From contig NZ_FYDE01000003.1 in assembly GCF_900186535.1 (NCBI RefSeq), forward strand, positions 434,001-498,000: a DNA stretch of 64,000 bases, given 5' to 3'. Below the pieces are notes generated by a model. That model had not been told where the DNA came from. It was given only the letters and a program-made list of their open reading frames with translations, and made no database searches. The DNA is from Marasmitruncus massiliensis. Its GTDB lineage: Bacteria > Bacillota > Clostridia > Oscillospirales > Ruminococcaceae. Numbering within the stretch: position 1 is the first letter of the stretch; every line of letters begins with the position of its first letter. Of the stretch, positions 1 to 64,000 are shown piece by piece. A program made the position numbers and the translations under genes.

Positions 1-1
1 G

Positions 2-256
2 TTTTTCCACGACAGAACCATTTTGCGCCGCTCCAACATGCTTCGCATATCCCGCAAAGCGCGCAGAACCGCCAAGCGCGGCACATGGGGGCGCAGAAAC
101 TGCGCGGCAATCCTATCTTATCTCGGATGGATTAAGCACAGCGACAGCTACCATTTTTATCAGGAACGGGTGAAACCATTCGTCAGTATAAAACGCATCA
201 AGGGAGTGATCAGACGTGAAAATTACAAGCACAGACATGCCGCAGACCCCGTTTAA
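2..256 (+). CDS. reverse transcriptase C-terminus (diversity-generating retroelement type), 5' partial
   Basis: The frame is open from the window edge, so only the last ~84 residues are visible. It shows a basic segment (RTILRRSNMLRISRKARR) followed by ILSYLGWIKHSDSYHFYQ and a KPFVSIKRIK tail. This is the thumb-region pattern I associate with reverse transcriptases of diversity-generating retroelements in gut Firmicutes phages. The catalytic YxDD core is upstream and not seen. These enzymes copy a template repeat with adenine-specific errors into a variable repeat of a target gene, often a tail adhesin. Template and target should lie to the left. The end overlaps the next gene by 41 bases. 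A group II intron or other prophage RT is the main alternative. Confidence 0.65.
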   Translation, partial: FFHDRTILRRSNMLRISRKARRTAKRGTWGRRNCAAILSYLGWIKHSDSYHFYQERVKPFVSIKRIKGVIRRENYKHRHAADPV

Positions 257-662
257 GGTCAGGAACGGGAAAGCGGTATTTTACAGCGAAGTATCCAGCA
301 GCATGCGGACAGACAGCATGACGGGCGGTGATGTAACGGTGTGGAGCTATGAAAGGTACGAACTTCCGGTAAAGGAAACGCCGAACCTTTGCGCAGACAT
401 CGGAACGCACTACAATGATTGGCTGCTTCGCGCAAAGGATTACGAACGTACGATGCTTTCCGAAAAAATACGAGATCGCCGCGATGAGCTGCTAAACATC
501 TGCGACGTAAAATACTGCAATTCCGAAAAATGGGACTCCATGACGGACGAGCAGAAAGCTGGATGGAGGGCATACAAACAGGCATTGCGGGACATCCCGG
601 AACAGGAAGGATTCCCTTACAGGGCAGAATTTCCGGAAGTACCATATCAGACAGAAGAATAA
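216..662 (+). CDS. phage tail-fibre assembly chaperone-like protein
   Basis: This 148-residue protein begins at GTG with a GGGAGTG ribosome site 8-10 bases upstream. Its second half follows the pattern of the phage tail assembly chaperone family: RRDELLN, then DEQKAGWRAYKQALRDIP, then GFP and a closing FPEVP. Such proteins sit beside tail fibre or adhesin genes and help fold or attach them. That fits a position between the reverse transcriptase and the lysis genes. The first 70 residues are not recognised. No signal peptide or membrane segment is seen. Confidence 0.6.
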   Translation: MKITSTDMPQTPFKVRNGKAVFYSEVSSSMRTDSMTGGDVTVWSYERYELPVKETPNLCADIGTHYNDWLLRAKDYERTMLSEKIRDRRDELLNICDVKYCNSEKWDSMTDEQKAGWRAYKQALRDIPEQEGFPYRAEFPEVPYQTEE

Positions 663-677
663 TGGAGGAATGACAAA

Positions 678-1121
678 ATGAATTATATCAAAGCAATCTT
701 CGCGGCGATGTCCGCATTCGTACTCGCAAGGCTTGGGATTCTGGCACCATGGGTGTGGGTGCTCCTCGTGGCAATGGTACTGGACTACATAACAGGAATG
801 ACGGCCGGGTGGGTCACCAGCTCGCTGAACAGCCGTACGGGCATCTTAGGCGTCGTGAAAAAACTGAGCTATATCGTACTTGTAATAGTAGCCATGATGG
901 CGGATTGGGCAATTTCTCAAGGCGGGGCTTACATAGGAGTCCAGATCAAGGCACAGGGGTTCGTTGCTTTGCTGGTAATTGTGTGGCTGCTGATTAACGA
1001 ACTGATTTCGATTATGGAAAACTTGGGAAGGATCGGGGTACAATACCCTGACTGGTTCCTGACGCTCTTAAAACACCTGAAGCAGACCACAGAAAAGGAA
1101 GGAGGCAAGCTGAATGCCTAA
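678..1121 (+). CDS. phage holin, TcdE/Cph1-like
   Basis: This 147-residue protein has three or four hydrophobic segments (about residues 5-25, 28-50, 65-85 and 95-115). It includes the VLLVAMVLDYITGMTAGW stretch and the small polar loop with NSRTGILGVVKK, which are typical of the phage_holin_4 (TcdE/Cph1) family. Holins accumulate in the cell membrane and open it at a set time so that the endolysin reaches the peptidoglycan. The stop codon overlaps the start of the endolysin gene, a usual lysis-cassette arrangement. A GGAGG site precedes the ATG. Confidence 0.85.
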   Translation: MNYIKAIFAAMSAFVLARLGILAPWVWVLLVAMVLDYITGMTAGWVTSSLNSRTGILGVVKKLSYIVLVIVAMMADWAISQGGAYIGVQIKAQGFVALLVIVWLLINELISIMENLGRIGVQYPDWFLTLLKHLKQTTEKEGGKLNA

Positions 1122-1890
1122 TGTAGTGAGCAGGGGCACAGATGTCTCCTATGCGCAAGGCACAATCAACTGGCCGGTAGTTGCAAAAAACGTTGACTTT
1201 GCAATGATTAGGGCGACGCTCGGCTATCCGTCTCCGGGATTTACTGGGGTAGATAGGTGCTGGGAGGCAAATATCAGCGGCGCGGTCAATTCCGGTATAC
1301 CTTTTGGCCTGTATCATTATTCATATGCGCTTACAACCGACGCGGCAAAAAAAGAAGCTGAAAACTTTCTGGACAAAATCAAAGGATACAAACCAACCTA
1401 TCCGGTAGCGTTTGACTTCGAAGAGCCTAAACAGCTTGCTTTACCCGCTGAAACGCAGATGGATATAATCGACACGTTCATGGAAACCGTGGAGCAAGCC
1501 GGTTATTATGCAGTTCTTTACATGTCCGCGTCCCCAATGTTGGCTCTGATGCGGGCGCAAAAAGAACGCATGGGATTTTATGACAAATGGGTTGCCCATG
1601 TCGGCGTTGCGTCACCTGCGGTAAGCGGCGGTATCTGGCAGTATAGCTGGAAAGGTGAAGTTCCGGGAATCCGAGACGATTTGCCGAGCGGCCACGCGCA
1701 AAAAGGCGTTGATCTTGACTATGCCTATAAGGATTATCCCAACCTCATAAAATCAAATGGTAAAAACGGCTGGGGCAAGCGGGTGCCCACAGAACCAGTA
1801 ATTGAAACGGTGCCAAAGGCAGAATATGACGCTCTGGAAACAAAATACAATGCGCTTATCAATGGAATGAAAGCGCTGATAGGAGGCTAA
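1114..1890 (+). CDS. GH25 endolysin (N-acetylmuramidase)
   Basis: This 258-residue protein has the GH25 lysozyme fold signature: RGTDVSYAQGTINWPVV near the N-terminus (catalytic-site Asp), FAMIRAT, GLYHYSYA, and the DxE pair in PVAFDFEEP around residue 109. The enzyme cleaves the beta-1,4 bond between N-acetylmuramic acid and N-acetylglucosamine. After about residue 215 there is a short linker and a helical tail (EYDALETKYNALINGM) instead of a recognised wall-binding repeat. There is no signal peptide, so it needs the holin whose gene overlaps it by 8 bases. Confidence 0.9.
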   Translation: MPNVVSRGTDVSYAQGTINWPVVAKNVDFAMIRATLGYPSPGFTGVDRCWEANISGAVNSGIPFGLYHYSYALTTDAAKKEAENFLDKIKGYKPTYPVAFDFEEPKQLALPAETQMDIIDTFMETVEQAGYYAVLYMSASPMLALMRAQKERMGFYDKWVAHVGVASPAVSGGIWQYSWKGEVPGIRDDLPSGHAQKGVDLDYAYKDYPNLIKSNGKNGWGKRVPTEPVIETVPKAEYDALETKYNALINGMKALIGG

Positions 1891-1891
1891 T

Positions 1892-3004
1892 ATGGTTGTA
1901 CAGGGACGTTCCACAAAGTCAAGCTCTTCCAAAAGTTCTTCAAGCAAAAATACAAGTTACGCCGTTTCCAAATCAGGAATGAAAGTCGCTCCCGGAAGTT
2001 CTGCTTATGACCGGGTTGTTTCGCAGGGCGGCGCAAAGGTCACGCTCGACAACGGCGACGGAGGCTATGTCCGAAAAAACTCAGACGGTTCAACCACTAG
2101 TTACAATAGCAGTTACGGAAGCGGATCTGGAGGCTCAGGGGGAGGATCATACGGATATGATTATGACTTCATGGATGAATACAAAAGAGCACTCGGAGCC
2201 GCGCAGGACAGCGCCGCGGAAGCCTACCGAAAACAGATTGAGGCGGGAGTTAATCAGATCAACGCACAGCGCGACCCGCTGAAACAGCAGTACAACGACG
2301 CGGCACAGCAGGAATACATAGCAAATATGCAGTCCAAAAAGTCTCTTCCTGATCAACTCGCAGCGCAGGGGCTCGGAACTGACGGCCTCGCGGAATCTTC
2401 AAATATTGCATTGGACACCCAATACGGAAATAATCTGAACAACCTGACGCGGGATTACAATAATAGCCTTACCTCTCTTGATTCAGATATTTCCCAACTG
2501 CAGGCCACTGGAGACATGCAGATTGCCCAGAACGCCTCACAGTATCAGCAGCAGCTTGCCGCCGCCATCCTTGCACAGCAACAGCAGCAAGCGCAGTTCG
2601 CACAGCAGATGCAGCTTGCCAAGTATAACAACGAGCAGGCAAGGCAGATGGCAGAATACAACAACAGTCTGGCCATGCAGAGGGATGCGGCACAAGCGGC
2701 ATTAAGCGCAGGCGCAAAATCTTCATTGGGCTCATCGAGCTATAAGCCAAATCTGACCTATTCTCAGGCCCAGAGCGCCATTAACAATGGAGATTATTCG
2801 GATGAAATCGCAAACGCCTACCAATATTACACTGGCACAAGGCCGTCGCTGACGATCAGCCCGGATACGGCCGACCAGCTTTCCCGCTGGTGGAGCGCAA
2901 ACGACAGCGGTACATTTAATTCTCTCGTTCAACGGGAGCTCTCTGCTGGCAGGCTGACACAAGCAGAACTTGCCGCATGGCTACAATCGAGAGGCATGTC
3001 ATAA
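1892..3004 (+). CDS. phage structural protein, Ser/Gly-rich N-terminus and Gln-rich helical middle
   Basis: The family is not recognised by name. The ATG follows an AGGAGGC site, two bases after the endolysin stop. The 370 residues divide into a Ser/Lys-rich head (1-30), a Gly/Ser-rich linker (65-90), a long Ala/Gln-rich helical region (95-270) with several QQQQ stretches, and a C-terminal globular part with a WWSANDSGTF segment. The helical, glutamine-rich build and the place between lysis genes and a very large protein resemble internal virion or ejection proteins of short-tailed phages. That role is inference only. Confidence 0.5.
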   Translation: MVVQGRSTKSSSSKSSSSKNTSYAVSKSGMKVAPGSSAYDRVVSQGGAKVTLDNGDGGYVRKNSDGSTTSYNSSYGSGSGGSGGGSYGYDYDFMDEYKRALGAAQDSAAEAYRKQIEAGVNQINAQRDPLKQQYNDAAQQEYIANMQSKKSLPDQLAAQGLGTDGLAESSNIALDTQYGNNLNNLTRDYNNSLTSLDSDISQLQATGDMQIAQNASQYQQQLAAAILAQQQQQAQFAQQMQLAKYNNEQARQMAEYNNSLAMQRDAAQAALSAGAKSSLGSSSYKPNLTYSQAQSAINNGDYSDEIANAYQYYTGTRPSLTISPDTADQLSRWWSANDSGTFNSLVQRELSAGRLTQAELAAWLQSRGMS

Positions 3005-3017
3005 AGGAGGCAGAAAA

Positions 3018-6000
3018 GTGAAAAAATCATTTAACAGCTGGCTCTCCGATATTCAAAATGAAGAGGACAAGAAAAACTATTCTGGAACAATGAACAAAGC
3101 TTTCGTTCCCATGAGCACCCCCGCCGATACGGACGGGGGTGCGTCCTTATCAAAACCGATTATGTCAGATTTCAAGCAAATAGATTATCAAACCACGGCT
3201 CCGCTCATGGGAGATTTTAAACAAATAGAATACGGAGCGCCTAAAACCACGAAAGAACCAGTTCCATCACTGTATGAATCGTTGTGGCCGGGTCTGAACG
3301 GAAACCAACCTCGAGTTGAAGACTTAATGCCTGACACAACGCTTCCAACTTATGAGCCGTTACGCCTAAACCAGGTCCCCACACTTAAAATAAATAATCA
3401 GTTCAAAAACCCGCTTAAAAAAGAAACGACCACAAATATAGCGGGAATGAATCTTCCTAAGTATACCCCTCCACCGGAAATCCCGGAAAATGTTTCAGTG
3501 CTTTTTGATGTAAAAGACGACGTTTTAACCCCTCAGCAGCTGATTTCTAAATATTCCAAAGTCGCTGAGACGGACAATCTCAGTAGCGCAGAAAGAAACA
3601 GGCTGGCAAAGCAGGGCGAAAAAGCAATGGGGAAAATATCCGCGCAGCAGATAACAGTTCCTTTCCTGCGTCCGAGACTAAACGGGGAAGTATCTCAGGA
3701 TGATATTGAACGGGCGATGTACTTACAAAATGAATTGGCACGGCAAACCTCATGGGGTGCCGGGGTACTGTCTGCATTTAACGCGGCATCTTTCAATCAA
3801 TTAGAAAAGCCTGTTGCCGAAAAGCTGCTTTCCCCAAAGTATGTAGAGGATCAGCGTCAGGCTATCCAACGTTCCCGCGAAGCGCAGCCGGTAGCATCTA
3901 CCGTGGGGTCATTCGCGGGAGAGGCCGCAAAGTATGCCGCGCTGGCCCCCATGATCGAGGGATTGCCCATCGTAGGAAAAGCGACACAGGCAATCGGAGC
4001 AGGTGCGGCCAAACTGACAGGCGGGAAACTATCCGCAGAGATTGCCGCGAGACTGGCGGCCGGCCGTGCGATCGACCTCCCTATGGATGTAATCCGCGCG
4101 GCACAGGACAACCCGAACAATTTAGCAGGATTTGCAAAGCAGCTCGGAATAGATACCGCCCTTGGTCTTGGCGCAGACGTGGGACTGGAAGCAATCGGAA
4201 AGCTGTGGCGCATGGGGAAGAGCGCCGCCGGCACACGACTGGACAATGCTGTCAAAGATCTAAACGTTGACACCGTACCAAATATGGACTTGCCGAACGG
4301 TGAACTATTTTACAACTTGCAGGACGGGACCGGAAGAATCAAAGGAATGCCGGACTTTTACGCAGGAACGCGAGGTGTTTCCAGGAATGCGGATAAACTG
4401 AAAATCCCCATTCAGAAACCAAGCAATTTATTGGCCCTTCCCGCCGCATCCAACGATGAAAGACTACTGCGGCAACTTGAAAATCTGGATACAGGCTTCA
4501 CTTACCCGATCAATGCCGTGAGCGGTGGAATCCCAAACACTGTTCCAAACTTGCAGTCAACTCCAAGCCTGAAAAATTTGGGACTTCCGGAACCGAATGC
4601 ACCGATTAGGCTGTTTGATATGAATACCGCACAGCCAAAGATTCCGGTCACGACAGAATTTTCCGCCGCAGATGTTCCGTCGCCGCGCGGAAGAGAACCG
4701 CAGGTTACAACAAAATTCACAGATGCGGATATCCCTCCAGCGAGAGTAAATACCAAGGAGAAAAGCCCGCGCGAACTGGATTCCGTCAAAGAGTTATTCA
4801 GCGACATTGATGCCCCAGAGATCGCCATTGATAATCCAGATGCGGAGGCGGTATCTAAGCTCACCGGACGAGGCGTAAGCTATAACAAGGATTTTGCCCG
4901 GAATCTGGACGCGGCGGCCGGAAAGGACAAAAAAGTAAGGCAGTGGCTGAAAGACAACATCGAAACCCCATTCCTTGACGCGAAAGCAAGATACGCTGAC
5001 AATGTGAAAACCAAGCTGGATACCTATAAAAAACAAATGGACGCGCTCGGCATCAAGAAGGGAAGCAAGGAAAGCTCAGCCGTTCAGTGGATAGGTGAAG
5101 GCGTCAAGGTGGACAAATACGGTGACCCGCATGAATACACCATGGAAATGCTTCGCGAAGAATTTCCGGAAAGCTGGCAGAGGATTTTACAGGCGGATAA
5201 AATTAACCGCAAGCTATACGATGATTACATCCAGAGTATCAACAATTCCCTGACACAGATCTATCCGGATGCACAGGTAAAAGCCTTGGAACGCTCTGAC
5301 CGCCTGATGGACAGCATTCATTATACCAACAGCCGGATTGATGAACTGGCGGGCGATCTTGCCAACGAACCGGACATACTGAATCAGGCGAAACTAAAAG
5401 ATGAAATCAGTCGCCTGAAACGCAAGGTATCGTTGGACAGCGGAGCATTTAATCAGCTTCAAAACGATATCCAAAGCGGAGATTACCTTCGCAACAAGCG
5501 CCTATTGCCGCGCAAAGACTATTACCACCACTTCCAAGAACTTCAAGAGGGCGTCGGAGGATTGAAAAATATCATTTCCACCCCGGCAGACATTGACCCG
5601 CACTTGGCAGGGACATCCGATTTCACACAGCCAAAATCCAAATGGACCGGGTTTATGCAGCAGCGCAAAGGTGCAGAATATTCATCGGATGCGGTGGGAG
5701 GCATGATCAAATACATTCCCGCAGCGGAATACAAAGTGAATATAGACCCCATAATTGCAAAGAACAGGGGAACCGTTAAATACCTGGCCGATCAGACGGA
5801 AGACTTACGCAACGCGAATAAGTTCATTGAATGGATGGGAGATTGGACAAACGATCTCGCAGGGAAAACAAATCCGATTGACCGACCGGTTCAGAAGCTG
5901 ACAGGAAGGAAAGCCATGAAGGTAGTTGAATGGGTTAACAACCGTGTGAAGAGTAACGCTGTTTTAGGCAATCTTAATTCGGCTGTTTCCCAGGTATTCA

Positions 6001-7574
6001 ACATTCCAAATGCTGTGGGATACATTAAAAGTCCGAAAAACCTTGCGAAAGGCGCAGCCGAATACGTACAGTCCATGTTCGGAAATAAGGAACTGCAAAA
6101 CCTTCTTGACCAAAGCGGATTTCTGAAAGAACGATATCTCGATCAATCTATCAAACAATTTGACGAGGGAACATTAAAAGCCCCTAGAAAATTCGCAGAA
6201 TGGTTGCTAAATGCAGGCGATGAAGGCGCAAGTAAATTCATTTGGCTTTCTGCATACGATCAGGCCAAAGATCAGGGAATCAAAAACGCGGTAGAATATG
6301 CCGACGACATCGCCCGCAGGGCAGTTGCCGGCCGGGGAATCGGAGAATTGCCAATCACGCAAAAAAGCAAATTAGTGCAGCTATTTGCACCATTCCAAGT
6401 TGAAGTCAATAACGCATACCAAGTGCTTAAAGAAAAAGTGAAGCAAAAGGATGCACTTGGAATAGCGGGAATATTTGCAACCACTTGGTTTATGAATAAT
6501 ATTGCAGAGCAGCTAACGGGAAATCGCGTAGGGTTTGACCCCATAGATGCCACGCGGGACGCCATAGCAGAAGCCAAGGAAGGCGCAAACTTCGCAGACA
6601 AAGCAACTCTAGCGGGCGGGAGAATTGCTGGAGAGGCACTCTCAAACATGCCTTACGGCGCGACCATTGCGGCGACGCTGGTTCCGGAAGAATACCGGGA
6701 ACCGCTCTTCGGAGAGAATGATCCGACACGTTTCGGGACCGGAAACATTGGAGCAAATACGTTGTTACAGCCATTCTTTGATCTTGGATATAATGCGATT
6801 CAGTCCGCAAAAGGAAGCGACAGCAAAAAGAATCCGGACTGGCTTGGAACGGCCGCCAATATCGCTCTTCCGTGGGGAGGAAAGCAGCTTGACCGCTCGG
6901 TGAACGCCCTGCAGGACATGCAATACCTACCACGCTTTGACGGCGTAGGCGCGGAGAACATGCCAGCATCCTACTCCAACACCGGAAGATTTCGTTTCCC
7001 AATTGACACCAGTGATCCGCTGAACGTTTTGAAAGGTGCAGCATTCGGAAGCTTCGCAACCAACGAAGGAAAAGAATATATTAGAAGTGGGACACTGCCT
7101 TTGAGCGATAAAGCGACCGGGCAAATCAAAGAAGCATCCGGGCTTGGAATATCACCGGAAGAATTCATTGAGATCGGCCGCGATTTAAAGGAATTCAAAC
7201 CAATCAAAGACGAAAACGGAAAGGTAATCACCAGCGCCGCAGATCAGCAGCGAGATCTACTGAGAGGTCTCGAAATCCCACCGGAACAAAAACAGTGGCT
7301 TGACCAGTCGCTAGTTGGGGAGTTAAAGAACCCGAGGGACTATTCCAGCAACGACGCCTATATCCTTTCCGGACTCACGGAATCACAGCAAAAAGGATAT
7401 AATAAATTCAACGATGGCAGGTTTACGGTTGATGAGTATGTCAGAGCCATCGATGCTATCAGGAAGATTAAAGGAAAGGATGAAAAATTGAAAGCGATCA
7501 GAAAGCTGGGATATTTACAGGATGGAGCGGAACGACTCTATGAAATGATTAATTATCGGGAAAAAGACGAATAA
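3018..7574 (+). CDS. very large phage protein, candidate virion-injected polyvalent protein
   Basis: The frame opens further upstream, but GTG at 3018 has an ideal AAAGGAGG site seven bases before it, giving 1,518 residues. The N-terminal ~150 residues are Pro/Thr-rich with two related QIDYQTTAPLM / QIEYGAPK repeats. An Ala/Gly-rich, partly hydrophobic region (about 290-390) and charged helical regions follow. Residues ~960-1200 include LNSAVSQVFNIPNAVGYI, NAGDEGASKFIW and QLFAPFQVEVNNAYQVLKE. The layout recalls the large polyvalent proteins carried in phage heads and injected into the host. No catalytic motif could be assigned. It is the last gene before the terminator and the attachment site. 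Confidence 0.6.
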   Translation: MKKSFNSWLSDIQNEEDKKNYSGTMNKAFVPMSTPADTDGGASLSKPIMSDFKQIDYQTTAPLMGDFKQIEYGAPKTTKEPVPSLYESLWPGLNGNQPRVEDLMPDTTLPTYEPLRLNQVPTLKINNQFKNPLKKETTTNIAGMNLPKYTPPPEIPENVSVLFDVKDDVLTPQQLISKYSKVAETDNLSSAERNRLAKQGEKAMGKISAQQITVPFLRPRLNGEVSQDDIERAMYLQNELARQTSWGAGVLSAFNAASFNQLEKPVAEKLLSPKYVEDQRQAIQRSREAQPVASTVGSFAGEAAKYAALAPMIEGLPIVGKATQAIGAGAAKLTGGKLSAEIAARLAAGRAIDLPMDVIRAAQDNPNNLAGFAKQLGIDTALGLGADVGLEAIGKLWRMGKSAAGTRLDNAVKDLNVDTVPNMDLPNGELFYNLQDGTGRIKGMPDFYAGTRGVSRNADKLKIPIQKPSNLLALPAASNDERLLRQLENLDTGFTYPINAVSGGIPNTVPNLQSTPSLKNLGLPEPNAPIRLFDMNTAQPKIPVTTEFSAADVPSPRGREPQVTTKFTDADIPPARVNTKEKSPRELDSVKELFSDIDAPEIAIDNPDAEAVSKLTGRGVSYNKDFARNLDAAAGKDKKVRQWLKDNIETPFLDAKARYADNVKTKLDTYKKQMDALGIKKGSKESSAVQWIGEGVKVDKYGDPHEYTMEMLREEFPESWQRILQADKINRKLYDDYIQSINNSLTQIYPDAQVKALERSDRLMDSIHYTNSRIDELAGDLANEPDILNQAKLKDEISRLKRKVSLDSGAFNQLQNDIQSGDYLRNKRLLPRKDYYHHFQELQEGVGGLKNIISTPADIDPHLAGTSDFTQPKSKWTGFMQQRKGAEYSSDAVGGMIKYIPAAEYKVNIDPIIAKNRGTVKYLADQTEDLRNANKFIEWMGDWTNDLAGKTNPIDRPVQKLTGRKAMKVVEWVNNRVKSNAVLGNLNSAVSQVFNIPNAVGYIKSPKNLAKGAAEYVQSMFGNKELQNLLDQSGFLKERYLDQSIKQFDEGTLKAPRKFAEWLLNAGDEGASKFIWLSAYDQAKDQGIKNAVEYADDIARRAVAGRGIGELPITQKSKLVQLFAPFQVEVNNAYQVLKEKVKQKDALGIAGIFATTWFMNNIAEQLTGNRVGFDPIDATRDAIAEAKEGANFADKATLAGGRIAGEALSNMPYGATIAATLVPEEYREPLFGENDPTRFGTGNIGANTLLQPFFDLGYNAIQSAKGSDSKKNPDWLGTAANIALPWGGKQLDRSVNALQDMQYLPRFDGVGAENMPASYSNTGRFRFPIDTSDPLNVLKGAAFGSFATNEGKEYIRSGTLPLSDKATGQIKEASGLGISPEEFIEIGRDLKEFKPIKDENGKVITSAADQQRDLLRGLEIPPEQKQWLDQSLVGELKNPRDYSSNDAYILSGLTESQQKGYNKFNDGRFTVDEYVRAIDAIRKIKGKDEKLKAIRKLGYLQDGAERLYEMINYREKDE

Positions 7575-7580
7575 TAAAAA

Positions 7581-7608
7581 CGGGCAAGATCACACCTTGC
7601 CCGTTTTT
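7581..7608 (+). terminator. terminator after the phage late genes
   Basis: An 8-bp stem (cgggcaag / cttgcccg) with a 7-base loop is followed by TTTTT, six bases after the stop of the large phage gene. It lies at the very edge of the prophage and isolates phage late transcription from the antisense cotJ genes. Confidence 0.85.
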
Positions 7609-7720
7609 ATATCTTATTACAGCTAAGACCGCCAAGTTGGCTGATGATTACACGGGCAAGCGCCGGGTTTGGGGTTTTGATTTTGACAGGATACTCCAGT
7701 TTCTTTTCATATTGCCACAT
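7607..7720 (-). pseudogene. cotJC: 5' fragment of cotJC, cut by the prophage
   Basis: Directly after cotJB, an ATG with a GAGGC site opens a frame that reads MWQYEKKLEYPVKIKTPNP and ends in QLGG. This is the conserved N-terminus of CotJC, the manganese-catalase-like spore coat protein. From residue ~32 the reading (LSCNKI, stop) leaves the family, where PDGELAASLRYL-like sequence is expected, because the DNA has become prophage. A full CotJC is about 190 residues, so ~160 codons are missing here. They presumably lie at the far end of the prophage. Precise excision would restore the cotJABC operon. Whether the phage can still excise cannot be judged from this window. Confidence 0.85.
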
Positions 7721-7726
7721 AATGTA

Positions 7727-7978
7727 CTACGCCTCCAGTTCCCAAGGCCAGGGGTTGTTGACCCAGGTCCAGTAGTTTGAATTTTTGTTGCCGTGCATAT
7801 GAATGGGACCGTACAGTGCTTGATAGCGTTCCATTGCCTCGTGATGGAGGTGCTGATATTTTTCAAAGTACGCCAGCGCATTTTTGCAGGTTGGATGACT
7901 GTCGAGATAAAGCCCTACATCTGTGAGGGCGAACTCATACATCTGAATTTGTTTTAATAATTGATCACGTTCAGACAC
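7727..7978 (-). CDS. cotJB: spore coat peptide assembly protein CotJB
   Basis: This 83-residue protein has the CotJB pattern: LLKQIQMYEFALTDVGLYLD, then ALAYFEKYQHLHHEAMERYQ, and the closing WTWVNNPWPWELEA. CotJB is needed with CotJA and CotJC for one layer of the spore coat, made in the mother cell. Its start overlaps the end of cotJA by 8 bases, so the two are translationally coupled. The broken cotJC starts 6 bases after its stop. The protein itself is intact and of normal length. Confidence 0.92.
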   Translation of the reverse strand: MSERDQLLKQIQMYEFALTDVGLYLDSHPTCKNALAYFEKYQHLHHEAMERYQALYGPIHMHGNKNSNYWTWVNNPWPWELEA

Positions 7979-8171
7979 GTAAACACGCCCCCTCTAAGAA
8001 CGGTTTGTTGAGGCCGGGGAAAATCGTTCCATAATGGAAGCCCGCCTCAAGCTCATAAGTGCCTTCCCATTCCTGCATAGGGGAATACACCATGGCCAGA
8101 GCAGGCATTACGGATGAACAATTCGGCGCAACAGAATTTGCTGCCGCAATTGCCTCTGAATTCAGCTCCAT
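7971..8171 (-). CDS. cotJA: spore coat associated protein CotJA
   Basis: The ATG at 8171 is chosen because AAGGAG lies just upstream. An earlier ATG at 8225 lacks a ribosome site and adds unrelated residues. The 66-residue product has the family core LAMVYSPMQEWEGTYELEAG and GTIFPGLNKPFLEG. CotJA works with CotJB in the coat. It is the first gene of the cotJ operon, transcribed toward the prophage. Confidence 0.88.
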   Translation of the reverse strand: MELNSEAIAAANSVAPNCSSVMPALAMVYSPMQEWEGTYELEAGFHYGTIFPGLNKPFLEGACLRV

Positions 8172-8538
8172 ATGCGAAAACTCCTTTATTAAACAGTATA
8201 GGGGCGGTGCCCCTCTCATCCCCATAGTATGAGCGTCTTTTTAAATGGTTCGCGGCCGGTTCCTTCAGCCGATCGTCCAAATAAATAAAAAATAAAAAAT
8301 TCCATAAGATTCCTATTGTTTCGTACATACTTTCCACATAAATCCGATTTTGTCAGTCAATAATAACCTTGCAGTGACTGGAACACAGCCTGAAACCACA
8401 TCGCAGATAATTTGTGTGCGGCGAGGTGCAAAGTCAAATGTAATCAGTTCAGTTTGGGGTGTATTTTCGCTGCTGCCATTCATGATGGTGGCGGGCGCTG
8501 TGTTTCAACACCAAGCAGAAGGAAGGAGGACAATTCTG
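8172..8538. other. intergenic region between cotJA and spoVT
   Basis: This is a divergent regulatory region. On the minus strand a CATACTAT box at 8224-8231 resembles a sigma-E -10 element and lies about 50 bases upstream of cotJA, but no good -35 partner is seen at the usual distance. An open frame continues upstream of spoVT from 8350 without a ribosome site and is not taken as coding. No RNA gene is seen. Confidence 0.35.
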
Positions 8539-9078
8539 ATGAAAGCCACAGGAATTGTGAGGCGCATCGACGATCTCGGGCGCGTGGTTATCCCGAAAGA
8601 AATTCGCCGCACTATGCGCATAAGGGAGGGTGACCCTCTTGAAATATATACGGATAATGACGGTGAGGTAATTTTTAAAAAATATTCTCCAATCGGCGAG
8701 CTGTCGTCCTTTGCGTCTCAATACGCGGAAGTGCTCAATAAGGTCGGGGGCTATCCGGTGGTTGTTTGTGACCGCGATCATGTAATCAGCGTTGCCGGTA
8801 TTCCCAAAAAAGAACTGCTGGAACGCAGAGTCTCTCCCGCGCTGGAAGAAATGATGGAACAGCGCCGCAACTTTGCTATTGCGGGAGATGGCAAGAGAAT
8901 GCAGCCGGTAGAAGGCGTTGACAGGTTTGCCCTGGTGGTAGCGCCGATTATTGCAGCCGGAGATGTTTGCGGTAGCCTGATGTTTATAGCAGGGGACAAT
9001 CCTGTGCCTGCTACCGATACGGAAATAAAGTTGATTCAGGTGGGCGCCGCATTCCTTGGAAAACAGATGGAGGAATGA
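8539..9078 (+). CDS. spoVT: stage V sporulation regulator SpoVT
   Basis: ATG at 8539 follows an AAGGAGG site and gives 179 residues. An AbrB-type swapped-hairpin DNA-binding domain occupies residues 1-50 (MKATGIVRRIDDLGRVVIPK, EIRRTMRIREGDPLEIY). A GAF-like C-terminal domain (about 55-178) completes the standard SpoVT layout. In Bacillus it acts in the forespore, tuning sigma-G-dependent genes. The stop overlaps the start of the next small gene. No clear sigma-G promoter was found upstream. Confidence 0.93.
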   Translation: MKATGIVRRIDDLGRVVIPKEIRRTMRIREGDPLEIYTDNDGEVIFKKYSPIGELSSFASQYAEVLNKVGGYPVVVCDRDHVISVAGIPKKELLERRVSPALEEMMEQRRNFAIAGDGKRMQPVEGVDRFALVVAPIIAAGDVCGSLMFIAGDNPVPATDTEIKLIQVGAAFLGKQMEE

Positions 9079-9266
9079 TGATGCCTCCCAGCGACAAGAG
9101 GAAAGATCAGGATCGATCGATTTCTGAAGGCTTGATCTCCCGTGTAAGCAGGGCAGCAGAAAAAGTAATCGCTGTTCCGCCCAGCCGCAGTGACCCGCAG
9201 GGCAGTTATACGGGGCGTCCAGTTGAGACAGGAGAAATTCCGATTCAGGATGCCGATGATTTATAA
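9075..9266 (+). CDS. small hydrophilic protein coupled to spoVT
   Basis: This 63-residue protein starts inside the spoVT stop region (ATGATG run after GGAGG), so it should be translationally coupled. It is highly polar, with a helical segment (GLISRVSRAAEKVI) and a Pro/Ser/Asp-rich tail. The family is not recognised. Position in a forespore operon and a strong terminator right after its stop support it as a genuine gene with a possible sporulation role. Confidence 0.6.
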   Translation: MMMPPSDKRKDQDRSISEGLISRVSRAAEKVIAVPPSRSDPQGSYTGRPVETGEIPIQDADDL

Positions 9267-9307
9267 AACAGGCAGGGAAAGCAAAGCGCTTTCCCTGCCT
9301 GTTTTTG
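9267..9307. terminator. bidirectional terminator after the spoVT operon
   Basis: A long perfect hairpin (aaacaggcagggaaagc with its complement, 4-base loop) is bordered by A and T runs on both sides, immediately after the small gene's stop. Confidence 0.9.
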
Positions 9308-9460
9308 GATAAATGGCTTGTCTGCGACATTTGCAGGCAAAAGTCAGCATAAATTGAATAGGAAAATTATTTTTGCTGTTCTGATAGCTTCCAATCCCAA
9401 AATCAGGATGCCCGTTTCCCGATTTCAGGGGCAAACATGGCCGGGAAGCGCGTCAGACCG

Positions 9461-9489
9461 GCATATTGAGGCGAGGCTTGGCATATAGT
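9461..9489 (+). promoter_or_regulatory. sigma-E-like promoter of the SPOCS-spoIVA operon
   Basis: GCATATT at 9461-9467 and CATATAGT at 9482-9489 are separated by 14 bases. This closely matches the Bacillus sigma-E consensus (ATATT and CATACA-T with about 14 bp). It lies 32 bases before the operon start. Mother-cell expression is expected for spoIVA. Confidence 0.75.
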
Positions 9490-9521
9490 GATGATAGCTA
9501 ACAGAAGGAGAGGGTCGAACT

Positions 9522-11054
9522 ATGGATCTGAATTTGCAAAAACAGACGGTATGCACCAGCGAAGTGATATACGACGGCGTGACAGAGCAACCGTTGGAGT
9601 GCGACGTGTTGCTGCCGGATTACTGCCCTGATATTTCAAAAATTCTGCGCTGTGAGGTCGTCCCTTCGCTGCTGTCCCACGTGGTCAGCGGCGATAAACT
9701 GTCCATTGACGGAATGGCGGTGGCACATCTTTATTATCTGAGCGAAGACGGCTGCATCCGGCATGCCGAATATAAGATCCCGTATACAAAGGTGATTGAG
9801 CTCAGAACAGCGCCGCAAAATCCCACTGCAACCATCAGTCAGACGGTGGATTATTTTAACTGCCGGGCGGTCAGCCCCCGCCGGCTGGATATGCGCGGGG
9901 CTGTCAGCGTGAATGTGCGGGTGTCCAGCCAGGTGGAGGAGCAGGTGGTTTGCGGAGGCAATGAGGCCGGGCTCCAGTTATGCCGGGAAGCTGTGGAAAA
10001 CACAAGGGTGCTTCCGCAGTCGGTTCGTCAGACAACCATTCGCGAAGAAATGGAGCTGGGAAACGGGAAACCGGCCGTGGGCAATGTCATTCGCTATTCC
10101 GCTTCCGCGGATGTGGCTGATTTCAAAGTTATTTCCGGGAAGCTGGTTACCAAAGGAGAAGCAAATGTAAAGATTATCTATCAGAGCGAAGAGGATGCGA
10201 AAAAGCTGGAGGTAATGGAATATGCGCTTCCGGTGAGCCAGATTGTTGACATGGAAGGGGTGGATGAGGACTGCAACTGCAGCGTCTGGTATGATGTCTG
10301 CGGTGTGGACATTACCCCCAAACAGAACTCAGACGGGGAAAACCGGGCTTTTTCCGTGGAGCTGGTTTTGAACGCCTGCGCGACCGCAAACCGGAGGATC
10401 AACGTGGAGGCGGTAACCGACTGTTATTCCACACAGTATGAATGCAAACAGTCCCAAAAACAGATTCCTTTTCTCAAATTGCTGAATACGGTGGACGAAA
10501 ACCATATGTATAAGGAAACCCTGGATCTTCCGCCGAATGTCAAAAGCATTATAGACCTTTGGTGCATTCCGGGTGCGGTGAACACCAGAGTGGAACCGGA
10601 TGGCGTGGTTGTGACAGGAAAACTGAATGTGTGCATGTTCGTCTATGAAGATGACGATAACATCGCTTATTTTGAGCAGATGCGCGAATACAATCAGCGG
10701 ATCCCGAACAACGATATGTCTGGTACGATACAGTTTGCGCCGGTGGTACGGGTTGGGACGGCAACCTTTACCCTATCCGGCCATGATAAGCTGGAAGTGC
10801 GTTGCGCTGCCAGAATCCGCGGCGGCATTTACAGCCTCAACCGCAAAAAGGTGATCAGTGACATCGCGGTGGATGAGTCCCGTCCCAAAACAAGACAGGA
10901 GAATGTGCTGTACCTTTATTATGCATCGGAGCAGGAACCTGTCTGGGAAATCGCTAAGCGGTACAACACCTCCGTGAATGCGATTCAGGCAGAGAATCAG
11001 CTTGAGGGCAGCGTTCTGAGCGGTAAGGCCATGCTGCTCATTCCGATGAAATAG
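9522..11054 (+). CDS. SPOCS (DUF3794) and LysM domain spore protein
   Basis: This 510-residue protein contains repeated DUF3794/SPOCS modules. The first carries ECDVLLPDYCPDISKILRCE, and related LPxxxP-type segments recur near residues 180-240 and 330-440. It ends with a LysM peptidoglycan-binding motif (residues ~462-509, WEIAKRYNTSVNAIQAEN). Such proteins are found next to spoIVA in Clostridia and are thought to act in cortex or coat assembly at the forespore surface. It has no signal peptide, as expected for a mother-cell cytoplasmic morphogenetic protein. It is the first gene of the sigma-E unit, 21 bases ahead of spoIVA. Confidence 0.85.
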   Translation: MDLNLQKQTVCTSEVIYDGVTEQPLECDVLLPDYCPDISKILRCEVVPSLLSHVVSGDKLSIDGMAVAHLYYLSEDGCIRHAEYKIPYTKVIELRTAPQNPTATISQTVDYFNCRAVSPRRLDMRGAVSVNVRVSSQVEEQVVCGGNEAGLQLCREAVENTRVLPQSVRQTTIREEMELGNGKPAVGNVIRYSASADVADFKVISGKLVTKGEANVKIIYQSEEDAKKLEVMEYALPVSQIVDMEGVDEDCNCSVWYDVCGVDITPKQNSDGENRAFSVELVLNACATANRRINVEAVTDCYSTQYECKQSQKQIPFLKLLNTVDENHMYKETLDLPPNVKSIIDLWCIPGAVNTRVEPDGVVVTGKLNVCMFVYEDDDNIAYFEQMREYNQRIPNNDMSGTIQFAPVVRVGTATFTLSGHDKLEVRCAARIRGGIYSLNRKKVISDIAVDESRPKTRQENVLYLYYASEQEPVWEIAKRYNTSVNAIQAENQLEGSVLSGKAMLLIPMK

Positions 11055-11075
11055 TCAGCGAAAGGGGAGAGGACA

Positions 11076-12317
11076 ATGGAAGCGCAGAGCATTTATCAGA
11101 ACATCGCCAAGCGAACAGGCGGTGATATTTATATCGGTGTTGTGGGGCCGGTGCGTACGGGAAAATCCACTTTTATCAAACGGTTTATGGAAACTCTGGT
11201 CATTCCGAATATCGGCAGCGAGTATGTCCGCGAACGCGCAACCGATGAATTGCCTCAGTCGTCAGCCGGCCGGACCATCATGACCACCGAACCGAAATTT
11301 ATTCCGGAAGAAGCGGTCAAGGTCTCGGTGGCGGACAACGCCGCACTCAACGTCCGGATGATCGACTGCGTAGGGTATATTGTTCCCAGTTCGCTCGGCT
11401 ACATTGAGAATAACGCGCCCAGAATGGTCATGACGCCGTGGTTTGAAAAGGAAATCCCGTTTAACATGGCGGCGGAAGTCGGAACGCAGAAGGTGATCAA
11501 TGAGCACAGCACGATCGGGCTGGTGGTAACCACGGACGGCAGCATCAGCGATATCCCGCGTGCGGAATATGAAGAAGCCGAGCAGCGCGTCATTCAGGAA
11601 CTGCAGCAGATCAATAAACCGTTCATTGTGCTGCTGAACTGCGTGGACCCCAATACGCCGTATGCGCAGCAGATGCGCACGGAAATGGAAAATAAATATC
11701 AGGTGCCTGTTGCCGCGGTAAACTGCATGGAGCTGACCGAAGAGGATATCCGGGTGATTCTGAAGGATGTACTGTTCCAGTTCCCGGTACGCGAGGTTGC
11801 AGTCAATCTTCCGGGCTGGGTAACGACCCTTGCCCCTGATCACTGGCTGCGTACGGCACTTTATAATGCTATCCGGGATGCCGCCGAACCGGTGGAACAT
11901 ATCGGCCAGCTGAAAAATCAGATGGAGAACCTGGCCAACTGCGAATATGTAAACCGCGTGGACGTGAATTCCATTGACCTGGGAACCGGCTGCGCGAAGA
12001 CTGCTGTGGAAGTGAAAAACGGCCTGTTTTATAAGATACTGGGAGAAGAGACAGGTCTGAATATTCCGGATGAAAATGCGCTCATGCCCTGTATGGTGGA
12101 GCTTGCGGGAATTAAGCGGGAATATGATAAAGTAAAATGCGCGCTGGACGAAGTCGCGGCGACCGGTTACGGAATTGTCATGCCGTCGCTGCAGGAGCTT
12201 GCGCTCGAAGAACCCGAAATTGTAAAGCAGGGCGGCCGCTATGGGGTCCGTCTCAAGGCTTCCGCACCTTCTATACATATCATATGTATCAAACAGAAAT
12301 ATAGAACCGCGACGTAA
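11076..12317 (+). CDS. spoIVA: spoIVA 5' part (interrupted coat morphogenetic ATPase)
   Basis: SpoIVA is the mother-cell ATPase that polymerises around the forespore as the base layer of the coat. A GAAAGGGGAG site precedes the ATG. Residues 1-401 match the family: Walker A GPVRTGKST, ERATDELPQSSAGRTIMTTEPKF split across the effector region, and the LVVTTDGSI and LNCVDP segments, ending in EPEIVKQGGRYGVRLKASAP-SIH. Then 12 foreign codons and a stop follow, giving 413 residues. The missing 91 residues, needed in the family for polymerisation and targeting, lie at 17465-17738. The break falls exactly at an ATACATAT core. Unless the element is excised, this product should be non-functional. Confidence 0.95.
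   Translation: MEAQSIYQNIAKRTGGDIYIGVVGPVRTGKSTFIKRFMETLVIPNIGSEYVRERATDELPQSSAGRTIMTTEPKFIPEEAVKVSVADNAALNVRMIDCVGYIVPSSLGYIENNAPRMVMTPWFEKEIPFNMAAEVGTQKVINEHSTIGLVVTTDGSISDIPRAEYEEAEQRVIQELQQINKPFIVLLNCVDPNTPYAQQMRTEMENKYQVPVAAVNCMELTEEDIRVILKDVLFQFPVREVAVNLPGWVTTLAPDHWLRTALYNAIRDAAEPVEHIGQLKNQMENLANCEYVNRVDVNSIDLGTGCAKTAVEVKNGLFYKILGEETGLNIPDENALMPCMVELAGIKREYDKVKCALDEVAATGYGIVMPSLQELALEEPEIVKQGGRYGVRLKASAPSIHIICIKQKYRTAT
12273..12298. other. attL of the spoIVA element
   Basis: Core ATACATAT at 12273-12280 is followed by the element arm catatgtatcaaacagaa (12281-12298). The inward arm at the other end, read as reverse complement, matches it at 15 of 18 positions, as expected for the two halves of a serine-integrase attP. 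Confidence 0.85.
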
Positions 12318-12369
12318 AAGAAATTCTAAATCCCGCCCGGCCTGAATAAGCTGAAACCGGGTGAGGAAA

Positions 12370-12564
12370 ATGAGAGAACAAAGAAAAGAGAATCTGAACA
12401 TTGAAACAGAAATCAAGCTGCTGATCAATCAAAGGCTATATGAAAAAAAGATCATTTCCCTTGAACTGTTTGAACAGGCAAAGGTACTGATTCTAAAACC
12501 GGTAAAAAACTGCGGTTTGACAATGAAAGGGAAGAAATCAAGGATGGAAGCAAAAAACTGTTGA
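12370..12564 (+). CDS. 64-aa charged helical protein, candidate excision partner of the recombinase
   Basis: ATG at 12370 follows a TGAGGAAA site and gives 64 mostly helical, strongly basic residues (ETEIKLLINQRLYEKKIISL, LELFEQAKVLIL). The family has no name I can give. Short ORFs with a RLYEKKIIS-like core accompany serine recombinases in Clostridia. It starts 52 bases after the stop of the truncated spoIVA on the same strand, so the sigma-E transcript of spoIVA would also express it. In the excised circle it would lie directly downstream of the recombinase. A recombination directionality factor, as SprB is for SP-beta, is a reasonable inference, not shown. Confidence 0.5.
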   Translation: MREQRKENLNIETEIKLLINQRLYEKKIISLELFEQAKVLILKPVKNCGLTMKGKKSRMEAKNC

Positions 12565-12588
12565 CAAAAATTGAAAAAGCGGTATACT
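12561..12588 (+). promoter_or_regulatory. sigma-A promoter of ilvD
   Basis: TTGACA at 12561-12566 and TATACT at 12583-12588 with a 16-base spacer precede the T-box leader. The -35 box overlaps the stop of the 64-aa ORF. Confidence 0.8.
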
Positions 12589-12597
12589 TATAAAAAA

Positions 12598-12906
12598 TAA
12601 ATACTTTAATGAAATGCAGTGACAGGGAAATTAGTATTCCAAGGCTTGCAGAGAGCTGCCGAATGGTGCAAGGCAGCAGCGGAAGTATATGAAAATCCCC
12701 CTGGAGCAGTTGGCTGAAGGGCTTTTTGCCTGTGTAAGTTTCACCGATTAACACCCGTTATCGTGTTTCTCATTGCAAGGGTTTGTCCCGGAGATGCAGA
12801 GTTGAGTGGTCATGGTTTTTAGGAAACTATGGCAATGCAGAGTGGTACCGCAGAGCGCTTTTACAGCCTTTGTCTCTCGTGATAGAGAGGCAAGGGCTTT
12901 TTATTT
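12598..12906 (+). ncRNA. T-box riboswitch leader of ilvD
   Basis: The leader has AGAGAG and the CTGCC...GGCAG apical stem of Stem I, and an AGTA (loop-E type) strand opposite GTATATGAAA in the specifier loop. The conserved T-box AGAGTGGTACCGCA lies at about 12839-12852. A terminator hairpin (about 12866-12897, stem gcctttgtctctc with agagaggcaagggc) and T run follow. Uncharged tRNA pairing would favour the antiterminator and turn on ilvD. The specifier codon could not be assigned safely. A branched-chain amino acid is expected from the gene. Confidence 0.9.
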
Positions 12907-12954
12907 TCTATTTTACTAAAATTAAAACAATATTAAATTTCAGGAGGAGTTAAA

Positions 12955-14640
12955 TTGAGCGGCATGAGAGACAGCAGGACTTTACGAAGCGATCATGTGA
13001 CAAAAGGCGCGGAGCGCGCGCCGAACCGCTGCCTGTTTTACGCGATGGGCTTTACGGATGAGGAGCTTGACCGTCCGCTGATTGGTGTTGTATCGGCGTA
13101 CAGCGAAATTGTTCCCGGCCACAGCCATCTTGACAAACTGGCTGAAGCAGTCAAGGCGGGCGTGCGTATGGCGGGGGGAACCCCGATCCTTGTCCCTGCA
13201 ATCGGGGTCTGTGACGGAATCGCCATGGGACATCAGGGCATGAAGTATTCACTGCCGTCCCGGGAACTGATTGCCGATTCGGTGGAGACTATGGCTTTGG
13301 CGCATTGCTTTGACGGGCTGGTACTGGTGCCGAACTGCGATAAAATCGTCCCCGGAATGCTGATGGCGGCGGCCCGGCTGAATATCCCGTCTATTGTGGT
13401 AAGCGGAGGCCCCATGCTGGCCGGACGGCATAACGGTGAGGAAATCAGCCTGTCCAAAATGTTTGAAGCGGTCGGCGCGAGGAAAGCGGGGATGATCGGC
13501 GATGCTGAACTTGAGCAGTTCGCGCAGGATTCCTGCCCCGGCTGCGGTTCCTGTGCAGGTATGTACACGGCCAACAGCATGAACTGCCTGTCGGAAGCCA
13601 TCGGCATGGCACTGCCCGGCAACGGAACCATCCCCGCGGTTTATTCCGCCCGGACTCAGCTTGCCAAAAAGGCCGGTATGCAGATTATGGAGCTTGTCGA
13701 CCGGGATTTGAAACCGCGCGACATCCTGACGCCGAAAGCGTTCCAGAACGCGCTTGCGGTGGATATGGCGCTTGGATGCAGCACCAACAGCGTGCTTCAT
13801 CTGCTTGCGATTGCCAACGAGGCAGGCGTTCCAATGAATCTGGAAACAATCAACGAGGTCAGCGCCAGAACCCCCAACCTCTGCCATCTGGCACCCGCCG
13901 GAAACGACCATATTCAGGACCTTTATGAAGCGGGCGGAATTCAGGCGGTTATGGCGCAGCTCGCGCAGGGCGGTTATCTGAACACCTCTTTGCCGACGGT
14001 AACCGGAAAAACAGTCGGAGAGAATGTTTCCGGAGCCGAAAACAGGAATCCAAAAGTCATCCGTACGCTGGATCAGGCCTACAGCAAGACTGGCGGGATT
14101 GCGGTGCTTTGGGGAAATCTCGCGAAAGACGGCTGCGTGGTCAAACGCTCCGCCGTATCGTCGGAAATGCTGGTGCACACAGGCCCTGCCCGCGTCTTTG
14201 ACAGTGAAGAAGAGGCAATTGACGCCATTTACAACGGAAAAATCCATCCCGGGGATGTCGTGGTGATCCGTTACGAAGGCCCCAAGGGCGGCCCCGGAAT
14301 GCGCGAAATGCTCAACCCGACTTCGGCCCTTGCCGGTATGCAGCTGGACAAGCAGGTGGCTCTGATTACAGACGGACGGTTTTCCGGCGCGTCGCGCGGC
14401 GCTTCCATCGGTCATGTGTCGCCGGAAGCGGCAGCCGGTGGGGAGATTGCCTATCTGAAAGAGGGCGACCTGATCCATATTGATATCCCAAATAACCGGA
14501 TAGACGCGGAAGTCTCGGAAGAGGAATTCGCAAAACGGAAAGCACAGTGGAGCCCGAAACAGCCGGAAGGGCTTGAAGGCTGGCTCAGCAGGTATGTGCG
14601 TCTGGTAAGTTCGGCAAATACAGGTGCGGTTTTGAAATAA
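12955..14640 (+). CDS. ilvD: dihydroxy-acid dehydratase
   Basis: This 561-residue protein begins at TTG after a CAGGAGGAG site. An ATG four codons on is the alternative. It has the IlvD/Edd signatures: [35 protein letters not shown], the cluster segment [19 protein letters not shown], and [26 protein letters not shown]. The enzyme dehydrates 2,3-dihydroxy acids to 2-oxoisovalerate or 2-oxo-3-methylvalerate in valine, isoleucine and leucine synthesis, using an Fe-S cluster (Cys residues in the NCDK and CPGCGSC segments). It is cargo of the spoIVA element, T-box controlled, and followed 21 bases later by a transporter gene. It is complete and of normal length, so apparently functional. Confidence 0.95.
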
Positions 14641-14661
14641 GAAGGATGATGGAGGGTATTT

Positions 14662-15636
14662 ATGATGGAATTTCTGAAAAAGGTAAGCAGATTTGCGGGA
14701 AAGTATATGGCATTTATCGTGCTGGTGATTGCGGCTATGGCGTTGTTTGTACCGTCTTCCCTGAGCTGGATTAAAACCAGCTACGTCAACACCCTGCTTG
14801 GAATTGTTATGTTCGGTATGGGGCTCACCTTGAAGCCGGACGACTTCAAAGTGGTATTCAGCCGTCCGAAAGACGTGTTGATCGGCTGCGTTGCCCAGTT
14901 TACAATCATGCCGCTTCTGGCGTTCCTGCTCACCAAGGTGTTCCAGCTCCCGGTAGAGCTGGCGATCGGCGTCATTCTGGTTGGAACCTGCCCCGGAGGC
15001 ACCTCTTCGAACGTCATGACCTATCTCGCCAAGGGCGATGTCGCGCTGTCCGTCGGCATGACTGCGGTTTCCACCGTGCTTGCGCCGTTTATGACTCCGC
15101 TGCTGACCTATGTTTATGCCGGCCAGCGCGTGGATGTTAATATGGTGAGCATGTTTGTCTCCATCGTTAAAGTCGTCATTGTCCCGATTGCGCTCGGCTT
15201 TGTCTTTAATAAGCTGTTTGGCAAACTGACCGAAAAACTGACCGAGGTGCTGCCGCTGGTTTCCGTTACCGCGATTGTCGCGATTGTGGCTGCCGTTGTC
15301 TCTGCGAACTCCGCGAAAATTCTCACCAGCGGCCTGCTGATCGTCGCGGTTGTCATGCTGCACAACATGCTCGGCTATGCCTGCGGTTACGGTCTCGGAA
15401 AGCTGCTGAAAATGGGAGACCCCAAATGCAATGCCGTCGCAATCGAGGTCGGGATGCAGAACTCCGGCCTTGCGACCTCGCTTGCCGCGACCCACTTCGC
15501 GGCAATGCCGCTTGCGACAATTCCCGGCGCGGTATTCAGCGTCTGGCATAATATCTCCGGTTCCATTGTTGCGAACCTGATGGCTTCCAAAGCGGAGAAA
15601 AAATTGAAAGTGGTTTCTGATCAGGTGACTGCCTGA
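14662..15636 (+). CDS. BASS-family (bile acid:Na+ symporter-like) transporter
   Basis: This 324-residue protein has about 9-10 membrane segments. Family hallmarks are GIVMFGMGLTLKPDDF in the first third, LVGTCPGGTSSNVMTYLAKG-DVALSV at the ion-binding crossover, and IEVGMQNSGLATSLAATHF near residue 265. BASS proteins use sodium gradients to move organic anions. Bacterial members include the ketopantoate exporter/importer PanS, and plant members carry pyruvate or 2-oxo acids. Sitting directly behind ilvD under the same T-box suggests a branched-chain 2-oxo acid or pantoate precursor as substrate (inference). A GGATGATGGAGG site precedes the ATG, and a terminator follows. Confidence 0.88.
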   Translation: MMEFLKKVSRFAGKYMAFIVLVIAAMALFVPSSLSWIKTSYVNTLLGIVMFGMGLTLKPDDFKVVFSRPKDVLIGCVAQFTIMPLLAFLLTKVFQLPVELAIGVILVGTCPGGTSSNVMTYLAKGDVALSVGMTAVSTVLAPFMTPLLTYVYAGQRVDVNMVSMFVSIVKVVIVPIALGFVFNKLFGKLTEKLTEVLPLVSVTAIVAIVAAVVSANSAKILTSGLLIVAVVMLHNMLGYACGYGLGKLLKMGDPKCNAVAIEVGMQNSGLATSLAATHFAAMPLATIPGAVFSVWHNISGSIVANLMASKAEKKLKVVSDQVTA

Positions 15637-15665
15637 CGGAATGATAAGGATCATTCCATGATCGA

Positions 15666-15712
15666 GGCTGGGGAAGGAATGCGGTCAAGTGTTCCTTCCC
15701 CGGCTGATTTTT
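15666..15712 (+). terminator. terminator after ilvD-transporter unit
   Basis: A ~12-bp stem (ctggggaaggaa / gttccttccccgg) is followed by a T run. It separates the cargo operon from the recombinase gene. Confidence 0.85.
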
Positions 15713-15748
15713 TAGGCGATTTGGGTTTTGGTGTTCACTTTGGTATTA

Positions 15749-15775
15749 ATATTTTTCTTTTGTGTTACATATAAA
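15749..15775 (+). promoter_or_regulatory. sigma-E-like promoter of the recombinase
   Basis: ATATT at 15749-15753 and CATATAAA at 15768-15775 with a 14-base spacer match the same pattern and spacing as the promoter at 9461-9489. It lies 42 bases before the recombinase ATG. No good sigma-A pair is seen in this 150-base gap. Confidence 0.6.
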
Positions 15776-15816
15776 AGAATAGCATGTACCGAAAAGAAGT
15801 ACTTAGGGGTGAACAT

Positions 15817-17466
15817 ATGGATCTGTATGACATCCGGAATCAACTCAACGGAGGGAAATCGATTTATGATCTGCATCTGCGGGTAACTTTTTACGCAAGA
15901 GTATCAACAGATAAGGATGAGCAGCTTCATTCCCTGCAAGCCCAGATTCAATATTATTCGGATTTGATCACCGGAACTCCAAACTGGACGTTTGTTGACG
16001 GCTATATCGACGAAGGGATCAGCGGCACAAGCGTCAAGAAGCGAGAGAGTTTTTTAAACATGATTGAGGATGCGAGGCTGAAAAAATTCGACTTCATCAT
16101 TACGAAAGAAATCAGCCGCTTTTCCCGAAACACCGTTGACAGTATCCAATATACGCAGCAGCTGTTAAGCTATGGGGTGGGCGTTCTATTTCAGTCGGAC
16201 AATATCAATACGCTCATGCCGGACTCCGAACTGCGCCTGACAATTATGTCCTCGATTGCCCAGGATGAAGTTCGAAAAACTTCCGAACGTGTAAAATTCG
16301 GGTTTAAGCGTGCGATCGAAAAAGGTGTGGTCCTGGGCAACAACCGGATCTGGGGCTATGTGAAGGATAACGGGCGGCTGGTGGTTGTTGAAAAAGAGGC
16401 AAAACTGATTCAAAAAATTTTTACCATGTACGCAGTGGACGGCCTTGGGATGCGCTCTATTTGTAACTGGCTGACAGAACACGGCATCAAAAATACAAAA
16501 GGGAACGATTTTTCATTCAGTACCATCAAGGGTATTTTGACCAACCCGAAATACAAAGGCTACTACTGTGGCGGAAAGACACATAAATATGACTACAAGC
16601 TCAGCAATGTCAGATACCTTGACCCGACAGAGTGGAAGCTGTACAAAGATGAAACGGGAAGCATTGTGCCTGCGATTGTCAGCGAAGAACTGTGGGAGAA
16701 AGCCAATTCCATTTTACAAACCCGCAGCGCCCGGCAAAGTGCAGAGAATAAAACGAGCTATCAGAATCAATATTCTTTCAGCGGCAAGGTCATCTGTACC
16801 GAACATCAGACGCCTTATTATCGGGCATGCTATCGGTATCCTTCAGGAAGCAAAGAAGTCTGGCAGTGCAGAAAATATACGGAGCAAGGAAAAGCCGGCT
16901 GCAATTCTCCAATTGTTTATACTTCGGAGCTGAATGAAGCGTTGCGGCAGGTAGTTGGACGTGTGGTTCATAATCAAGCCGGAATCATGGAAGATCTGAT
17001 CGGGATCTATTCGGAAATTGACAGCCAGTCAAACGTGCAGGCGGAAATCCTCAGGCAGGAATCGCTGGTGTATGAAATCTCTCAAAAAAAAGACAAATTA
17101 CTTGATTTAAGCATGAAAGGCAGACTGTCTGATAACGAATTTGAAGTTCGGAACAATCAATTCAATGTGGAGCTTTCCGATCTGCAGAACAGGATTGCCG
17201 GCTTGCGGCAGCAGGAGGCTCAAAACAGGGGGCAATCTTTGCCGGCCGAAGAACTGCGCGGTTTGATCGCTGAGGAGCTGAATTTTGAGGATGGCTTCAA
17301 CAATCAAATCGTGGACAGCCTGCTGGAGCGGATTGAGGTTGACCACACAGATCAAAAAAATGAAATCAGGCTGAAAATAATACTGAAAGTAATCCCGGAA
17401 AAGCTCCTTTTTCTAATCCGGCGCGCCCGTTCAGAGACTTCTGTTTGTTACATACCATACATATGA
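15817..17466 (+). CDS. large serine recombinase of the spoIVA element
   Basis: ATG at 15817 is preferred because AGGGGTG lies upstream. ATG at 15784 would add 11 residues without a ribosome site. The 549 residues show the resolvase catalytic domain (YARVSTD with Ser30, IDEGISGTSVKKRESF, TKEISRFSRNTVD). The recombinase domain follows (GYVKDNGRLVVVEKEAKLIQ..., GILTNPKYKGYY), then a zinc-ribbon-like region (CTEHQTPYYRACYRY, QCRKYTEQGKAGCNSP), and a coiled coil at about 420-510. Layout is that of SpoIVCA/skin and TnpX-type enzymes. Its last codons and stop run through the attR core, so excision would replace its stop and add 21 residues before the next one. Confidence 0.95.
   Translation: MDLYDIRNQLNGGKSIYDLHLRVTFYARVSTDKDEQLHSLQAQIQYYSDLITGTPNWTFVDGYIDEGISGTSVKKRESFLNMIEDARLKKFDFIITKEISRFSRNTVDSIQYTQQLLSYGVGVLFQSDNINTLMPDSELRLTIMSSIAQDEVRKTSERVKFGFKRAIEKGVVLGNNRIWGYVKDNGRLVVVEKEAKLIQKIFTMYAVDGLGMRSICNWLTEHGIKNTKGNDFSFSTIKGILTNPKYKGYYCGGKTHKYDYKLSNVRYLDPTEWKLYKDETGSIVPAIVSEELWEKANSILQTRSARQSAENKTSYQNQYSFSGKVICTEHQTPYYRACYRYPSGSKEVWQCRKYTEQGKAGCNSPIVYTSELNEALRQVVGRVVHNQAGIMEDLIGIYSEIDSQSNVQAEILRQESLVYEISQKKDKLLDLSMKGRLSDNEFEVRNNQFNVELSDLQNRIAGLRQQEAQNRGQSLPAEELRGLIAEELNFEDGFNNQIVDSLLERIEVDHTDQKNEIRLKIILKVIPEKLLFLIRRARSETSVCYIPYI
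17439..17464. other. attR of the spoIVA element
   Basis: The element arm ttctgtttgttacatacc (17439-17456) abuts core ATACATAT (17457-17464), after which spoIVA resumes with GATGGCCGCC. The arm is the inverted partner of the attL arm. Confidence 0.85.
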
Positions 17467-17738
17467 TGGCCGCCAATATCACCACGGAAGTTTCCCCGAT
17501 AGTAGGCAGCGAAAAGCAGAGCGAAGAATTGGTGCGTTACCTGCTGCATGAGTTCGAGGAAAGCCCGCAGAAAATCTGGGAAAGCAATATTTTCGGCAAA
17601 AGCCTGCATGAACTGGTCAATGAAGGTTTGCACAACAAACTGAACCGGATGCCCGGCGATGCCAGAATGAAGCTCCAGGAAACCATTGAACGTATCATCA
17701 ATGAAGGCTGCACAGGGCTTATCTGCATTATTATCTAG
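17465..17738 (+). CDS. spoIVA: spoIVA 3' part (C-terminal 91 residues)
   Basis: The reading continues SpoIVA exactly where the 5' part stops: MMAANITTEVSPIVGSEKQS, then KIWESNIFGKSLHELVNEGL and the closing INEGCTGLICIII. This C-terminal region in the family contributes to polymerisation and to localisation with SpoVM. The codons have no obvious start site of their own, and the first ATG lacks a ribosome site. It probably makes protein only after rejoining to 11076-12280. The sequence is conserved and free of stops, in contrast to the decayed second copy at 31963-32150. That suggests it is under selection in the rejoined gene. Confidence 0.93.
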
Positions 17739-17801
17739 CGGCGCAGATTGGTCCATTGGCGCGGCAAGGCGCTTCCGCAATTCAGCGGAAGCGCCTTTTA
17801 T
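17613..17801. repeat. left copy of spoIVA 3'-end direct repeat
   Basis: 189 bases covering the last ~42 codons of spoIVA and its terminator recur at 31963-32150 with 10 mismatches and one deleted base. Together the copies bracket a 14-kb island. Confidence 0.9.
17767..17799 (+). terminator. spoIVA terminator
   Basis: An 11-bp stem (aggcgcttccg / cggaagcgcct) with an 8-base loop and TTTT follows the spoIVA stop by 28 bases. Confidence 0.9.
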
Positions 17802-17813
17802 TTAATTCATTCG

Positions 17814-18143
17814 TTAAAAGTGGCTGCATTTTTTCGTTGGTTTTCTCCCTATGCTGTGTTTGCTGAAATCATCATCGATACCCAGTTCCCTGCATACCTG
17901 ATCAATGATGGCGTCTTTTTGTAATTTGATGAATCTGCTGTACACCGTTTGCCATGGCCCATATCTTTCCGGCAGGTCCCGCCAGGCAGCCCCGCTTTTT
18001 AAAATCCATAAAATAGCGTTCAACATTTTCTGATTGTCCTTCTTTGGACGGCCCTTTTGTCCGGTCCGTTCGGGGGGCAGCAGATTTTTTATATTTTCCC
18101 ACTGTGTGTCGGTAAGTTCATAACGTCTTTGAAAGGTTGACAT
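17814..18143 (-). pseudogene. IS5-family transposase fragment
   Basis: This 109-residue frame starts well (RRYELTDTQWENIKNLLPP, GRPKKDNQKMLNAILWILKS, GAAWRDLPERYGPWQTVYSRF), which is the N-terminal helix-turn-helix half of IS5/IS1380-like transposases. It then ends in an unrelated basic tail instead of the DDE catalytic domain. No matching second ORF or terminal inverted repeats were found nearby. It is a remnant abutting the first spoIVA tail copy, at the left border of the 14-kb island, and may mark how that segment was brought in or trimmed. Confidence 0.8.
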
Positions 18144-18198
18144 TTCGCTATCCTCCGTATTTTATATATTGGGCAGATTCTTCAGGCTCTCCGATTTG

Positions 18199-18399
18199 TC
18201 AGGAGCACTGAGTTATGCTGCAAATGCAATTTGACATAAAAATAGCGTGAACCAATTTATTTGCATTTCTGTAAATATCTTGGTTCACGCATTTTATGGC
18301 CTTGTTTATTTGGATACCTTTCGCTTGGGATAATTTTTTCATAATACAGCGGGCGATGTATTGTATGCGATCCGCCCGCCAGGCTGGACCACGTTTCAT
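18199..18399 (-). CDS. 66-aa basic protein of unknown function
   Basis: The family is not recognised. The case for a real gene is an ideal TTAAGGAGG site seven bases before the ATG. The product is basic with several Cys residues (RIQYIARCIMKKLSQ, AIKCVNQDIYRN). It lies alone between an IS remnant and the organic-acid operon, on the opposite strand. It may be a relic of a larger gene. Confidence 0.4.
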   Translation of the reverse strand: MKRGPAWRADRIQYIARCIMKKLSQAKGIQINKAIKCVNQDIYRNANKLVHAIFMSNCICSITQCS

Positions 18400-18800
18400 T
18401 ATCTATCCTCCTTAAGTTTTGATGAAACAGTATTCGAGTTTCTTGTCCCCCTTTATTAAATTCATAAAGCACTTGTGATTAATAGATATATTATTTATAT
18501 CACCGAAGAATAATTTTGTCAATTATTTCAACTTTCATTATCGCCAAATACTATAGAATTAGCCCATGTTTGAAAAATGATCAATCACAAAAATATCAGG
18601 AAAAATTCGTCAGTTTGCAGCAAATGTGTTTTGCATTATTGAACACAAGCTGTTTAAAGTTGTCAGGAACCGAATGGTATGCGCCGGAAAGCACAGACTT
18701 TGACGCGTTCCGTATAACACGGCCATAAGGAATTTTTCAGACCGGAAAAGCGGTTTTTATTTTCAAACATGGTTCCGGCCGGAGAGCAAAAATGAAATGA
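18400..18800. other. non-coding stretch
   Basis: About 400 AT-rich bases without an ORF supported by a ribosome site, and no recognisable RNA gene. The region looks like decayed junction DNA between the IS remnant and the catabolic operon. Confidence 0.4.
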
Positions 18801-18829
18801 TTGACAGGGTAATTTTGTAATGTTATAGT
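18801..18829 (+). promoter_or_regulatory. sigma-A promoter of the organic-acid operon
   Basis: TTGACA (18801-18806) and TATAGT (18824-18829) with a 17-base spacer lie about 170 bases ahead of the first gene. A 9-bp inverted repeat acatccgac / gtcggatgt (18848-18878) lies in the leader and could be an operator or an RNA hairpin. Confidence 0.75.
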
Positions 18830-18997
18830 CAAAAACATGGATGGCGCACATCCGACAGCGAAAGGCTTCGTCGGATGTACTGTTATCCCCAAAAGTTCGC
18901 GGATGCTAAGGGGGGACAATCATTCAGCGCTGGCTTTACCAATGGAAAGTCTACTGCCAGGTAACAAAGTTTAAACAAAATAAGAGGAGGCCAGGAT

Positions 18998-19717
18998 ATG
19001 AGAATTGATCCTGCAAGGTGTTTGGGTTGTAACCGATGCGTCGATTACTGCATGTTAAACTGTATATCGAAAGCGGATAATATCTGTACAATCAAGGAAG
19101 AAGAATGCGTGGATTGCGGTGTTTGCCTAAGAGCAAATGTATGCCCGGTCCACGCTATTTTTATGCCTGAAGAGTGTTATGAGTATCCGCGTGCCGTACG
19201 CATGCAGTTCAGTGACCCGGGCGTTCAGCATCCCGCTCTTAAAGCTTGGGGACGCGGGACAGAGGAAGCAAAAACAAATGATGTCACCGGAAAATTTGGC
19301 AAAGGGGAATACGGCCTCCTGCTGGAATTCGGAAGGCCCTGTACCGGAACCAGATTCACTGAGGTCGAGAAGGTCACGGTTGCCATGCGTAAGCTGGGCA
19401 TTCCCATTCTCGAAGACAACCCGCTCTACGGCCTTCTGGAATCAGATGATTCCGGGCGGTTCAAAAAAGAATTTGTGAATGAAAAGGTGCTGTCCGCCAT
19501 TCTTGAACTCAGAATTCATGAAGAAGAACTGGAAGAGATCATCGGCACAATCATGCCGCTGCTGGAGAATGTGGACACGGTCGTTTCTGTGGGGCTTGTA
19601 ACCAGGTTCGACGATGACGCAAAGCTTCCTGTCGCGGAAAAGTTGAAAGCAATGGGCTTTACGGTACGCCCCAACGCAAAAATCAATGTGGGTCTTGGGC
19701 GTCCCCTGATCGATTAA
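18998..19717 (+). CDS. two-cluster ferredoxin with a C-terminal domain of unknown function
   Basis: An AGAGGAGG site precedes the ATG. Residues 1-60 bind two [4Fe-4S] clusters: CLGCNRCVDYC and CVDCGVCLRANVCPV. The remaining 180 residues are soluble alpha/beta sequence, with GEYGLLLEFGRPCTGTRF, VEKVTVAMRKLGIP and a closing PNAKINVGLGRP, and no family I can name. As the first gene of the operon it probably passes electrons to or from the flavin/Fe-S reductase at 23836. A complex with the following protein (19737) is plausible because the two are paired 20 bases apart. Confidence 0.7.
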   Translation: MRIDPARCLGCNRCVDYCMLNCISKADNICTIKEEECVDCGVCLRANVCPVHAIFMPEECYEYPRAVRMQFSDPGVQHPALKAWGRGTEEAKTNDVTGKFGKGEYGLLLEFGRPCTGTRFTEVEKVTVAMRKLGIPILEDNPLYGLLESDDSGRFKKEFVNEKVLSAILELRIHEEELEEIIGTIMPLLENVDTVVSVGLVTRFDDDAKLPVAEKLKAMGFTVRPNAKINVGLGRPLID

Positions 19718-19736
19718 CAAGGAGGTTGGACAAGAT

Positions 19737-20372
19737 ATGAGTCATTCTTTGCACCGCTTTGGAACTGTTGAAGATCTTAAAAACGATTTTTGCATCTATG
19801 CCAGATGTGCCCGCGGAGTTAACCGGGATCATCCCGGGGAAAAATTGAGAAGAATTCTGGATATTTACTTATCGGAAGATTTTGTGAATTTTGGTTCCAG
19901 CCATGCTGGAAAAAGTTACGTCAATGGGCTTGATCCCGAGGATTACAAAGAAACATTGGACAATGCTTACGGAATTATTATCTCATTTGCGGACAGAAAC
20001 GCTGTGAAGGGCGTGCTGACCAAGATCCGCGATGCGCAGCTCGGTATTTCCATTGTTGTGAGCGGACTGATCGACGAGGTAGTCAATATAGCGCATGAAT
20101 GTGGGCTCAAACCCCATACCGCAACCCTGTCCCTTGGCATTTTTGGAAATAAATCCCTGCTCCCTAAGGATGAAACCTTGAAGATTACAACCATGTGCGG
20201 CCATTCGCTGATTGGTACTCCGCTTGTGGAATCCACCTGTGAAAAAGTCCGGCAGGCTAAACTGACACCGGAGAAAGCGGCCGAAATTATTGCCAAACCC
20301 TGTACCTGCGGGATATTCAACACCAGAAGATGCGCCGAGTTGATTCGCAAGCAGCTTGAAAACATCAATTGA
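19737..20372 (+). CDS. conserved Cys-containing protein of unknown function
   Basis: This 211-residue soluble protein has no family assignment. Possible metal or cluster ligands are CIYARCARG near the N-terminus, TMCGHSLIG, and a C-terminal KPCTCGIFNTRRC. The middle part has GNKSLLPKDETLKITTMCGH and a Val/Ile-rich core. It follows the ferredoxin gene after a good AAGGAGG site, and the pair probably forms one functional unit with it. A role in redox or in substrate recognition of the pathway is guesswork. Confidence 0.5.
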   Translation: MSHSLHRFGTVEDLKNDFCIYARCARGVNRDHPGEKLRRILDIYLSEDFVNFGSSHAGKSYVNGLDPEDYKETLDNAYGIIISFADRNAVKGVLTKIRDAQLGISIVVSGLIDEVVNIAHECGLKPHTATLSLGIFGNKSLLPKDETLKITTMCGHSLIGTPLVESTCEKVRQAKLTPEKAAEIIAKPCTCGIFNTRRCAELIRKQLENIN

Positions 20373-20511
20373 ATCGGTAAAGATCTTCTGTGGCTATGAT
20401 AGATTGAAGGATGAAGCGCGCCTCCCAGGGAAGTTACGAAGCGGCACACTTGATTTGACAATCTATCTGATATAAACAGCAATTCAAAAAAATCAAATGG
20501 AGGTCTTGAAA

Positions 20512-21570
20512 ATGAAAAGGGTATTAACGCTTATTCTGGCAACTGCTATGATTCTGGCTGTATCCGGATGTTCAAACTCCACGCCGGCCCCCTCCGCGAC
20601 ATCGTCGTCCGCAGGCGCGTCGAAACCCGCGGGAACAGCCGAATCCTCAGCGGCATCCTCGTCGGCGCCTACATGGAAACCCGATAAGCCGATCGATTTT
20701 ATCTGTCAGTCTTCAGCAGGCGGCGGAAGCGATCTGATGGCGAGAACCATTGGAAGCATCATGAACACCAAGGGCATTATTGACCAGCCGTTTGTCGTGC
20801 AGAACCTGACCGGCTCAGGCGGTGTTCAGGCATTCAACTATACCCAGAAGCAGGCGGGCAACCCTTATGTCATGCAAACCGTCAATTCCGCATTCTTTGT
20901 CGCGCCCATCACCGGAAACATTGACAAAAACTACAAGGATTACACGACTCTCGCGGTAATCGGAACCGACCCGAACGTTCTGTGCGCTCCGGCCGATTCC
21001 CCCTACAATACGATTGAAGACGTTGTGGAAGCCGCCAAGGCCGATCCGAAGGGTCTGAGCATCTGTATCGGTAACGCCGGTTCGTCCGGTTCCGCCTGTT
21101 CCATCATCTTTGAAGGTGCGGCGGGCATCGAAATGACACAGGTGCCTTTTGAGGGCGGCGGCGACGGACTTACTGCGGTTATGGGCAGTCAGGTTGATTT
21201 CTCCTGGCAGAATATCGGAGAAGTAGTTGGTCCGGTTGAAAGCGGCCTGATGAAAGTGATTGCCATCGCGGCAGAGGAACGGTCCGACGCCTTCCCCGAT
21301 GTCCCCACTTTTAAAGAATTAGGTTATGATGTCGTTTATGAAGTCCCCAGAGGGATCGTCGGGCCTCCCGATATGCCGCCCGAAGCAGTTGCATTTTATA
21401 CCGATGCGCTGGAAAAGCTCAATACAACCGATGAGTGGCAGAAAAACTATATCGAAGCCAATTTCATATTCCCAAGATTTGCGGTGGGAAATGAAGCTCT
21501 GCAGATCTTTGACGAGTTTTACAACGATACCTACAACATTTTCGACAAAATCGGCTTAGCGGTCCACTAA
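20512..21570 (+). CDS. tctC: tripartite tricarboxylate transporter substrate-binding lipoprotein (TctC/Bug family)
   Basis: ATG at 20512 has GGAGG ten bases upstream. A second ATG five codons earlier overlaps that site. The 352-residue product starts with a lipoprotein signal (ILAVSGC, Cys ~20) and an Ala/Ser/Pro linker. The Bug-type binding protein follows: PIDFICQSSAGGGSDLMAR, GSGGVQAFNYTQ, FEGGGDGLTAVMG and the RGIVGPPDMPPEAV motif. It captures an organic acid outside the cell for the TctAB membrane part encoded next. Substrate is not readable from sequence. Di- and tricarboxylates are usual. Confidence 0.9.
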   Translation: MKRVLTLILATAMILAVSGCSNSTPAPSATSSSAGASKPAGTAESSAASSSAPTWKPDKPIDFICQSSAGGGSDLMARTIGSIMNTKGIIDQPFVVQNLTGSGGVQAFNYTQKQAGNPYVMQTVNSAFFVAPITGNIDKNYKDYTTLAVIGTDPNVLCAPADSPYNTIEDVVEAAKADPKGLSICIGNAGSSGSACSIIFEGAAGIEMTQVPFEGGGDGLTAVMGSQVDFSWQNIGEVVGPVESGLMKVIAIAAEERSDAFPDVPTFKELGYDVVYEVPRGIVGPPDMPPEAVAFYTDALEKLNTTDEWQKNYIEANFIFPRFAVGNEALQIFDEFYNDTYNIFDKIGLAVH

Positions 21571-21773
21571 AACAGGGACTGCCAGATCCCATAGTGTCTG
21601 TAAACTAAATGGCGGAACGCGGCTATAAAGTCGGCCGCCTTCCGCCTGACAATCTGTGGGCATGGTAAAGGTGCGTCCACATAACAGCGAAATTTTTATT
21701 AACCGATAGTTGCCAAAACTTGTTGGAGGTGAATGACATTCGCAACAGGGATCACCTGTTGTAATGCAATGAT
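21571..21773 (+). other. gap between tctC and tctB with hairpin
   Basis: An imperfect inverted repeat (ggcggaacgcggc / gccgccttccgcc, about 21610-21648) without a T run lies here. It could stabilise the abundant binding-protein mRNA relative to the membrane genes, a common arrangement in binding-protein operons. Confidence 0.4.
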
Positions 21774-21780
21774 ATGGTAA
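21733..21780 (+). CDS. 15-residue overlapping leader ORF before tctB
   Basis: The only strong ribosome site here (TTGGAGGTGA) fits an ATG at 21733 that encodes 15 residues and stops at 21778-21780, four bases inside tctB. tctB itself has no good site, so its translation may depend on ribosomes terminating on this short ORF. It may be purely a coupling device. Confidence 0.35.
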   Translation: MTFATGITCCNAMIW

Positions 21781-22226
21781 AAAGTAAAGACCTGTGGCTG
21801 GGCATATTTTGTCTTTTAGGCGGAACCGCACTATACTTTTATTCTTCAAATTATGATAATTTTTCTTATGATGTTGTGGGCGGCGGCGGATTTCCCCGGC
21901 TTCTTGCAATCATAATTTTTGCCTGTGGGCTGTTAATTGGCGCGGAAGTCTTTTTTAAGCGTAAAAACACAACAGAATCAAAGAAAGCTCCGGGTAACTA
22001 TGGTGCGGCAATTAAAATGTTCGTAAGCGTACTGGTTTATATTATGATTCTGACACATGTCGGGTACGTTGTATCCACTTTGGCGCTGACAGCAGTGCTT
22101 TTGTATATACAAAATGTAAAAGACATTAAAAAACTGGCGCTGTATTCGGTTGTGATTGTTGCCGCGCTTTACTTGCTGTTCAGGGTAGTTCTCGCGGTAA
22201 AACTTCCGACCGGCATCCTGATATAA
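21774..22226 (+). CDS. tctB: TctB-like small membrane subunit
   Basis: This 150-residue protein has four hydrophobic segments (about residues 7-25, 40-60, 80-110 and 118-140). Its VVGGGGFPRLLAIIIFACG stretch is typical of TctB proteins of the tripartite tricarboxylate transporters. It lies in the canonical order C-B-A. The start has no clear ribosome site of its own (see the leader ORF at 21733). Confidence 0.85.
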   Translation: MVKSKDLWLGIFCLLGGTALYFYSSNYDNFSYDVVGGGGFPRLLAIIIFACGLLIGAEVFFKRKNTTESKKAPGNYGAAIKMFVSVLVYIMILTHVGYVVSTLALTAVLLYIQNVKDIKKLALYSVVIVAALYLLFRVVLAVKLPTGILI

Positions 22227-22242
22227 TGAGGAGGGAGTAAAA

Positions 22243-23760
22243 TTGGATAAATTTTTAATTGGAGTCCAGGCTGCCTGTTCATTATCGTCATTGTTTTTTA
22301 TAGCAGTCGGTGTGGTGGCGGGAATCCTGGGCGGGGCTATGCCGGGAATCAACGCATCAATCACCACCGCGCTTCTGCTGCCGTTCACCTATCGAATGGG
22401 GCCGACTCAGGCACTGATGCTTCTTGTAGGCGTATATATAGGCGTGCAGTATGGCGGTTCTATCCCCGCGATTCTGATTGGCACCCCGGGAACGCCGTCG
22501 GCCGGTGCAACCCTTTTGGACGGATATCCGCTAAGGCAGCAGGGAAAGGCGGGAACAGCGCTGTACACCGCGCTGTCTGCCAGCACTATCGGTAATCTAA
22601 TCAGCGGCATCGTGCTGATTCTGGTGGCGCTTCCGGTGGCTAAAATGGCGCTTTCGTTCGGCCCGGCGGAGTATTTCAGTCTGGGCGTTTTAGGATTGAC
22701 CCTCATTGCCGGCCTTACGGAGAAAAATGTTGTAAAAGGCATTCTTGCCGGTGCGCTGGGCCTTTTCCTGTCAACAATCGGTATTGATCAGTTTCTGGGC
22801 ATGCCCCGCTTTGCTTTCGGGAGCCTTGACCTGGCGCAGGGTATCGACCTTGTGCCCGCAATGATGGGCCTGTTCGCAATGGGCATGATGCTGCAGGACT
22901 TTTTCAAGCCCGTACATCTGGATTCTGTGAATGAAAAAATCAAACTGACACCGCTTTCCGGCAAGGAGTTTAAACAGATTCTTCCAACCAGTGCATTTTC
23001 CGGGCTTCTCGGCACGGTCATCGGTGCGCTGCCCGGTGCCGGGGCAGCGATTGCGAGCTATATCGCTTACAATCAGGTAAAGCAGTTTTCGAAGCACCCG
23101 GAAAAATTCGGAACCGGATGTATTGAAGGTATCGCTGCTTCCGAAGCCTCTAATAACGGCGTTACGGGCGGTGCCCTGATCCCAATGCTTGGACTTGGAA
23201 TTCCGGGATCGGGCACGACGGCGGTTATCCTGAGCGCATTGGTAATACACGGTGTGCGCCCTGGCCCGAACCTTTTTATCAGCCAGCCGGAAATCCCCTA
23301 TGGTATTTTTATCGCGGTTTTTATCGGTACTTTCTTTATGTTCGTTTTTGGTCTCCTGTATACCAGGATGTTTGTAAAAATTGTCATGCTGCCCCAGCCT
23401 TTGCTGAATGCCGCCATTATTGCGATCGTTTTAACCGGCGCTTATGCGGTGGACAGGGATATCTTTAATCTTTATCTGGTACTTGGCCTTGGTGTTATCA
23501 GCTTTATTTTGAGGCAGTTCAAGGTGCCCATCACGCCTATGGTCCTTGGAATGGTTCTCGGCGAAATTGTCGAAGCCTCCATGAGGCGCGCGCTTGCGAT
23601 TTCCCTGGGGGACTGGTCCACTTTCTTTACCAGACCAATCAGCGCCGGCCTCATGATATTGGCCCTGGTGATGCTCGTTTGGACGCTCTACAGATCCTAC
23701 CGTACGCCTAAGACAAAGAAAACAGAAGAGGCTGCTGTTGCGAGCACAGCCTCAAATTAA
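22243..23760 (+). CDS. tctA: TctA large membrane subunit
   Basis: This 505-residue protein starts at TTG after GAGGAGGGAG. About 11-12 membrane segments are predicted. Family motifs are GVVAGILGGAMPGINASITT, GVQYGGSIPAILIGTPGTP and the mirrored GALPGAGAAIASYIAYNQ, with GIAASEASNNGVTGGALIP-MLGLGIPGSGTTAV. This is the cation-coupled channel of the tripartite tricarboxylate system. The complete C-B-A set is intact. Confidence 0.93.
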   Translation: MDKFLIGVQAACSLSSLFFIAVGVVAGILGGAMPGINASITTALLLPFTYRMGPTQALMLLVGVYIGVQYGGSIPAILIGTPGTPSAGATLLDGYPLRQQGKAGTALYTALSASTIGNLISGIVLILVALPVAKMALSFGPAEYFSLGVLGLTLIAGLTEKNVVKGILAGALGLFLSTIGIDQFLGMPRFAFGSLDLAQGIDLVPAMMGLFAMGMMLQDFFKPVHLDSVNEKIKLTPLSGKEFKQILPTSAFSGLLGTVIGALPGAGAAIASYIAYNQVKQFSKHPEKFGTGCIEGIAASEASNNGVTGGALIPMLGLGIPGSGTTAVILSALVIHGVRPGPNLFISQPEIPYGIFIAVFIGTFFMFVFGLLYTRMFVKIVMLPQPLLNAAIIAIVLTGAYAVDRDIFNLYLVLGLGVISFILRQFKVPITPMVLGMVLGEIVEASMRRALAISLGDWSTFFTRPISAGLMILALVMLVWTLYRSYRTPKTKKTEEAAVASTASN

Positions 23761-23835
23761 AACACGTTTTAAAAGATGCTTGCAACACGGCAACCCAATA
23801 TTTTTTAGTTAGTTTAGAGAAAGCGAGAAAAGAGA

Positions 23836-25716
23836 ATGGAAAAACTGCTTACACCAATTACGCTTGGAAATGTGACGGTTAAGAATCGAGTGGTTCTCCC
23901 ATCAATGTGTGTCCATTTTTGTGACAGTGAAGGGTATATCAACGACTGCATGCTGGAATATATCCGATGCAGGGCCGCCGGAGGAATCGGGCTGATTATT
24001 GTGGGCGGAAGCCCGCATGGGAAATGCGGTGCAGGCCGCCCCGCGCTGTCGGATGATAAATTTATTCCGGGCTGGAAAAAACTTGCGGACACGGTGCATC
24101 AATATGGAGCGACATTGTTCTGCCAGCTTCATCCTGCGAAATTTCAGGCGGGGCGCGGACACGCCATTGAAAGCCCTTCGGACTATTCGGAAGAGGATAT
24201 TGCGGAGTTGGTGGAAAGCTATGCCAGAGGTGCCTTGCGCTGTAAACAGGCGGGGGTTGACGGCGTGGATATTCACGGCGCTCATGCGCATGAGATTGCG
24301 CTGTTTCTGTCCCCGCTTTACAACAAACGTACTGACCGATATGGCAAAGATTATGCGGGCAGGGCGCTTTTCCCAATCCAGATTGTTCAGGCGATCAAGA
24401 AGGTTTGCGGCAAGGACTTCCCGGTCAGTTTCTGCATCAGCGGAAGCGAGATGGTTGAGGGCGGAAGGGAAATTGAAGAAACAGTCAAAATCGCAGTTCT
24501 GCTTGAAAAGGCTGGCGCCGACGTAATCCATGTGTCGGCCGGCATGCCCGAATCGGGAGGTTACATTTCCGCGCCGATGGATGTGGAAGACTGTTTCAAT
24601 GTGGAAAACGCGGCAAAAGTAAGAGCGGCCGTTTCGATTCCAGTCATGGCGGTAAACCGGATAGTCGACATCGCCGAGGCGGCTGAGATTGTCGACAGCG
24701 GCAAGGCGGATATGGTTGCGATGGGAAGGGCGCATCTTGCGGATCCGGATCTCGTTAACAAATATTTTGGGATTAACCCCCTGCCGGTACGCAGATGCGT
24801 TGGCTGCAATCAGGGCTGCCGCGATTCCAAGGTCCGTAAAAAGATCATCTGCATGCAGAACCCGCTGCTGGGAAGAGAGCATGAACTGAAGATGGTGCCC
24901 GCAACCGAGGAGAATAAAAAAGCCAAAATCATCATTGCGGGCGCAGGCCCAGCGGGACTGGAGATGGCGTGCGATCTGGCGACCCGGGGATTTATGCCTC
25001 TTGTTTACGAGAAGTCCGATAAAGCGGGCGGGCTTATTAATCTGGCATCGATACCGCCCCACAAGCAGAACATGAACAGCATCACAAAATACCGCGTGGA
25101 ATATTTAAAGATGCTGGGAATTCCCATCCACTACGGTAAGGAAGTCACCATGGAGCTTCTGGAAGTGGAAAAACCGGATGTGCTGGTGGTTGCGACAGGC
25201 AGCGAACCGGTCATTCCGCCTGTTCCGGGTATCGGCGGTCAAAACGTTTTTAATTGTGATCAGGTGATGTCCGGAATAGAAATCCCGGGCAAAAGAATTG
25301 CCGTGATGGGCGGTGGACTGATCGGCTGTGAGACGGCGGATTACTTGGCCGCGCAGGGAAAAGAGGTTGTGGTAATCGACATGATCTCAAAAATTGCGGC
25401 CAACCTCAACTCAAGCCGGCGTAATTTCATGCTCAAACGGATGAGCCAGATGCCGATAGATTATAAACTCGAAAGCAAGGTAGAGGAAATCCGTCTTCCG
25501 GAGGTTGTGATCTCAAATGCGGAAGGGGTGCAGACGCTTACGGGATTTGACGCGCTTGTGGTTGCGGTGGGCAGAAAACCTGTCAATGACCTGCAGGCCG
25601 CGGCGGACAGACTGCCCAACACACAGGTGGTTGTTCTCGGCGATGCAAAAGAAGTCGGCCTTGCACTGAACGCGATCTATCATGCGGCGGAAGCTGCCGC
25701 GGGTGTGCTGGCATAA
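23836..25716 (+). CDS. enoate-reductase-like flavin/Fe-S oxidoreductase (OYE family)
   Basis: This 626-residue protein has the layout of 2,4-dienoyl-CoA and 2-enoate reductases. Residues 1-340 form an FMN TIM barrel (TPITLGNVTVKNRVVLP, GVDGVDIHGAHAHEIALFLSP, KADMVAMGRAHLADPD). The [4Fe-4S] ligands are in RRCVGCNQGC and a Cys at IICMQNP. A GxGxxG FAD domain (IIIAGAGPAGLEMA, ~375) and an NAD(P) domain (RIAVMGGGLIGCETA) follow. Such enzymes reduce an activated C=C bond. Between a carboxylate importer and a hydro-lyase, an unsaturated di- or tricarboxylate such as aconitate is a candidate substrate (inference). The bile-acid enzymes BaiCD/BaiH share this fold. Confidence 0.85.
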   Translation: MEKLLTPITLGNVTVKNRVVLPSMCVHFCDSEGYINDCMLEYIRCRAAGGIGLIIVGGSPHGKCGAGRPALSDDKFIPGWKKLADTVHQYGATLFCQLHPAKFQAGRGHAIESPSDYSEEDIAELVESYARGALRCKQAGVDGVDIHGAHAHEIALFLSPLYNKRTDRYGKDYAGRALFPIQIVQAIKKVCGKDFPVSFCISGSEMVEGGREIEETVKIAVLLEKAGADVIHVSAGMPESGGYISAPMDVEDCFNVENAAKVRAAVSIPVMAVNRIVDIAEAAEIVDSGKADMVAMGRAHLADPDLVNKYFGINPLPVRRCVGCNQGCRDSKVRKKIICMQNPLLGREHELKMVPATEENKKAKIIIAGAGPAGLEMACDLATRGFMPLVYEKSDKAGGLINLASIPPHKQNMNSITKYRVEYLKMLGIPIHYGKEVTMELLEVEKPDVLVVATGSEPVIPPVPGIGGQNVFNCDQVMSGIEIPGKRIAVMGGGLIGCETADYLAAQGKEVVVIDMISKIAANLNSSRRNFMLKRMSQMPIDYKLESKVEEIRLPEVVISNAEGVQTLTGFDALVVAVGRKPVNDLQAAADRLPNTQVVVLGDAKEVGLALNAIYHAAEAAAGVLA

Positions 25717-25829
25717 TCCCCTATGGCCTGATTCTGTGCAGCCTGCCCTTTGTCGGGCTGCACAGGGTCTGTTGTTTTTCAGCAGAAAACTCAAGTCTTA
25801 CCGGATGGAACCGGTGGAAGGAGAGCGGT

Positions 25830-27077
25830 ATGGGCACGATTGTGGAAAAGATATTCAGCGCCAAGCTCGGGCGGGAAGTGGCCGCCGGAGAAATGGTGAT
25901 GGTTGATGTGGATGCCAGCATGATCCAGGACATGAACGGGCCGTCTGTGGTGACAAGATTCGAGGGGTTTGCCGACGTGGTAAAATCACCGGACAAACAC
26001 TTGATGGCCCTGGACCATTTTTCTCCCTGCCCGACCGGGGCGGCGGCAAATAATCATATACGGATGCGGGAGTTTGCCCGCAGGCACGAAATCTGTGATG
26101 TCATTGAGGAAGGCCAGGGTATCTGCCACCAGCGCATGATTGAATCCGGAAAGGTGAAGCCGGGATGCATTGTGGTAGGAACCGACTCCCACTGCTGCCA
26201 CTATGGCGTACTCAATGCATTCGGTGTTGGCATAGACGCGGTGGATGAGGCGGTGGTTCTGGCCTGCGACCGCTGCTGGTTTAAGGTTCCGGAAACCATT
26301 CTGGTGAAGTTTACCGGTAAACCCGGCCGTCATGTGACCTCGAAAGATCTGGCATTGGTTATGATCCGGGAGTTGACCCAGTCCGGCGCCATTTACCAAT
26401 GCCTGGAGTTCTGCGGCGATACGCTTGGGCGCTTGTCCATGGATGGACGCTCTGTTATCTGCAACATGGCGATTGAGGCGGGTGCAAAGGGCGCAGTCAT
26501 GCCGTTTGATGATACTTTACGCGGATGGCTGGAGGCGCGTGGAATTACCGGTTATACACCGGTGTCCCCGGATTCCAATGCTAACTATGTGCGTACGCTG
26601 GAGATAGACGTCTCCGCTGTTGAGCCGGTTGTGGCGGTTCCGCCGGAAATCGACCACATTGTGCCCGTCCGGCAGGTTTGCGGGCAGGTGGTAAATGAAG
26701 TGTTCATCGGCGGATGTACCAACGGAAGGATGGAGGATTTTGAGCAGGCGGCGGCAGTGCTCAAGGGCAAAAAGATCACCCCCAACGTCCGTCTGGTCGT
26801 TGCTCCCGCATCCAGAGAGATTGCCCTGAGAATGGAGCAAACCGGAATCTATAAAATCCTTCTGGAAGCGGGGGCGAATATCCTTCCGCCCGGCTGTGGC
26901 CCCTGTACCGGACTGCATGGCGGGATAATCGGGGATAACGAGGTTGTTCTTTCCACAACCAACCGGAATGTTTCGGGCCGGATGGGCAGCCGCGAGGGCA
27001 GAATATTTATCTGCTCGCCGGTTGTGGCGGCCTATTCCGCCTTGGCGGGAGAGATTACGGTGGGAGGTGTTCGCTGA
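25830..27077 (+). CDS. aconitase/isopropylmalate-isomerase-type hydro-lyase, large subunit
   Basis: This 415-residue protein is of the short LeuC/DmdA/homoaconitase type. It has GTDSHCCHYGVLNAFGVGID, the cluster ligands in FIGGCTNGRMEDF and LPPGCGPCTGLHGG, and a late STTNRNVSGRMGSREG. The heterodimer binds a [4Fe-4S] cluster and adds or removes water from a hydroxy-di/tricarboxylate. Context (TctCBA, an enoate-reductase-like enzyme, no leuA or leuB) argues against leucine synthesis and for a catabolic acid such as citrate/isocitrate, citramalate or dimethylmalate. Its stop overlaps the small-subunit start by one base. Confidence 0.85.
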   Translation: MGTIVEKIFSAKLGREVAAGEMVMVDVDASMIQDMNGPSVVTRFEGFADVVKSPDKHLMALDHFSPCPTGAAANNHIRMREFARRHEICDVIEEGQGICHQRMIESGKVKPGCIVVGTDSHCCHYGVLNAFGVGIDAVDEAVVLACDRCWFKVPETILVKFTGKPGRHVTSKDLALVMIRELTQSGAIYQCLEFCGDTLGRLSMDGRSVICNMAIEAGAKGAVMPFDDTLRGWLEARGITGYTPVSPDSNANYVRTLEIDVSAVEPVVAVPPEIDHIVPVRQVCGQVVNEVFIGGCTNGRMEDFEQAAAVLKGKKITPNVRLVVAPASREIALRMEQTGIYKILLEAGANILPPGCGPCTGLHGGIIGDNEVVLSTTNRNVSGRMGSREGRIFICSPVVAAYSALAGEITVGGVR

Positions 27078-27562
27078 TGCTGGAAGGAAGAGCAAGAATC
27101 CTGGGGGACAATATCAGCGGGGACCATATCATCAGTAAAGAATACATTCGTCTGGGCCTTCCCATTCCGCAGATGGTCCCGTATCTTTTCAAAGTTTGCC
27201 GGCCTGATCTGGGGGAAACGCTGACCCCCGGGGATATGATCGTGGCGGGGGAAAACTTCGGCTGCGGTTCCTCCCGCGAATATGTTATGTTGCTGCTCAG
27301 GGAAGCCGGCATCAGGTGTATCGTAGCCCGCTCATTTGCGAGAGGCTTTTACCGTTCCTGCATCAATCAGGGGCTGCTTCCAATTGCGTGCACAATTCAG
27401 GCGCAGGAAAATGACCTTTTGTCGATTGATCTGGATGCGGGAACTATCGCCGTGAATGGAAAAAACAGCGGATGCTTTGATAAATTTCCGCCGCTTATTC
27501 TGCAAATCATGGCGGACGGAGGTTTAATCAATTATTATTTAAAACGGGAAAAGCTGGGGTAA
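27077..27562 (+). CDS. hydro-lyase small subunit (LeuD/DmdB type)
   Basis: This 161-residue swivelling domain shows GDNISGDHIISKEYIR, the phosphate-binding-loop-like GENFGCGSSREYVMLLL, and ARSFARGFYRSCINQGLLPI. It completes the active site of the large subunit and sets substrate choice. The loop residues around ISKEYI differ between LeuD and DmdB families but do not let me name the substrate. It overlaps the large-subunit gene (ATGA), so the two are translationally coupled. Confidence 0.85.
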   Translation: MLEGRARILGDNISGDHIISKEYIRLGLPIPQMVPYLFKVCRPDLGETLTPGDMIVAGENFGCGSSREYVMLLLREAGIRCIVARSFARGFYRSCINQGLLPIACTIQAQENDLLSIDLDAGTIAVNGKNSGCFDKFPPLILQIMADGGLINYYLKREKLG

Positions 27563-27608
27563 AAAACGAGAATTCATTGCAAAAGAATTCAGACTGAGGA
27601 GGCTTCCC

Positions 27609-28709
27609 GTGGAAAATTTTTTGCTGACATGCGTGGTTGGGCTCTGCTGCGGCCTGCTGTTCTTGAAATTTAAAATTCCGGGCGGGATGATGGTGGGATC
27701 GATTGTGGGCGTCAGTGCGCTCACAATCGTATTCCACGCGTCATATATGCCATATGCGGCCAAGCTGGCAGCCCAGATAACTGCTGGCGCCTTCATCGGG
27801 TGTTCGGTGGGAAAAAGCGATTTCGTGCGTATGAAATCTATCTACAAGCCGGCATTGGTGCTGTTGTCGATGATGCTCTGTGTGAATGTGTGCTTGGGGC
27901 TGATCATCTATTGGATTGGTCCTATGGATCTTTTGACATCGCTCTTATGCGCAGTGCCTGGAGGAACCAGTGAAATGCCGCTGATTGCCGTGGATATGGG
28001 GGCGGACGCGCCAAAAGTGCTGGTGCTGCAATTTTTCCGGATGGCTGCCGGGGTCGGCATTTTCCCGAGCGTCATTGCGTGGAGGGCGCGGCGTTTGGAA
28101 AAACGGCTGGCCCCGGCGGTCATTGACGGGGTGTCCGAACCGGATGCGGCCGGCACCGAAAGCCGTTTGCAGGATCTGCCGCCTGAAAAGGCTCCGCCGA
28201 TCCCATTCAGGTGGAACTTTTTTTTGCTTACAGCACTGATTGCCGCCCTGTCAGGTTTGGGTGGATACGTGCTGAAAATGCCGGCGGGGGCGCTGCTGTG
28301 CGCAATGTTCGGCATCATCGCGGCCAAGCTGTCGGGGATTCCTGTCAGCATGCCAAAACAGGTAAGGCGAGGCGCCCAGGTATTGGCGGGCGCTTATATC
28401 GGTTCCTCAGTTTCCTATCAGGACCTTGCTGAACTCAATCATCTGATCGTACCGGCACTGATTTTAATACTGGGCTATTTTGCAAACAGCTGGTTCACCG
28501 GACGTTTGCTTTCCCGCCGGTTTCATCTGAACATCAAAGAGGGGATGCTCGTTGCGACTCCGGCGGGAGCCAGCGATATGGCATTGATCAGCGCCGACAT
28601 CGGCGTACAGAGCACCGATGTAATTGTGCTCCAGGTCATACGCATGCTGACGGCCGTTTCCGTGTTTCCGCAGATCATGCGCGCAATTGCTATGCTGGCA
28701 GGTGAATGA
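27609..28709 (+). CDS. AbrB-family (PF05145) membrane protein, putative transporter
   Basis: GTG start after GAGGAGGC. The 366 residues form two repeated halves, each with 4-5 membrane helices and the paired motifs AAQITAGAFIGCSVG / RGAQVLAGAYIGSSVS and AVPGGTSEMPLIAVDMG / ATPAGASDMALISADIG. This is the internal duplication typical of the AbrB/ammonia-monooxygenase-like family, unrelated to the DNA-binding AbrB. Members often sit in tricarboxylate gene clusters. Export or exchange of a pathway acid is plausible, not proven. It closes the operon. Confidence 0.8.
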   Translation: MENFLLTCVVGLCCGLLFLKFKIPGGMMVGSIVGVSALTIVFHASYMPYAAKLAAQITAGAFIGCSVGKSDFVRMKSIYKPALVLLSMMLCVNVCLGLIIYWIGPMDLLTSLLCAVPGGTSEMPLIAVDMGADAPKVLVLQFFRMAAGVGIFPSVIAWRARRLEKRLAPAVIDGVSEPDAAGTESRLQDLPPEKAPPIPFRWNFFLLTALIAALSGLGGYVLKMPAGALLCAMFGIIAAKLSGIPVSMPKQVRRGAQVLAGAYIGSSVSYQDLAELNHLIVPALILILGYFANSWFTGRLLSRRFHLNIKEGMLVATPAGASDMALISADIGVQSTDVIVLQVIRMLTAVSVFPQIMRAIAMLAGE

Positions 28710-28804
28710 GTCGGTTCCGGCTACATTTTTTGGAATGCTGCATTGTGTTTTTAATTTTCGTATGTTAAAATATTAATTTTCAATGATTAATGGGGGATGG
28801 TTGT

Positions 28805-30958
28805 TTGCAGCAATCCATATTTAAAGAGGAACAAGAAACGCTGAAGGAAAAAATCGTACAGTATAAGAAATGCATTGAAGATACCCGGCTGCTGAGGGAC
28901 AGCCTGCCCGGGCTGTACCACTCGCAGCCCATGCTTTTAGCCGAACTGTCGGCACAGACAAATAACCATCTTTTTCATCTGGAGCGGGGGGTTGGAAAGC
29001 CCTATTTTGCCCGCATCGATTTTGAAGAAGACGGTTTTGAAAAAACTGCGCAATGCTATATTGGAAAGATCGGTGTCGTGGATGAAAACCAGGAGACCGT
29101 TACGGTCGACTGGCGGGCGCCTGTCGCCACGCTGTATTACGACAGTAATCCGGGAAAGGTTTCCTATCAGGCGCCGGGAGGAACCATTTCAGGGGAACTG
29201 CTGCTAAAGCGGCAGCTTGAAATTGAAAATGGGATTTTGCTTTCAGTTAATGATGTGGAAACGGTTACCAATGATGATCTGCTTAAGCCCTATCTGAGCG
29301 CCGGTTCCGATAACCGCCTCAAGAACATTGTTGCTTCCATTCAGGGTGAGCAAAACCGGATCATACGCGAACAGATCGACCGCAATCTCATCGTGCAGGG
29401 AGCGGCGGGAAGCGGGAAAACGACAGTCGCCCTCCATCGGATCGCCTATCTGGTCTACAATCACCGGGACACCATTAAATCGGGACAATATATGGTGATT
29501 GGACCCAATCGATTTTTTATCAGCTATATTTCATCCATATTGCCCGATCTCGATGTCGACAGCGTCCCGGAACATACCTTTGAAACTCTGTGCCAGGGGT
29601 ACATTGGGGAAGCATTCAGCTTGACCGATATTTCCGGGCGGCTGACCGAGGTCGTGAATGGAACATACAGGAGCGGCGTCGACCGTTTTAAAACCACCCT
29701 GCGATACAGAGATGCCCTCGCCGCGTTTATGGACAGATTCGATCAGAATGTTGTTCCGGATAAGGACTTTGTTATCAGAGGGTTCCGGATTCTTTCCTGC
29801 GATATGATAAAAGACATCTACGCGAAAGTGGATTTTTCCCTGAATTCTACTGTTCAGGCCCGCGTTTCCCAATGTATCCTGTACCTTTCTTCCTATATAG
29901 ATCATCGCAGGGAAACGATTAAAGAGCGGTTGAACGAGCATTTCAGACTGCTGTTACTGAAAGGCTGCGACGCTTCGGAACTGGACAAGCAGAAAAAAGA
30001 CCGCGCGGCAATCTTAAAAGAGCTGGAAAATGGGTGCAGGCAATCACTGAAAAAGCATTTTTCTATTACCGAGACGAAGATCCTGAAACTTTATGAACTG
30101 TTTCTGCACAGCTGTGAAAAGGATCTTCCGGATGATTTCCCGGAAAAGAACAAACTCAAAACAGATACGCTTGCCGGGCTCCGCAAGAGAAAACTCGATT
30201 TTACAGATCTGCCCGCGCTGATGTATCTGAAACTGCGCATGAAAGGCTCCGACTGTTACGAGTTTTTTCGCCACACGGTGATTGACGAAGCGCAGGACTT
30301 TGGTGAATTCCATTTTTATGTACTGCGTTCGCTGCTCAGTCAGAGCACATTTACAATCGTTGGTGACCTTGCCCAGTCGATTTACAGCTACCGGAGCATA
30401 GAAAGCTGGGAAAGCGTTCGCGAACAGGCCTTTGACAGCAAAGCGGATATGATTGAAATGCGCAAAAGCTATCGAACGACTGTGGAAATTATGACCGCGG
30501 CCAATAAAGTCTCATCCCTGTTGGGCCTTGCGGAGGCGCTCCCGGTAATCCGGCATGGATCTCCTGTCAGGTATACCAGATGTGCCGCATCCCAGCAGCC
30601 GGATCTGATCTGCCGGTTGGTGAGGGAGTACACAAAACAGGGCTTCAAGACGATAGCCGTCATCTGCAAAACGGCACAGCGGTCAACTGACATGAATCTG
30701 GCGCTTCGGCAGCGCGGGATAGAGGCTGAGAATGTCACTTCTGACACCGAGGGATACCAGGGCGGTGTCTGTACTATTACAGGATATCTGTCTAAAGGGC
30801 TGGAATTTGACGCGGTTATCATTTGCGGCGTATCGGAACCGGTATATGCTTCGGCCAGCAAAGTGGATATGCACTTGCTTTATGTTTCGATGACCCGTCC
30901 CTTACACAGTCTGGATATCTTATACGAGGGGGAACTGACAAAAGCGTTACAGGAGTAA
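28805..30958 (+). CDS. HelD-like superfamily I helicase
   Basis: The likely start is TTG at 28805 after GGGGGATGG. ATG at 28790 is the other option. The ~717 residues begin with a coiled coil (EEQETLKEKIVQYKKCIEDT), as in the HelD arm that enters the RNA polymerase secondary channel. A Walker A GAAGSGKTTVALHRIAYLVY (~206), DEAQDFGEFHFYVL (Walker B), TIVGDLAQSIYSYR and the late YVSMTRPLHSL motif follow. HelD proteins clear stalled RNA polymerase. It is separate from the organic-acid operon by a 95-base gap. Confidence 0.85.
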   Translation: MQQSIFKEEQETLKEKIVQYKKCIEDTRLLRDSLPGLYHSQPMLLAELSAQTNNHLFHLERGVGKPYFARIDFEEDGFEKTAQCYIGKIGVVDENQETVTVDWRAPVATLYYDSNPGKVSYQAPGGTISGELLLKRQLEIENGILLSVNDVETVTNDDLLKPYLSAGSDNRLKNIVASIQGEQNRIIREQIDRNLIVQGAAGSGKTTVALHRIAYLVYNHRDTIKSGQYMVIGPNRFFISYISSILPDLDVDSVPEHTFETLCQGYIGEAFSLTDISGRLTEVVNGTYRSGVDRFKTTLRYRDALAAFMDRFDQNVVPDKDFVIRGFRILSCDMIKDIYAKVDFSLNSTVQARVSQCILYLSSYIDHRRETIKERLNEHFRLLLLKGCDASELDKQKKDRAAILKELENGCRQSLKKHFSITETKILKLYELFLHSCEKDLPDDFPEKNKLKTDTLAGLRKRKLDFTDLPALMYLKLRMKGSDCYEFFRHTVIDEAQDFGEFHFYVLRSLLSQSTFTIVGDLAQSIYSYRSIESWESVREQAFDSKADMIEMRKSYRTTVEIMTAANKVSSLLGLAEALPVIRHGSPVRYTRCAASQQPDLICRLVREYTKQGFKTIAVICKTAQRSTDMNLALRQRGIEAENVTSDTEGYQGGVCTITGYLSKGLEFDAVIICGVSEPVYASASKVDMHLLYVSMTRPLHSLDILYEGELTKALQE

Positions 30959-31024
30959 TGGTTTTCGCGCCGGCTTTCACCAAGTCAATCTAATGCCAAC
31001 GAAAATCAGGAGGTGCAGTATAAA

Positions 31025-31486
31025 ATGAAACAGGCGAGAAACAGGCTGATCAGCATCACATTAATCATTGAAATCATGGTTTCTGTTTTGGTTCTAGTCG
31101 GCATTATATATGCTTCGTACTTTTTGATTGTCGAAATCAGAACCTTTCAGACGCAGCTGTTCCATATGAGCCATTTTGAGACATTTCTTGAGCACGCCCT
31201 CACTTTGGTAATTGGCTTGGAGTTCATCCGTATGCTGATGAAACACACACCTTACTCCGCAATCGAAGTCTTGCTATATGCGATGACCCGCCAGCTGGTC
31301 GTTTATCACACGAATGCATTGGAAACGCTGTTAGGCATTTTTGCGGTGGCGTGCGTATTTGCAATACGAAAGTTTTTATATATCCCTATTTTTGAAGAGA
31401 AAGAGCCTGAAGCTGCTGAAGGAAAACAAGCTGTGGGGCTGAATACAATCCGTACATTTCTCCATAAAACGGAGCCGGAATTTTAA
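31025..31486 (+). CDS. PsiE-like membrane protein
   Basis: ATG at 31025 has CAGGAGGTG nine bases upstream. The 153 residues contain four membrane helices, with FLEHALTLVIGLEFIRMLMK and AVACVFAIRKFLYIP as in the phosphate-starvation-inducible PsiE family. The function of the family is unclear. It has no evident partner in the neighbourhood. Confidence 0.75.
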   Translation: MKQARNRLISITLIIEIMVSVLVLVGIIYASYFLIVEIRTFQTQLFHMSHFETFLEHALTLVIGLEFIRMLMKHTPYSAIEVLLYAMTRQLVVYHTNALETLLGIFAVACVFAIRKFLYIPIFEEKEPEAAEGKQAVGLNTIRTFLHKTEPEF

Positions 31487-31547
31487 AATCGAACTGGTTT
31501 ACAGCGAAGACTGCCGTACGGAATAAAATGACGAAAGGGGCTGTTTT

Positions 31548-31937
31548 GTGGTGGCCAATCCAAACAGATCTTATCTTGAGCATGTGGCACTGCGTGTTCA
31601 GGATCTTCAATGGTATGCCCGTTTTTTTGAGGACGCATTTGGTATGATCATCCGCAAAACCCGGGAAAAGGACGGAGTGGTTTCACAGGTGTGGCTGAAC
31701 GGCGGAATACAGCTGATCGCAGCATCTGGGGATGGAAATGAGGACGGCAGAATGAATCATCTGGGCTTTATGGTGGAAAATTTGGAGAACGCCGTAGCGG
31801 CAGTAAAACGGTATGACGCGGTTGAAATGCCAAAAGGGCCGAACTGGTTTCGTCTGCGGGATGGACTGGTGATCGAGCTGATACAGGCTGCCGGCACCTC
31901 TGTGGCAGATATATTAAAGATAGACCCGCGGGCCTGA
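31548..31937 (+). CDS. VOC-superfamily (glyoxalase-like) protein
   Basis: GTG start (two tandem GTGs) after GAAAGGGG. The 129 residues make one vicinal-oxygen-chelate unit: YLEHVALRVQDLQWYARFFE at the start, GGIQLIAASGDG and MNHLGFMVENLENAVAAVKR in the middle, and LRDGLVIELIQAAG at the end. Metal ligands would be His of LEHVAL, His of NHLGF and Glu of VIELIQ. Substrate is unknown. It is the last gene before the decayed spoIVA tail. Confidence 0.8.
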   Translation: MVANPNRSYLEHVALRVQDLQWYARFFEDAFGMIIRKTREKDGVVSQVWLNGGIQLIAASGDGNEDGRMNHLGFMVENLENAVAAVKRYDAVEMPKGPNWFRLRDGLVIELIQAAGTSVADILKIDPRA

Positions 31938-31962
31938 TCGGCCGGATTGAATGATCAATCAT

Positions 31963-32150
31963 CTGGTGAATGAAGGTCTGCACAACAACTGAACCGGATG
32001 CCCGGCGATGCCAGAATGAAACTTCAGGAAACCATTGAACGTATCATCGATGAAGGCTGCACAGAGTTTATCTGCATTATGATCTGGCGGCGCAGATTGG
32101 TCCATTGGCGCAGCAAGGCGCTTCCGCAATTCAGCGGAAGCGCCTTTTAT
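31963..32150 (+). pseudogene. spoIVA: decayed second copy of the spoIVA 3' end and terminator
   Basis: 188 bases align with 17613-17801 at about 94% identity. One base is lost in the codon run for HNKL, which shifts the frame, and the stop TAG has become TGG. The terminator hairpin is unchanged. No spoIVA sequence precedes it. It is the distal border of the island that starts after the first copy. Confidence 0.9.
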
Positions 32151-32203
32151 AGAATTGATTCCTTTTTTGACAATTGCGCGGCGAACAGGACGGTCTGCTC
32201 TTA

Positions 32204-33268
32204 TTACATGTTTTTAATCTTTTTCAGCATCTGATCGGGGTTAGTGCTGTAGGTGAGCATATCACTCTGCCTGATCAAATTTTTCTGATAAAGATCCAAT
32301 AGACTCGAATCCATTGACTGCATGCCTTCACCGGCGGACGAATAGATCACTGTATCGATCTGGTGCACCTTGGATTCCCGTATCATATTGCGGATTGCGC
32401 TGTTGACCAGCATAATTTCAAACGCGGGGACTTCTTTTCCGTCGACTGTCGGGAGAATCTGCTGGGAAACAACCGCCTGCAAAACCATCGAAAGCTGAAT
32501 CCTGATTTGATGCTGCTGATTCGGGGGGAAAGCATCGATAATCCGGTCAATTGTATTGGCGGCACCGATGGTGTGAAGCGTGGAAAAAATCAGATGCCCT
32601 GTTTCTGCCGCCGTCATGGCAACGTTAATTGTTTCGTAATCCCGCATTTCTCCGAGCAGGATGACGTCCGGCGCCTGGCGCAGGGCGGAACGCAACGCTT
32701 TCACATAGCTTTCGGTATCTGTGGAGATTTCACGCTGGCTGACAATGCTTTTATTATGCTTGTGCAGATATTCCAGCGGGTCTTCCAGCGTAATCACATG
32801 CGCGCTTCTGGTTCTGTTGATGCGGTCGATCATGCAGGCCAGCGTGGTGGATTTGCCGCTTCCGGCAGGGCCGGTGACCAGCACAAGCCCCTTTGTGCGG
32901 TCCGCAAGATTCAGGACGGTATCCGGAATTCCGATTTCATGCGGGTCCGGCAGATCAAAGGTTACAACCCGGATGACCGCCGCAAGCGAGCTGCGCTGCC
33001 GGTAGGCGTTTACGCGGAAACGAGAGATTCCCTTGAGGGAGAACGAAAAATCATCGTCGCCCTCCAGTGTCACATGATTGAGGTCCCGGTCACCCGCAAG
33101 CGCGTAGATTTCCCGTACCATCGTTTCTGTCTGCGCGGGCATCAGGTTTTCCTGATGCGTCCGGATAATTGTACCGTTGACTTTATAGGAGACCGGCAAC
33201 CCTGCTATTACAAATATGTCGGACGCGTGATGTTCCACAGCGTCCTTTAATATTTGTATCATATCCAT
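32204..33268 (-). CDS. pilT: PilT-type twitching/retraction ATPase
   Basis: This 354-residue hexameric secretion ATPase has N-terminal ASDIFVIAGLPVSYKVNG, Walker A GPAGSGKST (~130), TLEDPLEYLHKHNKS (Asp box), Walker B DVILLGEMRD and the His box TGHLIFSTLHTIGAA. In type IV pili, PilT-class ATPases retract the fibre. Here it is the only ATPase of the locus, so it may also drive assembly. It is the promoter-distal gene of a minus-strand operon and lies 18 bases after the small protein gene. Confidence 0.9.
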   Translation of the reverse strand: MDMIQILKDAVEHHASDIFVIAGLPVSYKVNGTIIRTHQENLMPAQTETMVREIYALAGDRDLNHVTLEGDDDFSFSLKGISRFRVNAYRQRSSLAAVIRVVTFDLPDPHEIGIPDTVLNLADRTKGLVLVTGPAGSGKSTTLACMIDRINRTRSAHVITLEDPLEYLHKHNKSIVSQREISTDTESYVKALRSALRQAPDVILLGEMRDYETINVAMTAAETGHLIFSTLHTIGAANTIDRIIDAFPPNQQHQIRIQLSMVLQAVVSQQILPTVDGKEVPAFEIMLVNSAIRNMIRESKVHQIDTVIYSSAGEGMQSMDSSLLDLYQKNLIRQSDMLTYSTNPDQMLKKIKNM

Positions 33269-33285
33269 TGAAATCTTCCTATCTG

Positions 33286-33804
33286 TTATGATTCTCCATT
33301 AAAAAGCGGCAGGGAATCTTCCCCGTCCCAAACGGTCAAGGTGTCATCCGATTCCCATTCCGCTGTCTGTATCACCTGCCATGAAGTAACGACATAGCGC
33401 TTTCCCGCGTCCTGCAAGGGAAATGTGGGCCGCAGGGAAACCTGGAGCGCCCGCCGGTCATCCATCTTCACCTGAAACCCGATGATGACCTCGCCGTCCT
33501 GCTGCGCGATCGTGACCCTATCAAGTCCGGAAAGCGCTTCAGAAAGCATTTCTGAATTGGACTGTCCGCTGGCTGTGGTGTTTTTTGCCATACTGATCAG
33601 TTTTTCATCAATAGCGGCGAGGAGCATTTCCGCCTTTGCATCGGCTTCGTAGTAACCGGAAACGGATTCGGCAGTTTTTGCTGTGAGTTTATAGTCGGCA
33701 TTAGCGGATACCAGTGAAAGGGTAGAGAAAGTGACAAGGCAGAGCAAAACAAAAATCATCAGGATCAAAGAACTTCCCACATTCATGCCAAACCCTTTGT
33801 TCAT
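33286..33804 (-). CDS. pilin-like membrane-anchored protein
   Basis: This 172-residue protein has a short N-terminal leader (MNKGFG), then one hydrophobic helix (SSLILMIFVLLCLVTFSTLS), then a soluble domain. The architecture is that of minor pseudopilins, although the +5 Glu is absent. The soluble part is not recognised. It sits between the pilT gene and a clear prepilin-like gene in the same operon. Confidence 0.55.
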   Translation of the reverse strand: MNKGFGMNVGSSLILMIFVLLCLVTFSTLSLVSANADYKLTAKTAESVSGYYEADAKAEMLLAAIDEKLISMAKNTTASGQSNSEMLSEALSGLDRVTIAQQDGEVIIGFQVKMDDRRALQVSLRPTFPLQDAGKRYVVTSWQVIQTAEWESDDTLTVWDGEDSLPLFNGES

Positions 33805-33835
33805 CTCCTCTGTCCTTTCTATCTGCTTGCATACG

Positions 33836-34273
33836 TCAGCCGCGCGGTTTATATTTTTTTACATCCAGCTCATAAAGGGGCTGTCCTTCCCGGCCTTTAA
33901 ACATCCGGATTTGCGAATCATAAACAGAGCCCTGCTCTGTAACCCGGATGGTCATACGGTAGGCATTCTGCCCATCGGGCACCGGATTCCATTCTTTGTC
34001 GTAACAGATTGTGAGGAGTCCGCCGCTTTGCTGTGCATCCAGAAATTCGGCAAGGTCCGATTCATTTCCGTCCAGACTTTTAAAGGCCTCCGCTGCCGAC
34101 TGCACCTTGGTCATTGCCGCGGTCAGGTCGCTGCTTTTTGTGCTGATCAGGTGCGCTTTTACAAAAATCTGCATACAAATTGCACTAGCAAAAGAAAAAA
34201 ACAGGATGCCAATCATGAGTTCCAATAAAAACGGACCGGATTTAGAGGCTTTCCGCCTGTAAGTCCTGTTCAT
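33836..34273 (-). CDS. type IV prepilin-like protein
   Basis: This 145-residue protein has a basic leader ending in Gly, followed by PFLLELMIGILFFSFASAIC. That is a prepilin cleavage motif with Glu at +5 after the cut and a long hydrophobic helix that packs in the fibre core. The C-terminal domain is small and polar. It is a minor pilin candidate. A prepilin peptidase is not in the window. Confidence 0.65.
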   Translation of the reverse strand: MNRTYRRKASKSGPFLLELMIGILFFSFASAICMQIFVKAHLISTKSSDLTAAMTKVQSAAEAFKSLDGNESDLAEFLDAQQSGGLLTICYDKEWNPVPDGQNAYRMTIRVTEQGSVYDSQIRMFKGREGQPLYELDVKKYKPRG

Positions 34274-34306
34274 AGCGTACTACCTCCATCCTCAAAACAA
34301 ACAAGC

Positions 34307-34792
34307 CTATGCGCATCTCGGGCTGACCATCTGCGAAGCGGTTCTGCCGTTTTCATCGGTAACGGAAAACCGGTACAGCCGCTCATTCAGGCGCTCCATG
34401 GTAAAAGAAGAAATCTCCATAATCTGCTGCCCGCCGGACGGGCCGATTTCTGTACCCTCTTGAGCAAAAAGCTCCATCAGGCTTCCGTTATAATGGTAGA
34501 TCCATGTTTCGTATTCGGCGCCGTCGTAAGTCTGAGTGAGTACGAGGGCCGGAACAGAATCAAGAGAATCCAGGCGCACCGCGCCGGCCGCATCGTTCTG
34601 CCGCACCTTTTCGCAGACATAGGACAGAGACGTGCGCACATTGAAGTTTTCGTTCATTCCTTTTGCGGTGCTTTTATAGACGTCCGCGCCAATCAGAATC
34701 ACCAGAAGCGAAGAAGCCGCAAAAACGCAGAACAAAGCCAGCGTAAACAGCAAATCAACCATATGGCCTTTCGGCTTTGCGGCAGACTTCAT
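34307..34792 (-). CDS. DUF4860-like pilus-locus protein
   Basis: This 161-residue protein has an N-terminal basic leader (KSAAKPKGH), one membrane helix (VDLLFTLALFCVFAASSLLV) and a soluble domain with VLTQTYDGAEYETWIYHYNG. The pattern matches the DUF4860 family that accompanies pilin genes in Clostridia. Function is unknown. A pseudopilin-like role is inferred from layout and position. Confidence 0.6.
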   Translation of the reverse strand: MKSAAKPKGHMVDLLFTLALFCVFAASSLLVILIGADVYKSTAKGMNENFNVRTSLSYVCEKVRQNDAAGAVRLDSLDSVPALVLTQTYDGAEYETWIYHYNGSLMELFAQEGTEIGPSGGQQIMEISSFTMERLNERLYRFSVTDENGRTASQMVSPRCA

Positions 34793-34827
34793 GACTTTTC
34801 ATCTCCGTTTCTGGACAATTGGTAAAT

Positions 34828-35166
34828 TTATGCCGCCGCATTGTTCGGAAGCACTGTGATATCCGGCATGATGTTGGATGCAAAACACCGGTAATCAATA
34901 ATATAGCGCTGCCTGTCCACCTGAAGCCCGTAATTCTGCTCCAGATAGGCAAGGTCGGGCGGATAGACGCCCTCCACCGCATAACACTGGATCACTGCAC
35001 GGGTTACCGCCTGACGGGCGGATTTCAGCTGTTCCGACTCGGTAGCCGCGGTTACGGAACGCAGGCCGCCCGCAAACAGGAGCAGGACACCCACAAACAG
35101 AACCACAGGCAGCGCCAGTTCGCGGAGGAGTGAGTGTGGTTTTTTTGTTTTGGCGAAACGGTTCAC
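34828..35166 (-). CDS. small pilin-like membrane protein
   Basis: This 112-residue protein has a basic N-terminus and one helix (LPVVLFVGVLLLFAGGL). A soluble part carries an ARQAVTRAVIQCYAVEGVYP-PDLAYLEQNYGL stretch, which resembles the alpha-helix and loop of type IV pilins. It overlaps nothing and lies 13 bases downstream of the gspF-like gene. Confidence 0.55.
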   Translation of the reverse strand: MNRFAKTKKPHSLLRELALPVVLFVGVLLLFAGGLRSVTAATESEQLKSARQAVTRAVIQCYAVEGVYPPDLAYLEQNYGLQVDRQRYIIDYRCFASNIMPDITVLPNNAAA

Positions 35167-35179
35167 CTTCTTGTCCCTC

Positions 35180-36232
35180 CTACCCGATTGAGGACATAAT
35201 CCCCATCAGCGGCAGCATGACCGAAAGCAGGATCATTCCCACAATGACCGAAAGGACCGCCACAAGGGACGGCTCCAGCAGAGCGATGAGATTGCCGACA
35301 CGGGCGTCAATTTCTTCTTCATAACGGTCAGCCAGTTTTTTCATGACAGTATCGGCGGAACCGGTTTTAAAACCGACGGAAACCATTTTGGAGTAAATTC
35401 CCGAAAAAATCCCCGCCGATTCCAGAGCGCTGGCAAACGAACTGCCCTGCGCAATCTGCACCTTGCAGTTCTCAATTTTTTTGCTGATGTATGTATTGTC
35501 GATCAGCTTTGCCGCCATATCCAGAGACTGGTCGGTATCCAGCCCGCTGGACAGCATCATGGCCATCGCCCCGGCAAACCTGCCGGATGCGATTTTGGCA
35601 TAAAGGTCTCTGGTCAGGAAAAACCGCGACTGAAAAGAAGCAAGCGCGGATTTGCCGCTGTGTGTGCGGTTCAAAGCGTAAACGACGGCCGTCGCAACAG
35701 CAATCACCGCAACAATCACGACGGAATATCGCCCCACAAGGGAGCCGAACTGCATGACGCTCAAAGAAAAGGGTGACAAATCACTGCCGAGTTGCAAAAA
35801 TACCTGCTGGAAAACCGGCAGTACTTTTACGACCAGAACGCCGATCACCAGAACCATCATCACAATCATGACAAGTGGGTAGGTGACCGCGCTCTTCACG
35901 TTTCTGGAGATGGCTTCCTCCCGCTCATAATACTCGCACAGATAGTCCATTACCTCATCCAGCCTGCCCGCCTGCCCGCCGATTTCCGCCATGTCCACGA
36001 CATACTTCGGGAAAAGTCGGGAGGCGGCGAGCGCCGTGTGCAGGGGTTCTCCCAGCTCCGCGTGTTCAAGGATGGTTCCGATAATCTCCCGGCCTTCGGC
36101 TTTTTGCATGTCGCCGTGCATGATGGAAAGCCCTTCAGCCACAGGGATCCCTGCTTTCAGAATCATGGACAGCTGCGCGCAGAAGGTGGATATTTCAGCG
36201 GGGGAAAGCATCCCCTTTGCCTGATTCGCCAT
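35180..36232 (-). CDS. PilC/GspF-type inner membrane platform protein
   Basis: This 350-residue protein has two homologous GspF domains: the first around FCAQLSMILKAGIPVAEGLS, the second around FAGAMAMMLSSGLDTDQSLD. Three membrane segments (about 118-140, 168-190 and 320-345) complete it. It forms the membrane platform on which the ATPase acts to assemble pilins. The operon has this platform and one PilT-class ATPase but no PilM/N/O genes in view. Confidence 0.9.
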   Translation of the reverse strand: MANQAKGMLSPAEISTFCAQLSMILKAGIPVAEGLSIMHGDMQKAEGREIIGTILEHAELGEPLHTALAASRLFPKYVVDMAEIGGQAGRLDEVMDYLCEYYEREEAISRNVKSAVTYPLVMIVMMVLVIGVLVVKVLPVFQQVFLQLGSDLSPFSLSVMQFGSLVGRYSVVIVAVIAVATAVVYALNRTHSGKSALASFQSRFFLTRDLYAKIASGRFAGAMAMMLSSGLDTDQSLDMAAKLIDNTYISKKIENCKVQIAQGSSFASALESAGIFSGIYSKMVSVGFKTGSADTVMKKLADRYEEEIDARVGNLIALLEPSLVAVLSVIVGMILLSVMLPLMGIMSSIG

Positions 36233-36245
36233 AGGCCGCCCCTCC

Positions 36246-37244
36246 TCAATAAACGTATTTGGTACTGTAGTTACTCCCGTTCCCGATAAATTTCATAATG
36301 CTGTCGCTGCTTCTGGCGCTGGACGCGAAAGTAGGGTCCATCAGTTTCCACGTTTTGCCGTCGAAATAAATGATACCGTTGACCCAGCCCTGCTGCTCCA
36401 GATAAACGCTGACCCAGGCGTGATAGATTCCGCCGGACGCGTACCCGACTTCCAGACGGGTGGGGATATTCTGTGTGCGGAGCATGGCAGCCATCACCGC
36501 GGCATAATCAAAGCAGATTCCCTTGCCGGAGCTGAGGATATTGTCCACAACCGGAAGATAGCCGGAGGTGACGGTATTCGCCTTCTGCGTATCATAAGTG
36601 ATGTGGCTGACGACATAGGTATAGATATTCTGCACGATTGTGAGCTGGTTCTCCGCCCCCGCGGCAAGCTGGGCGCCCTTGGCCACCGTCTGTGAACCGG
36701 CTGAGTAGTTGACGTACTGATTCGGATAAAGATAGGGAAGCAGGGAACTGGCCAGCTTGACGGAGATGGTCTGGTTCATTGCCAGAGAATACTGGCTGTC
36801 GCGGACATGCTCATAAAGATTGAGCTGGTAGTTTCCGTCCCCGGAAGTGAGGGGGAACGTGTCATAGCTTCCCTTGTGCAGGTCATAGGTGTAAACAATC
36901 CGGTTGCTGCCGGAAATCTGAAGTTTTACTTTGGAGGAAGCGCCGGTGTATTTGACCATGACATAGCCCTGCGAAGTATTGGAAGCATCTATCACCGCGC
37001 TTTTTCCGGAATACACCACCTTGCCGGAAGCCTCCGGCATGCGGACCTGTACGGTCTCGGGCAGCTGCGCGAGCGGAACAGACTCCTTCTCAATTGTGAC
37101 CAGCGGCGGCTGTTCTGCGTAAGATGGGGCTTGTCCGCCCCGGCCGGAAAAAAAGTCCTCCGCGAAGACGGCCGACAGTAAGACCAGTCCGGCAGCCAGC
37201 AGTGTCCGAAGAGGATGCGTTCTATGAAAATGAGGCATTTGCAT
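36246..37244 (-). CDS. secreted transglutaminase-domain protein
   Basis: ATG at 37244 is chosen because ACGGAGGT lies upstream. A longer start at 37283 overlaps the sortase stop. The 332-residue product has a signal/anchor segment (TLLAAGLVLLSAVFAEDF), a beta-rich middle and a transglutaminase-like protease core: SSGKGICFDYAAVMAAMLR (catalytic Cys), GGIYHAWVSVYLE (His) and WKLMDPTFAS (Asp). Such domains cleave or cross-link surface proteins. Sitting between sortase and pilus genes suggests work on surface polymers. Confidence 0.8.
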   Translation of the reverse strand: MQMPHFHRTHPLRTLLAAGLVLLSAVFAEDFFSGRGGQAPSYAEQPPLVTIEKESVPLAQLPETVQVRMPEASGKVVYSGKSAVIDASNTSQGYVMVKYTGASSKVKLQISGSNRIVYTYDLHKGSYDTFPLTSGDGNYQLNLYEHVRDSQYSLAMNQTISVKLASSLLPYLYPNQYVNYSAGSQTVAKGAQLAAGAENQLTIVQNIYTYVVSHITYDTQKANTVTSGYLPVVDNILSSGKGICFDYAAVMAAMLRTQNIPTRLEVGYASGGIYHAWVSVYLEQQGWVNGIIYFDGKTWKLMDPTFASSARSSDSIMKFIGNGSNYSTKYVY

Positions 37245-37279
37245 GTTTCTATGTACCTCCGTTTTGAGCGCCGTGAATC

Positions 37280-37981
37280 TCATTGAGCGGCGCTGCTCAC
37301 CAGTTCGGCGGTTACAATGATTCGTTTCTGCGAAGTCCCGATGGGATGGCAGGAGGTCAGCGTCAGGCAGCTGAACTCCTTGCTGTAGATCGGCCCCCAG
37401 TCGTCCGCTTCCACAATTTCTGTTTTCAGGTAACGATAGGTATAAAGGGTCCCGTCATATTCCAGATAGAGCAGGTCTCCATCTGTTACCGTATCAATAT
37501 AATAAAATTCACAGCCGTAAATATCGCGGTGCCCCGCAATGCTGACGTTGCTGTTTCCCTCACCCGGAAGCTGCGCGTATTCATAAAGGCCAACGCTTTT
37601 TTTCAGCGCCTGATCGTCAGTGCCGCTCATGACCGGGGCCTCCAGGTCCAGACGCGGAACGCGTAAAATCATTGCGCCGTCGGTATACTCCTGCCGGCCC
37701 CGTGTAATAAACAGGCGGTCGGTGGGGTAGAGAAGAGCCGCTTCCTCTTCGGGCTGTGAGGAGGAGACAACGGCGGAAGAAACCGCGGAGGATTCTGATG
37801 AAGATTCAGAGGAAGAGACAATCACGGGACTTTCGGGTAATTGGCTTTTGGATGCGAAGAAATTTGAAAAAACTGCAAAACCGATCAGCAAAGCACCCAG
37901 CACAAACAGCCCCGCCCCCGTCAACGAGAGCATGTTTCCTTTTTTTATTACGGACCGCATCCATTCTGAAAGCCTTTTCAT
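37280..37981 (-). CDS. sortase (class D-like)
   Basis: Start at 37981 places the basic N-terminus (MKRLSEWMRSVIKKG) just before one membrane helix. A Ser-rich linker follows, then the sortase barrel: IAGHRDIYG (catalytic His), LTSCHPIG (Cys) and QKRIIVTAEL (Arg), 233 residues in all. Sortases cut LPxTG-like motifs and attach the protein to wall or pilin. A fitting substrate, the LPKTG protein at 40146, lies 2 kb away. It heads the minus-strand pilus operon. A frame extension to 38029 has no ribosome site. Confidence 0.88.
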   Translation of the reverse strand: MKRLSEWMRSVIKKGNMLSLTGAGLFVLGALLIGFAVFSNFFASKSQLPESPVIVSSSESSSESSAVSSAVVSSSQPEEEAALLYPTDRLFITRGRQEYTDGAMILRVPRLDLEAPVMSGTDDQALKKSVGLYEYAQLPGEGNSNVSIAGHRDIYGCEFYYIDTVTDGDLLYLEYDGTLYTYRYLKTEIVEADDWGPIYSKEFSCLTLTSCHPIGTSQKRIIVTAELVSSAAQ

Positions 37982-38022
37982 AGCGCATTCCCCGCCGTAT
38001 TGCCATCTGCAACGGTAAACGG

Positions 38023-38051
38023 TTGACAATCATTTTTTATATTATTATAAT
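38023..38051 (+). promoter_or_regulatory. consensus sigma-A promoter of the SARP regulator
   Basis: TTGACA (38023-38028), a 17-base AT-rich spacer and TATAAT (38046-38051) form a perfect consensus promoter about 135 bases before the regulator start. It is divergent from the sortase-pilus operon. Confidence 0.85.
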
Positions 38052-38185
38052 ATAATTTGGAACAAAAAGAAAGTAATTCTTTGGAAAAATGAGAAACATT
38101 ACTTCCCATATACTGTTACGTTCGGCTCTTTTTAAAAGGCAGAATATTGCTTCTCGGCGGCTTGACAAAAGGAGGAGGCTTTGCG

Positions 38186-39406
38186 GTGACTGTTTTTGCG
38201 AACCCCACAACCGGGCATAAAATTTATGTTCAGATGTTAGGCGGGTTTCAGCTTGTTGCGGACGGCAAGGTACTCAGTGATTCAATCAGCCGTACAAGGC
38301 AGTTGAGGAACCTGCTCGCATATCTGCTTGCGTTCCGTAAAAAAGCGATCTCACAGGAGACGCTGATTGATGTGCTCTGGCCGGACGGCTGCAGCGGAAG
38401 CCCTGCAAACGCACTGAAAAATTTGGTTTACCGGATGCGGACAATCTTTGGCACCCATGAAATTCCCTATGCCAAAGAGCTGGTGGTATTCCATCAGGGG
38501 AGTTATTGCTGGAATAACAATCTGAACACCGAAATTGATATTGAAAAGTTCGAGCAGCTCAAAAAACTGGCGGATGACACGTCTTTGCCGGATGAAAATC
38601 GGGTGGATTGCTATCTTGAAGCGATCAGCCTGTATAAAGGAGACTTCCTGCCCGCTTCCTGTTATGAGGAGTGGGTGGTTTCGCTTGTAAATTATTACCG
38701 TACAGAATATTTTAAATGCGTTTATGAAGCAAGTGCCCTTCTGGTAAAGCTTGAACGATATGAGACGGTCCAGACCATCTGCGAGCAGGCAATCGTGATT
38801 GACCCTCTTGAAGAAGGTGCGCACAGATATCTGATTTTTTCTCTTGTCAGGCAGAACAAGCAGCAAAAGGCGCTGGAACATTATCGTTACGTGCGCGACC
38901 TGTTTTATCGCGAGCTTGGCGTAAAGCCATCGGATACAATGCGGGAGCTGTATAACGAGATTACAAAATCGGTCCAGACGGTGGAAACCGATCTTGATAT
39001 TATTAAAGGAGACCTGAACGAGCAGAATGCCGCCGAAGGGGCGTTTTACTGCGATTATGAGATTTTTAAGAATATGTATCGGCTGGAGGTGCGGGCGGCT
39101 TCCCGCACCGGGCATTCCGTCTTCCTTTGTTTGCTTACCGTTACCGACCGCAGGGGGAGCCTGCCGGGAAAGGAACAGTTGAGCGGTGTTATGAGTGAAC
39201 TGCTGGAAACGATTCGCAGCAGTCTTCGCAAAGGGGATGTGATCTCGAAATTCAGCCCTTCCCAGTTTGTACTGATGCTTCCTATGCTGACGTATGAAAA
39301 CGGGGAGATGGTTATGGGCAGAATTTGTGACCGCTTTTACGAGAAGACCCGCTTCCGCGGGATCAAGTTATCTGCCGACCTGCGGCCGCTGGATGCCGCA
39401 ATTTGA
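38186..39406 (+). CDS. SARP/BTAD-family transcriptional regulator
   Basis: GTG at 38186 follows AAAGGAGGAGG, giving 406 residues. N-terminal winged-helix DNA-binding domain (HKIYVQMLGGFQLVADGKVL, QETLIDVLWPDG, NALKNLVYRMR) and bacterial transcriptional activator domain (AISLYKGDFLPASCYEEWVV, YELGVKPSD-type HYRYVRDLFYRELGVKPSDT) are followed by a ~130-residue GGDEF-like degenerate C-terminal part. SARP proteins bind 11-bp-spaced direct repeats next to the -10 box. Such repeats lie at 39544-39570 before the following operon. Confidence 0.88.
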   Translation: MTVFANPTTGHKIYVQMLGGFQLVADGKVLSDSISRTRQLRNLLAYLLAFRKKAISQETLIDVLWPDGCSGSPANALKNLVYRMRTIFGTHEIPYAKELVVFHQGSYCWNNNLNTEIDIEKFEQLKKLADDTSLPDENRVDCYLEAISLYKGDFLPASCYEEWVVSLVNYYRTEYFKCVYEASALLVKLERYETVQTICEQAIVIDPLEEGAHRYLIFSLVRQNKQQKALEHYRYVRDLFYRELGVKPSDTMRELYNEITKSVQTVETDLDIIKGDLNEQNAAEGAFYCDYEIFKNMYRLEVRAASRTGHSVFLCLLTVTDRRGSLPGKEQLSGVMSELLETIRSSLRKGDVISKFSPSQFVLMLPMLTYENGEMVMGRICDRFYEKTRFRGIKLSADLRPLDAAI

Positions 39407-39422
39407 TCTGAATGATGCTTAA

Positions 39423-39468
39423 AAAATACGCCTGCTGCGGCTGAATACGCAGCAGGCGTATTTTTTTG
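39423..39468 (+). terminator. terminator after the SARP gene
   Basis: A 15-bp stem (aatacgcctgctgcg and its complement) with an 8-base loop and a run of seven T. Confidence 0.9.
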
Positions 39469-39543
39469 TTCATTTTTTGAGGGCAAGGAAAATAAAATAA
39501 AAACTTGAAAAAAATTTTGTTTTACCAAATTTTGTCGTCAAAA

Positions 39544-39581
39544 TGTGACCAAAGTGTGACTCCCGTGTGAGATAGTATAAA
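39544..39581 (+). promoter_or_regulatory. three 11-bp-spaced TGTGA repeats and -10 box (SARP-type operator)
   Basis: TGTGA occurs at 39544-39548, 39555-39559 and 39566-39570, exactly 11 bases apart. A TATAAA box follows at 39576-39581 and there is no sigma-A -35. Direct repeats on one helix face directly upstream of -10 are the known binding layout of SARP activators, and a SARP gene lies immediately upstream. Confidence 0.65.
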
Positions 39582-39626
39582 AAAAGATGATTAGGACGTA
39601 AGGGTTTCCGGACAGGGGGCGGTGGA

Positions 39627-40130
39627 TTGACATCAGGCAATGTGATTTTGAGACCAAGCAATATCACCAGGACTTTGGTTTGCGTCGACGGTTTCTATCA
39701 TGCCGATTTAACAGGCCGCCTGTTTAATCCCTACATAAGAGGCCCGATCAGGTTTTCGGAGATGCTCGGAATGGTCAGGGCGCTGGAAAGCATGATGGAT
39801 GGATTTTCCTTTCCGGAATCCACGTTCCGCTGCCAGTCATTCCGGAAAAAGGGCTGCGGCTCTCGGCAAAAGAACATCAGGGAGGTTCGTAGGTATATGA
39901 GCGACGATATCTTTCAGCAAAAGTTCGGAGAACAGGCCACCTTTGTTGTTCAGGTTCAGTTTCGGCAGAACGCCACATGGCAGGGAACGATTCAGTGGCT
40001 GGAAGAGAAGAAAAGCCGGAAGTTCAGAAGCATGCTGGAAATGATCAAACTGATGGACGAGGCAATGACGCAAGAGCAAGAGACGGACGAGACGGTCAAT
40101 TGGGACCAGATATCTGAGAAGGCTATTTAG
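39627..40130 (+). CDS. conserved protein of unknown function before the LPKTG gene
   Basis: TTG start after a GGGGGCGG site is the best available. The 167-residue product has a C-terminal block FVVQVQFRQNATWQGTIQWL-EEKKSRKFRSMLEMIKLMDEA that recurs in small Clostridia proteins I cannot name. There is no signal peptide. It lies between the SARP-like operator and the surface-protein gene and is probably cotranscribed with it (15 bases apart). Confidence 0.6.
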   Translation: MTSGNVILRPSNITRTLVCVDGFYHADLTGRLFNPYIRGPIRFSEMLGMVRALESMMDGFSFPESTFRCQSFRKKGCGSRQKNIREVRRYMSDDIFQQKFGEQATFVVQVQFRQNATWQGTIQWLEEKKSRKFRSMLEMIKLMDEAMTQEQETDETVNWDQISEKAI

Positions 40131-40145
40131 TAAGGAGAGTAGAAG

Positions 40146-43100
40146 ATGAACGTGAAAAAACTGTTAAGTACACTTTTGGCAGCGGCAATGGTGTTTACCC
40201 TGGCTCCGCTCAATGTGTTTGCGGAGAACGATGTATTATGGCATCCGGATGATTATGGCAGCTTAATACTGACGAATAAAGAAAATCATAGTATTTTATT
40301 TAATTTCTTAATTACTGTTTCCATTTTTGTGGATGGCGAAAAGAAAATATCAAAAGATATTGTTACTGGGGAATATTATCATGTAAAATTGAGATTTGAT
40401 CCGGCAAGTGACTATACAGGTGCTGTACAATATAAATACAATGGAAGATCTATCCAACCTAACGATTGGATAGATGTTAGCACATTGGTCTCAAATTTCG
40501 AAGTCCATTTAAATGAAAAAAAATATACTGTTGATTTTGTGATAGCAGGGGATACAAGCAATCCTAAACCGGCAACGCAGTTTGTCCGGAAAAATAATAA
40601 AGCCACCAAGCCTACAGGTGCCGATTTACCTACAAAAATAGGACATTTCTTGGATGGATGGTATACAAATAGTGGCTGTATAGGAAGTAAATTCAACTTC
40701 GATGATAAGATTAACAAAGATACCTTCTTATATGGTCGTTGGATTCCAATGAGTAATCTGGGATATACCGTCAACTATTACAAAGACAGCATTAGTAAAG
40801 CGAATCTTCTGAAAACGGAACCCGGCACGGGAACATTTGGGGACGGCATACCTGCTGACTTGTCGAAGTATGCCCCTGTTGGTTATAAGACGCCGGGAAC
40901 CAGAAGCGGAGCGACTACAATTACGGCAGATCCCAGAACGAACGTAGTAAATGTGCTGTATGCGACCAAAAACACGTATGGATATACTGTCAACTATTAC
41001 TACGATGCCATTGACAGCGCACACTTCATAGACGATGAAACCGGGACGGGAACATTTGGAGACGGCATACCGGCAGATTTGACGTTGCATGCTCCTGATG
41101 GTTATGCGACGCCGGGAACCAGAAGCGGAGCGACTACAATTACGGCAGATCCCAGAACGAACGTAGTAAATGTGCTGTATGCGACCAAAAACACGTATGG
41201 ATATACTGTCAACTATTACTACGATGCCATTGACAGCGCACACTTCATAGACGATGAAACCGGGACGGGAACATTTGGAGACGGCATACCGGCAGATTTG
41301 ACGTTGCATGCTCCTGATGGTTATGCGACGCCGGGAACCAGAAGCGGAGCGACTACAATTACGGCAGATCCCAGAACGAACGTAGTAAATGTGCTGTATG
41401 CGACCAAAAACACGTATGGATATACTGTCAACTATTACTACGATGCCATTGACAGCGCACACTTCATAGACGATGAAACCGGGACGGGAACATTTGGAGA
41501 CGGCATACCGGCAGATTTGACGTTGCATGCTCCTGATGGTTATGCGACGCCGGGAACCAGAAGCGGAGCGACTACAATTACGGCAGATCCCAGAACGAAC
41601 GTAGTAAATGTGCTGTATGCGACCAAAAACACGTATGGATATACTGTCAACTATTACTACGATGCCATTGACAGCGCACACTTCATAGACGATGAAACCG
41701 GGACGGGAACATTTGGAGACGGCATACCGGCAGATTTGACGTTGCATGCTCCTGATGGTTATGCGACGCCGGGAACCAGAAGCGGAGCGACTACAATTAC
41801 GGCAGATCCCAGAACGAACGTAGTAAATGTGCTGTATTTTAAAGACGAGAGCCAGACGCTCCCCTATACTATCGAGTACTATAAAGATCAAGAACTACTT
41901 GATACAATGAGTGAAGGATTGCAAGTACCTGCGTATGCTCCGTATGTTGAAAGCGTGTCCTATGCAAATATGCCCGCAGGATATGTTCTTGATAGAAATG
42001 CTTCTACACCATTGCCTTTTACGGTTACCCCGGAAGATAGTGCTATCAAAGTTTATTATGTAAAAGACACTGTGTTAGAGGAAGGCCCGATTGAAGTGCG
42101 GCATCAATACTATCTTGACCAAACAACAACACCTGAGGGCATCGTAGATAAACAGTATCATGATGCGATTTCTGGGCAGTCGATTGATACAGCTCTCTGG
42201 AGAGCACCGGCATATCAAGGAAGAGATTACACCTATTGGAAGACAGAAATTTGGGCGAGTGAACAGCAGCCTAAACTTACAGCAACAGATATGAAAGCCA
42301 GTTTGGAATCTGTCATTCCAGGGTGGTTAACTAAACGTATTAGCGATTTAAAAGATGCTCTTTCCAATATGTCAGATGAGGAAATAGCGGAAGAAGTTTC
42401 GAAACGTGAAAATGCAGTTGAAACTCTCCAGGCCGCATTTGATAAGATCATTCGAGCTATTCAATCTGAGAATCCAGATCTTGATAAGGAAACCATTACT
42501 GAAGCGTTGGAAAATTATAAATCAACGCTAAAGAACGGATCAACTTCGGAAGATGAGGATAGTGAATCGGTGTTCTTATTAAAAGATTCACTGAAAAAGC
42601 TCGAGTCTATAAAAGAAAAATATAGTATCACAGATAAAATGGGTGCTGAAGACAGTACGGAACTTATAGAGTTGTCCTCTAGTTTGGATTTGATTATTCA
42701 AGATTTGGCTAATGAATTGGGGATTGAAGAAGAACTGGAAGACGATGAGAAAGAGAACCTGGAGGACAACGCGGATTCTGTGGAACCGTCTGATCCAGTG
42801 GAACCATCTGATCCAGTGGAACCATCTGATCCAGTGGAACCATCTGATCCAGTGGAACCATCTGATCCAGTGGAACCATCTGATCCAGTGGAACCATCTG
42901 ATCCAGTGGAACCATCTGATCCAGTGGAACCATCTGATCCAGTGGAACCATCTGATCCAGTGGAACCATCTGATCCAGTGGAACCATCTGATCCAGTGGA
43001 ACCATCTGATCCAGTGGAACCATCTGATCCAGTGGAACCGTCTGACCCAGTGGAACCATCTGATCCAGTGGAACCGTCTGATCCAGTGGAACCATCTGAT

Positions 43101-43790
43101 CCAGTGGAACCATCTGATCCAGTGGAACCATCTGATCCAGTGGAACCAGCGGAGCCTTCCAATCCCGGTTTAACCGAAGAGCAAAAACTGCAATTATATA
43201 ATGCGCTTAAAGATCTCAAAGATGATGTGGACTGTTATAAGAGCGACATGCGGGATGAGGCTGAAACATTGCTTGGTAAAGCAAACCTGAAAGCACTTTA
43301 TAGCGCAGATCAGGATATTTTGTCTAACCAATATGAATTGTTTATGCTCAAACCGGATGAATATACCAGCCCGTTTGCATCAGCTTTGAGAGTGGCAGAG
43401 TCCTCTGCGATGTTACTAGCAACAGTGGAATCGCCGATCGGTGCAGACGCTGAGAACCCATTTGATGGAACGACCTTTGATTTTGACTCCAATTACACTT
43501 ATACGGTAGTCATTTACTATTCTCGAAACACACCGTCAAATCCTGACGATGACGATGATGACGATGATGATGACAGCGACAACACTGTTTCAATCATCAA
43601 TCCTCGTGTCCCGCTGGCTCAGCTTCCCCAGGAAGAACTGGTAACCATCCTTGACCAGGATGTGCCGCTTGGCAATCTGCCGAAAACTGGTGGATCAGCT
43701 GAAAATGCGGTTGGCAGCCTTGGCGCAATGGCGATGGTACTGGGTATCCTGATGAAGATATTCGGAAAATCGCACAAAGACGATCAGTAA
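40146..43790 (+). CDS. large LPKTG-anchored surface protein with MucBP-like and DPVEPS repeats
   Basis: This 1,214-residue protein has a signal peptide (LLAAAMVFTLAPLNVFA). An InlB-like repeat unit follows (FVRKNNKATKPTGADLP-...-FLDGWYT). Next come one divergent and four near-identical 73-residue MucBP-like units (~205-565), then a unit with YTIEYYKDQELLDTMSEGL. A charged helical region (700-870), about 20 DPVEPS hexapeptides (~880-1000), a helical block and a poly-Asp run precede the sorting signal LPKTGG, a hydrophobic helix and a basic tail. It should be attached to the wall by a sortase. Repeat length is probably variable between strains. AGGAGAG precedes the ATG. Confidence 0.92.
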   Translation: MNVKKLLSTLLAAAMVFTLAPLNVFAENDVLWHPDDYGSLILTNKENHSILFNFLITVSIFVDGEKKISKDIVTGEYYHVKLRFDPASDYTGAVQYKYNGRSIQPNDWIDVSTLVSNFEVHLNEKKYTVDFVIAGDTSNPKPATQFVRKNNKATKPTGADLPTKIGHFLDGWYTNSGCIGSKFNFDDKINKDTFLYGRWIPMSNLGYTVNYYKDSISKANLLKTEPGTGTFGDGIPADLSKYAPVGYKTPGTRSGATTITADPRTNVVNVLYATKNTYGYTVNYYYDAIDSAHFIDDETGTGTFGDGIPADLTLHAPDGYATPGTRSGATTITADPRTNVVNVLYATKNTYGYTVNYYYDAIDSAHFIDDETGTGTFGDGIPADLTLHAPDGYATPGTRSGATTITADPRTNVVNVLYATKNTYGYTVNYYYDAIDSAHFIDDETGTGTFGDGIPADLTLHAPDGYATPGTRSGATTITADPRTNVVNVLYATKNTYGYTVNYYYDAIDSAHFIDDETGTGTFGDGIPADLTLHAPDGYATPGTRSGATTITADPRTNVVNVLYFKDESQTLPYTIEYYKDQELLDTMSEGLQVPAYAPYVESVSYANMPAGYVLDRNASTPLPFTVTPEDSAIKVYYVKDTVLEEGPIEVRHQYYLDQTTTPEGIVDKQYHDAISGQSIDTALWRAPAYQGRDYTYWKTEIWASEQQPKLTATDMKASLESVIPGWLTKRISDLKDALSNMSDEEIAEEVSKRENAVETLQAAFDKIIRAIQSENPDLDKETITEALENYKSTLKNGSTSEDEDSESVFLLKDSLKKLESIKEKYSITDKMGAEDSTELIELSSSLDLIIQDLANELGIEEELEDDEKENLEDNADSVEPSDPVEPSDPVEPSDPVEPSDPVEPSDPVEPSDPVEPSDPVEPSDPVEPSDPVEPSDPVEPSDPVEPSDPVEPSDPVEPSDPVEPSDPVEPSDPVEPSDPVEPSDPVEPSDPVEPSDPVEPAEPSNPGLTEEQKLQLYNALKDLKDDVDCYKSDMRDEAETLLGKANLKALYSADQDILSNQYELFMLKPDEYTSPFASALRVAESSAMLLATVESPIGADAENPFDGTTFDFDSNYTYTVVIYYSRNTPSNPDDDDDDDDDDSDNTVSIINPRVPLAQLPQEELVTILDQDVPLGNLPKTGGSAENAVGSLGAMAMVLGILMKIFGKSHKDDQ
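40961..41836 (+). repeat. four tandem 219-bp units in the surface-protein gene
   Basis: Equivalent sites at 41004, 41223, 41442 and 41661 are spaced by 219 bases (73 codons). By eye the units are identical at the DNA level. A diverged fifth copy lies just before. Such identity points to recent expansion or continuing homogenisation. Confidence 0.95.
42782..43147 (+). repeat. 18-bp tandem repeat encoding DPVEPS
   Basis: About 20 units of gaaccatctgatccagtg, identical apart from a few third-position changes (ccg for cca, gac for gat). It encodes a Pro/Glu/Asp spacer expected to be extended and wall-spanning. Confidence 0.95.
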
Positions 43791-43801
43791 TCAGTCAATC
43801 T

Positions 43802-43841
43802 AAAACAGCCTCCCTGCATTAAATCCGCAGGGAGGCTGTTC
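43802..43841. terminator. bidirectional terminator between the surface-protein gene and the SMR pair
   Basis: A 14-bp stem (aacagcctccctgc and its complement) with a 9-base loop lies between convergent genes. Confidence 0.85.
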
Positions 43842-43851
43842 CGTTTATTAT

Positions 43852-44193
43852 CTATCTTGCGGCAATGCAGATTCCAAGCACAATCAGACCGTATCCAAGT
43901 CCCTTTTTTAACGACAGCGGTTCATGAAACAGCAGAACACCGAAAAAGCCGATAAACAAGTAACTGGACGCGGAGAAAAGCGGGGCGACGCTCAGCGCAA
44001 TTGTACGGTATGCCAACACTGTCAGTAACGAAGACATCAGCATGAATGCATAGCCGCTGATGACATACCGGTTCAGATATTCTGTCAAAAAGCTTTTGCT
44101 GGGAAGACTGGCGGAGGTTTTCAGCAGCAACTGGCCGACGACCGCAAGGAATACGCCAAACAGATAAAGCAGCAAGCCGATTCTATGATTCAT
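43852..44193 (-). CDS. SMR/EamA-type small membrane protein, second of a pair
   Basis: This 113-residue protein has four helices: LLLYLFGVFLAVVGQLLLK, ISGYAFMLMSSLLTVLAY, SVAPLFSASSYLFIGFFGVL and GLGYGLIVLGICIA. It is a single drug/metabolite-transporter half with the family's loop EPLSLKKGLG. It overlaps the upstream partner gene by 11 bases, so the two likely form a heterodimer, as ArnE/ArnF do. Substrate is not known. Confidence 0.75.
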   Translation of the reverse strand: MNHRIGLLLYLFGVFLAVVGQLLLKTSASLPSKSFLTEYLNRYVISGYAFMLMSSLLTVLAYRTIALSVAPLFSASSYLFIGFFGVLLFHEPLSLKKGLGYGLIVLGICIAAR

Positions 44194-44527
44194 TGCTGAT
44201 CACTAGTCCGGCGCCCGCGGCAATGACTGCCGCTGAAAGCAGCAGCCGTGGGCTGATTGTTTCGCCGAAAAAACAGATGCCCCAAATGATGGACCATATA
44301 GCCGCCATGCCTTTGCCGGCATAAGCGGTTGTAATAGGCAGGCGCTTGAGCAGTTGCTGCCAGATCACCGCATAGATAGCCATGATGCAGAGCGTGAGAC
44401 CATAAAAGCACCAAAAGCTCCAGGAAAAAACCGGCTTGCCCGCGGCCAGTTTGCTGCATAATCCGGCAATCGAAAGAAGAAAGACATCTGCCTGCAAAAT
44501 CAGCAGTGCAATTTTTCTGGTTTGCAT
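44183..44527 (-). CDS. SMR/EamA-type small membrane protein, first of a pair
   Basis: ATG at 44527 has GGAGGG seven bases upstream. The longer frame to 44578 lacks a site. The 114 residues have four helices and the family end motif WGICFFGETISPRLLLSAAV-IAAGAGLVI. It is coupled to the next gene. The pairing with lipid-linked-sugar flippases such as ArnEF is structural analogy only. Confidence 0.75.
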   Translation of the reverse strand: MQTRKIALLILQADVFLLSIAGLCSKLAAGKPVFSWSFWCFYGLTLCIMAIYAVIWQQLLKRLPITTAYAGKGMAAIWSIIWGICFFGETISPRLLLSAAVIAAGAGLVISNES

Positions 44528-44545
44528 ACCTACCCTCCATATGCA

Positions 44546-44573
44546 AAAAGGAGCGGGACAAAGCCCCGCTCCC
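44546..44573 (-). terminator. terminator downstream of the thioredoxin-reductase gene
   Basis: Inverted repeat ggagcggg / ccccgctcc. On the minus strand it is followed by TTTTT. It ends transcription of the gene at 44587-45819 ahead of the SMR pair. Confidence 0.7.
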
Positions 44574-44586
44574 ATCACTCATTCGA

Positions 44587-45819
44587 TCAGCATTCTACCA
44601 GCTTTTCAATCGTTTCAACCGTGAGCGGACCGGTTACGCATTTTATAACCTTACCGCACTTCACGCATACGACGCAAGGGGTTTCGCTGACTCCAAGGCG
44701 GTTGGCGATTCCTTCCGACTTGTAAATATCCGCTTTGGTAACCTTGACATCTTCGGCATGTTTTTCTTCAAACTGCTCGATCACAGGCAGCAGCTCGCGG
44801 CAGACGGGGTCAACCGCGTTCCAGACATATACGATGCCCGGCTTATCACCGCTCATGATCTGATTTTGGAAGACCGCGCTTTCCGCGATATATTTCTCCG
44901 CTGAATAGCCCGCGATCGCTCCGTCGCCGACAGCGGTCGCGACCTGCTTGAGAAATTTGTCGCGCACATCGCCCGCGGCAAAAACGCCCGGAATTTTCGT
45001 TTCCATCTTTTCGTTGGTAATCAGGTAGCCGCCGCGGTTCATATCGACCATGCCCTTAAACAGCTCGGTATTGGGCAGATAACCGATAAAGATAAAGCAG
45101 GTGTCGACCGGAATGTCCGCAATTTCTCCGGTTTTTACATTTTTAAGCGCCACCGATTTCAAATGCTCGTCATCGCCTCTGAATTCATCCACAGTCGTGT
45201 TCCAAACGAATTCCATTTTGGGATTCTGCATGGCTTCGTTTTTTGCAATTTCATTGCAGTCCATGATGCCTTCGTCATGCATGACGGATACAATCACTTT
45301 ATTTGCAAATTTCGTGAGGAACATGCCTTCTTCAATTGCAGCGTCACCGCTGCCGATCACCATAACGGTTTTTCCGGTATTTGCGGCTGCGTCGCAGGTG
45401 GCGCAGAACGAGATGCCCTTGTCATAGAGATACTTTTCCTCATTCTTTGCGCCGGTGAGGCGGGGCTTTCCGCCCGATGCAAGAATCACAACCTTGCATT
45501 CATAACGGTTGCGGAAGGTTTCGACAGCTTTTACATCTCCTTCCAGGCTGACGGATTTTACATCGGTCAGTTTAAACTGGACGCCGAATTTCTTCGCCTG
45601 CTTGTGAAACAGCTCCATCAAGCCAATCCCGGAGTTTCCTTCCGGGAATCCGGGATAGTTTTCGATTTCGTTCGTATAGGTCGCAAGGCCGCCGACAAGG
45701 GCCTTTTCGATAATCAGTGTTTTCAAACGGGCGCGTCCGCAGTAAATGCCGGCGGTGAGTCCGGCGGCGCCGCCGCCGATAATCACAACGTCATATTGTT
45801 CCACCTTTTTTTCCATCAT
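44587..45819 (-). CDS. thioredoxin reductase fused to a thioredoxin-like domain
   Basis: This 410-residue protein pairs a flavin thioredoxin-reductase module (1-310: VVIIGGGAAGLTAGIYCGRA, active site FCATCDAAANTG, VMVIGSGDAAIEEGMFL, and GVFAAGDVRD) with a C-terminal thioredoxin-fold domain (~325-410, GIVYVWNAVDPVCRELLPVI). The appended domain lacks the CGPC pair. Only the Cys of DPVCRE remains, together with CVVCVKCGKVIKC further on. It might shuttle persulfide or mixed disulfide rather than a usual dithiol. Genes for YeeE and TusA just upstream on the same strand suggest a role in sulfur or selenium reduction. Confidence 0.85.
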   Translation of the reverse strand: MMEKKVEQYDVVIIGGGAAGLTAGIYCGRARLKTLIIEKALVGGLATYTNEIENYPGFPEGNSGIGLMELFHKQAKKFGVQFKLTDVKSVSLEGDVKAVETFRNRYECKVVILASGGKPRLTGAKNEEKYLYDKGISFCATCDAAANTGKTVMVIGSGDAAIEEGMFLTKFANKVIVSVMHDEGIMDCNEIAKNEAMQNPKMEFVWNTTVDEFRGDDEHLKSVALKNVKTGEIADIPVDTCFIFIGYLPNTELFKGMVDMNRGGYLITNEKMETKIPGVFAAGDVRDKFLKQVATAVGDGAIAGYSAEKYIAESAVFQNQIMSGDKPGIVYVWNAVDPVCRELLPVIEQFEEKHAEDVKVTKADIYKSEGIANRLGVSETPCVVCVKCGKVIKCVTGPLTVETIEKLVEC

Positions 45820-45911
45820 AATACCTCCCGATTCTGTTTAAGGGTTGTTTTTGACAACACCCAATCAAGCCGTCGGCAGAAGGCCGACAACGATGTTTTA
45901 ATTTTGCTTTA

Positions 45912-45960
45912 TATAGACAGATGGAGGCCTTTGTCATCCAAAAGACCTCCATTGTCTATA
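45912..45960. repeat. inverted repeat between trxB-like and yeeE genes
   Basis: Arms tatagaca-atggagg and cctccat-tgtctata with an intervening 17-base loop form a hairpin without a T run. It may be a processing site or weak attenuator between two minus-strand genes. Confidence 0.55.
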
Positions 45961-45974
45961 AGCGAATAGCGGGA

Positions 45975-46535
45975 CTACATAAAAAATTTAGTCAGCAGCT
46001 TACTTCCGATAAACGCGCCCGCGAACAGGGAAACCGCGAACACCCAGCCGGACAGGGACATCGAAGCGATGCCGCTGAACAATGCACCAATGTTACAGCC
46101 GCCGGCAAGTCTGGCGCCATACCCCATCAGCAGTCCGCCGCAGACAGCCGCTACAATTTGACGTGCGGACTTGATTTTTTTGAATTTAAATTGCGAAGCC
46201 AGCAGAGTTGCCAGCAGAGCCCCGAAGATGATGCCGATATTCTGCCAGCTGCCGGTGTTGTTCAGAAAACCGTTTTCAAGCGTAGTCTGCGCGCTTGCAG
46301 AGGAAAAATAGTACCATTTATCCACATTGCCGCCAAACAGACGATACAGCCATGCTCCCCAGTTCGCAAAGGTGCCGGTTACACCCCACGGATTGCCGGA
46401 ATAAGCAAAAATAGCGATATTGAACAGCGCAAGCAAAACCGCGCCCGTCACATAGCTGAACGGATTTTTGAAAAACTGGATATAATACCGGTTTTTAGAA
46501 ATCTTTTTCCAGAATTCTTCCAAGTAAAATGACAC
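45975..46535 (-). CDS. YeeE/YedE-family sulfur (or selenium) channel, small form
   Basis: GTG start after AAGGCAGG. The 186 residues have about five helices, with the conserved MGYGARLAGGCNIGALFSGI (Cys in the channel) and LSGWVFAVSLFAGAFIGSKL. YeeE/YedE proteins, such as the thiosulfate transporter TsuA, pass reduced sulfur species through Cys-lined pores to cytoplasmic TusA-like partners. With the longer YeeE gene at 46856 it may form a two-part system. Confidence 0.85.
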   Translation of the reverse strand: MSFYLEEFWKKISKNRYYIQFFKNPFSYVTGAVLLALFNIAIFAYSGNPWGVTGTFANWGAWLYRLFGGNVDKWYYFSSASAQTTLENGFLNNTGSWQNIGIIFGALLATLLASQFKFKKIKSARQIVAAVCGGLLMGYGARLAGGCNIGALFSGIASMSLSGWVFAVSLFAGAFIGSKLLTKFFM

Positions 46536-46582
46536 CTGCCTTTCGAATCAGAATATAGTGCCATCCGATTACCTTCAGGCTC

Positions 46583-46813
46583 TTACTTGTTTTTCTCAAT
46601 GATCAGGTCCCATTCCCCGTCGTCAACTTCTTCTACTTCGACGTTGTAGCCTTCTTTTCTGGCCCAGTCGGGGATATTTTTCATTGCGCAGCTATGGTCA
46701 ATATGTACGGTCAGCACATCGCCGACAGCCATCGAAGCAATCTTTTTCTGGGCCTTCACCAGCGGGACGGGGCAAACCTCTCCTAAGCAATCAAGTTCAA
46801 ATTCAGCCATCAT
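46583..46813 (-). CDS. TusA-family sulfur-carrier protein
   Basis: ATG at 46813 has AAGGAGG upstream. The 76 residues carry ELDCLGEVCPVPLVKAQKKI (CPxP with active Cys) and a HSCAMKNIPDWARKEG helix. It lies between two YeeE genes, the usual partner relation: the carrier takes the sulfur brought in. The YedF-type selenium protein is a close alternative. Confidence 0.88.
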   Translation of the reverse strand: MMAEFELDCLGEVCPVPLVKAQKKIASMAVGDVLTVHIDHSCAMKNIPDWARKEGYNVEVEEVDDGEWDLIIEKNK

Positions 46814-46855
46814 AAAATCCTCCTTCAATTATATCAATCGTACAAGCAAATGGAC

Positions 46856-47548
46856 TTATTCATCATCGGTAATATGCAGTTTTTTGCGTTCCCAGAGATC
46901 TGCCGCGATATACAGGACAAAAATCAGCAGAAGCTGGAACACAACCGCGCCGAACCATCCGAATACGTCCGGCAGAAACACTTTTTTGCCGTTGGCCACA
47001 AAATTAACACTCCAGAAACCCATATCATGCGCTCCCCAGAGGGAACCGATGATAAAGAAAACGAGTGCGAGCGTGTTCACCGCAAAACCCTCGCCGACAC
47101 GCATCAAAGTTCCCGAAGCACAGCCTCCGGCGATGACCATGCCGATGCCGAACAAAACGCCTCCAAGAACAGTTGCAAAGCTGATCGGCTGGACAAAACT
47201 CTGGCCGGGAATCGGCTGGCCGCCCGCAAACGCGCTGTATTTGATTGCGGCGAAACCGATTGTCGAAACTGCAAAAGCAACCAGGACCGCTTTGGTCAGC
47301 GTGGTCGTTCCTGTCAAAACCGGGTCACGCATGGATGCTGTAAAACAAAACCTGGCTTTTTGCAGGATAAAACCAAAACAACCCCCGAAAACCCAGAACA
47401 TGGAAACCTGGCTGGAGCGGGAGCGAAGCAGGATACCAACCACAACCATCAGCACAAAAACAAGAAGCGCTACCGGGAGCTGGCTTTTTTTCGGTTTCCT
47501 CTTTGGTTTTGCAGGGCGCGGGGCCGCTTCTGTTTTGTTTTCTGACAT
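46856..47548 (-). CDS. YeeE/YedE-family sulfur (or selenium) channel, long form
   Basis: ATG at 47548 has AAGGAGGTA upstream. The 230 residues start with a Lys/Pro-rich cytoplasmic tail (RPAKPKRKPKKSQ). About six helices follow, with FGGCFGFILQKARFCFTAS and GIGMVIAGGCASGTLMRVGE as the Cys-bearing channel motifs. It is first in the minus-strand operon and divergent from the LysR gene at 47855. Confidence 0.88.
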   Translation of the reverse strand: MSENKTEAAPRPAKPKRKPKKSQLPVALLVFVLMVVVGILLRSRSSQVSMFWVFGGCFGFILQKARFCFTASMRDPVLTGTTTLTKAVLVAFAVSTIGFAAIKYSAFAGGQPIPGQSFVQPISFATVLGGVLFGIGMVIAGGCASGTLMRVGEGFAVNTLALVFFIIGSLWGAHDMGFWSVNFVANGKKVFLPDVFGWFGAVVFQLLLIFVLYIAADLWERKKLHITDDE

Positions 47549-47854
47549 CTCTGTACCTCCTTTGTTCAAGACTTGAAGCTTTCAAATAACGGTTTACTAT
47601 GCGTATGATTATAACATGTTGTTAATAAATTGACTATTTAATGTACTTATGCAATATAATGAGTTGTTATGGAATATCTGTCCGGCATAGCGGAGAATTG
47701 CCTGTATATGGGCTTTCTGCGCTGTCTGATATAAAATTATGATGACCGGCCAAGATTTATCCCAGGGGGTTTCTTCTTTTTTGGTTTGCTGGTATAATAA
47801 GATGCAATAGCAAATGTTAATTAATTATCACATAGATGGAAAGGGGCCGGCTCC
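47549..47854. promoter_or_regulatory. divergent region between yeeE operon and LysR gene
   Basis: A 306-base AT-rich region. It contains interrupted dyads such as ATAAC-atgtt-GTTAAT near 47612-47628, and TTGACT and TATAAT boxes on the plus strand whose spacing (19) is not ideal. LysR regulators usually bind T-N11-A dyads in such a place. Specific sites cannot be fixed by eye. Confidence 0.4.
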
Positions 47855-48754
47855 ATGCAGCTGGAACATATTATTCTGTTCAGCAAAATTGCAAATGAAA
47901 AAAGTATTTCCAAAGTCGCTGCCGCAAGCCATATTTCGCAGCCGGCTCTCAGCCAGCAGATGCAGCGTCTGGAGGAAGAGGTGGGACTCAAGCTGTTTGA
48001 ACGCAGCAACCGGGGGATAGAACTGACCGATGCCGGACGTGTCATGCAGAAATATGCGCATCAGCTCATTCGCTCCTATGAGAGCTTCCGGGAAGAAATC
48101 GACAACCTCCAGCACAACAGCGGAACCTACCGGATCGCCTCCACCTCCGTGGCGGGCAATTATACGCTCCCCTGCACATTGTTTAAATTGAAAAATAAGT
48201 TCCCAAAGTTCCAGTTCTCGCTCGCCTCCATGCCGTCGAAGGAGGTCGTCCGGCAGATTCTGGATGACCGGGCAGACGTGGGTTTTGTGGTGGGAACTGT
48301 TGAGGAACCGGGCCTTGTCTGTAAAAAGGCGTTTTCGGACGTCATTCATTTGGTAGCCGCAAAGGACTATCATGTAAAGGACCATATCAGCATCGAGGCG
48401 CTGGAAAAATATCCGCTGATTATGCTCAACGAAAATTTCAGCTCCTACCGCATGCTGCTCGACCAGATTAAAAATATGGGCTACAATATCGATGATTTTC
48501 AGGTGCTTTACCATCTGGACTCCACCGAGTCTGTCAAAGCCTCAGTCATCGGAAAATACGGCATGGCGTTCCTGCCGCATATGGCGGTAAAAAAAGAGCT
48601 TTACCTCCAGCAGCTGAAAATTGTGGAAGCGGACGATCTGCACCTGGTTTATGACGTTTCCATGGTGTATAAAACGAAAGACCCTTCTTCCAGCAATTTG
48701 ATCCGGAATGTCACCAAATATTTTGAGCATATCGTTAATTCTTCTATCTGCTGA
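47855..48754 (+). CDS. LysR-family regulator of the sulfur genes
   Basis: This 299-residue protein has an N-terminal winged helix-turn-helix (SKVAAASHISQPALSQQMQR, LEEEVGLKLFERSNRGIELT) and a C-terminal periplasmic-binding-like effector domain. Divergent placement from the YeeE-TusA operon and convergence with another TusA gene suggest control by a sulfur or selenium metabolite. In Firmicutes CysL/YtlI-type regulators play such a role. The ligand is unknown. Confidence 0.85.
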   Translation: MQLEHIILFSKIANEKSISKVAAASHISQPALSQQMQRLEEEVGLKLFERSNRGIELTDAGRVMQKYAHQLIRSYESFREEIDNLQHNSGTYRIASTSVAGNYTLPCTLFKLKNKFPKFQFSLASMPSKEVVRQILDDRADVGFVVGTVEEPGLVCKKAFSDVIHLVAAKDYHVKDHISIEALEKYPLIMLNENFSSYRMLLDQIKNMGYNIDDFQVLYHLDSTESVKASVIGKYGMAFLPHMAVKKELYLQQLKIVEADDLHLVYDVSMVYKTKDPSSSNLIRNVTKYFEHIVNSSIC

Positions 48755-48766
48755 ATCAACAGAAGA

Positions 48767-48997
48767 TTATTTCTGCAGCGGGACGCTTTTAGAAATATAC
48801 ATTTCAAATACCCCATTGACCGGTTCTTCCACCCGGAGGTTCAGTTTCAGCTTTTTGCAGTAATCGGTGATATTTTCGCAGACACAGCTGTGATCGGTGA
48901 TCAGCTTAATCTGTTCTCCGTCCTTGAGCATACGGCACTGTTTCAGCTTCAGCATCGGCACAGGGCATATATCCCCCAGGCAGTCCAATTCGATCAT
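48767..48997 (-). CDS. second TusA-family protein
   Basis: ATG at 48997 has AAAAGGAGG upstream. The 76 residues carry ELDCLGDICPVPMLKLKQC (CPxP) and a DHSCVCENITDYCKKL segment with extra cysteines. It is convergent with the LysR gene and divergent from the aminotransferase gene. It is a paralogue of the carrier at 46583. Confidence 0.85.
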   Translation of the reverse strand: MIELDCLGDICPVPMLKLKQCRMLKDGEQIKLITDHSCVCENITDYCKKLKLNLRVEEPVNGVFEMYISKSVPLQK

Positions 48998-49063
48998 GGT
49001 TATACGCCTCCTTTTCACCAGTATATCATGCGGGAGACAAAAAGTATAACGGAAAGGAATTAC

Positions 49064-50191
49064 ATGGCAGTCTCATTTTACAGCCGGTTCATCCCGGAAG
49101 AAGAGCCGGCGCTGCTGCGTGGCGTACTGGAAAGCGGGCTCGTCACCGGCGGGGAATCCACACGCAGTCTGCAGTCGCTTTTTTTGCAGAGGTATCAAGT
49201 CCGGAACCTGTTTCTGATGCCTTCCTGCAGCCATGCCCTGGAAGCAGCCTGCCAGCTTCTGGAACTGAAACCGGGCGATGAAGTGATTTTGCCTTCTTAC
49301 AATTTCCCTTCGGCGGCCAACGCAGTATTGCTTGCCGGGGGGACTCCTGTTTTATGCGATATTGAACCTGATACCCAGACGCTCTCCCTGCGGGATGTGG
49401 CGGATAAACTCACACGGCGTACCAGGGCGGTGATTGCCGTTCATTATGCGGGGATTTCCTGCGATCTGGACACTTTGAGCACGCTGTGCGAACAGGCCGG
49501 CGTTTCGCTGATCGAGGATGCCGCGCAGGCGGTGGATTCCTTCTATAAAGATCGGGCGTTGGGCACGGTTGGGCGGTTTGGCGCGTACAGCTTCCACTAT
49601 ACCAAGAACTTCTCCTGCGGGGAGGGCGGCGCGCTGGTCTGTAAGGACAGCGACCGGCACAGCGCGGAGGTCTTTCAAAACAAGGGAACCAACAGAAACG
49701 ATTATTTGAGCGGGGTCTGTGACCGTTATACCTGGGTGGGAAAAGGGAGCAGCCCGATCATGAGTGAGCTTGGTGCGGCCGTGCTGCTGGGGCAGATGCA
49801 GCATGCGCAGGAGATTGCAGCGAAGCGGATGGCGGTTGTGAATGCCTATCACGCATCGTTGGAATTACTGGAAATGCGGGGGATGATCCGCCGCATGTGT
49901 TTTCCGGGCTACGCGCGCCCCAACGGGCATTTCTATTATGTCCGTTTTCCTGATACCGCTTTGCGGGACCGTGTGATAGCGGCTCTGCTGGCGCAGGGAA
50001 TCGACTGCAGAACCCACTATGTGCCGCTTCACATATCCCCGATGGGCAAAAAGCTCGGCTATGGGGAAGACGCCTGCCCGGAAAGCCGCGCAGCCTATGA
50101 AACTCTCCTGCGCCTGCCTGTACATACCGGAATGAAGCCAGAGGACGCCTCCTTCGTTTCGGAGCAGTTCAGCAAGGCGGCGGCTGGATGA
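49064..50191 (+). CDS. DegT/DnrJ/EryC1-family PLP sugar aminotransferase
   Basis: ATG at 49064 follows GGAAAGGA. The 375-residue product is of the WecE type: PSCSHALEAACQLLELKPGD-EVILPSYNFPSAANA, then DAAQAVDSFYK, PLP lysine in SFHYTKNFSCGEGGAL, and GNHFYYVRF-like ARPNGHFYYVRFPD. Such enzymes turn a nucleotide 4-keto-6-deoxy sugar into the 4-amino sugar. Overlap by 4 bases with the glycosyltransferase gene suggests an amino-sugar pathway. No nucleotide-sugar dehydratase is in the window. Confidence 0.88.
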   Translation: MAVSFYSRFIPEEEPALLRGVLESGLVTGGESTRSLQSLFLQRYQVRNLFLMPSCSHALEAACQLLELKPGDEVILPSYNFPSAANAVLLAGGTPVLCDIEPDTQTLSLRDVADKLTRRTRAVIAVHYAGISCDLDTLSTLCEQAGVSLIEDAAQAVDSFYKDRALGTVGRFGAYSFHYTKNFSCGEGGALVCKDSDRHSAEVFQNKGTNRNDYLSGVCDRYTWVGKGSSPIMSELGAAVLLGQMQHAQEIAAKRMAVVNAYHASLELLEMRGMIRRMCFPGYARPNGHFYYVRFPDTALRDRVIAALLAQGIDCRTHYVPLHISPMGKKLGYGEDACPESRAAYETLLRLPVHTGMKPEDASFVSEQFSKAAAG

Positions 50192-51039
50192 GCGCCCGGT
50201 TTGAGATCGGGGCGGTGATCCCCGTTTATAATTCCGAGCGGTCGGTGGAAGCGGTCGTGCGGGGTTTTCTTAACTTTGCGGACGATGCGGGGATTTCCTG
50301 CCGCGTTATGCTGGTCGATGACAAAAGCACGGACCGAAGCGCGGAAATTCTCGACCGTATGGCGATGGCGGACGGGCGGGTTACCGCGGTGCACCTGTCC
50401 CAAAACAGCGGGCAGCAGGCGGCGCTGCTCTGCGGGCTTGCGCTGGCGGCGGGGGATTGCCGGTATCTGCTCACCATGGACGACGACCTCCAGCATCCTG
50501 TTCAGGTCGCGGGGCAGCTTTACGCCAGAATACAGGAGGGGTATGATCTGGTGTATGCCATCCCGTACGGAGAAGAGCGCCCGCTCTGCCGCAAGGCGGG
50601 AAGCCTGCTGCGCGATATCCTGTTCAGTCTGTGTACCGCCAAGCCGCGCGGGGTGCGCGTCAGTTCCTTTCGGATGATGACCGCGGAGCTGGCGCAAAAA
50701 ATCTGCGCGGAGCACCGGCAGTTCATCTACCTGTCTGCTTCGGCGTTCCGCTATGCCCCCAAAACAGCAACCCTGTTTTACCGGCAGCAGAAGCGGGCCT
50801 ATGGTTCATCAGGCTATTCCCTGAGAAAATTAGCGGGCGTTTACGGCAATCTGTTCCGGTATTATACCGTGCCGGGCGCGCTGCTTTGCCCCAAAGGGCA
50901 GGGTGCACCTTATCAGATTGCGTCGATTGTGGAAAGAGGTGGATGTTATGGCGAGACTGATGGTTCTCGGCGGTTCCAACTGCCAGAGGAACGCGCTGAT
51001 TGCCGCGCGCAGGCTTGGACATCAAACCGTTCTGATTGA
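50188..51039 (+). CDS. family 2 glycosyltransferase, dolichyl-phosphate-sugar-synthase-like
   Basis: This 283-residue GT2 enzyme has GAVIPVYNSERSVEAVVRGF at the start, LVDDKSTDRSAEIL, then TMDDDLQHPVQ (DxD for metal and nucleotide sugar). It lacks the usual two C-terminal membrane helices. The last ~30 residues overlap the start of the ATP-grasp gene by 92 bases. This is unusually long, so the real end may be earlier with a lost stop. It probably places a sugar on a lipid phosphate (inference). Confidence 0.8.
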   Translation: MSARFEIGAVIPVYNSERSVEAVVRGFLNFADDAGISCRVMLVDDKSTDRSAEILDRMAMADGRVTAVHLSQNSGQQAALLCGLALAAGDCRYLLTMDDDLQHPVQVAGQLYARIQEGYDLVYAIPYGEERPLCRKAGSLLRDILFSLCTAKPRGVRVSSFRMMTAELAQKICAEHRQFIYLSASAFRYAPKTATLFYRQQKRAYGSSGYSLRKLAGVYGNLFRYYTVPGALLCPKGQGAPYQIASIVERGGCYGETDGSRRFQLPEERADCRAQAWTSNRSD

Positions 51040-52204
51040 TTATTACGATCATCCGCCGGCGGCGGAACTGGCGGATATCCATGTAAAGGCGAGTACCTTT
51101 GATCTTCCCGCCTGTCTTGCCGCGGCAAAAGAGCACCACGTCGACGGTATCTTTACCATCGGCACCGACCAGCCGGTCTATACCGCCGCGTGCGTTGCCG
51201 CAGAACTGGGATTGCCAAGCCCTATCAGCACAAAGACCGCGTTGTCGGTGACAAATAAAAAGGTGATGAAGCGGATTCTGGCGGAGCATGGAATCCCCGC
51301 CGCGGAATACCGTCTGATCGGGCCGGAATCCGGACCCGGCGCGCTCGACGGTCTGCACTCTCCATTTGTGCTCAAGCCGGTGGATTCTCAGGGCCAGCGA
51401 GGAATTTTCAAACTGAACTGCGCGGAGGAAGTGGTTTCCCATTTGGGGGAAACGCTGTCCTTTTCCCGCCAAAAGGAGGCGTTGGTGGAGGAATTTTATC
51501 CCTCAGCCGAGCTGACGGTTTCCGGCTGGGTGCAGGACGAAAAGTTGTTTTTACTGGCTGTCACCGATCGTCAGTGCTTTGATGATCCCGTCCACATCGG
51601 TGTTTGTGTCGGCCACCGGTTTCCTGCCATCCATATGGCGCGCTATCAGGAGATTGCGCGGATTTCCTGCCGGATCGTGGACGCCTTCGCAATCCGCGGC
51701 GGGCCGGTTTATATTCAGATGCTCGTCGGAAAGGACGGCATCAAAGTCAACGAGCTTGCCTGCCGCATCGGCGGCGCTTTTGAGGACGTGTTTTTACCCT
51801 ATCTCAGCAGCTTTGATATCCTGCGCGCGGTGATTGACAGCGCCCTCGGAAATCCTGTGGATTGTTCTGTACTAGAAGGGTACGACCCATCCCAAAACCC
51901 CCGGCAGGTTTCAGTTCAGCTGATGTTCTGCAACAGTGGAAAGGTCTGCACCGTTACCCCGCTGGAGGAACTCCGCGCTTTGCCGTATGTGCTGGATGCG
52001 GGCTATAACTATGGGTTGGGGGACCGGATTCCCGCTTTGGAAAATGCGACCGCGCGCTTCGGGCACTGCGTAATAGTGTCCGAAACCGGCGGGATGGAGG
52101 AAAAACTGCGGGAATTTTACCGCCTGTTCCGCGTTTTGGATGATAACGGGCGGAATCTGGTGATCCCGCATAATTTTGCGGGAGAGATTCCCGCGCATTT
52201 GTAA
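50948..52204 (+). CDS. ATP-grasp ligase, carbamoyl-phosphate-synthase-like
   Basis: ATG at 50948 lies 6 bases after AAAGAGGTGG. The 418-residue product has an N-terminal NAD-like fold (LMVLGGSNCQRNALIAARRL) and the ATP-grasp core: PFVLKPVDSQGQRGIFKLNC, ALVEEFYPSAELTVSGWVQD, and VNELACRIGGAFEDVF (Mg ligands). Such enzymes join a carboxylate to an amine. With an amino-sugar transaminase and GT2 next door, acylation of an amino sugar with an amino acid or similar is a fair guess, untested. Confidence 0.8.
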   Translation: MARLMVLGGSNCQRNALIAARRLGHQTVLIDYYDHPPAAELADIHVKASTFDLPACLAAAKEHHVDGIFTIGTDQPVYTAACVAAELGLPSPISTKTALSVTNKKVMKRILAEHGIPAAEYRLIGPESGPGALDGLHSPFVLKPVDSQGQRGIFKLNCAEEVVSHLGETLSFSRQKEALVEEFYPSAELTVSGWVQDEKLFLLAVTDRQCFDDPVHIGVCVGHRFPAIHMARYQEIARISCRIVDAFAIRGGPVYIQMLVGKDGIKVNELACRIGGAFEDVFLPYLSSFDILRAVIDSALGNPVDCSVLEGYDPSQNPRQVSVQLMFCNSGKVCTVTPLEELRALPYVLDAGYNYGLGDRIPALENATARFGHCVIVSETGGMEEKLREFYRLFRVLDDNGRNLVIPHNFAGEIPAHL

Positions 52205-52218
52205 AAAGGAGTATCCAA

Positions 52219-53178
52219 TTGAATAAAATAGCAAAAAAATGGGCGGCGGCGCTTTTGTCTGTTTCATTGGCGGCAGGGTTCTGCGCCGGCTGCGCCAAAC
52301 AAGCGCCAAACCAATTGAATATTGCCGAGCAGTTCGGAATCGCCTATGCGCCGCTGCAAATTATGAAACAGCAGAAGCTGCTGGAAAAGCGGCTTCCGGG
52401 CGTAACAGTCAACTGGAAGCAGTTCGGCGGACCCACCGCGATCCGGGAAGGAATGCTTGCGGGGGAGATTGACTTTGGGTTTATGGGCCCGGCTCCCGTC
52501 CTCATGGGGATCGATAACGGCATGAAGTGGAAATTTGCGACCGGTATCAGCTTTAACGAGATGGCGATTATGGTAAAAAATCCACAGGTACAGAAGCTCG
52601 GCGACCTGACGAAAAACGATCGGATCGCCATTCTGTCTCCTGCCTGCACCCAGCATGTGCTGCTCTGCATGGCGGCGGAGCAGGAGTTGGGGGATGCGAA
52701 CTATTTTGACAGCCAGCTGGTGTCCATGTCCCACCCCGACGCTGCAAACGCGCTGATGGCCGATACCGAGGTGACCGCCCATGTCGCCACGCCGCCTTAT
52801 ATCGGGACAGAGCTGGACTCGGGTATGCACAGCATTTACACCGGCGAAGAAATCATGGGGCAGCCGTTTACCTTTATTACCGGGGTTGCGATGGAGGACT
52901 TTTATCGGGAGCGTCCGAAAGAATATCAGGCGTTTATTGAAAGCCTGAATGAGGCAATCGATTATATCAATCAGAATCTGAAGCAGGCGGCGGCTGATCT
53001 GGCGCCTGTTTATGGACTATCGGAGGAGGAACTCTACGAGCAGATGACCTACCGCGGGACGATTTACTCCAACCGGCTGGAGGGGATCGAAAAGCTATCC
53101 GATGTGATGCGGCGTATGGGCTTTGTGAAAAACAGCCCGGAAATGGAAGAGATGATATTTCCAAATGTGAATTCATAA
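52219..53178 (+). CDS. SsuA/TauA-like ABC substrate-binding lipoprotein
   Basis: TTG start after AAAAAGGAG. The 319-residue product has a lipoprotein signal (VSLAAGFCAGCAKQAP, lipid-attached Cys ~24). It then resembles NMT1/SsuA-type binding proteins (IAYAPLQIMKQQKLLEKRLP, GGPTAIREGMLAGEIDFGFM, TAHVATPPYIGTELDSG). Sulfonates, taurine, nitrate or thiamine precursors are the usual ligands. Sulfur genes on both sides favour an organosulfur compound. Confidence 0.85.
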   Translation: MNKIAKKWAAALLSVSLAAGFCAGCAKQAPNQLNIAEQFGIAYAPLQIMKQQKLLEKRLPGVTVNWKQFGGPTAIREGMLAGEIDFGFMGPAPVLMGIDNGMKWKFATGISFNEMAIMVKNPQVQKLGDLTKNDRIAILSPACTQHVLLCMAAEQELGDANYFDSQLVSMSHPDAANALMADTEVTAHVATPPYIGTELDSGMHSIYTGEEIMGQPFTFITGVAMEDFYRERPKEYQAFIESLNEAIDYINQNLKQAAADLAPVYGLSEEELYEQMTYRGTIYSNRLEGIEKLSDVMRRMGFVKNSPEMEEMIFPNVNS

Positions 53179-53200
53179 TGCGGGAATTCGGAGGAATCAG

Positions 53201-54001
53201 ATGAAAGTTTATTACGACCTGCAAAAGCACAGGCTGGCGCTGCGACTATTTTGGGTGCTGGTCCTGCTGCTTATTTGGGAAGGGGGCGTCCGGCTGACCG
53301 GGGTATCCCCGCTGCTGTTCCCTTCTGTTGGGGAGGTCTTGCGGGTGCTCGCTGATTCCGTACTGCGCGGCGACCTTGTCTGGCAGGCGGGGTTCTCCCT
53401 GTGGATTATCTTTCTGGGAATGGCCATCGGGCTAGGCTTAGGTTTTGTGCTGGCACTTTTATCGATGCGTTTTCCGGTAGCCGGAGACCTGATTGACACG
53501 ATATCCGCCATCGCACATCCTCTGCCGGGCATTGCGGTTCTGCCGCTGATCATCCTGTGGTTCGGCACAGGAACGGGGGCGATTCTGGCGATTATCGTGC
53601 ATTCCTGCCTTTGGCCCATGCTTTTGAATCTGACCGCCGGGTTCCGTTCCGCGCCCCCCATTTACACAGACGTAGGACGCAACCTTTCCATGAACTCTTT
53701 CGCGATTACAACCGAGATTCTGATCCCGGCTTCCTTTCCGCTGCTGCTGTCGGGCGTCAAGATCGGCTGGGCGCGCGCCTGGCGGGCACTCATCAGCGCA
53801 GAGATGGTGTTCGGCGCGATCGGCTCCAAAGGGGGAATCGGCTGGTACATTTTCAAGCAGCGCACGTTCATGAATACTGCCGGTCTGTTCGCGGGCATCC
53901 TTGTGGTAATTGTCATCGGGATGCTGGTGGAAGATTTGCTGTTTGGAAAAATCGAACGGCAGACGGCGGAAAAATGGGGCATGACACAGATTCGGCAGTG
54001 A
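53201..54001 (+). CDS. ABC permease (SsuC/TauC type)
   Basis: This 266-residue protein has six helices and the cytoplasmic coupling loop EAA motif around EILIPASFPLLLSGVKIGWA. A GSKGGIGWYIF segment follows. It is the membrane part of the ABC importer encoded by 52219-54739, 22 bases after the binding-protein gene. Confidence 0.9.
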   Translation: MKVYYDLQKHRLALRLFWVLVLLLIWEGGVRLTGVSPLLFPSVGEVLRVLADSVLRGDLVWQAGFSLWIIFLGMAIGLGLGFVLALLSMRFPVAGDLIDTISAIAHPLPGIAVLPLIILWFGTGTGAILAIIVHSCLWPMLLNLTAGFRSAPPIYTDVGRNLSMNSFAITTEILIPASFPLLLSGVKIGWARAWRALISAEMVFGAIGSKGGIGWYIFKQRTFMNTAGLFAGILVVIVIGMLVEDLLFGKIERQTAEKWGMTQIRQ

Positions 54002-54013
54002 GGAGGTTTCCCT

Positions 54014-54739
54014 TTGGCGCTTAAACTGGAACAAATCAGCAAATCTTTTCCTACGGAGAGTGGTTCACGTCAGGTGCTTGACCGACTGGACCTCTGCGTG
54101 GAAGACGGAGAGTTTGTCGCGGTGCTCGGACAGTCCGGCTGCGGAAAATCCACACTGCTCAGGATTGCGGGCGGATTTGAACCGCCCGACAGCGGCAATG
54201 TCGGGCTGGGAAATACGCCTGTTGTTTCTCCCGATCAGAAGATGATCATGCTGTTTCAGGACTTTAACCAGCTTTTTCCGTGGATGACCTTACAGCAGAA
54301 CCTTTTATTTGCCATCCGGAAAACTGTTCCCAAGATGGGAACAGACCAGGCGCTTCAACTGGTACGCTCTTGTCTGGAACAGACCGGGCTTGGGGATTCC
54401 GCGGGTTGTTACCCCTATCAGCTGTCGGGCGGGATGAAACAGCGCGGCGCACTTGCACGCGCGCTGGCATTGAGCCCGGAAGTTCTGCTGATGGATGAGC
54501 CGTTTTCCAGCCTTGATTACCTGACCCGCAGGAACGCGCAGGACACCCTGAAAAAACTGTGGAGCCAGGGCGGCCTGACGGTGCTGTTTATCACGCATGA
54601 TATCGGCGAAGCCCTGCTGCTCGCGCAGAGAGTTGCTGTCTTTGATCTGCCGTCCCGCCGCATTGGACACATCTTTTCAAACGACGGTACGGTTCCGAAT
54701 CTGAAAAGCCGTCTGGAAGAACTGCTGGGGGTGGAATAA
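54014..54739 (+). CDS. ABC ATPase (SsuB/TauB type)
   Basis: TTG start after GAGGAGG. The 241 residues have Walker A GQSGCGKST, Q-loop FQDFNQLFPW, signature LSGGMKQRGALARALALSP, Walker B VLLMDEPFSSLD and the H-loop FITHD. It powers the importer. Its stop is one base before the terminator stem. Confidence 0.93.
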   Translation: MALKLEQISKSFPTESGSRQVLDRLDLCVEDGEFVAVLGQSGCGKSTLLRIAGGFEPPDSGNVGLGNTPVVSPDQKMIMLFQDFNQLFPWMTLQQNLLFAIRKTVPKMGTDQALQLVRSCLEQTGLGDSAGCYPYQLSGGMKQRGALARALALSPEVLLMDEPFSSLDYLTRRNAQDTLKKLWSQGGLTVLFITHDIGEALLLAQRVAVFDLPSRRIGHIFSNDGTVPNLKSRLEELLGVE

Positions 54740-54772
54740 AGGAGGTCTGCGTTATGTTGCAGACCTCCTTTA
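54737..54772. terminator. bidirectional terminator between ABC ATPase and GT39-like genes
   Basis: A 13-bp stem (aaaggaggtctgc / gcagacctccttt) with an 8-base loop. The minus-strand gene ends in it. Confidence 0.85.
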
Positions 54773-56362
54773 TTCGTTCACACGGTAGACGGTTATGGTA
54801 TCCTGTTTTCCTGAACCGACAAGCTCCTGAATGCGCACTCCGTAATACGGACTTTCAAAGTGTCCGATTTCAGTGCAGTCATTTTGAATAAATGTCTGCA
54901 TCTGTTCATAATAGCCAGCCGTATTGCCGTAGATGGTATTCCATTTCGGCCTGACCGAGTAAATATAGTCCAGCTCGTCAGAAATCAGCAGATAGTCCAC
55001 CCCGTTCTGGCGAATGTAGTCATCGAAGCGAAGTCCGTTTTCGCTCAGATAACTGAGATTGCGGTAATCCAGCAGACAGCCGTTTTCAAAATAAAAGCCG
55101 CTGTTCAGATTTCCGAGCACTTTTGCATCCGGCGCAACAAGGTTCGCGATCTGTCCAAGATAGGTCTCGTAGCTTTGGGAAAGCCATGGGCGGACATTTT
55201 GTGCCGAGGACCATACGACGACAGCGGCAATAGCGGCAAAAACGGCCCTGCCTGTAATTTTGCCGAACATCGTGCAAAAAAACGGGAAAAGCATCCAGCA
55301 GAGCGGCATCAGAAAGACAATGCCGGTTTGGTTATAGCGTCCGATCAGGACAGTACCGAGCAGGATTCCGGCAGCGGCACAGACAACCTGTGCGAGACGT
55401 TGGCTCATAACGGAATCTTCCCGGCGCATGACAGCGGCATATGCCAGCGCACAGAGCAGCAGCAGGGGGAACAACAGGAGCTGTGGCTTGATGTCGGGCA
55501 GATAATAAGTCCCGCTGACGCCATACCAGAGTTTCTGAAAAAAGGCTCCCAGCTCGGCGGCCTTGCCGGTAACCGGTATCAGCAGGTCAAATTCGCTATC
55601 TCCATAGGCAAGATAATGCCGGATAAAGTCAGAATCCATCGCAAAACTTGCCGCGATAAAGACAGCGGCAAATCCACCCGTTATCGCTGTATAGAGTCCC
55701 AACTGGCGGAACGAGGCGGTTTTATAAACAAGGATGCGCGTCAGAAAAAGACTGCCGCACAGGCAGGCGATCAGAAAGCTGTTGGGATGAAGCCCGATTG
55801 ACAGCCCGGTAATCACGCTAAGGGCGATCACTGTTTGGCGGGGCAGCATTCCGTCCTGCCGCAGAAACAGGTACATGCAGGCGCAGATAGATACGCAAAT
55901 CAGGATTTCCTGCCGGGCGAAATGCGAGGCATACACGAACTGAATGTCGCAGGCCAGCAGTATAGCGGCGAAAAGCGGGGCGGCCTCCCCCGCAGAAAGA
56001 CGCCTGACCGCACTCCGAAACAGGATCAGCACGGCGCAGCCGCCCAGAAGTGAAAGCAGCCGCACCGAAAAAATGCGGTAGCCAAACAGGGCGACCAGGG
56101 GCATCTGGAGCAGATGGAACAGGCTTTTGACGGCATGGGGCCAGCGGGGCTTTAAATTAAAAAACGGTTCGGTTACAGCAAGCGAATGATCCTCCATCAT
56201 TGCCCGCGTCAACCCGGCCAGCCAGCTTTCGTCTGAATGAACGAATGGAAACCGGGTTAAAAACAGCAGGTTGATCAGAAAAAACAGCAGCAGAAACAGC
56301 CAGAAAGCGATTTTCAGAAAAGCTGAATTTCTACCGCCGCTATCAGGTTTTCTGATATGCCA
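54770..56362 (-). CDS. GT39/PMT-like membrane glycosyltransferase, 5' end possibly frameshifted
   Basis: The first usable ATG is at 56212 (480 residues), but coding sequence clearly extends upstream in the same frame. It includes a membrane helix and FPFVHSDESWLAGLTRAM, the luminal Asp-Glu motif of GT39/ArnT enzymes. Its open frame reaches 56362 without an ATG, GTG or TTG where needed. An ATG at 56363 is one base out of frame, with GGAGG touching it. A single-base insertion would explain this (natural or sequencing). The protein has ~11 helices and a large C-terminal soluble domain. It should transfer a lipid-linked sugar outside the membrane. Confidence 0.75.
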   Translation of the reverse strand, partial: WHIRKPDSGGRNSAFLKIAFWLFLLLFFLINLLFLTRFPFVHSDESWLAGLTRAMMEDHSLAVTEPFFNLKPRWPHAVKSLFHLLQMPLVALFGYRIFSVRLLSLLGGCAVLILFRSAVRRLSAGEAAPLFAAILLACDIQFVYASHFARQEILICVSICACMYLFLRQDGMLPRQTVIALSVITGLSIGLHPNSFLIACLCGSLFLTRILVYKTASFRQLGLYTAITGGFAAVFIAASFAMDSDFIRHYLAYGDSEFDLLIPVTGKAAELGAFFQKLWYGVSGTYYLPDIKPQLLLFPLLLLCALAYAAVMRREDSVMSQRLAQVVCAAAGILLGTVLIGRYNQTGIVFLMPLCWMLFPFFCTMFGKITGRAVFAAIAAVVVWSSAQNVRPWLSQSYETYLGQIANLVAPDAKVLGNLNSGFYFENGCLLDYRNLSYLSENGLRFDDYIRQNGVDYLLISDELDYIYSVRPKWNTIYGNTAGYYEQMQTFIQNDCTEIGHFESPYYGVRIQELVGSGKQDTITVYRVNE

Positions 56363-56627
56363 TCACCTCCGGGCAGGTTAAAATGAAAGTTCAGGAACGG
56401 CTTTTTGGGCTTTTCTTCATTCTACCATAATTGCTGCCGCTTTTGAAATCTATTAAACAATCAGATGCAGTATAATAAAATGTGATAGCATATTGTAAGA
56501 TTTGTGAAGTATAATGGTAAAGAAATCTACAATGAAGAATTTGAAGCGTTCTTGATTGTAGGGCATAACGGTTTACTAACTTTTTAGCGATTTTATTTAA
56601 AAAGCAAAAAGGAGGTAATGCACGAGG
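56363..56627. promoter_or_regulatory. AT-rich gap upstream of the rhodanese genes
   Basis: About 265 bases with no gene. The rhodanese start has AAAGGAGG eight bases before it. TATAAT-like boxes occur near 56470-56515, but no -35/-10 pair stands out. Confidence 0.35.
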
Positions 56628-57536
56628 ATGATTGCTAAAAAATTAACAATGTTTGCGGTATGCATATTTGTTCTTGTATCTCTGGCCGCATGCAATCCGT
56701 CCCAATATGAAGAAAGTGATCAGAAAATTATTCCGGCAAAATCACTTTCTTCATACATAGGTAAGGAAAATGTGGCGATCGTGGATATGCAGAGCGCGGA
56801 AGATTACGCCGCGGGGCATGTCGCGGGCGCTGTCAATCTTTCAAAAGACGACATCGTGATCAATGTCCCTGTTGACAATATGCTGACATCTAAAAGCAAA
56901 ATTGAAAAGCTGATGTCCGCGAGCGGGATCGGCAACGATACCACGGTGATCGCGTATGACAGCAACAAGATGAACGCGCCGCGCTTTTTCTGGACAATGC
57001 TGATGTACGGCAATGAAAATGTCAAGGTTGTGGACGGCGGTATCGAGGCAATTAAGGCGGCGGGGATTTCCCTTTCGACAGAGGCGCTCGCTATCACCCC
57101 AACAGCCTATACCGCGGGAGAAAAGCAGACGCAATGGCTTGCCACTGCAAAAGACGTCATGGCACAGCTTAACGAGCCGGATCCCAACGTTATACTGCTG
57201 GATGTCCGCACAGATGAGGAATTTGCCGAAAAGGGCAAGGTTCCTTCTTCCGTCATGTACGATTATATCAACAATTTTTACAAGGATGGTACCTTTAAGA
57301 GTACGGAAACCACGCGGATTGATTACATCAATCTGAATATGCGCCCGGAAAAACAAATCATCATGTACTGCCAGACCTCGATGAGGGCCGCCCCGGTATT
57401 CCTTCGCCTTTACGATGCAGGCTACCGGAACATCAAGCTTTATGACGGCGCCTATCTGGAATGGTCGTCCAATCCGAACAATCCGGTTGAACTGCCCGCC
57501 GGACAGGTTGCCGCGAGTAAAAAAGATGCCTCATAG
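56628..57536 (+). CDS. secreted two-domain rhodanese (sulfurtransferase) lipoprotein
   Basis: This 302-residue protein has a lipoprotein signal (LVSLAACNPSQ, Cys ~22). A first rhodanese domain without active Cys (IVDMQSAEDYAAGHVAGAVN; AYDSNKMNAPRFFW) and a second with LLDVRTDEEFAEKGK and active-site CQTSMRAA follow, the usual SseA layout. It should move sulfane sulfur outside the cell membrane. It forms an operon with the next rhodanese gene. Confidence 0.88.
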   Translation: MIAKKLTMFAVCIFVLVSLAACNPSQYEESDQKIIPAKSLSSYIGKENVAIVDMQSAEDYAAGHVAGAVNLSKDDIVINVPVDNMLTSKSKIEKLMSASGIGNDTTVIAYDSNKMNAPRFFWTMLMYGNENVKVVDGGIEAIKAAGISLSTEALAITPTAYTAGEKQTQWLATAKDVMAQLNEPDPNVILLDVRTDEEFAEKGKVPSSVMYDYINNFYKDGTFKSTETTRIDYINLNMRPEKQIIMYCQTSMRAAPVFLRLYDAGYRNIKLYDGAYLEWSSNPNNPVELPAGQVAASKKDAS

Positions 57537-57599
57537 TCGAGTCGCTTAGCAATACACCGATTGATTCAAACCATCTCAATTTCGTTAGGAGTAATAAAA

Positions 57600-58589
57600 A
57601 TGAAAAAATTAGCCGCGCTTCTTGTATCATTGGCACTGGCTTCCTCTCTGTTTGCCGGCTGCGGCAGTAAACCTTCGGAAGCATCTTCCGCACCCGCCTC
57701 TTCAGCTGAGGCATCGTCTTCGGAAGCTGCTTCTTCGGAGCCAGCCTCTTCTGACGCCGGTTCTGAAGGTTCCGATGTGGTAACCGCTGCTGCGATGGGC
57801 TATTTCGAGAATTTTGATAAAGCAAAAATTATGAAGAGTGTGTCCGATTTCTTTGCCGCCATCGATGCGGGAGAAGACATGTTTGTCCTTGACGTCAGAC
57901 AGCCGGACGCTTATGCCGAGGGCCATATCAAGGGAGCAGTCAATATGCCGTTCGGCCCTGCCGTGGCAGAGGGGCTTTCCCTGATTCCGGATGATAAACA
58001 GGTTTATGTTTACTGCTATACCGGTCAGACCGCGTCCCAAGTGACCGCGCTTCTGAATGTAGCCGGAAAATTTGCCGCGAATGTACAGCTTGGCTTTGAC
58101 AATGGAATTTCTAAGGCTGAGGGATACGAGAAGTACATTGACAAGGAAGCTGTACCGGTACCGACAGATACTTATGACGTTGATCCTGCCATTCAGGAAG
58201 CGATTACAAAGTATTTTTCGGATGTGGAAGCCGCAAAAGGCACAGCATTTGCGAATTTTAACTTCAAGGCCGACAGCCTGAAGGAAGTTCTGGATGCCGA
58301 GGATGACAGCTATTTTGTCTATTCCATCCGGTCGGCGGAAGATTACGCCAAAGGCCATATCCCCACCGCGGTCAACAACCCGTTCGGGCAGGGGATGCAG
58401 GCGAAGTTTTCAGAACTGCCGACAGACAAGACGATCATCGTCCAGTGCTATACCGGCCAGACCTCTTCCCAGACGACCGCGATTCTCAGGCTGCTGGGCT
58501 ATAACGCCTATTCGCTGCACGGCGGCATGGGCAGTGCCGAAAGCGGCGCCGGCTGGCTTGGCGCAGGCTATGAAGTTGTCACCGATTAA
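57600..58589 (+). CDS. secreted tandem-rhodanese lipoprotein
   Basis: ATG at 57600 follows TTAGGAGT. The 329-residue product has a signal and lipobox (SLFAGCGSKPSEASS) and a Ser/Ala/Glu-rich linker. Two rhodanese domains both keep the Cys loop: CYTGQTASQ after LDVRQPDAYAEGHIKGAVNM, and CYTGQTSSQ after SIRSAEDYAKGHIPTAVNNP. The two halves are clearly duplicates. With 56628 it gives three potentially active rhodanese sites at the cell surface. Confidence 0.88.
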   Translation: MKKLAALLVSLALASSLFAGCGSKPSEASSAPASSAEASSSEAASSEPASSDAGSEGSDVVTAAAMGYFENFDKAKIMKSVSDFFAAIDAGEDMFVLDVRQPDAYAEGHIKGAVNMPFGPAVAEGLSLIPDDKQVYVYCYTGQTASQVTALLNVAGKFAANVQLGFDNGISKAEGYEKYIDKEAVPVPTDTYDVDPAIQEAITKYFSDVEAAKGTAFANFNFKADSLKEVLDAEDDSYFVYSIRSAEDYAKGHIPTAVNNPFGQGMQAKFSELPTDKTIIVQCYTGQTSSQTTAILRLLGYNAYSLHGGMGSAESGAGWLGAGYEVVTD

Positions 58590-58601
58590 TGAAAAGCATA
58601 T

Positions 58602-58637
58602 AAAAGGAGCCGGCGCATTCGCGCCGGCTCCTTTTTC
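58602..58637. terminator. bidirectional terminator after the rhodanese operon
   Basis: A 12-bp GC-rich stem (aggagccggcgc and its complement, ATTC loop) flanked by A and T runs between convergent genes. Confidence 0.9.
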
Positions 58638-59861
58638 TCAGATTCCGTTTTGGAGAGCTGTCCATGGATTGACAAAAACGTTATTGACCGCGAGTCCGAA
58701 ATGAAGGTGGGGGCCTGTGGAATAGCCGGTGGTTCCCACTGCGCCGATCTGCTGACCCTTTTGTACCATGTCGCCGGCCTTCACATTGAGGGAATCCATG
58801 TGGTAATAGAAGGTTTTCAGACCGTAACCGTGCTCAATCAAGATGGTGTTCCCGGTGAGCTGGAGGTAATCCGCGAAGAGGACACGGCCGTTATTGCTTG
58901 CCAGAACAGGGGTTCCTTTCGCCGTCGCGATATCAATACCGCTGTGACGGGTGGGGGTAGGGTCGTCGTTGGTGTAGCGGATGCAGCCGAATTCAGTGGT
59001 GATTTCGCCCTCAACCGGCTGAAGGAACGGGTTTTCCCAATAACGCTGCGGGTCCGCGATTTTTTTCAGCGGCTCGATCTTTTGTTCCCATTCGGCGTTG
59101 GCGGCGGCACTCAGCGCGGTATCCGCGGCGGTGCCGGGGTCCATTGTCAGGTACTGGACTTCAAACTCCCTTTTCTGCACCTGAATCTCATAACGGAAGG
59201 TAACTTCACCCGCCTGTACAGTCAGCGGATAAGCGCCCGGCGCGGTCGTATAACGCACCGGCAGCAGGGCTGTCTGGGTATTATCCCCGCTGGCGAAAAA
59301 CTGGGGGGTAAAGTCCAGCCCGCTCTGCGCGGTCAACGTGATTCCGTTTGCGTAATCGGCCCGGATCAGGATGGTTTCGCCCTGCTGTACGGTAGTTGGC
59401 ACTGTGATTTTAACGGGGAACTGGCAGTTCACACCGAATTGATAGGCAGATCCGTCCGGCAGCGCGACCTTGTATGTATATACACCGTTCTGGGATGGCC
59501 TGAATTCTTTCAGGGCTTCCGCAGCTCCCTCAAAAACCGATTCTCCGTTCCATGTAATGCTGCATTGTGCGTCCGGTGCGGAAAAAACGGGCAGGTTTTC
59601 CACGGCGCTGACGTCAAATGTGGAAAGCTCGGCATCGGCGGCCACAGAAACGGTGGCACCTCCGACAGCCACTTCAAGAGCAGGGGCCGCGGCCTGCGAA
59701 GATACGGGCTCGGGATCGCTGGAAATGTCCGCGCTTATGGATTCGGAAATGGATTGCTCCAATGCGGACGAATCGGGAACAGCCTGTTCCTGCGGGGCAC
59801 ATGCGGGCAAAGTTGAAAACGCAACAGCCAGAACTGTTACACCGGTGATAAATCGTTTCAT
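58638..59861 (-). CDS. M23-family metallopeptidase lipoprotein
   Basis: Start at 59861 places the signal peptide (VTVLAVAFSTLPACAPQ) correctly, giving 407 residues. A long Ser/Glu/Pro linker and Ig-like beta domain (90-260) precede the C-terminal LytM/M23 domain: TRHSGIDIATAKGTPVLAS (His, Asp), GNTILIEHGYGLKTFYYHMD, and GPHLHFGLAVN (HxH). Such enzymes cleave peptidoglycan cross-bridges or activate them. It is a single-gene unit with terminator. Confidence 0.9.
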   Translation of the reverse strand: MKRFITGVTVLAVAFSTLPACAPQEQAVPDSSALEQSISESISADISSDPEPVSSQAAAPALEVAVGGATVSVAADAELSTFDVSAVENLPVFSAPDAQCSITWNGESVFEGAAEALKEFRPSQNGVYTYKVALPDGSAYQFGVNCQFPVKITVPTTVQQGETILIRADYANGITLTAQSGLDFTPQFFASGDNTQTALLPVRYTTAPGAYPLTVQAGEVTFRYEIQVQKREFEVQYLTMDPGTAADTALSAAANAEWEQKIEPLKKIADPQRYWENPFLQPVEGEITTEFGCIRYTNDDPTPTRHSGIDIATAKGTPVLASNNGRVLFADYLQLTGNTILIEHGYGLKTFYYHMDSLNVKAGDMVQKGQQIGAVGTTGYSTGPHLHFGLAVNNVFVNPWTALQNGI

Positions 59862-59974
59862 AGCATCCTCACTTCTCATGTTCTTTCTTTCATTATATGC
59901 GGGTTTTTCCCGGGTTTCAACCGGAAAAATCTTAAAGTCAGCTGTTAACAGGCAAATTAACACCTATGAAATAA

Positions 59975-60017
59975 AAAAACCGGGTATTTATCCCAACGGA
60001 TAAATACCCGGTTCGGT
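59975..60017. terminator. terminator of the GNAT gene
   Basis: A 14-bp stem (ccgggtatttatcc and its complement, CAAC loop) flanked by A- and T-rich runs. Confidence 0.85.
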
Positions 60018-60018
60018 T

Positions 60019-60657
60019 TTATCGAACCATGCAAAACTGTTTGAGTTCAAAATGCTTTTGCATCACCTCATAAAGACGGAAACCATAATGTTCATACAAG
60101 CTTAGGTTTTGCTCGTTATGTGTTTCCAGTGAGGTTGTCAAGTGATGCTCGTCGGCATACTGCAGAACGCTGTTCATCAGCTTTCCGGCGATGCCTTTGC
60201 CGCGCATCGACGGACGCACAGCGAAATAAATAATATGCATACGCCGATCTGTGTTGATCGAATCTGTCCAGCTGGACGACAGATAATCCTTCCCTTTGAT
60301 GAAATTCCAGAGGGTAGCAAGCGAATGGTCGTCACGGATGAGGTATAGCCCCGATTTGAGCGCGTAGAAAAGTTCGAGCGCGTAGTATTTCAGCGGGTTG
60401 TACGGTTCCGTCTCGTCGGAAACAATAATGATTCCATTGAGGTCTTTGCTGTCGGCATAGATTTCACAGTTTTCAAACATCTCATCCAAATCACAGCTAA
60501 AAAGTTCCGGCAGAAGTTTTTTACGTTTATCTCTTTGCGGGATTAGCTGACAGTAGAGAGGGTCTTTCTGAAAACATTCGGTTAGAAGCTGATTGAGCTT
60601 GCCAAAATCTTTTCTCTCTACGCGATATAGTTGGTCGGTTTTCACGATTTCACTCAC
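60019..60657 (-). CDS. GNAT-family N-acetyltransferase
   Basis: This 212-residue protein has a GNAT fold in its second half: IIYFAVRPSMRGKGIAGKLM (acetyl-CoA loop R-x-x-G-x-G/A) and SLETHNEQNLSLYEHYGFRL. The first half (LTECFQKDPLYCQLIPQRDK) is typical of a subgroup of unknown substrate. It stands alone between terminator and gap. Confidence 0.85.
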   Translation of the reverse strand: MSEIVKTDQLYRVERKDFGKLNQLLTECFQKDPLYCQLIPQRDKRKKLLPELFSCDLDEMFENCEIYADSKDLNGIIIVSDETEPYNPLKYYALELFYALKSGLYLIRDDHSLATLWNFIKGKDYLSSSWTDSINTDRRMHIIYFAVRPSMRGKGIAGKLMNSVLQYADEHHLTTSLETHNEQNLSLYEHYGFRLYEVMQKHFELKQFCMVR

Positions 60658-60903
60658 CTTTTACAATTGTTACGAGTTAAACTTCGAATTTAATTTGGTG
60701 AGTTTGACTAGTCCATAATTCCACCCCTAATTAGTAGTTTGCCGGATGGAACTGTGTATTTGGATTACCTATATTCTAACACTCTGCACAAGTTTTTTGC
60801 AAACGCTTTGTGCAGGAACAGTTTGGAGTTGGACGGAGTTGAACACTCTCAGAAGATGCATGCTTGCGAATCCTCGCATATGCTCTGTATTTCGCCGTAT
60901 CTC
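60658..60903. other. intergenic gap
   Basis: About 245 bases between two minus-strand genes. No RNA gene or strong ORF is seen. Open frames on the plus strand here run into, and are shadows of, the M28 peptidase gene. Confidence 0.4.
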
Positions 60904-62949
60904 TCACGATTTCAAAAGTTCCTGCAATTGGGCGGACAGGAAGTCCAATGCTTCGATTTCTTTCGACACGCTCTCGATCAACTGTTGGGAAAGCTCCTTT
61001 TCAGCATTTTGCAGAATAAAAATTTCGCTCTTGAGATTCTGCATACCGCCGCGTTTTCTCAGCAGGGACTTTACAACATCCACAAGATCGACCAGACCAC
61101 AAATGCGCCCCGCACCCCACATCAGCCGGTCCGCGGGCTGATGGAGCACATAGTCGGTGAAATGGCGGCATACGGCTTCATCGAAATAGTAGGCGTACCA
61201 GGTGGTGTCGATCTGATGGAGCCAGTGGTCCAGCGCGCTGTTTACATCGCCCGCATTGAGCGCGCGCAGTGCTCCGTCCAGAAGAGCCAGATTGAGCTGC
61301 GCATATTCGTGCGGAAACAGCACGGCATCGTGCCACCCGAGGCGGGTAAACCTGTCCTCACAGAATTTAAAGGCCGAAAGAAGCCCCGCATACAGCGTGC
61401 GGCTTTTTGCATACAGCGCATCCGCTGCGGAACGGTCGCCGCTGTCCAGCGCATTGGCATAATGATGGTTCAGCGTGCATACCTGCTGATAGAGCAGCTC
61501 TGCCGCCGTCAGCGCCCGGTTGACGGAAAGGATCAGCCCGCTGGCATTGGCGCCGCACTGTGTCATCCGTTCGATATCGATCCTGTCCTTGAGCGCTTCC
61601 AGACGCGGGACAAAATCCAGCGGGGGAACCGCACAGCGGTCATAAGCCAGAAGCAGGGTACCGTAAAGCGCGTGGTGGAACCGGTAGATGCTTTCGTCAT
61701 AGGCATCGTCATTGTCAAACTGGGTGTGATAGTGGGTCTCCATGTAGCTGCCTTCCGCGAAATCATTCACCATTGAGGGGACACCGGCAATCGCCATCGA
61801 AAAATCGTCCGACCAGGTCATAACAGGTGAAACGATCGAAAGCCCGTCGGGATAGAGGTGGGTGATATCGGGAACTTTGGAGACAAAGGCGTTTAGAAAA
61901 GTGGAATATTCATAAACACAGCGGATGACATCCTGTGTGTCATGCGCGTAGGCGGGCAGTTCAAAGTTGATGTTCGCCGCGACCTTGCCGGCCCATTCGG
62001 GATGGACGCGGAAAATCTCATTGTAAGCGCCGGTGGACCAGTCATATTTGGAATTGGAAACTCCCCATTCCTCCGCGGCCATTGCGCAGAAAACCAGCGT
62101 TTTTTCCGGTCGGTAACCGCTTGCGAGAATCGAGCGTGCAATGCTCAGCATCAGCGCAACCGCGGCGTTGTCGTCCTGAAAGCCGGAGAAATAGGAATCA
62201 TAGTGCGCGGACACCAGCAACATGGAATCCGGGTCGCGCCCGGGAATTTTCCCGACGATGTTGTAGGAGGTGCCGTCGAAACCGACGGTGGAGCTGGCGT
62301 CGAAGAGGACGGCGGCTTCTCCGCCGCAGGATGCGATGTAGTTCCGGAGCAGGTGCGCGTCCGCCTGCGAAAGGGAAAAAGCGGGAGCGTCGGCAGGCCC
62401 CGCAATGTTCTGCGCATTGAGCGCGGTGGAGTCCACTTCGCCGTATCCGTTGTTCTGTACGGCGATCACAGCGGCGGCTCCGTGCAGGTGTGCCTGATAG
62501 ACCGGATAGCTGATCCACCAGTCATCGCGCTGGTTGATGTCGATCAGAACCAGTTTTCCCTCAACGTTCAGGCCCGACAGTTCCTCCGCGGTGCCTTTTC
62601 CGGCAGAAACGATTGCAAATTTCTTCGCCCCGCCAGTATGAAAATTCGTCTGGTAGCCGCCCAGTTCAAACCGCCGGACAGTGCCGCCGGTATCTTTGAA
62701 GGAAAGACGGGCATGATCGAATTCCCAGGTATCCAGGGTAAACGCGTCCTTGCAGACGTCCGTCAGGCCGATGCGCTTCATCTCGTGGAACAGGAGTTCC
62801 CCGGTTTCGAATTCCGCCCGGGAACCCGCCGTTCGGTATCCGAGCACCGAATTGGATTTAAACTGTTCCATCTGCTTGGCAAACCGGTAGGAATAGTTCA
62901 CATCCAAAAATGCAAGATAAGCCTTCTGCGCGTCCGCTAAAATCAACAT
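60904..62949 (-). CDS. M28-family metallopeptidase with PA domain
   Basis: ATG at 62949 has AAGGGTG eight bases upstream. The 681 residues lack a signal peptide. A PA-like insert (~95-185, GLNVEGKLVLIDINQRDDWW) precedes the peptidase core. Zinc ligands appear as LVSAHYDSY (His), FQDDNAAVAL (Asp), CAMAAEEWG (Glu-Glu) and late HYHTQFDNDD (His). The C-terminal 200 residues are helical. It is a cytoplasmic or non-classically exported aminopeptidase-like enzyme. The specificity is unknown. Confidence 0.85.
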   Translation of the reverse strand: MLILADAQKAYLAFLDVNYSYRFAKQMEQFKSNSVLGYRTAGSRAEFETGELLFHEMKRIGLTDVCKDAFTLDTWEFDHARLSFKDTGGTVRRFELGGYQTNFHTGGAKKFAIVSAGKGTAEELSGLNVEGKLVLIDINQRDDWWISYPVYQAHLHGAAAVIAVQNNGYGEVDSTALNAQNIAGPADAPAFSLSQADAHLLRNYIASCGGEAAVLFDASSTVGFDGTSYNIVGKIPGRDPDSMLLVSAHYDSYFSGFQDDNAAVALMLSIARSILASGYRPEKTLVFCAMAAEEWGVSNSKYDWSTGAYNEIFRVHPEWAGKVAANINFELPAYAHDTQDVIRCVYEYSTFLNAFVSKVPDITHLYPDGLSIVSPVMTWSDDFSMAIAGVPSMVNDFAEGSYMETHYHTQFDNDDAYDESIYRFHHALYGTLLLAYDRCAVPPLDFVPRLEALKDRIDIERMTQCGANASGLILSVNRALTAAELLYQQVCTLNHHYANALDSGDRSAADALYAKSRTLYAGLLSAFKFCEDRFTRLGWHDAVLFPHEYAQLNLALLDGALRALNAGDVNSALDHWLHQIDTTWYAYYFDEAVCRHFTDYVLHQPADRLMWGAGRICGLVDLVDVVKSLLRKRGGMQNLKSEIFILQNAEKELSQQLIESVSKEIEALDFLSAQLQELLKS

Positions 62950-63036
62950 TTCATTCACCCTTTTCTAAAAAATCCCGTTCATTCAATCGCCCCGCGATTG
63001 CTATCGCCTACTTCTTTTCGTATTTTTTATCGATTT

Positions 63037-63807
63037 TTACTCCGCGATCTGATAAACCTCATACGCGTTTTTGCATGTCCGGTCCAACAGCTGCTGTGGG
63101 TCGACCCCATGCAGCTCCGCCAGCTTTTGGGCGGTATAAGCGATCAGAGAAGAATCGCATCTGGTTCCGCGCAGCGGCTCCGGCGTCATATAGGGGCAGT
63201 CGGTTTCCACCAGCAGCCGCTCCAGCGGCACAGCGGCGGCCGCCTCCAGCGTTTTGCGCGCGTTCTTAAAGGTAACGGCGCCGCCGAAGGCGATATACAT
63301 GCCGAGCTTCAAAATCTCCTTCGCCATTTCCGCGCTGCCGGAATAGCAGTGCAGGATTCCGCGCGGGCGGTATTTTTGGAGCAGCTCCATCGTATCCGCG
63401 TGAGCTTCGCGGTCATGGACAATGATCGGAAGATCAAGCTCCAGCGCCAGCTGAATCTGCCGCTCGAAGACCAGCTTCTGGGTTTCGCGCGGCGAGAAAT
63501 CATAGTGATAATCCAGCCCGATTTCCCCGATCGCCACCACTTTCGGCAGTTTGGTGTAGCCCGCCAGCAGTTCTGTGTCCGATTCGGAAAACTCATCGGC
63601 GCTGTGCGGATGAATCCCGACTGAGGCATAAATGAAGTCGTAGGAGCGGGAAAGTTCAATGCTGGTCAGGCAGCTTTTCTTGTCGCAGGCGGCGTTCAGC
63701 ACCGCATGAACCCCTTTGGACGGCAAGGAAGCCAGCACCGCTTCGCGGTCGCCGTCAAACCGCTCGTCGTCATAGTGGGCATGGGTATCGAAAATGTGAT
63801 GCAGCAA
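63037..63807 (-). CDS. tatD: TatD-family metal-dependent hydrolase
   Basis: This 256-residue TIM-barrel enzyme has IFDTHAHYDDERFDGDREAV (metal HxH), SVGIHPHSADEF, AIGEIGLDYHYDF, IVHDREAHADTM and VETDCPYMTPEPLRG. Family members are 3'-5' DNases or deacylating hydrolases. Its position directly downstream of metG on the same strand is the usual Firmicutes arrangement. Confidence 0.93.
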   Translation of the reverse strand: MLHHIFDTHAHYDDERFDGDREAVLASLPSKGVHAVLNAACDKKSCLTSIELSRSYDFIYASVGIHPHSADEFSESDTELLAGYTKLPKVVAIGEIGLDYHYDFSPRETQKLVFERQIQLALELDLPIIVHDREAHADTMELLQKYRPRGILHCYSGSAEMAKEILKLGMYIAFGGAVTFKNARKTLEAAAAVPLERLLVETDCPYMTPEPLRGTRCDSSLIAYTAQKLAELHGVDPQQLLDRTCKNAYEVYQIAE

Positions 63808-63857
63808 GGGGAAACCCTCCTTTCAAACCCGCCGAAAGCGGGGAACCAATCAGAATA

Positions 63858-63892
63858 AAAAAGGCGGGAGCTTCGCCCCCGCCCAGATATTC
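63858..63892 (-). terminator. terminator after metG
   Basis: Minus-strand stem (gcggggg / ctcccgc) with a run of six T. It separates metG from tatD. Confidence 0.75.
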
Positions 63893-63900
63893 GAATACTT

Positions 63901-64000
63901 TCAGCGGACGGTTGAACCGCAGGGGACGCTGTCGTCCACAAAAATAACTTTCACGTCATTTTCCCCGGCGTCGGCAGCCAGAATCATCCCGTTGCTCTCC
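63901..64000 (-). CDS. metG: methionyl-tRNA synthetase C-terminus, 5' partial
   Basis: The last 32 residues read SNGMILAADAGEN, then VKVIFVDDSVPCGSTVR and stop. This matches the end of the C-terminal tRNA-binding (EMAP-like) domain of bacterial MetRS. The remaining gene is to the right of the window. Adjacent tatD supports the call. Confidence 0.8.
   Translation of the reverse strand, partial: ESNGMILAADAGENDVKVIFVDDSVPCGSTVR

Follow-up and report, generated by a model that had tools for sequence, protein, structure and literature searches.

In Marasmitruncus massiliensis, a bacterium from a group of spore formers, the spore-coat gene spoIVA, which is required for sporulation, is split at codon 402 by an element that encodes its own large serine recombinase (LSR), and when the 5,184 bp are taken out all 492 codons are recovered. 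The locus was analyzed within a 64,000-nucleotide stretch of DNA (the window), to which all coordinates refer. We consider it likely that this is a skin-like element of a sporulation gene, excised during sporulation and carrying metabolic cargo in place of phage genes.

The interrupted gene and the ends of the element

The 5′ part of spoIVA, including the left core (11076..12280, + strand), matches PF09547, PF20438 and positions 1-404 of TIGR02836, and the 3′ part encoding the C-terminal domain (17465..17738, +) matches PF20439 (E 1.4e-38) and positions 399-492 of the same 492-position profile (Pfam and NCBIfam profile search). As it stands, the N-terminal ORF continues to 12317 (11076-12317, 413 codons) and specifies 401 native residues followed by IICIKQKYRTAT. 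Joining 11076-12280 to 17465-17738 yields 1,479 nt, or 492 codons and a stop; the element lies inside a sporulation-gene reading frame, between short direct repeats, and its removal returns the exact native protein. These results confirm the split, the shared 8-bp cores and the restored frame claimed in a preliminary description of this DNA. The restored SpoIVA aligned without gaps to 13 of 14 other restored SpoIVA proteins, with one gap opening against the remaining one (G476, 494 residues). A second complete spoIVA, which the preliminary description named among the observations that would speak against its proposal, was looked for in the organism's own genome and not found: the search with the N-terminal half gave one match, and that with the C-terminal half gave one C-terminal half plus, at 31983-32084, a degenerate remnant of the spoIVA 3′ end, 34 codons long. 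Directly 5′ of spoIVA is a SPOCS-domain (SipL-like) gene (9522..11054, +; Pfam SipL PF12673, E 1.7e-31). A gap of 21 nt separates its ORF from the spoIVA start, and the two genes probably share one transcription unit.

The two halves meet the element at the core ATACATAT, present at 12273..12280 (attL, +) and 17457..17464 (attR, +), with CA as the probable crossover dinucleotide. Because this 8-mer was found 5 times in the window, compared with 0.97 expected, the core alone is weak evidence. The circle junction, in contrast, is strong evidence for the element ends: it forms a dyad of 19/24 pairs centered on the CA of the core, matched by none of 20,000 shuffles, whereas attL alone has 8/24 pairs and attR alone 10/24. 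An LSR attP is expected to take this form, with ∼50 bp arranged as a dyad around a central dinucleotide. Its half-sites, TCAAACAGAAA at 12289..12299 (+) and the mirror-image partner ACAAACAGAAG at 17438..17448 (−), are the only two matches to WCAAACAGAAR in 64 kb (0.21 expected). Across nine junctions, the circle-junction dyads centered on the crossover dinucleotide had 13 to 22 of 24 pairs, compared with 6-13/24 for attL, attR and attB of the same junctions; further circle-junction dyads were found in G475 (14/24) and G858 (18/24).

The cargo comprises ilvD, encoding dihydroxy-acid dehydratase (12955..14640, +; TIGR00110, 797 bits, cut-off 618), with its T-box leader (12610..12880, +; RF00230, 92.7 bits, E 6.1e-21, just under the gathering score of 93), and a BASS/SBF-family transporter gene nearest to PanS (14662..15636, +; PF01758; NF047939, 298 bits, under the cut-off of 400). 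The idea that the element is kept because it holds the sole ilvD was not upheld, since the genome has other homologues, one (C3) 39% identical and scoring 592 bits against the TIGR00110 cut-off of 618, which may also be a dihydroxy-acid dehydratase, and another (C4) 44% identical. The element was also rejected as a prophage: phage structural and replication genes were not found, the LSR was the only PHROG match among the four element proteins scanned, and Pfam gave no phage gene besides the integrase in the element proteins scanned. A viral_contigs scan with the LSR returned one relative at 26%; among 421 phage records matching it none reached 60% identity (the 12 listed were at ≤42%), nor did any of the best 5000 plasmid records (the 12 listed were at <35%).

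Recurrence of the split and selection on the detached 3′ part

Although the split was initially taken as a single case, it belongs to a family that uses three sites within 48 bp of spoIVA and occurs in at least 21 genomes, a count that draws in part on an order-wide follow-up of genomes with two spoIVA matches or a weak one, by which some splits may be missed. The gene is split in 4 of 11 genomes of the window's genus and in 6 of 11 of the genus of Ruminiclostridium papyrosolvens C7. Uninterrupted spoIVA, for which a search in relatives had been proposed, was found in the other 7 of the 11 window-genus genomes (77-82% identical), which shows that the empty site exists. When the junctions were rebuilt for the window and the 15 genomes in which both halves were located, all 16 gave in-frame SpoIVA of 492-494 residues. 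Not counted as splits were G162, G314 and G334, in which the gene breaks elsewhere; G231 and G279, whose second matches are weak; G007, G009 and G027 of the family sample, which are contig-end fragments or break elsewhere; G266, which starts close to the joint at the end of a contig; and the contig-end fragments G233 and G392.

The recombinases of the first two sites separate into two groups. In the LSR tree, a branch with support 100/99 sets off the site-1 enzymes (15 rows) and another, with 100/100, the site-2 enzymes (5 rows); the site-1 enzymes are joined at 92/86 by L066, the LSR of a sigK-skin element in the same family. In all five site-2 elements read, the LSR frame continues into that of the SpoIVA C-terminal domain. 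The third site, in G858, is assigned from its dyad and frame only, because no LSR was present in the four pieces read, which cover that element partly. Among the nine best class-wide matches to the window LSR besides itself (391 genomes), eight lie directly before a spoIVA 3′ part, and the ninth (G826) is apparently the same genome as G477, with which contig number and LSR end agree and which is split too. As a point against the excision reading, LSRs of the window's group also accompany intact spoIVA in two genomes: G478, where the LSR is truncated, and G479, where it lies at the end of a contig (78% over 158 residues). Two LSR loci of Desulfosporosinus (L084 and L085) stand at 36-40%.

In five split Ruminiclostridium genomes the detached 3′ part (93 codons) has dN/dS values of 0-0.014 at dS 0.22-1.01, and from these values we conclude that it is probably in use there. 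Recurrence, the 16 in-frame junctions and this purifying selection together back the original proposal that excision restores a working gene.

Recombinase, small protein and the possible course of excision

The LSR gene (15817..17466, +) encodes 549 aa with Resolvase, Recombinase and Zn_ribbon domains (Pfam; PHROG 95 integrase), and makes the element the carrier of its own site-specific recombinase. The YARVS serine and SRFSRN motifs are what we take as marks of the catalytic domain, and S30, R28, R101, R104, C327, C351 and C362 are invariant in 13 LSR sequences. The predicted model (pLDDT 79.8, pTM 0.37) contains long helices at 406-433 and 439-472, in keeping with the coiled coil of an LSR, and its best Foldseek matches were the serine integrases 9y66 and 9dxd (E 3e-22 and 4e-22, TM 0.25-0.36). 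The spoIVA side of attR supplies the end of the gene's TGA stop. A 64-aa protein (12370..12564, +), which starts 52 nt past the stop of truncated spoIVA, is a candidate recombination directionality factor. Of 16 type A elements searched, 15 have a homologue, and weaker matches lie by type B LSRs; the SHOCT_2 profile gave no match for the window protein itself and matched three of its relatives only at E 0.006-0.011, below the cut-off.

As read from this anatomy, a circular element would have been integrated by its LSR through attP × attB recombination inside spoIVA, with crossover at the CA of codon 401. During growth the element would be carried passively and contribute ilvD and the transporter. 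In the sporulating cell the LSR, perhaps under a sigma-E trigger and probably with the 64-aa protein, would recombine attL and attR to give a 5,184-bp circle and exact spoIVA, so that the mother cell could make full SpoIVA with its C-terminal domain before it dies, while the forespore would retain the element and hand it on. Since the small gene lies directly behind truncated spoIVA, we propose that at this locus transcription from the spoIVA promoter would turn on the very factor by which spoIVA is repaired; such an operon trigger cannot be general, because the small ORF is placed differently in different elements.

A more tentative extension, which we regard as possible but doubtful, is that the attachment site inside the LSR gene acts as a developmental switch, the joint between host and element setting the direction or partner of the integrated enzyme. 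With the site inside the recombinase gene, integration into spoIVA swaps the ends of two genes. The circle would encode an LSR with its own C-terminal tail; at site 1 the integrated enzyme would lose this tail and take its stop from spoIVA, and at site 2 it would gain the SpoIVA C-terminal domain as an in-frame fusion. The integrated LSR could then differ from the circular LSR in direction or partner, with the small protein as trigger, made at the window locus from the interrupted gene's own transcript.

The timing of excision is where an alternative fares best, albeit as an unlikely one: the element might leave constantly at a low rate, or reversibly during growth, and sporulation would be open only to cells that by chance lack it, which would be a filter resembling phase variation rather than a programme. 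Scanning with the sigma-E consensus gave a loose match before the window recombinase, AATATT-N14-CATATAAA (15748..15775, +; score 13, reached by 0/300 shuffles). A sigma-E promoter common to the recombinases was not found: the scan of the other elements gave no conspicuous site of this type, and a sigma-A-like promoter, TTGACA-N16-TATAAT, precedes the LSR in five of six Ruminiclostridium elements, which favors constant-rate excision. In C. botulinum, the yin element of yabG is likewise reported to be excised at all time points (PMC10747680). However, loss of the element before spore formation would yield element-free spores, and lineages should then lose it, whereas five Ruminiclostridium genomes keep the element with both halves strongly constrained. 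A constitutive LSR is moreover compatible with programmed excision, as in C. difficile, where a directionality factor controlled by sigma-E is reported to confine its action to the mother cell (PMC5025042).

It is less probable still that the element is a dead insertion in a strain without proper spores, in which spoIVA is inactivated and the clean frame reflects precise integration only. Precise integration alone would account for the window anatomy, and pN between the window 3′ part and those of three congeners (0.072-0.091) is slightly above that for two pairs of the congeners themselves (0.064-0.068). Nevertheless, this 3′ part has an uninterrupted frame up to its stop, the 5′ part shows more divergence in the same comparisons (pN 0.125-0.147), and sigK of the window genome appears intact. 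The recurrence of the arrangement in 21 genomes and the near-zero dN/dS of the split Ruminiclostridium 3′ parts also speak against a dead gene.

We give very little credence to the view that truncated SpoIVA works alone or pairs with a separate C-terminal fragment, making excision unneeded. At site 2, where the LSR is in frame with the C-terminal domain, a fusion protein could provide such a fragment; the window LSR, however, ends at the joint, in a frame that differs from that of the 3′ part, exact joinability is kept at every rebuilt junction, and the C-terminal domain of SpoIVA is reported to bind SpoVM (PMC11076785). Only split spoIVA was found in G612, which is probably R. cellulolyticum H10. 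In a sporulation assay, heat survival of wild-type C. cellulolyticum was 35.7% (PMC3936895), yet C. sporogenes is reported to need SpoIVA to form heat-resistant spores (PMC11076785), a combination that we count in favor of excision. Finally, an assembly artefact joining unrelated contigs is scarcely credible: several relatives are fragmented, with the halves on separate contigs, but ten genomes including the window's have both halves on one contig, three of these being single-contig assemblies, and the frames agree at all 16 junctions.

Relation to known intervening elements

Among the papers searched, none describes an intervening element in spoIVA. If excision is confirmed, spoIVA would join the short list of developmentally rebuilt genes as a new target, and one gene would have been entered at three nearby sites; the two LSR groups with dyad attP sites would then be natural systems for studying how the direction of serine recombination is set in a single cell type. 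The everyday-metabolism cargo in the window and several relatives suggests that adaptive islands may use a spore-coat gene as a place to dock.

A close parallel is skin in sigK (B. subtilis, C. difficile and G038), which likewise is site-specific, splits a sporulation gene, carries an internal LSR and restores its target exactly. The two differ in target, sigK versus spoIVA, and in cargo, which in the window is metabolic and not prophage, and excision of the window element is a prediction. In C. difficile, the skin LSR and a 72-aa directionality factor are described as being under sigma-E and SpoIIID (PMC5025042). The gin element in gerE of B. cereus ATCC 10987 is also non-phage and also interrupts a sporulation gene restored by an LSR and an extra factor, but its reported length is 28.6 kb, it carries three LSR genes and its consensus in gerE is 9 bp, compared with one LSR in 5.2 kb for the spoIVA element (PMC5595907). 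The yin element is another clostridial intervening element of a sporulation gene; it is prophage-like and reported as unique to one strain, whereas the spoIVA elements recur across genera (PMC10747680). SP-beta in spsM, vfbin in spoVFB and vrin in spoVR belong to the same class in other genes (PMC4191935). SP-beta, unlike the window element, is an active phage, and its excision during sporulation is reported for the mother cell only (PMC4191935).

Split spoIVA genes in the window and in other genomes

The preliminary description held that a serine-recombinase element splits spoIVA and that its excision would restore the gene, and both the split and the exact restoration of frame were borne out. 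The 5′ part (11076 to the 8-bp core at 12273-12280, + strand) contains the ATPase and middle domains and the 3′ part (17465-17738, + strand) the C-terminal domain of SpoIVA by Pfam and NCBIfam, and joining the two in silico with removal of 5,184 bp yields 1,479 nt, or 492 codons plus stop. Searches of the organism's own genome found no second complete spoIVA, and the gene is intact in 7 of the 11 genomes of the window's genus. Because the core word is not rare in the window (5 copies in 64 kb vs 0.97 expected), we sought stronger evidence than the core.

Downstream of the gene, a 178-nt direct repeat (93% identical; 17638-17815 and 31987-32164) comprises the spoIVA 3′ end and the stretch behind it, with a degenerate second copy 14.3 kb downstream; the DNA between the copies looks as if inserted or duplicated. 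An IS5-family transposase fragment (109 aa; 17814-18143, minus strand) lies directly behind spoIVA, and the region downstream varies among the six congeners inspected.

Split spoIVA genes recur in other genomes. A scan of one genome per species (84,980 species) with the window's large serine recombinase (LSR) gave 8 loci, one of them in Ruminiclostridium papyrosolvens C7, whose spoIVA is interrupted by an element of 6.3 kb at the window's site. SpoIVA was searched in samples of the family (matches in 128 of 148 genomes), the order (328 of 346), the window's genus (all 11) and Ruminiclostridium (all 11); LSR searches covered 148 genomes of the family and 391 of the class. Combined, they revealed a split spoIVA in at least 21 genomes, with G474 and G713 (same coordinates) and G477 and G826 taken once each: four of the 11 sampled genomes of the window's genus (the window's own genome G000, G858, G859, G861), 6 of 11 in Ruminiclostridium (G537, G612, G674, G713, G830, G865; 5 intact), and G029, G148, G264, G376, G475, G476, G477, G497, G650, G775 and G823. 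Both halves were located in 16 of these; G497, G650, G775 and G823 were counted on the 3′ part beside an LSR alone, and the 3′ part of G859 is a contig-end fragment only. The family sample held two split genes (G000, G029) and the order sample at least four (G000, G148, G264, G376).

Attachment sites and recombinase lineages

The predicted circle junction of the window element, TTCTGTTTG-TTACATACC-ATACATAT-CATATGTAT-CAAACAGAA, is symmetric in 19 of 24 base pairs about a central CA, the best among the centres tried and a value reached by 0 of 20,000 shuffles. The same dyad is absent at the single sites (8 at attL, 10 at attR, 9 at the empty site attB), existing only once both element ends, 5 kb apart, are joined, and it has the form expected of an LSR attP. 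The half-site motif has only two matches in the window, both in the element ends, vs 0.21 expected.

Crossovers fall at three sites in spoIVA. Site 1, used by the window and the other type A elements, lies at codon 401 (CA). Downstream of it, at distances of 27 and 48 bp, follow site 2 (codon 410, GA; type B elements) and site 3 (codon 417, TC; G858 only). Junction dyads scored 22, 20, 18 and 17 in type A elements besides the window, 20, 18, 17 and 13 in type B (the 13, from G476, tying with another centre, p 0.0055), 14 in G475, and 18 in G858 vs at most 10 (attL) and 11 (attR); the scoring left out G861, G537, G612, G674, G830 and G865. The shared core is shortest in G029 (2 bp) and longest in G264 (15 bp). 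All 16 rebuilt junctions restore SpoIVA, which, counted from the aligned start, has 492 residues, or 494 in G476, where elements of both types, totalling 89 kb, had to be removed.

The window LSR (15817-17466; 549 aa) has catalytic, recombinase and zinc-ribbon domains (Pfam), and a fold search with its model (pLDDT 79.8, pTM 0.37) retrieved full-length serine integrases (E 3e-22) at low TM-scores (0.25-0.36). Of the 36 LSRs placed in a tree, 15 of type A lie on one side of a branch (100/99) and 5 of type B on a separate branch (100/100). The LSR of a sigK skin-like element in G038, from the same family as the window's host, groups with type A (92/86), and all three join at 97/99, so that this set of related LSRs favours sporulation genes. 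The G038 element (∼6 kb, between sigK parts at L066 7194-7511 and 13629-14246) has its LSR convergent with the sigK 5′ part. Read by eye, its cargo is a MATE pump and an ABC transporter for amino acids, and phage genes are not evident. Among the nine best class-wide matches besides the window LSR itself (391 genomes), 8 adjoin a spoIVA 3′ part, and a type B query added one further close relative (62%), likewise in spoIVA (G650). The link between LSR and split is not strict, since two genomes carry such an LSR with an intact spoIVA: in G479 it lies at a contig end, with spoIVA elsewhere, and in G478, a Defluviitaleaceae MAG, a truncated type A LSR (312 aa), placed among the type A LSRs in the tree, lies directly behind spoIVA (the two at L082 6385-8948) and is perhaps the relic of a lost element. 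Another mobile element of the window's own genome (C2, L072 5565-9664) has two serine recombinase genes close together, one product being 34% identical to the LSR of the spoIVA element.

In five Ruminiclostridium genomes the LSR frame continues through the circle junction for ∼34 residues (TNRSVIVTRGGTGTTKPHDFIFNVQI...). This tail resembles the C-terminal end of those type A LSRs that terminate before the core (G823, E 4e-4; G775, 0.003; G477, 0.009; G376, 2.5; ten-sequence comparison), and codon differences summed over ten genome pairs favour its frame (44 synonymous to 46 non-synonymous, vs 21:55 and 5:59 in the other two). On these two grounds, attP probably lies inside the LSR gene, such that integration would cut off the LSR tail, the integrated LSR then ending at a TGA to which the spoIVA side contributes the last bases. 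The corresponding tail in the window would comprise 21 residues and shows no similarity, the type A LSR of G476 has none, and type B LSRs read in frame into the SpoIVA C-domain (5 of 5). Loss of the tail, or fusion at the joint, may change the direction of the LSR.

Use of the detached 3′ part and content of the elements

In five split Ruminiclostridium genomes, the 3′ part (93 codons) has a dN/dS of 0-0.014 at dS 0.22-1.01, with 0.021-0.055 for the 5′ part and 0.052-0.086 for the LSR. Because the 3′ part is so strongly constrained although it has no visible start of its own and the LSR stops at the joint, its constraint is best explained by regular restoration of the gene. The window 3′ part has a pN of 0.072-0.091 to three congeners (two pairs among these, 0.064-0.068), below the 0.125-0.147 of its 5′ part. 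The split Ruminiclostridium genome G612 we take to be R. cellulolyticum H10. Galperin et al. 2012 (PMC3533761) list the spoIVA of this strain with newly identified genes that its annotation had missed, and use none of the terms skin, interrupted and recombinase there. When sporulation was assayed, 35.7 +/- 7.3% of wild-type C. cellulolyticum survived heat (PMC3936895). If the identity of G612 is right, a species in which only a split spoIVA was found makes resistant spores.

Truncated SpoIVA carries a foreign tail of varying sequence. Where this tail was read, its last residue is alanine in 11 of 13 type A cases and in all 4 of type B (from the window, 12281-12317, and loci L078, L117, L120, L122, L123, L126, L062, L116, L125, L191-L195, L197 and L201), the exceptions being G475 and the window, whose tail ends TAT. 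Such an end, if degron-like, would clear a useless SpoIVA fragment.

The window element carries, in order, a 64-aa small protein, a T-box, ilvD, a BASS-family transporter and the LSR; the four element proteins scanned include no phage gene besides the LSR. Of 16 type A elements searched, 15 encode a small protein of this kind, recognised by the pattern K(L/I)xINxxLYEKGxITxEMYxxAK, the exception being the pieces of G859; matches beside type B LSRs are weaker (tblastn E 0.002-0.086 for four, by eye for G029). Three relatives match SHOCT_2 below the cut-off (E 0.006-0.011), and the window protein has no domain match, SHOCT_2 included. In size and setting the small protein recalls CD1234, which has 72 aa and serves the C. 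difficile skin as directionality factor (PMC5025042). In the window its gene starts 52 nt after the stop codon of truncated spoIVA, in the same orientation, and could therefore be expressed from the spoIVA promoter, a proposal local to the window because the gene is placed elsewhere in other elements. A sigma-E-like site before the window LSR (reached by 0 of 300 shuffles) was not found before the other LSRs scanned; TTGACA-N16-TATAAT precedes 5 of 6 Ruminiclostridium LSRs. The LSR leader of 4 of 5 short Ruminiclostridium elements (L078 7972, L192 5097, L193 4737, L194 5060; not L191) contains the attP half-site CAAACAGAAGT, which suggests that the LSR binds and regulates its own promoter.

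The T-box (12610-12880) scores 92.7 bits, just below the gathering score of 93; its specifier position reads AUC in our alignment to the Rfam consensus, a hint that tRNA-Ile controls ilvD. The IlvD reaction supplies precursors of valine, leucine and pantothenate, and the similarity of the transporter to PanS falls short of the curated cut-off, so that a keto-acid theme is possible. Close ilvD matches (E 1e-200 or better) occur in 4 of the 11 genus genomes (G000, G857, G858, G861), of which G000, G858 and G861 also have a split spoIVA. By eye, short Ruminiclostridium elements carry AgrB-like and sensor-kinase-like genes and, among those read, a dockerin-type protein, which was not seen in G865; the G264 element carries an anion permease; and those of G376, G537 and G476 span tens of kb with transport, metabolic and secreted-protein genes. 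Cargo is not all metabolic, given a relaxase-like ORF on the G477 LSR contig and two tyrosine-recombinase-like ORFs on the G029 side (both by eye).

Comparison with known intervening elements

Targets described in the literature consulted are sigK (PMC5025042), gerE (PMC5595907), yabG (PMC10747680), and spsM, spoVFB and spoVR (PMC4191935). No report of an element in spoIVA was recognised in the literature searched, whose scope excluded most subscription literature and the Abe et al. 2013 survey; where two papers mention spoIVA beside terms for such elements, the passages concern a CRISPR spacer target and an expression change. The mechanism class is already known, and what appears new is the target and its recurrence, the use of three sites, the cargo, and the probable position of attP inside the recombinase gene. 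We conclude that the spoIVA elements are a new family by target and content, and that the window element is likely skin-like by mechanism, with excision predicted from its sequence.
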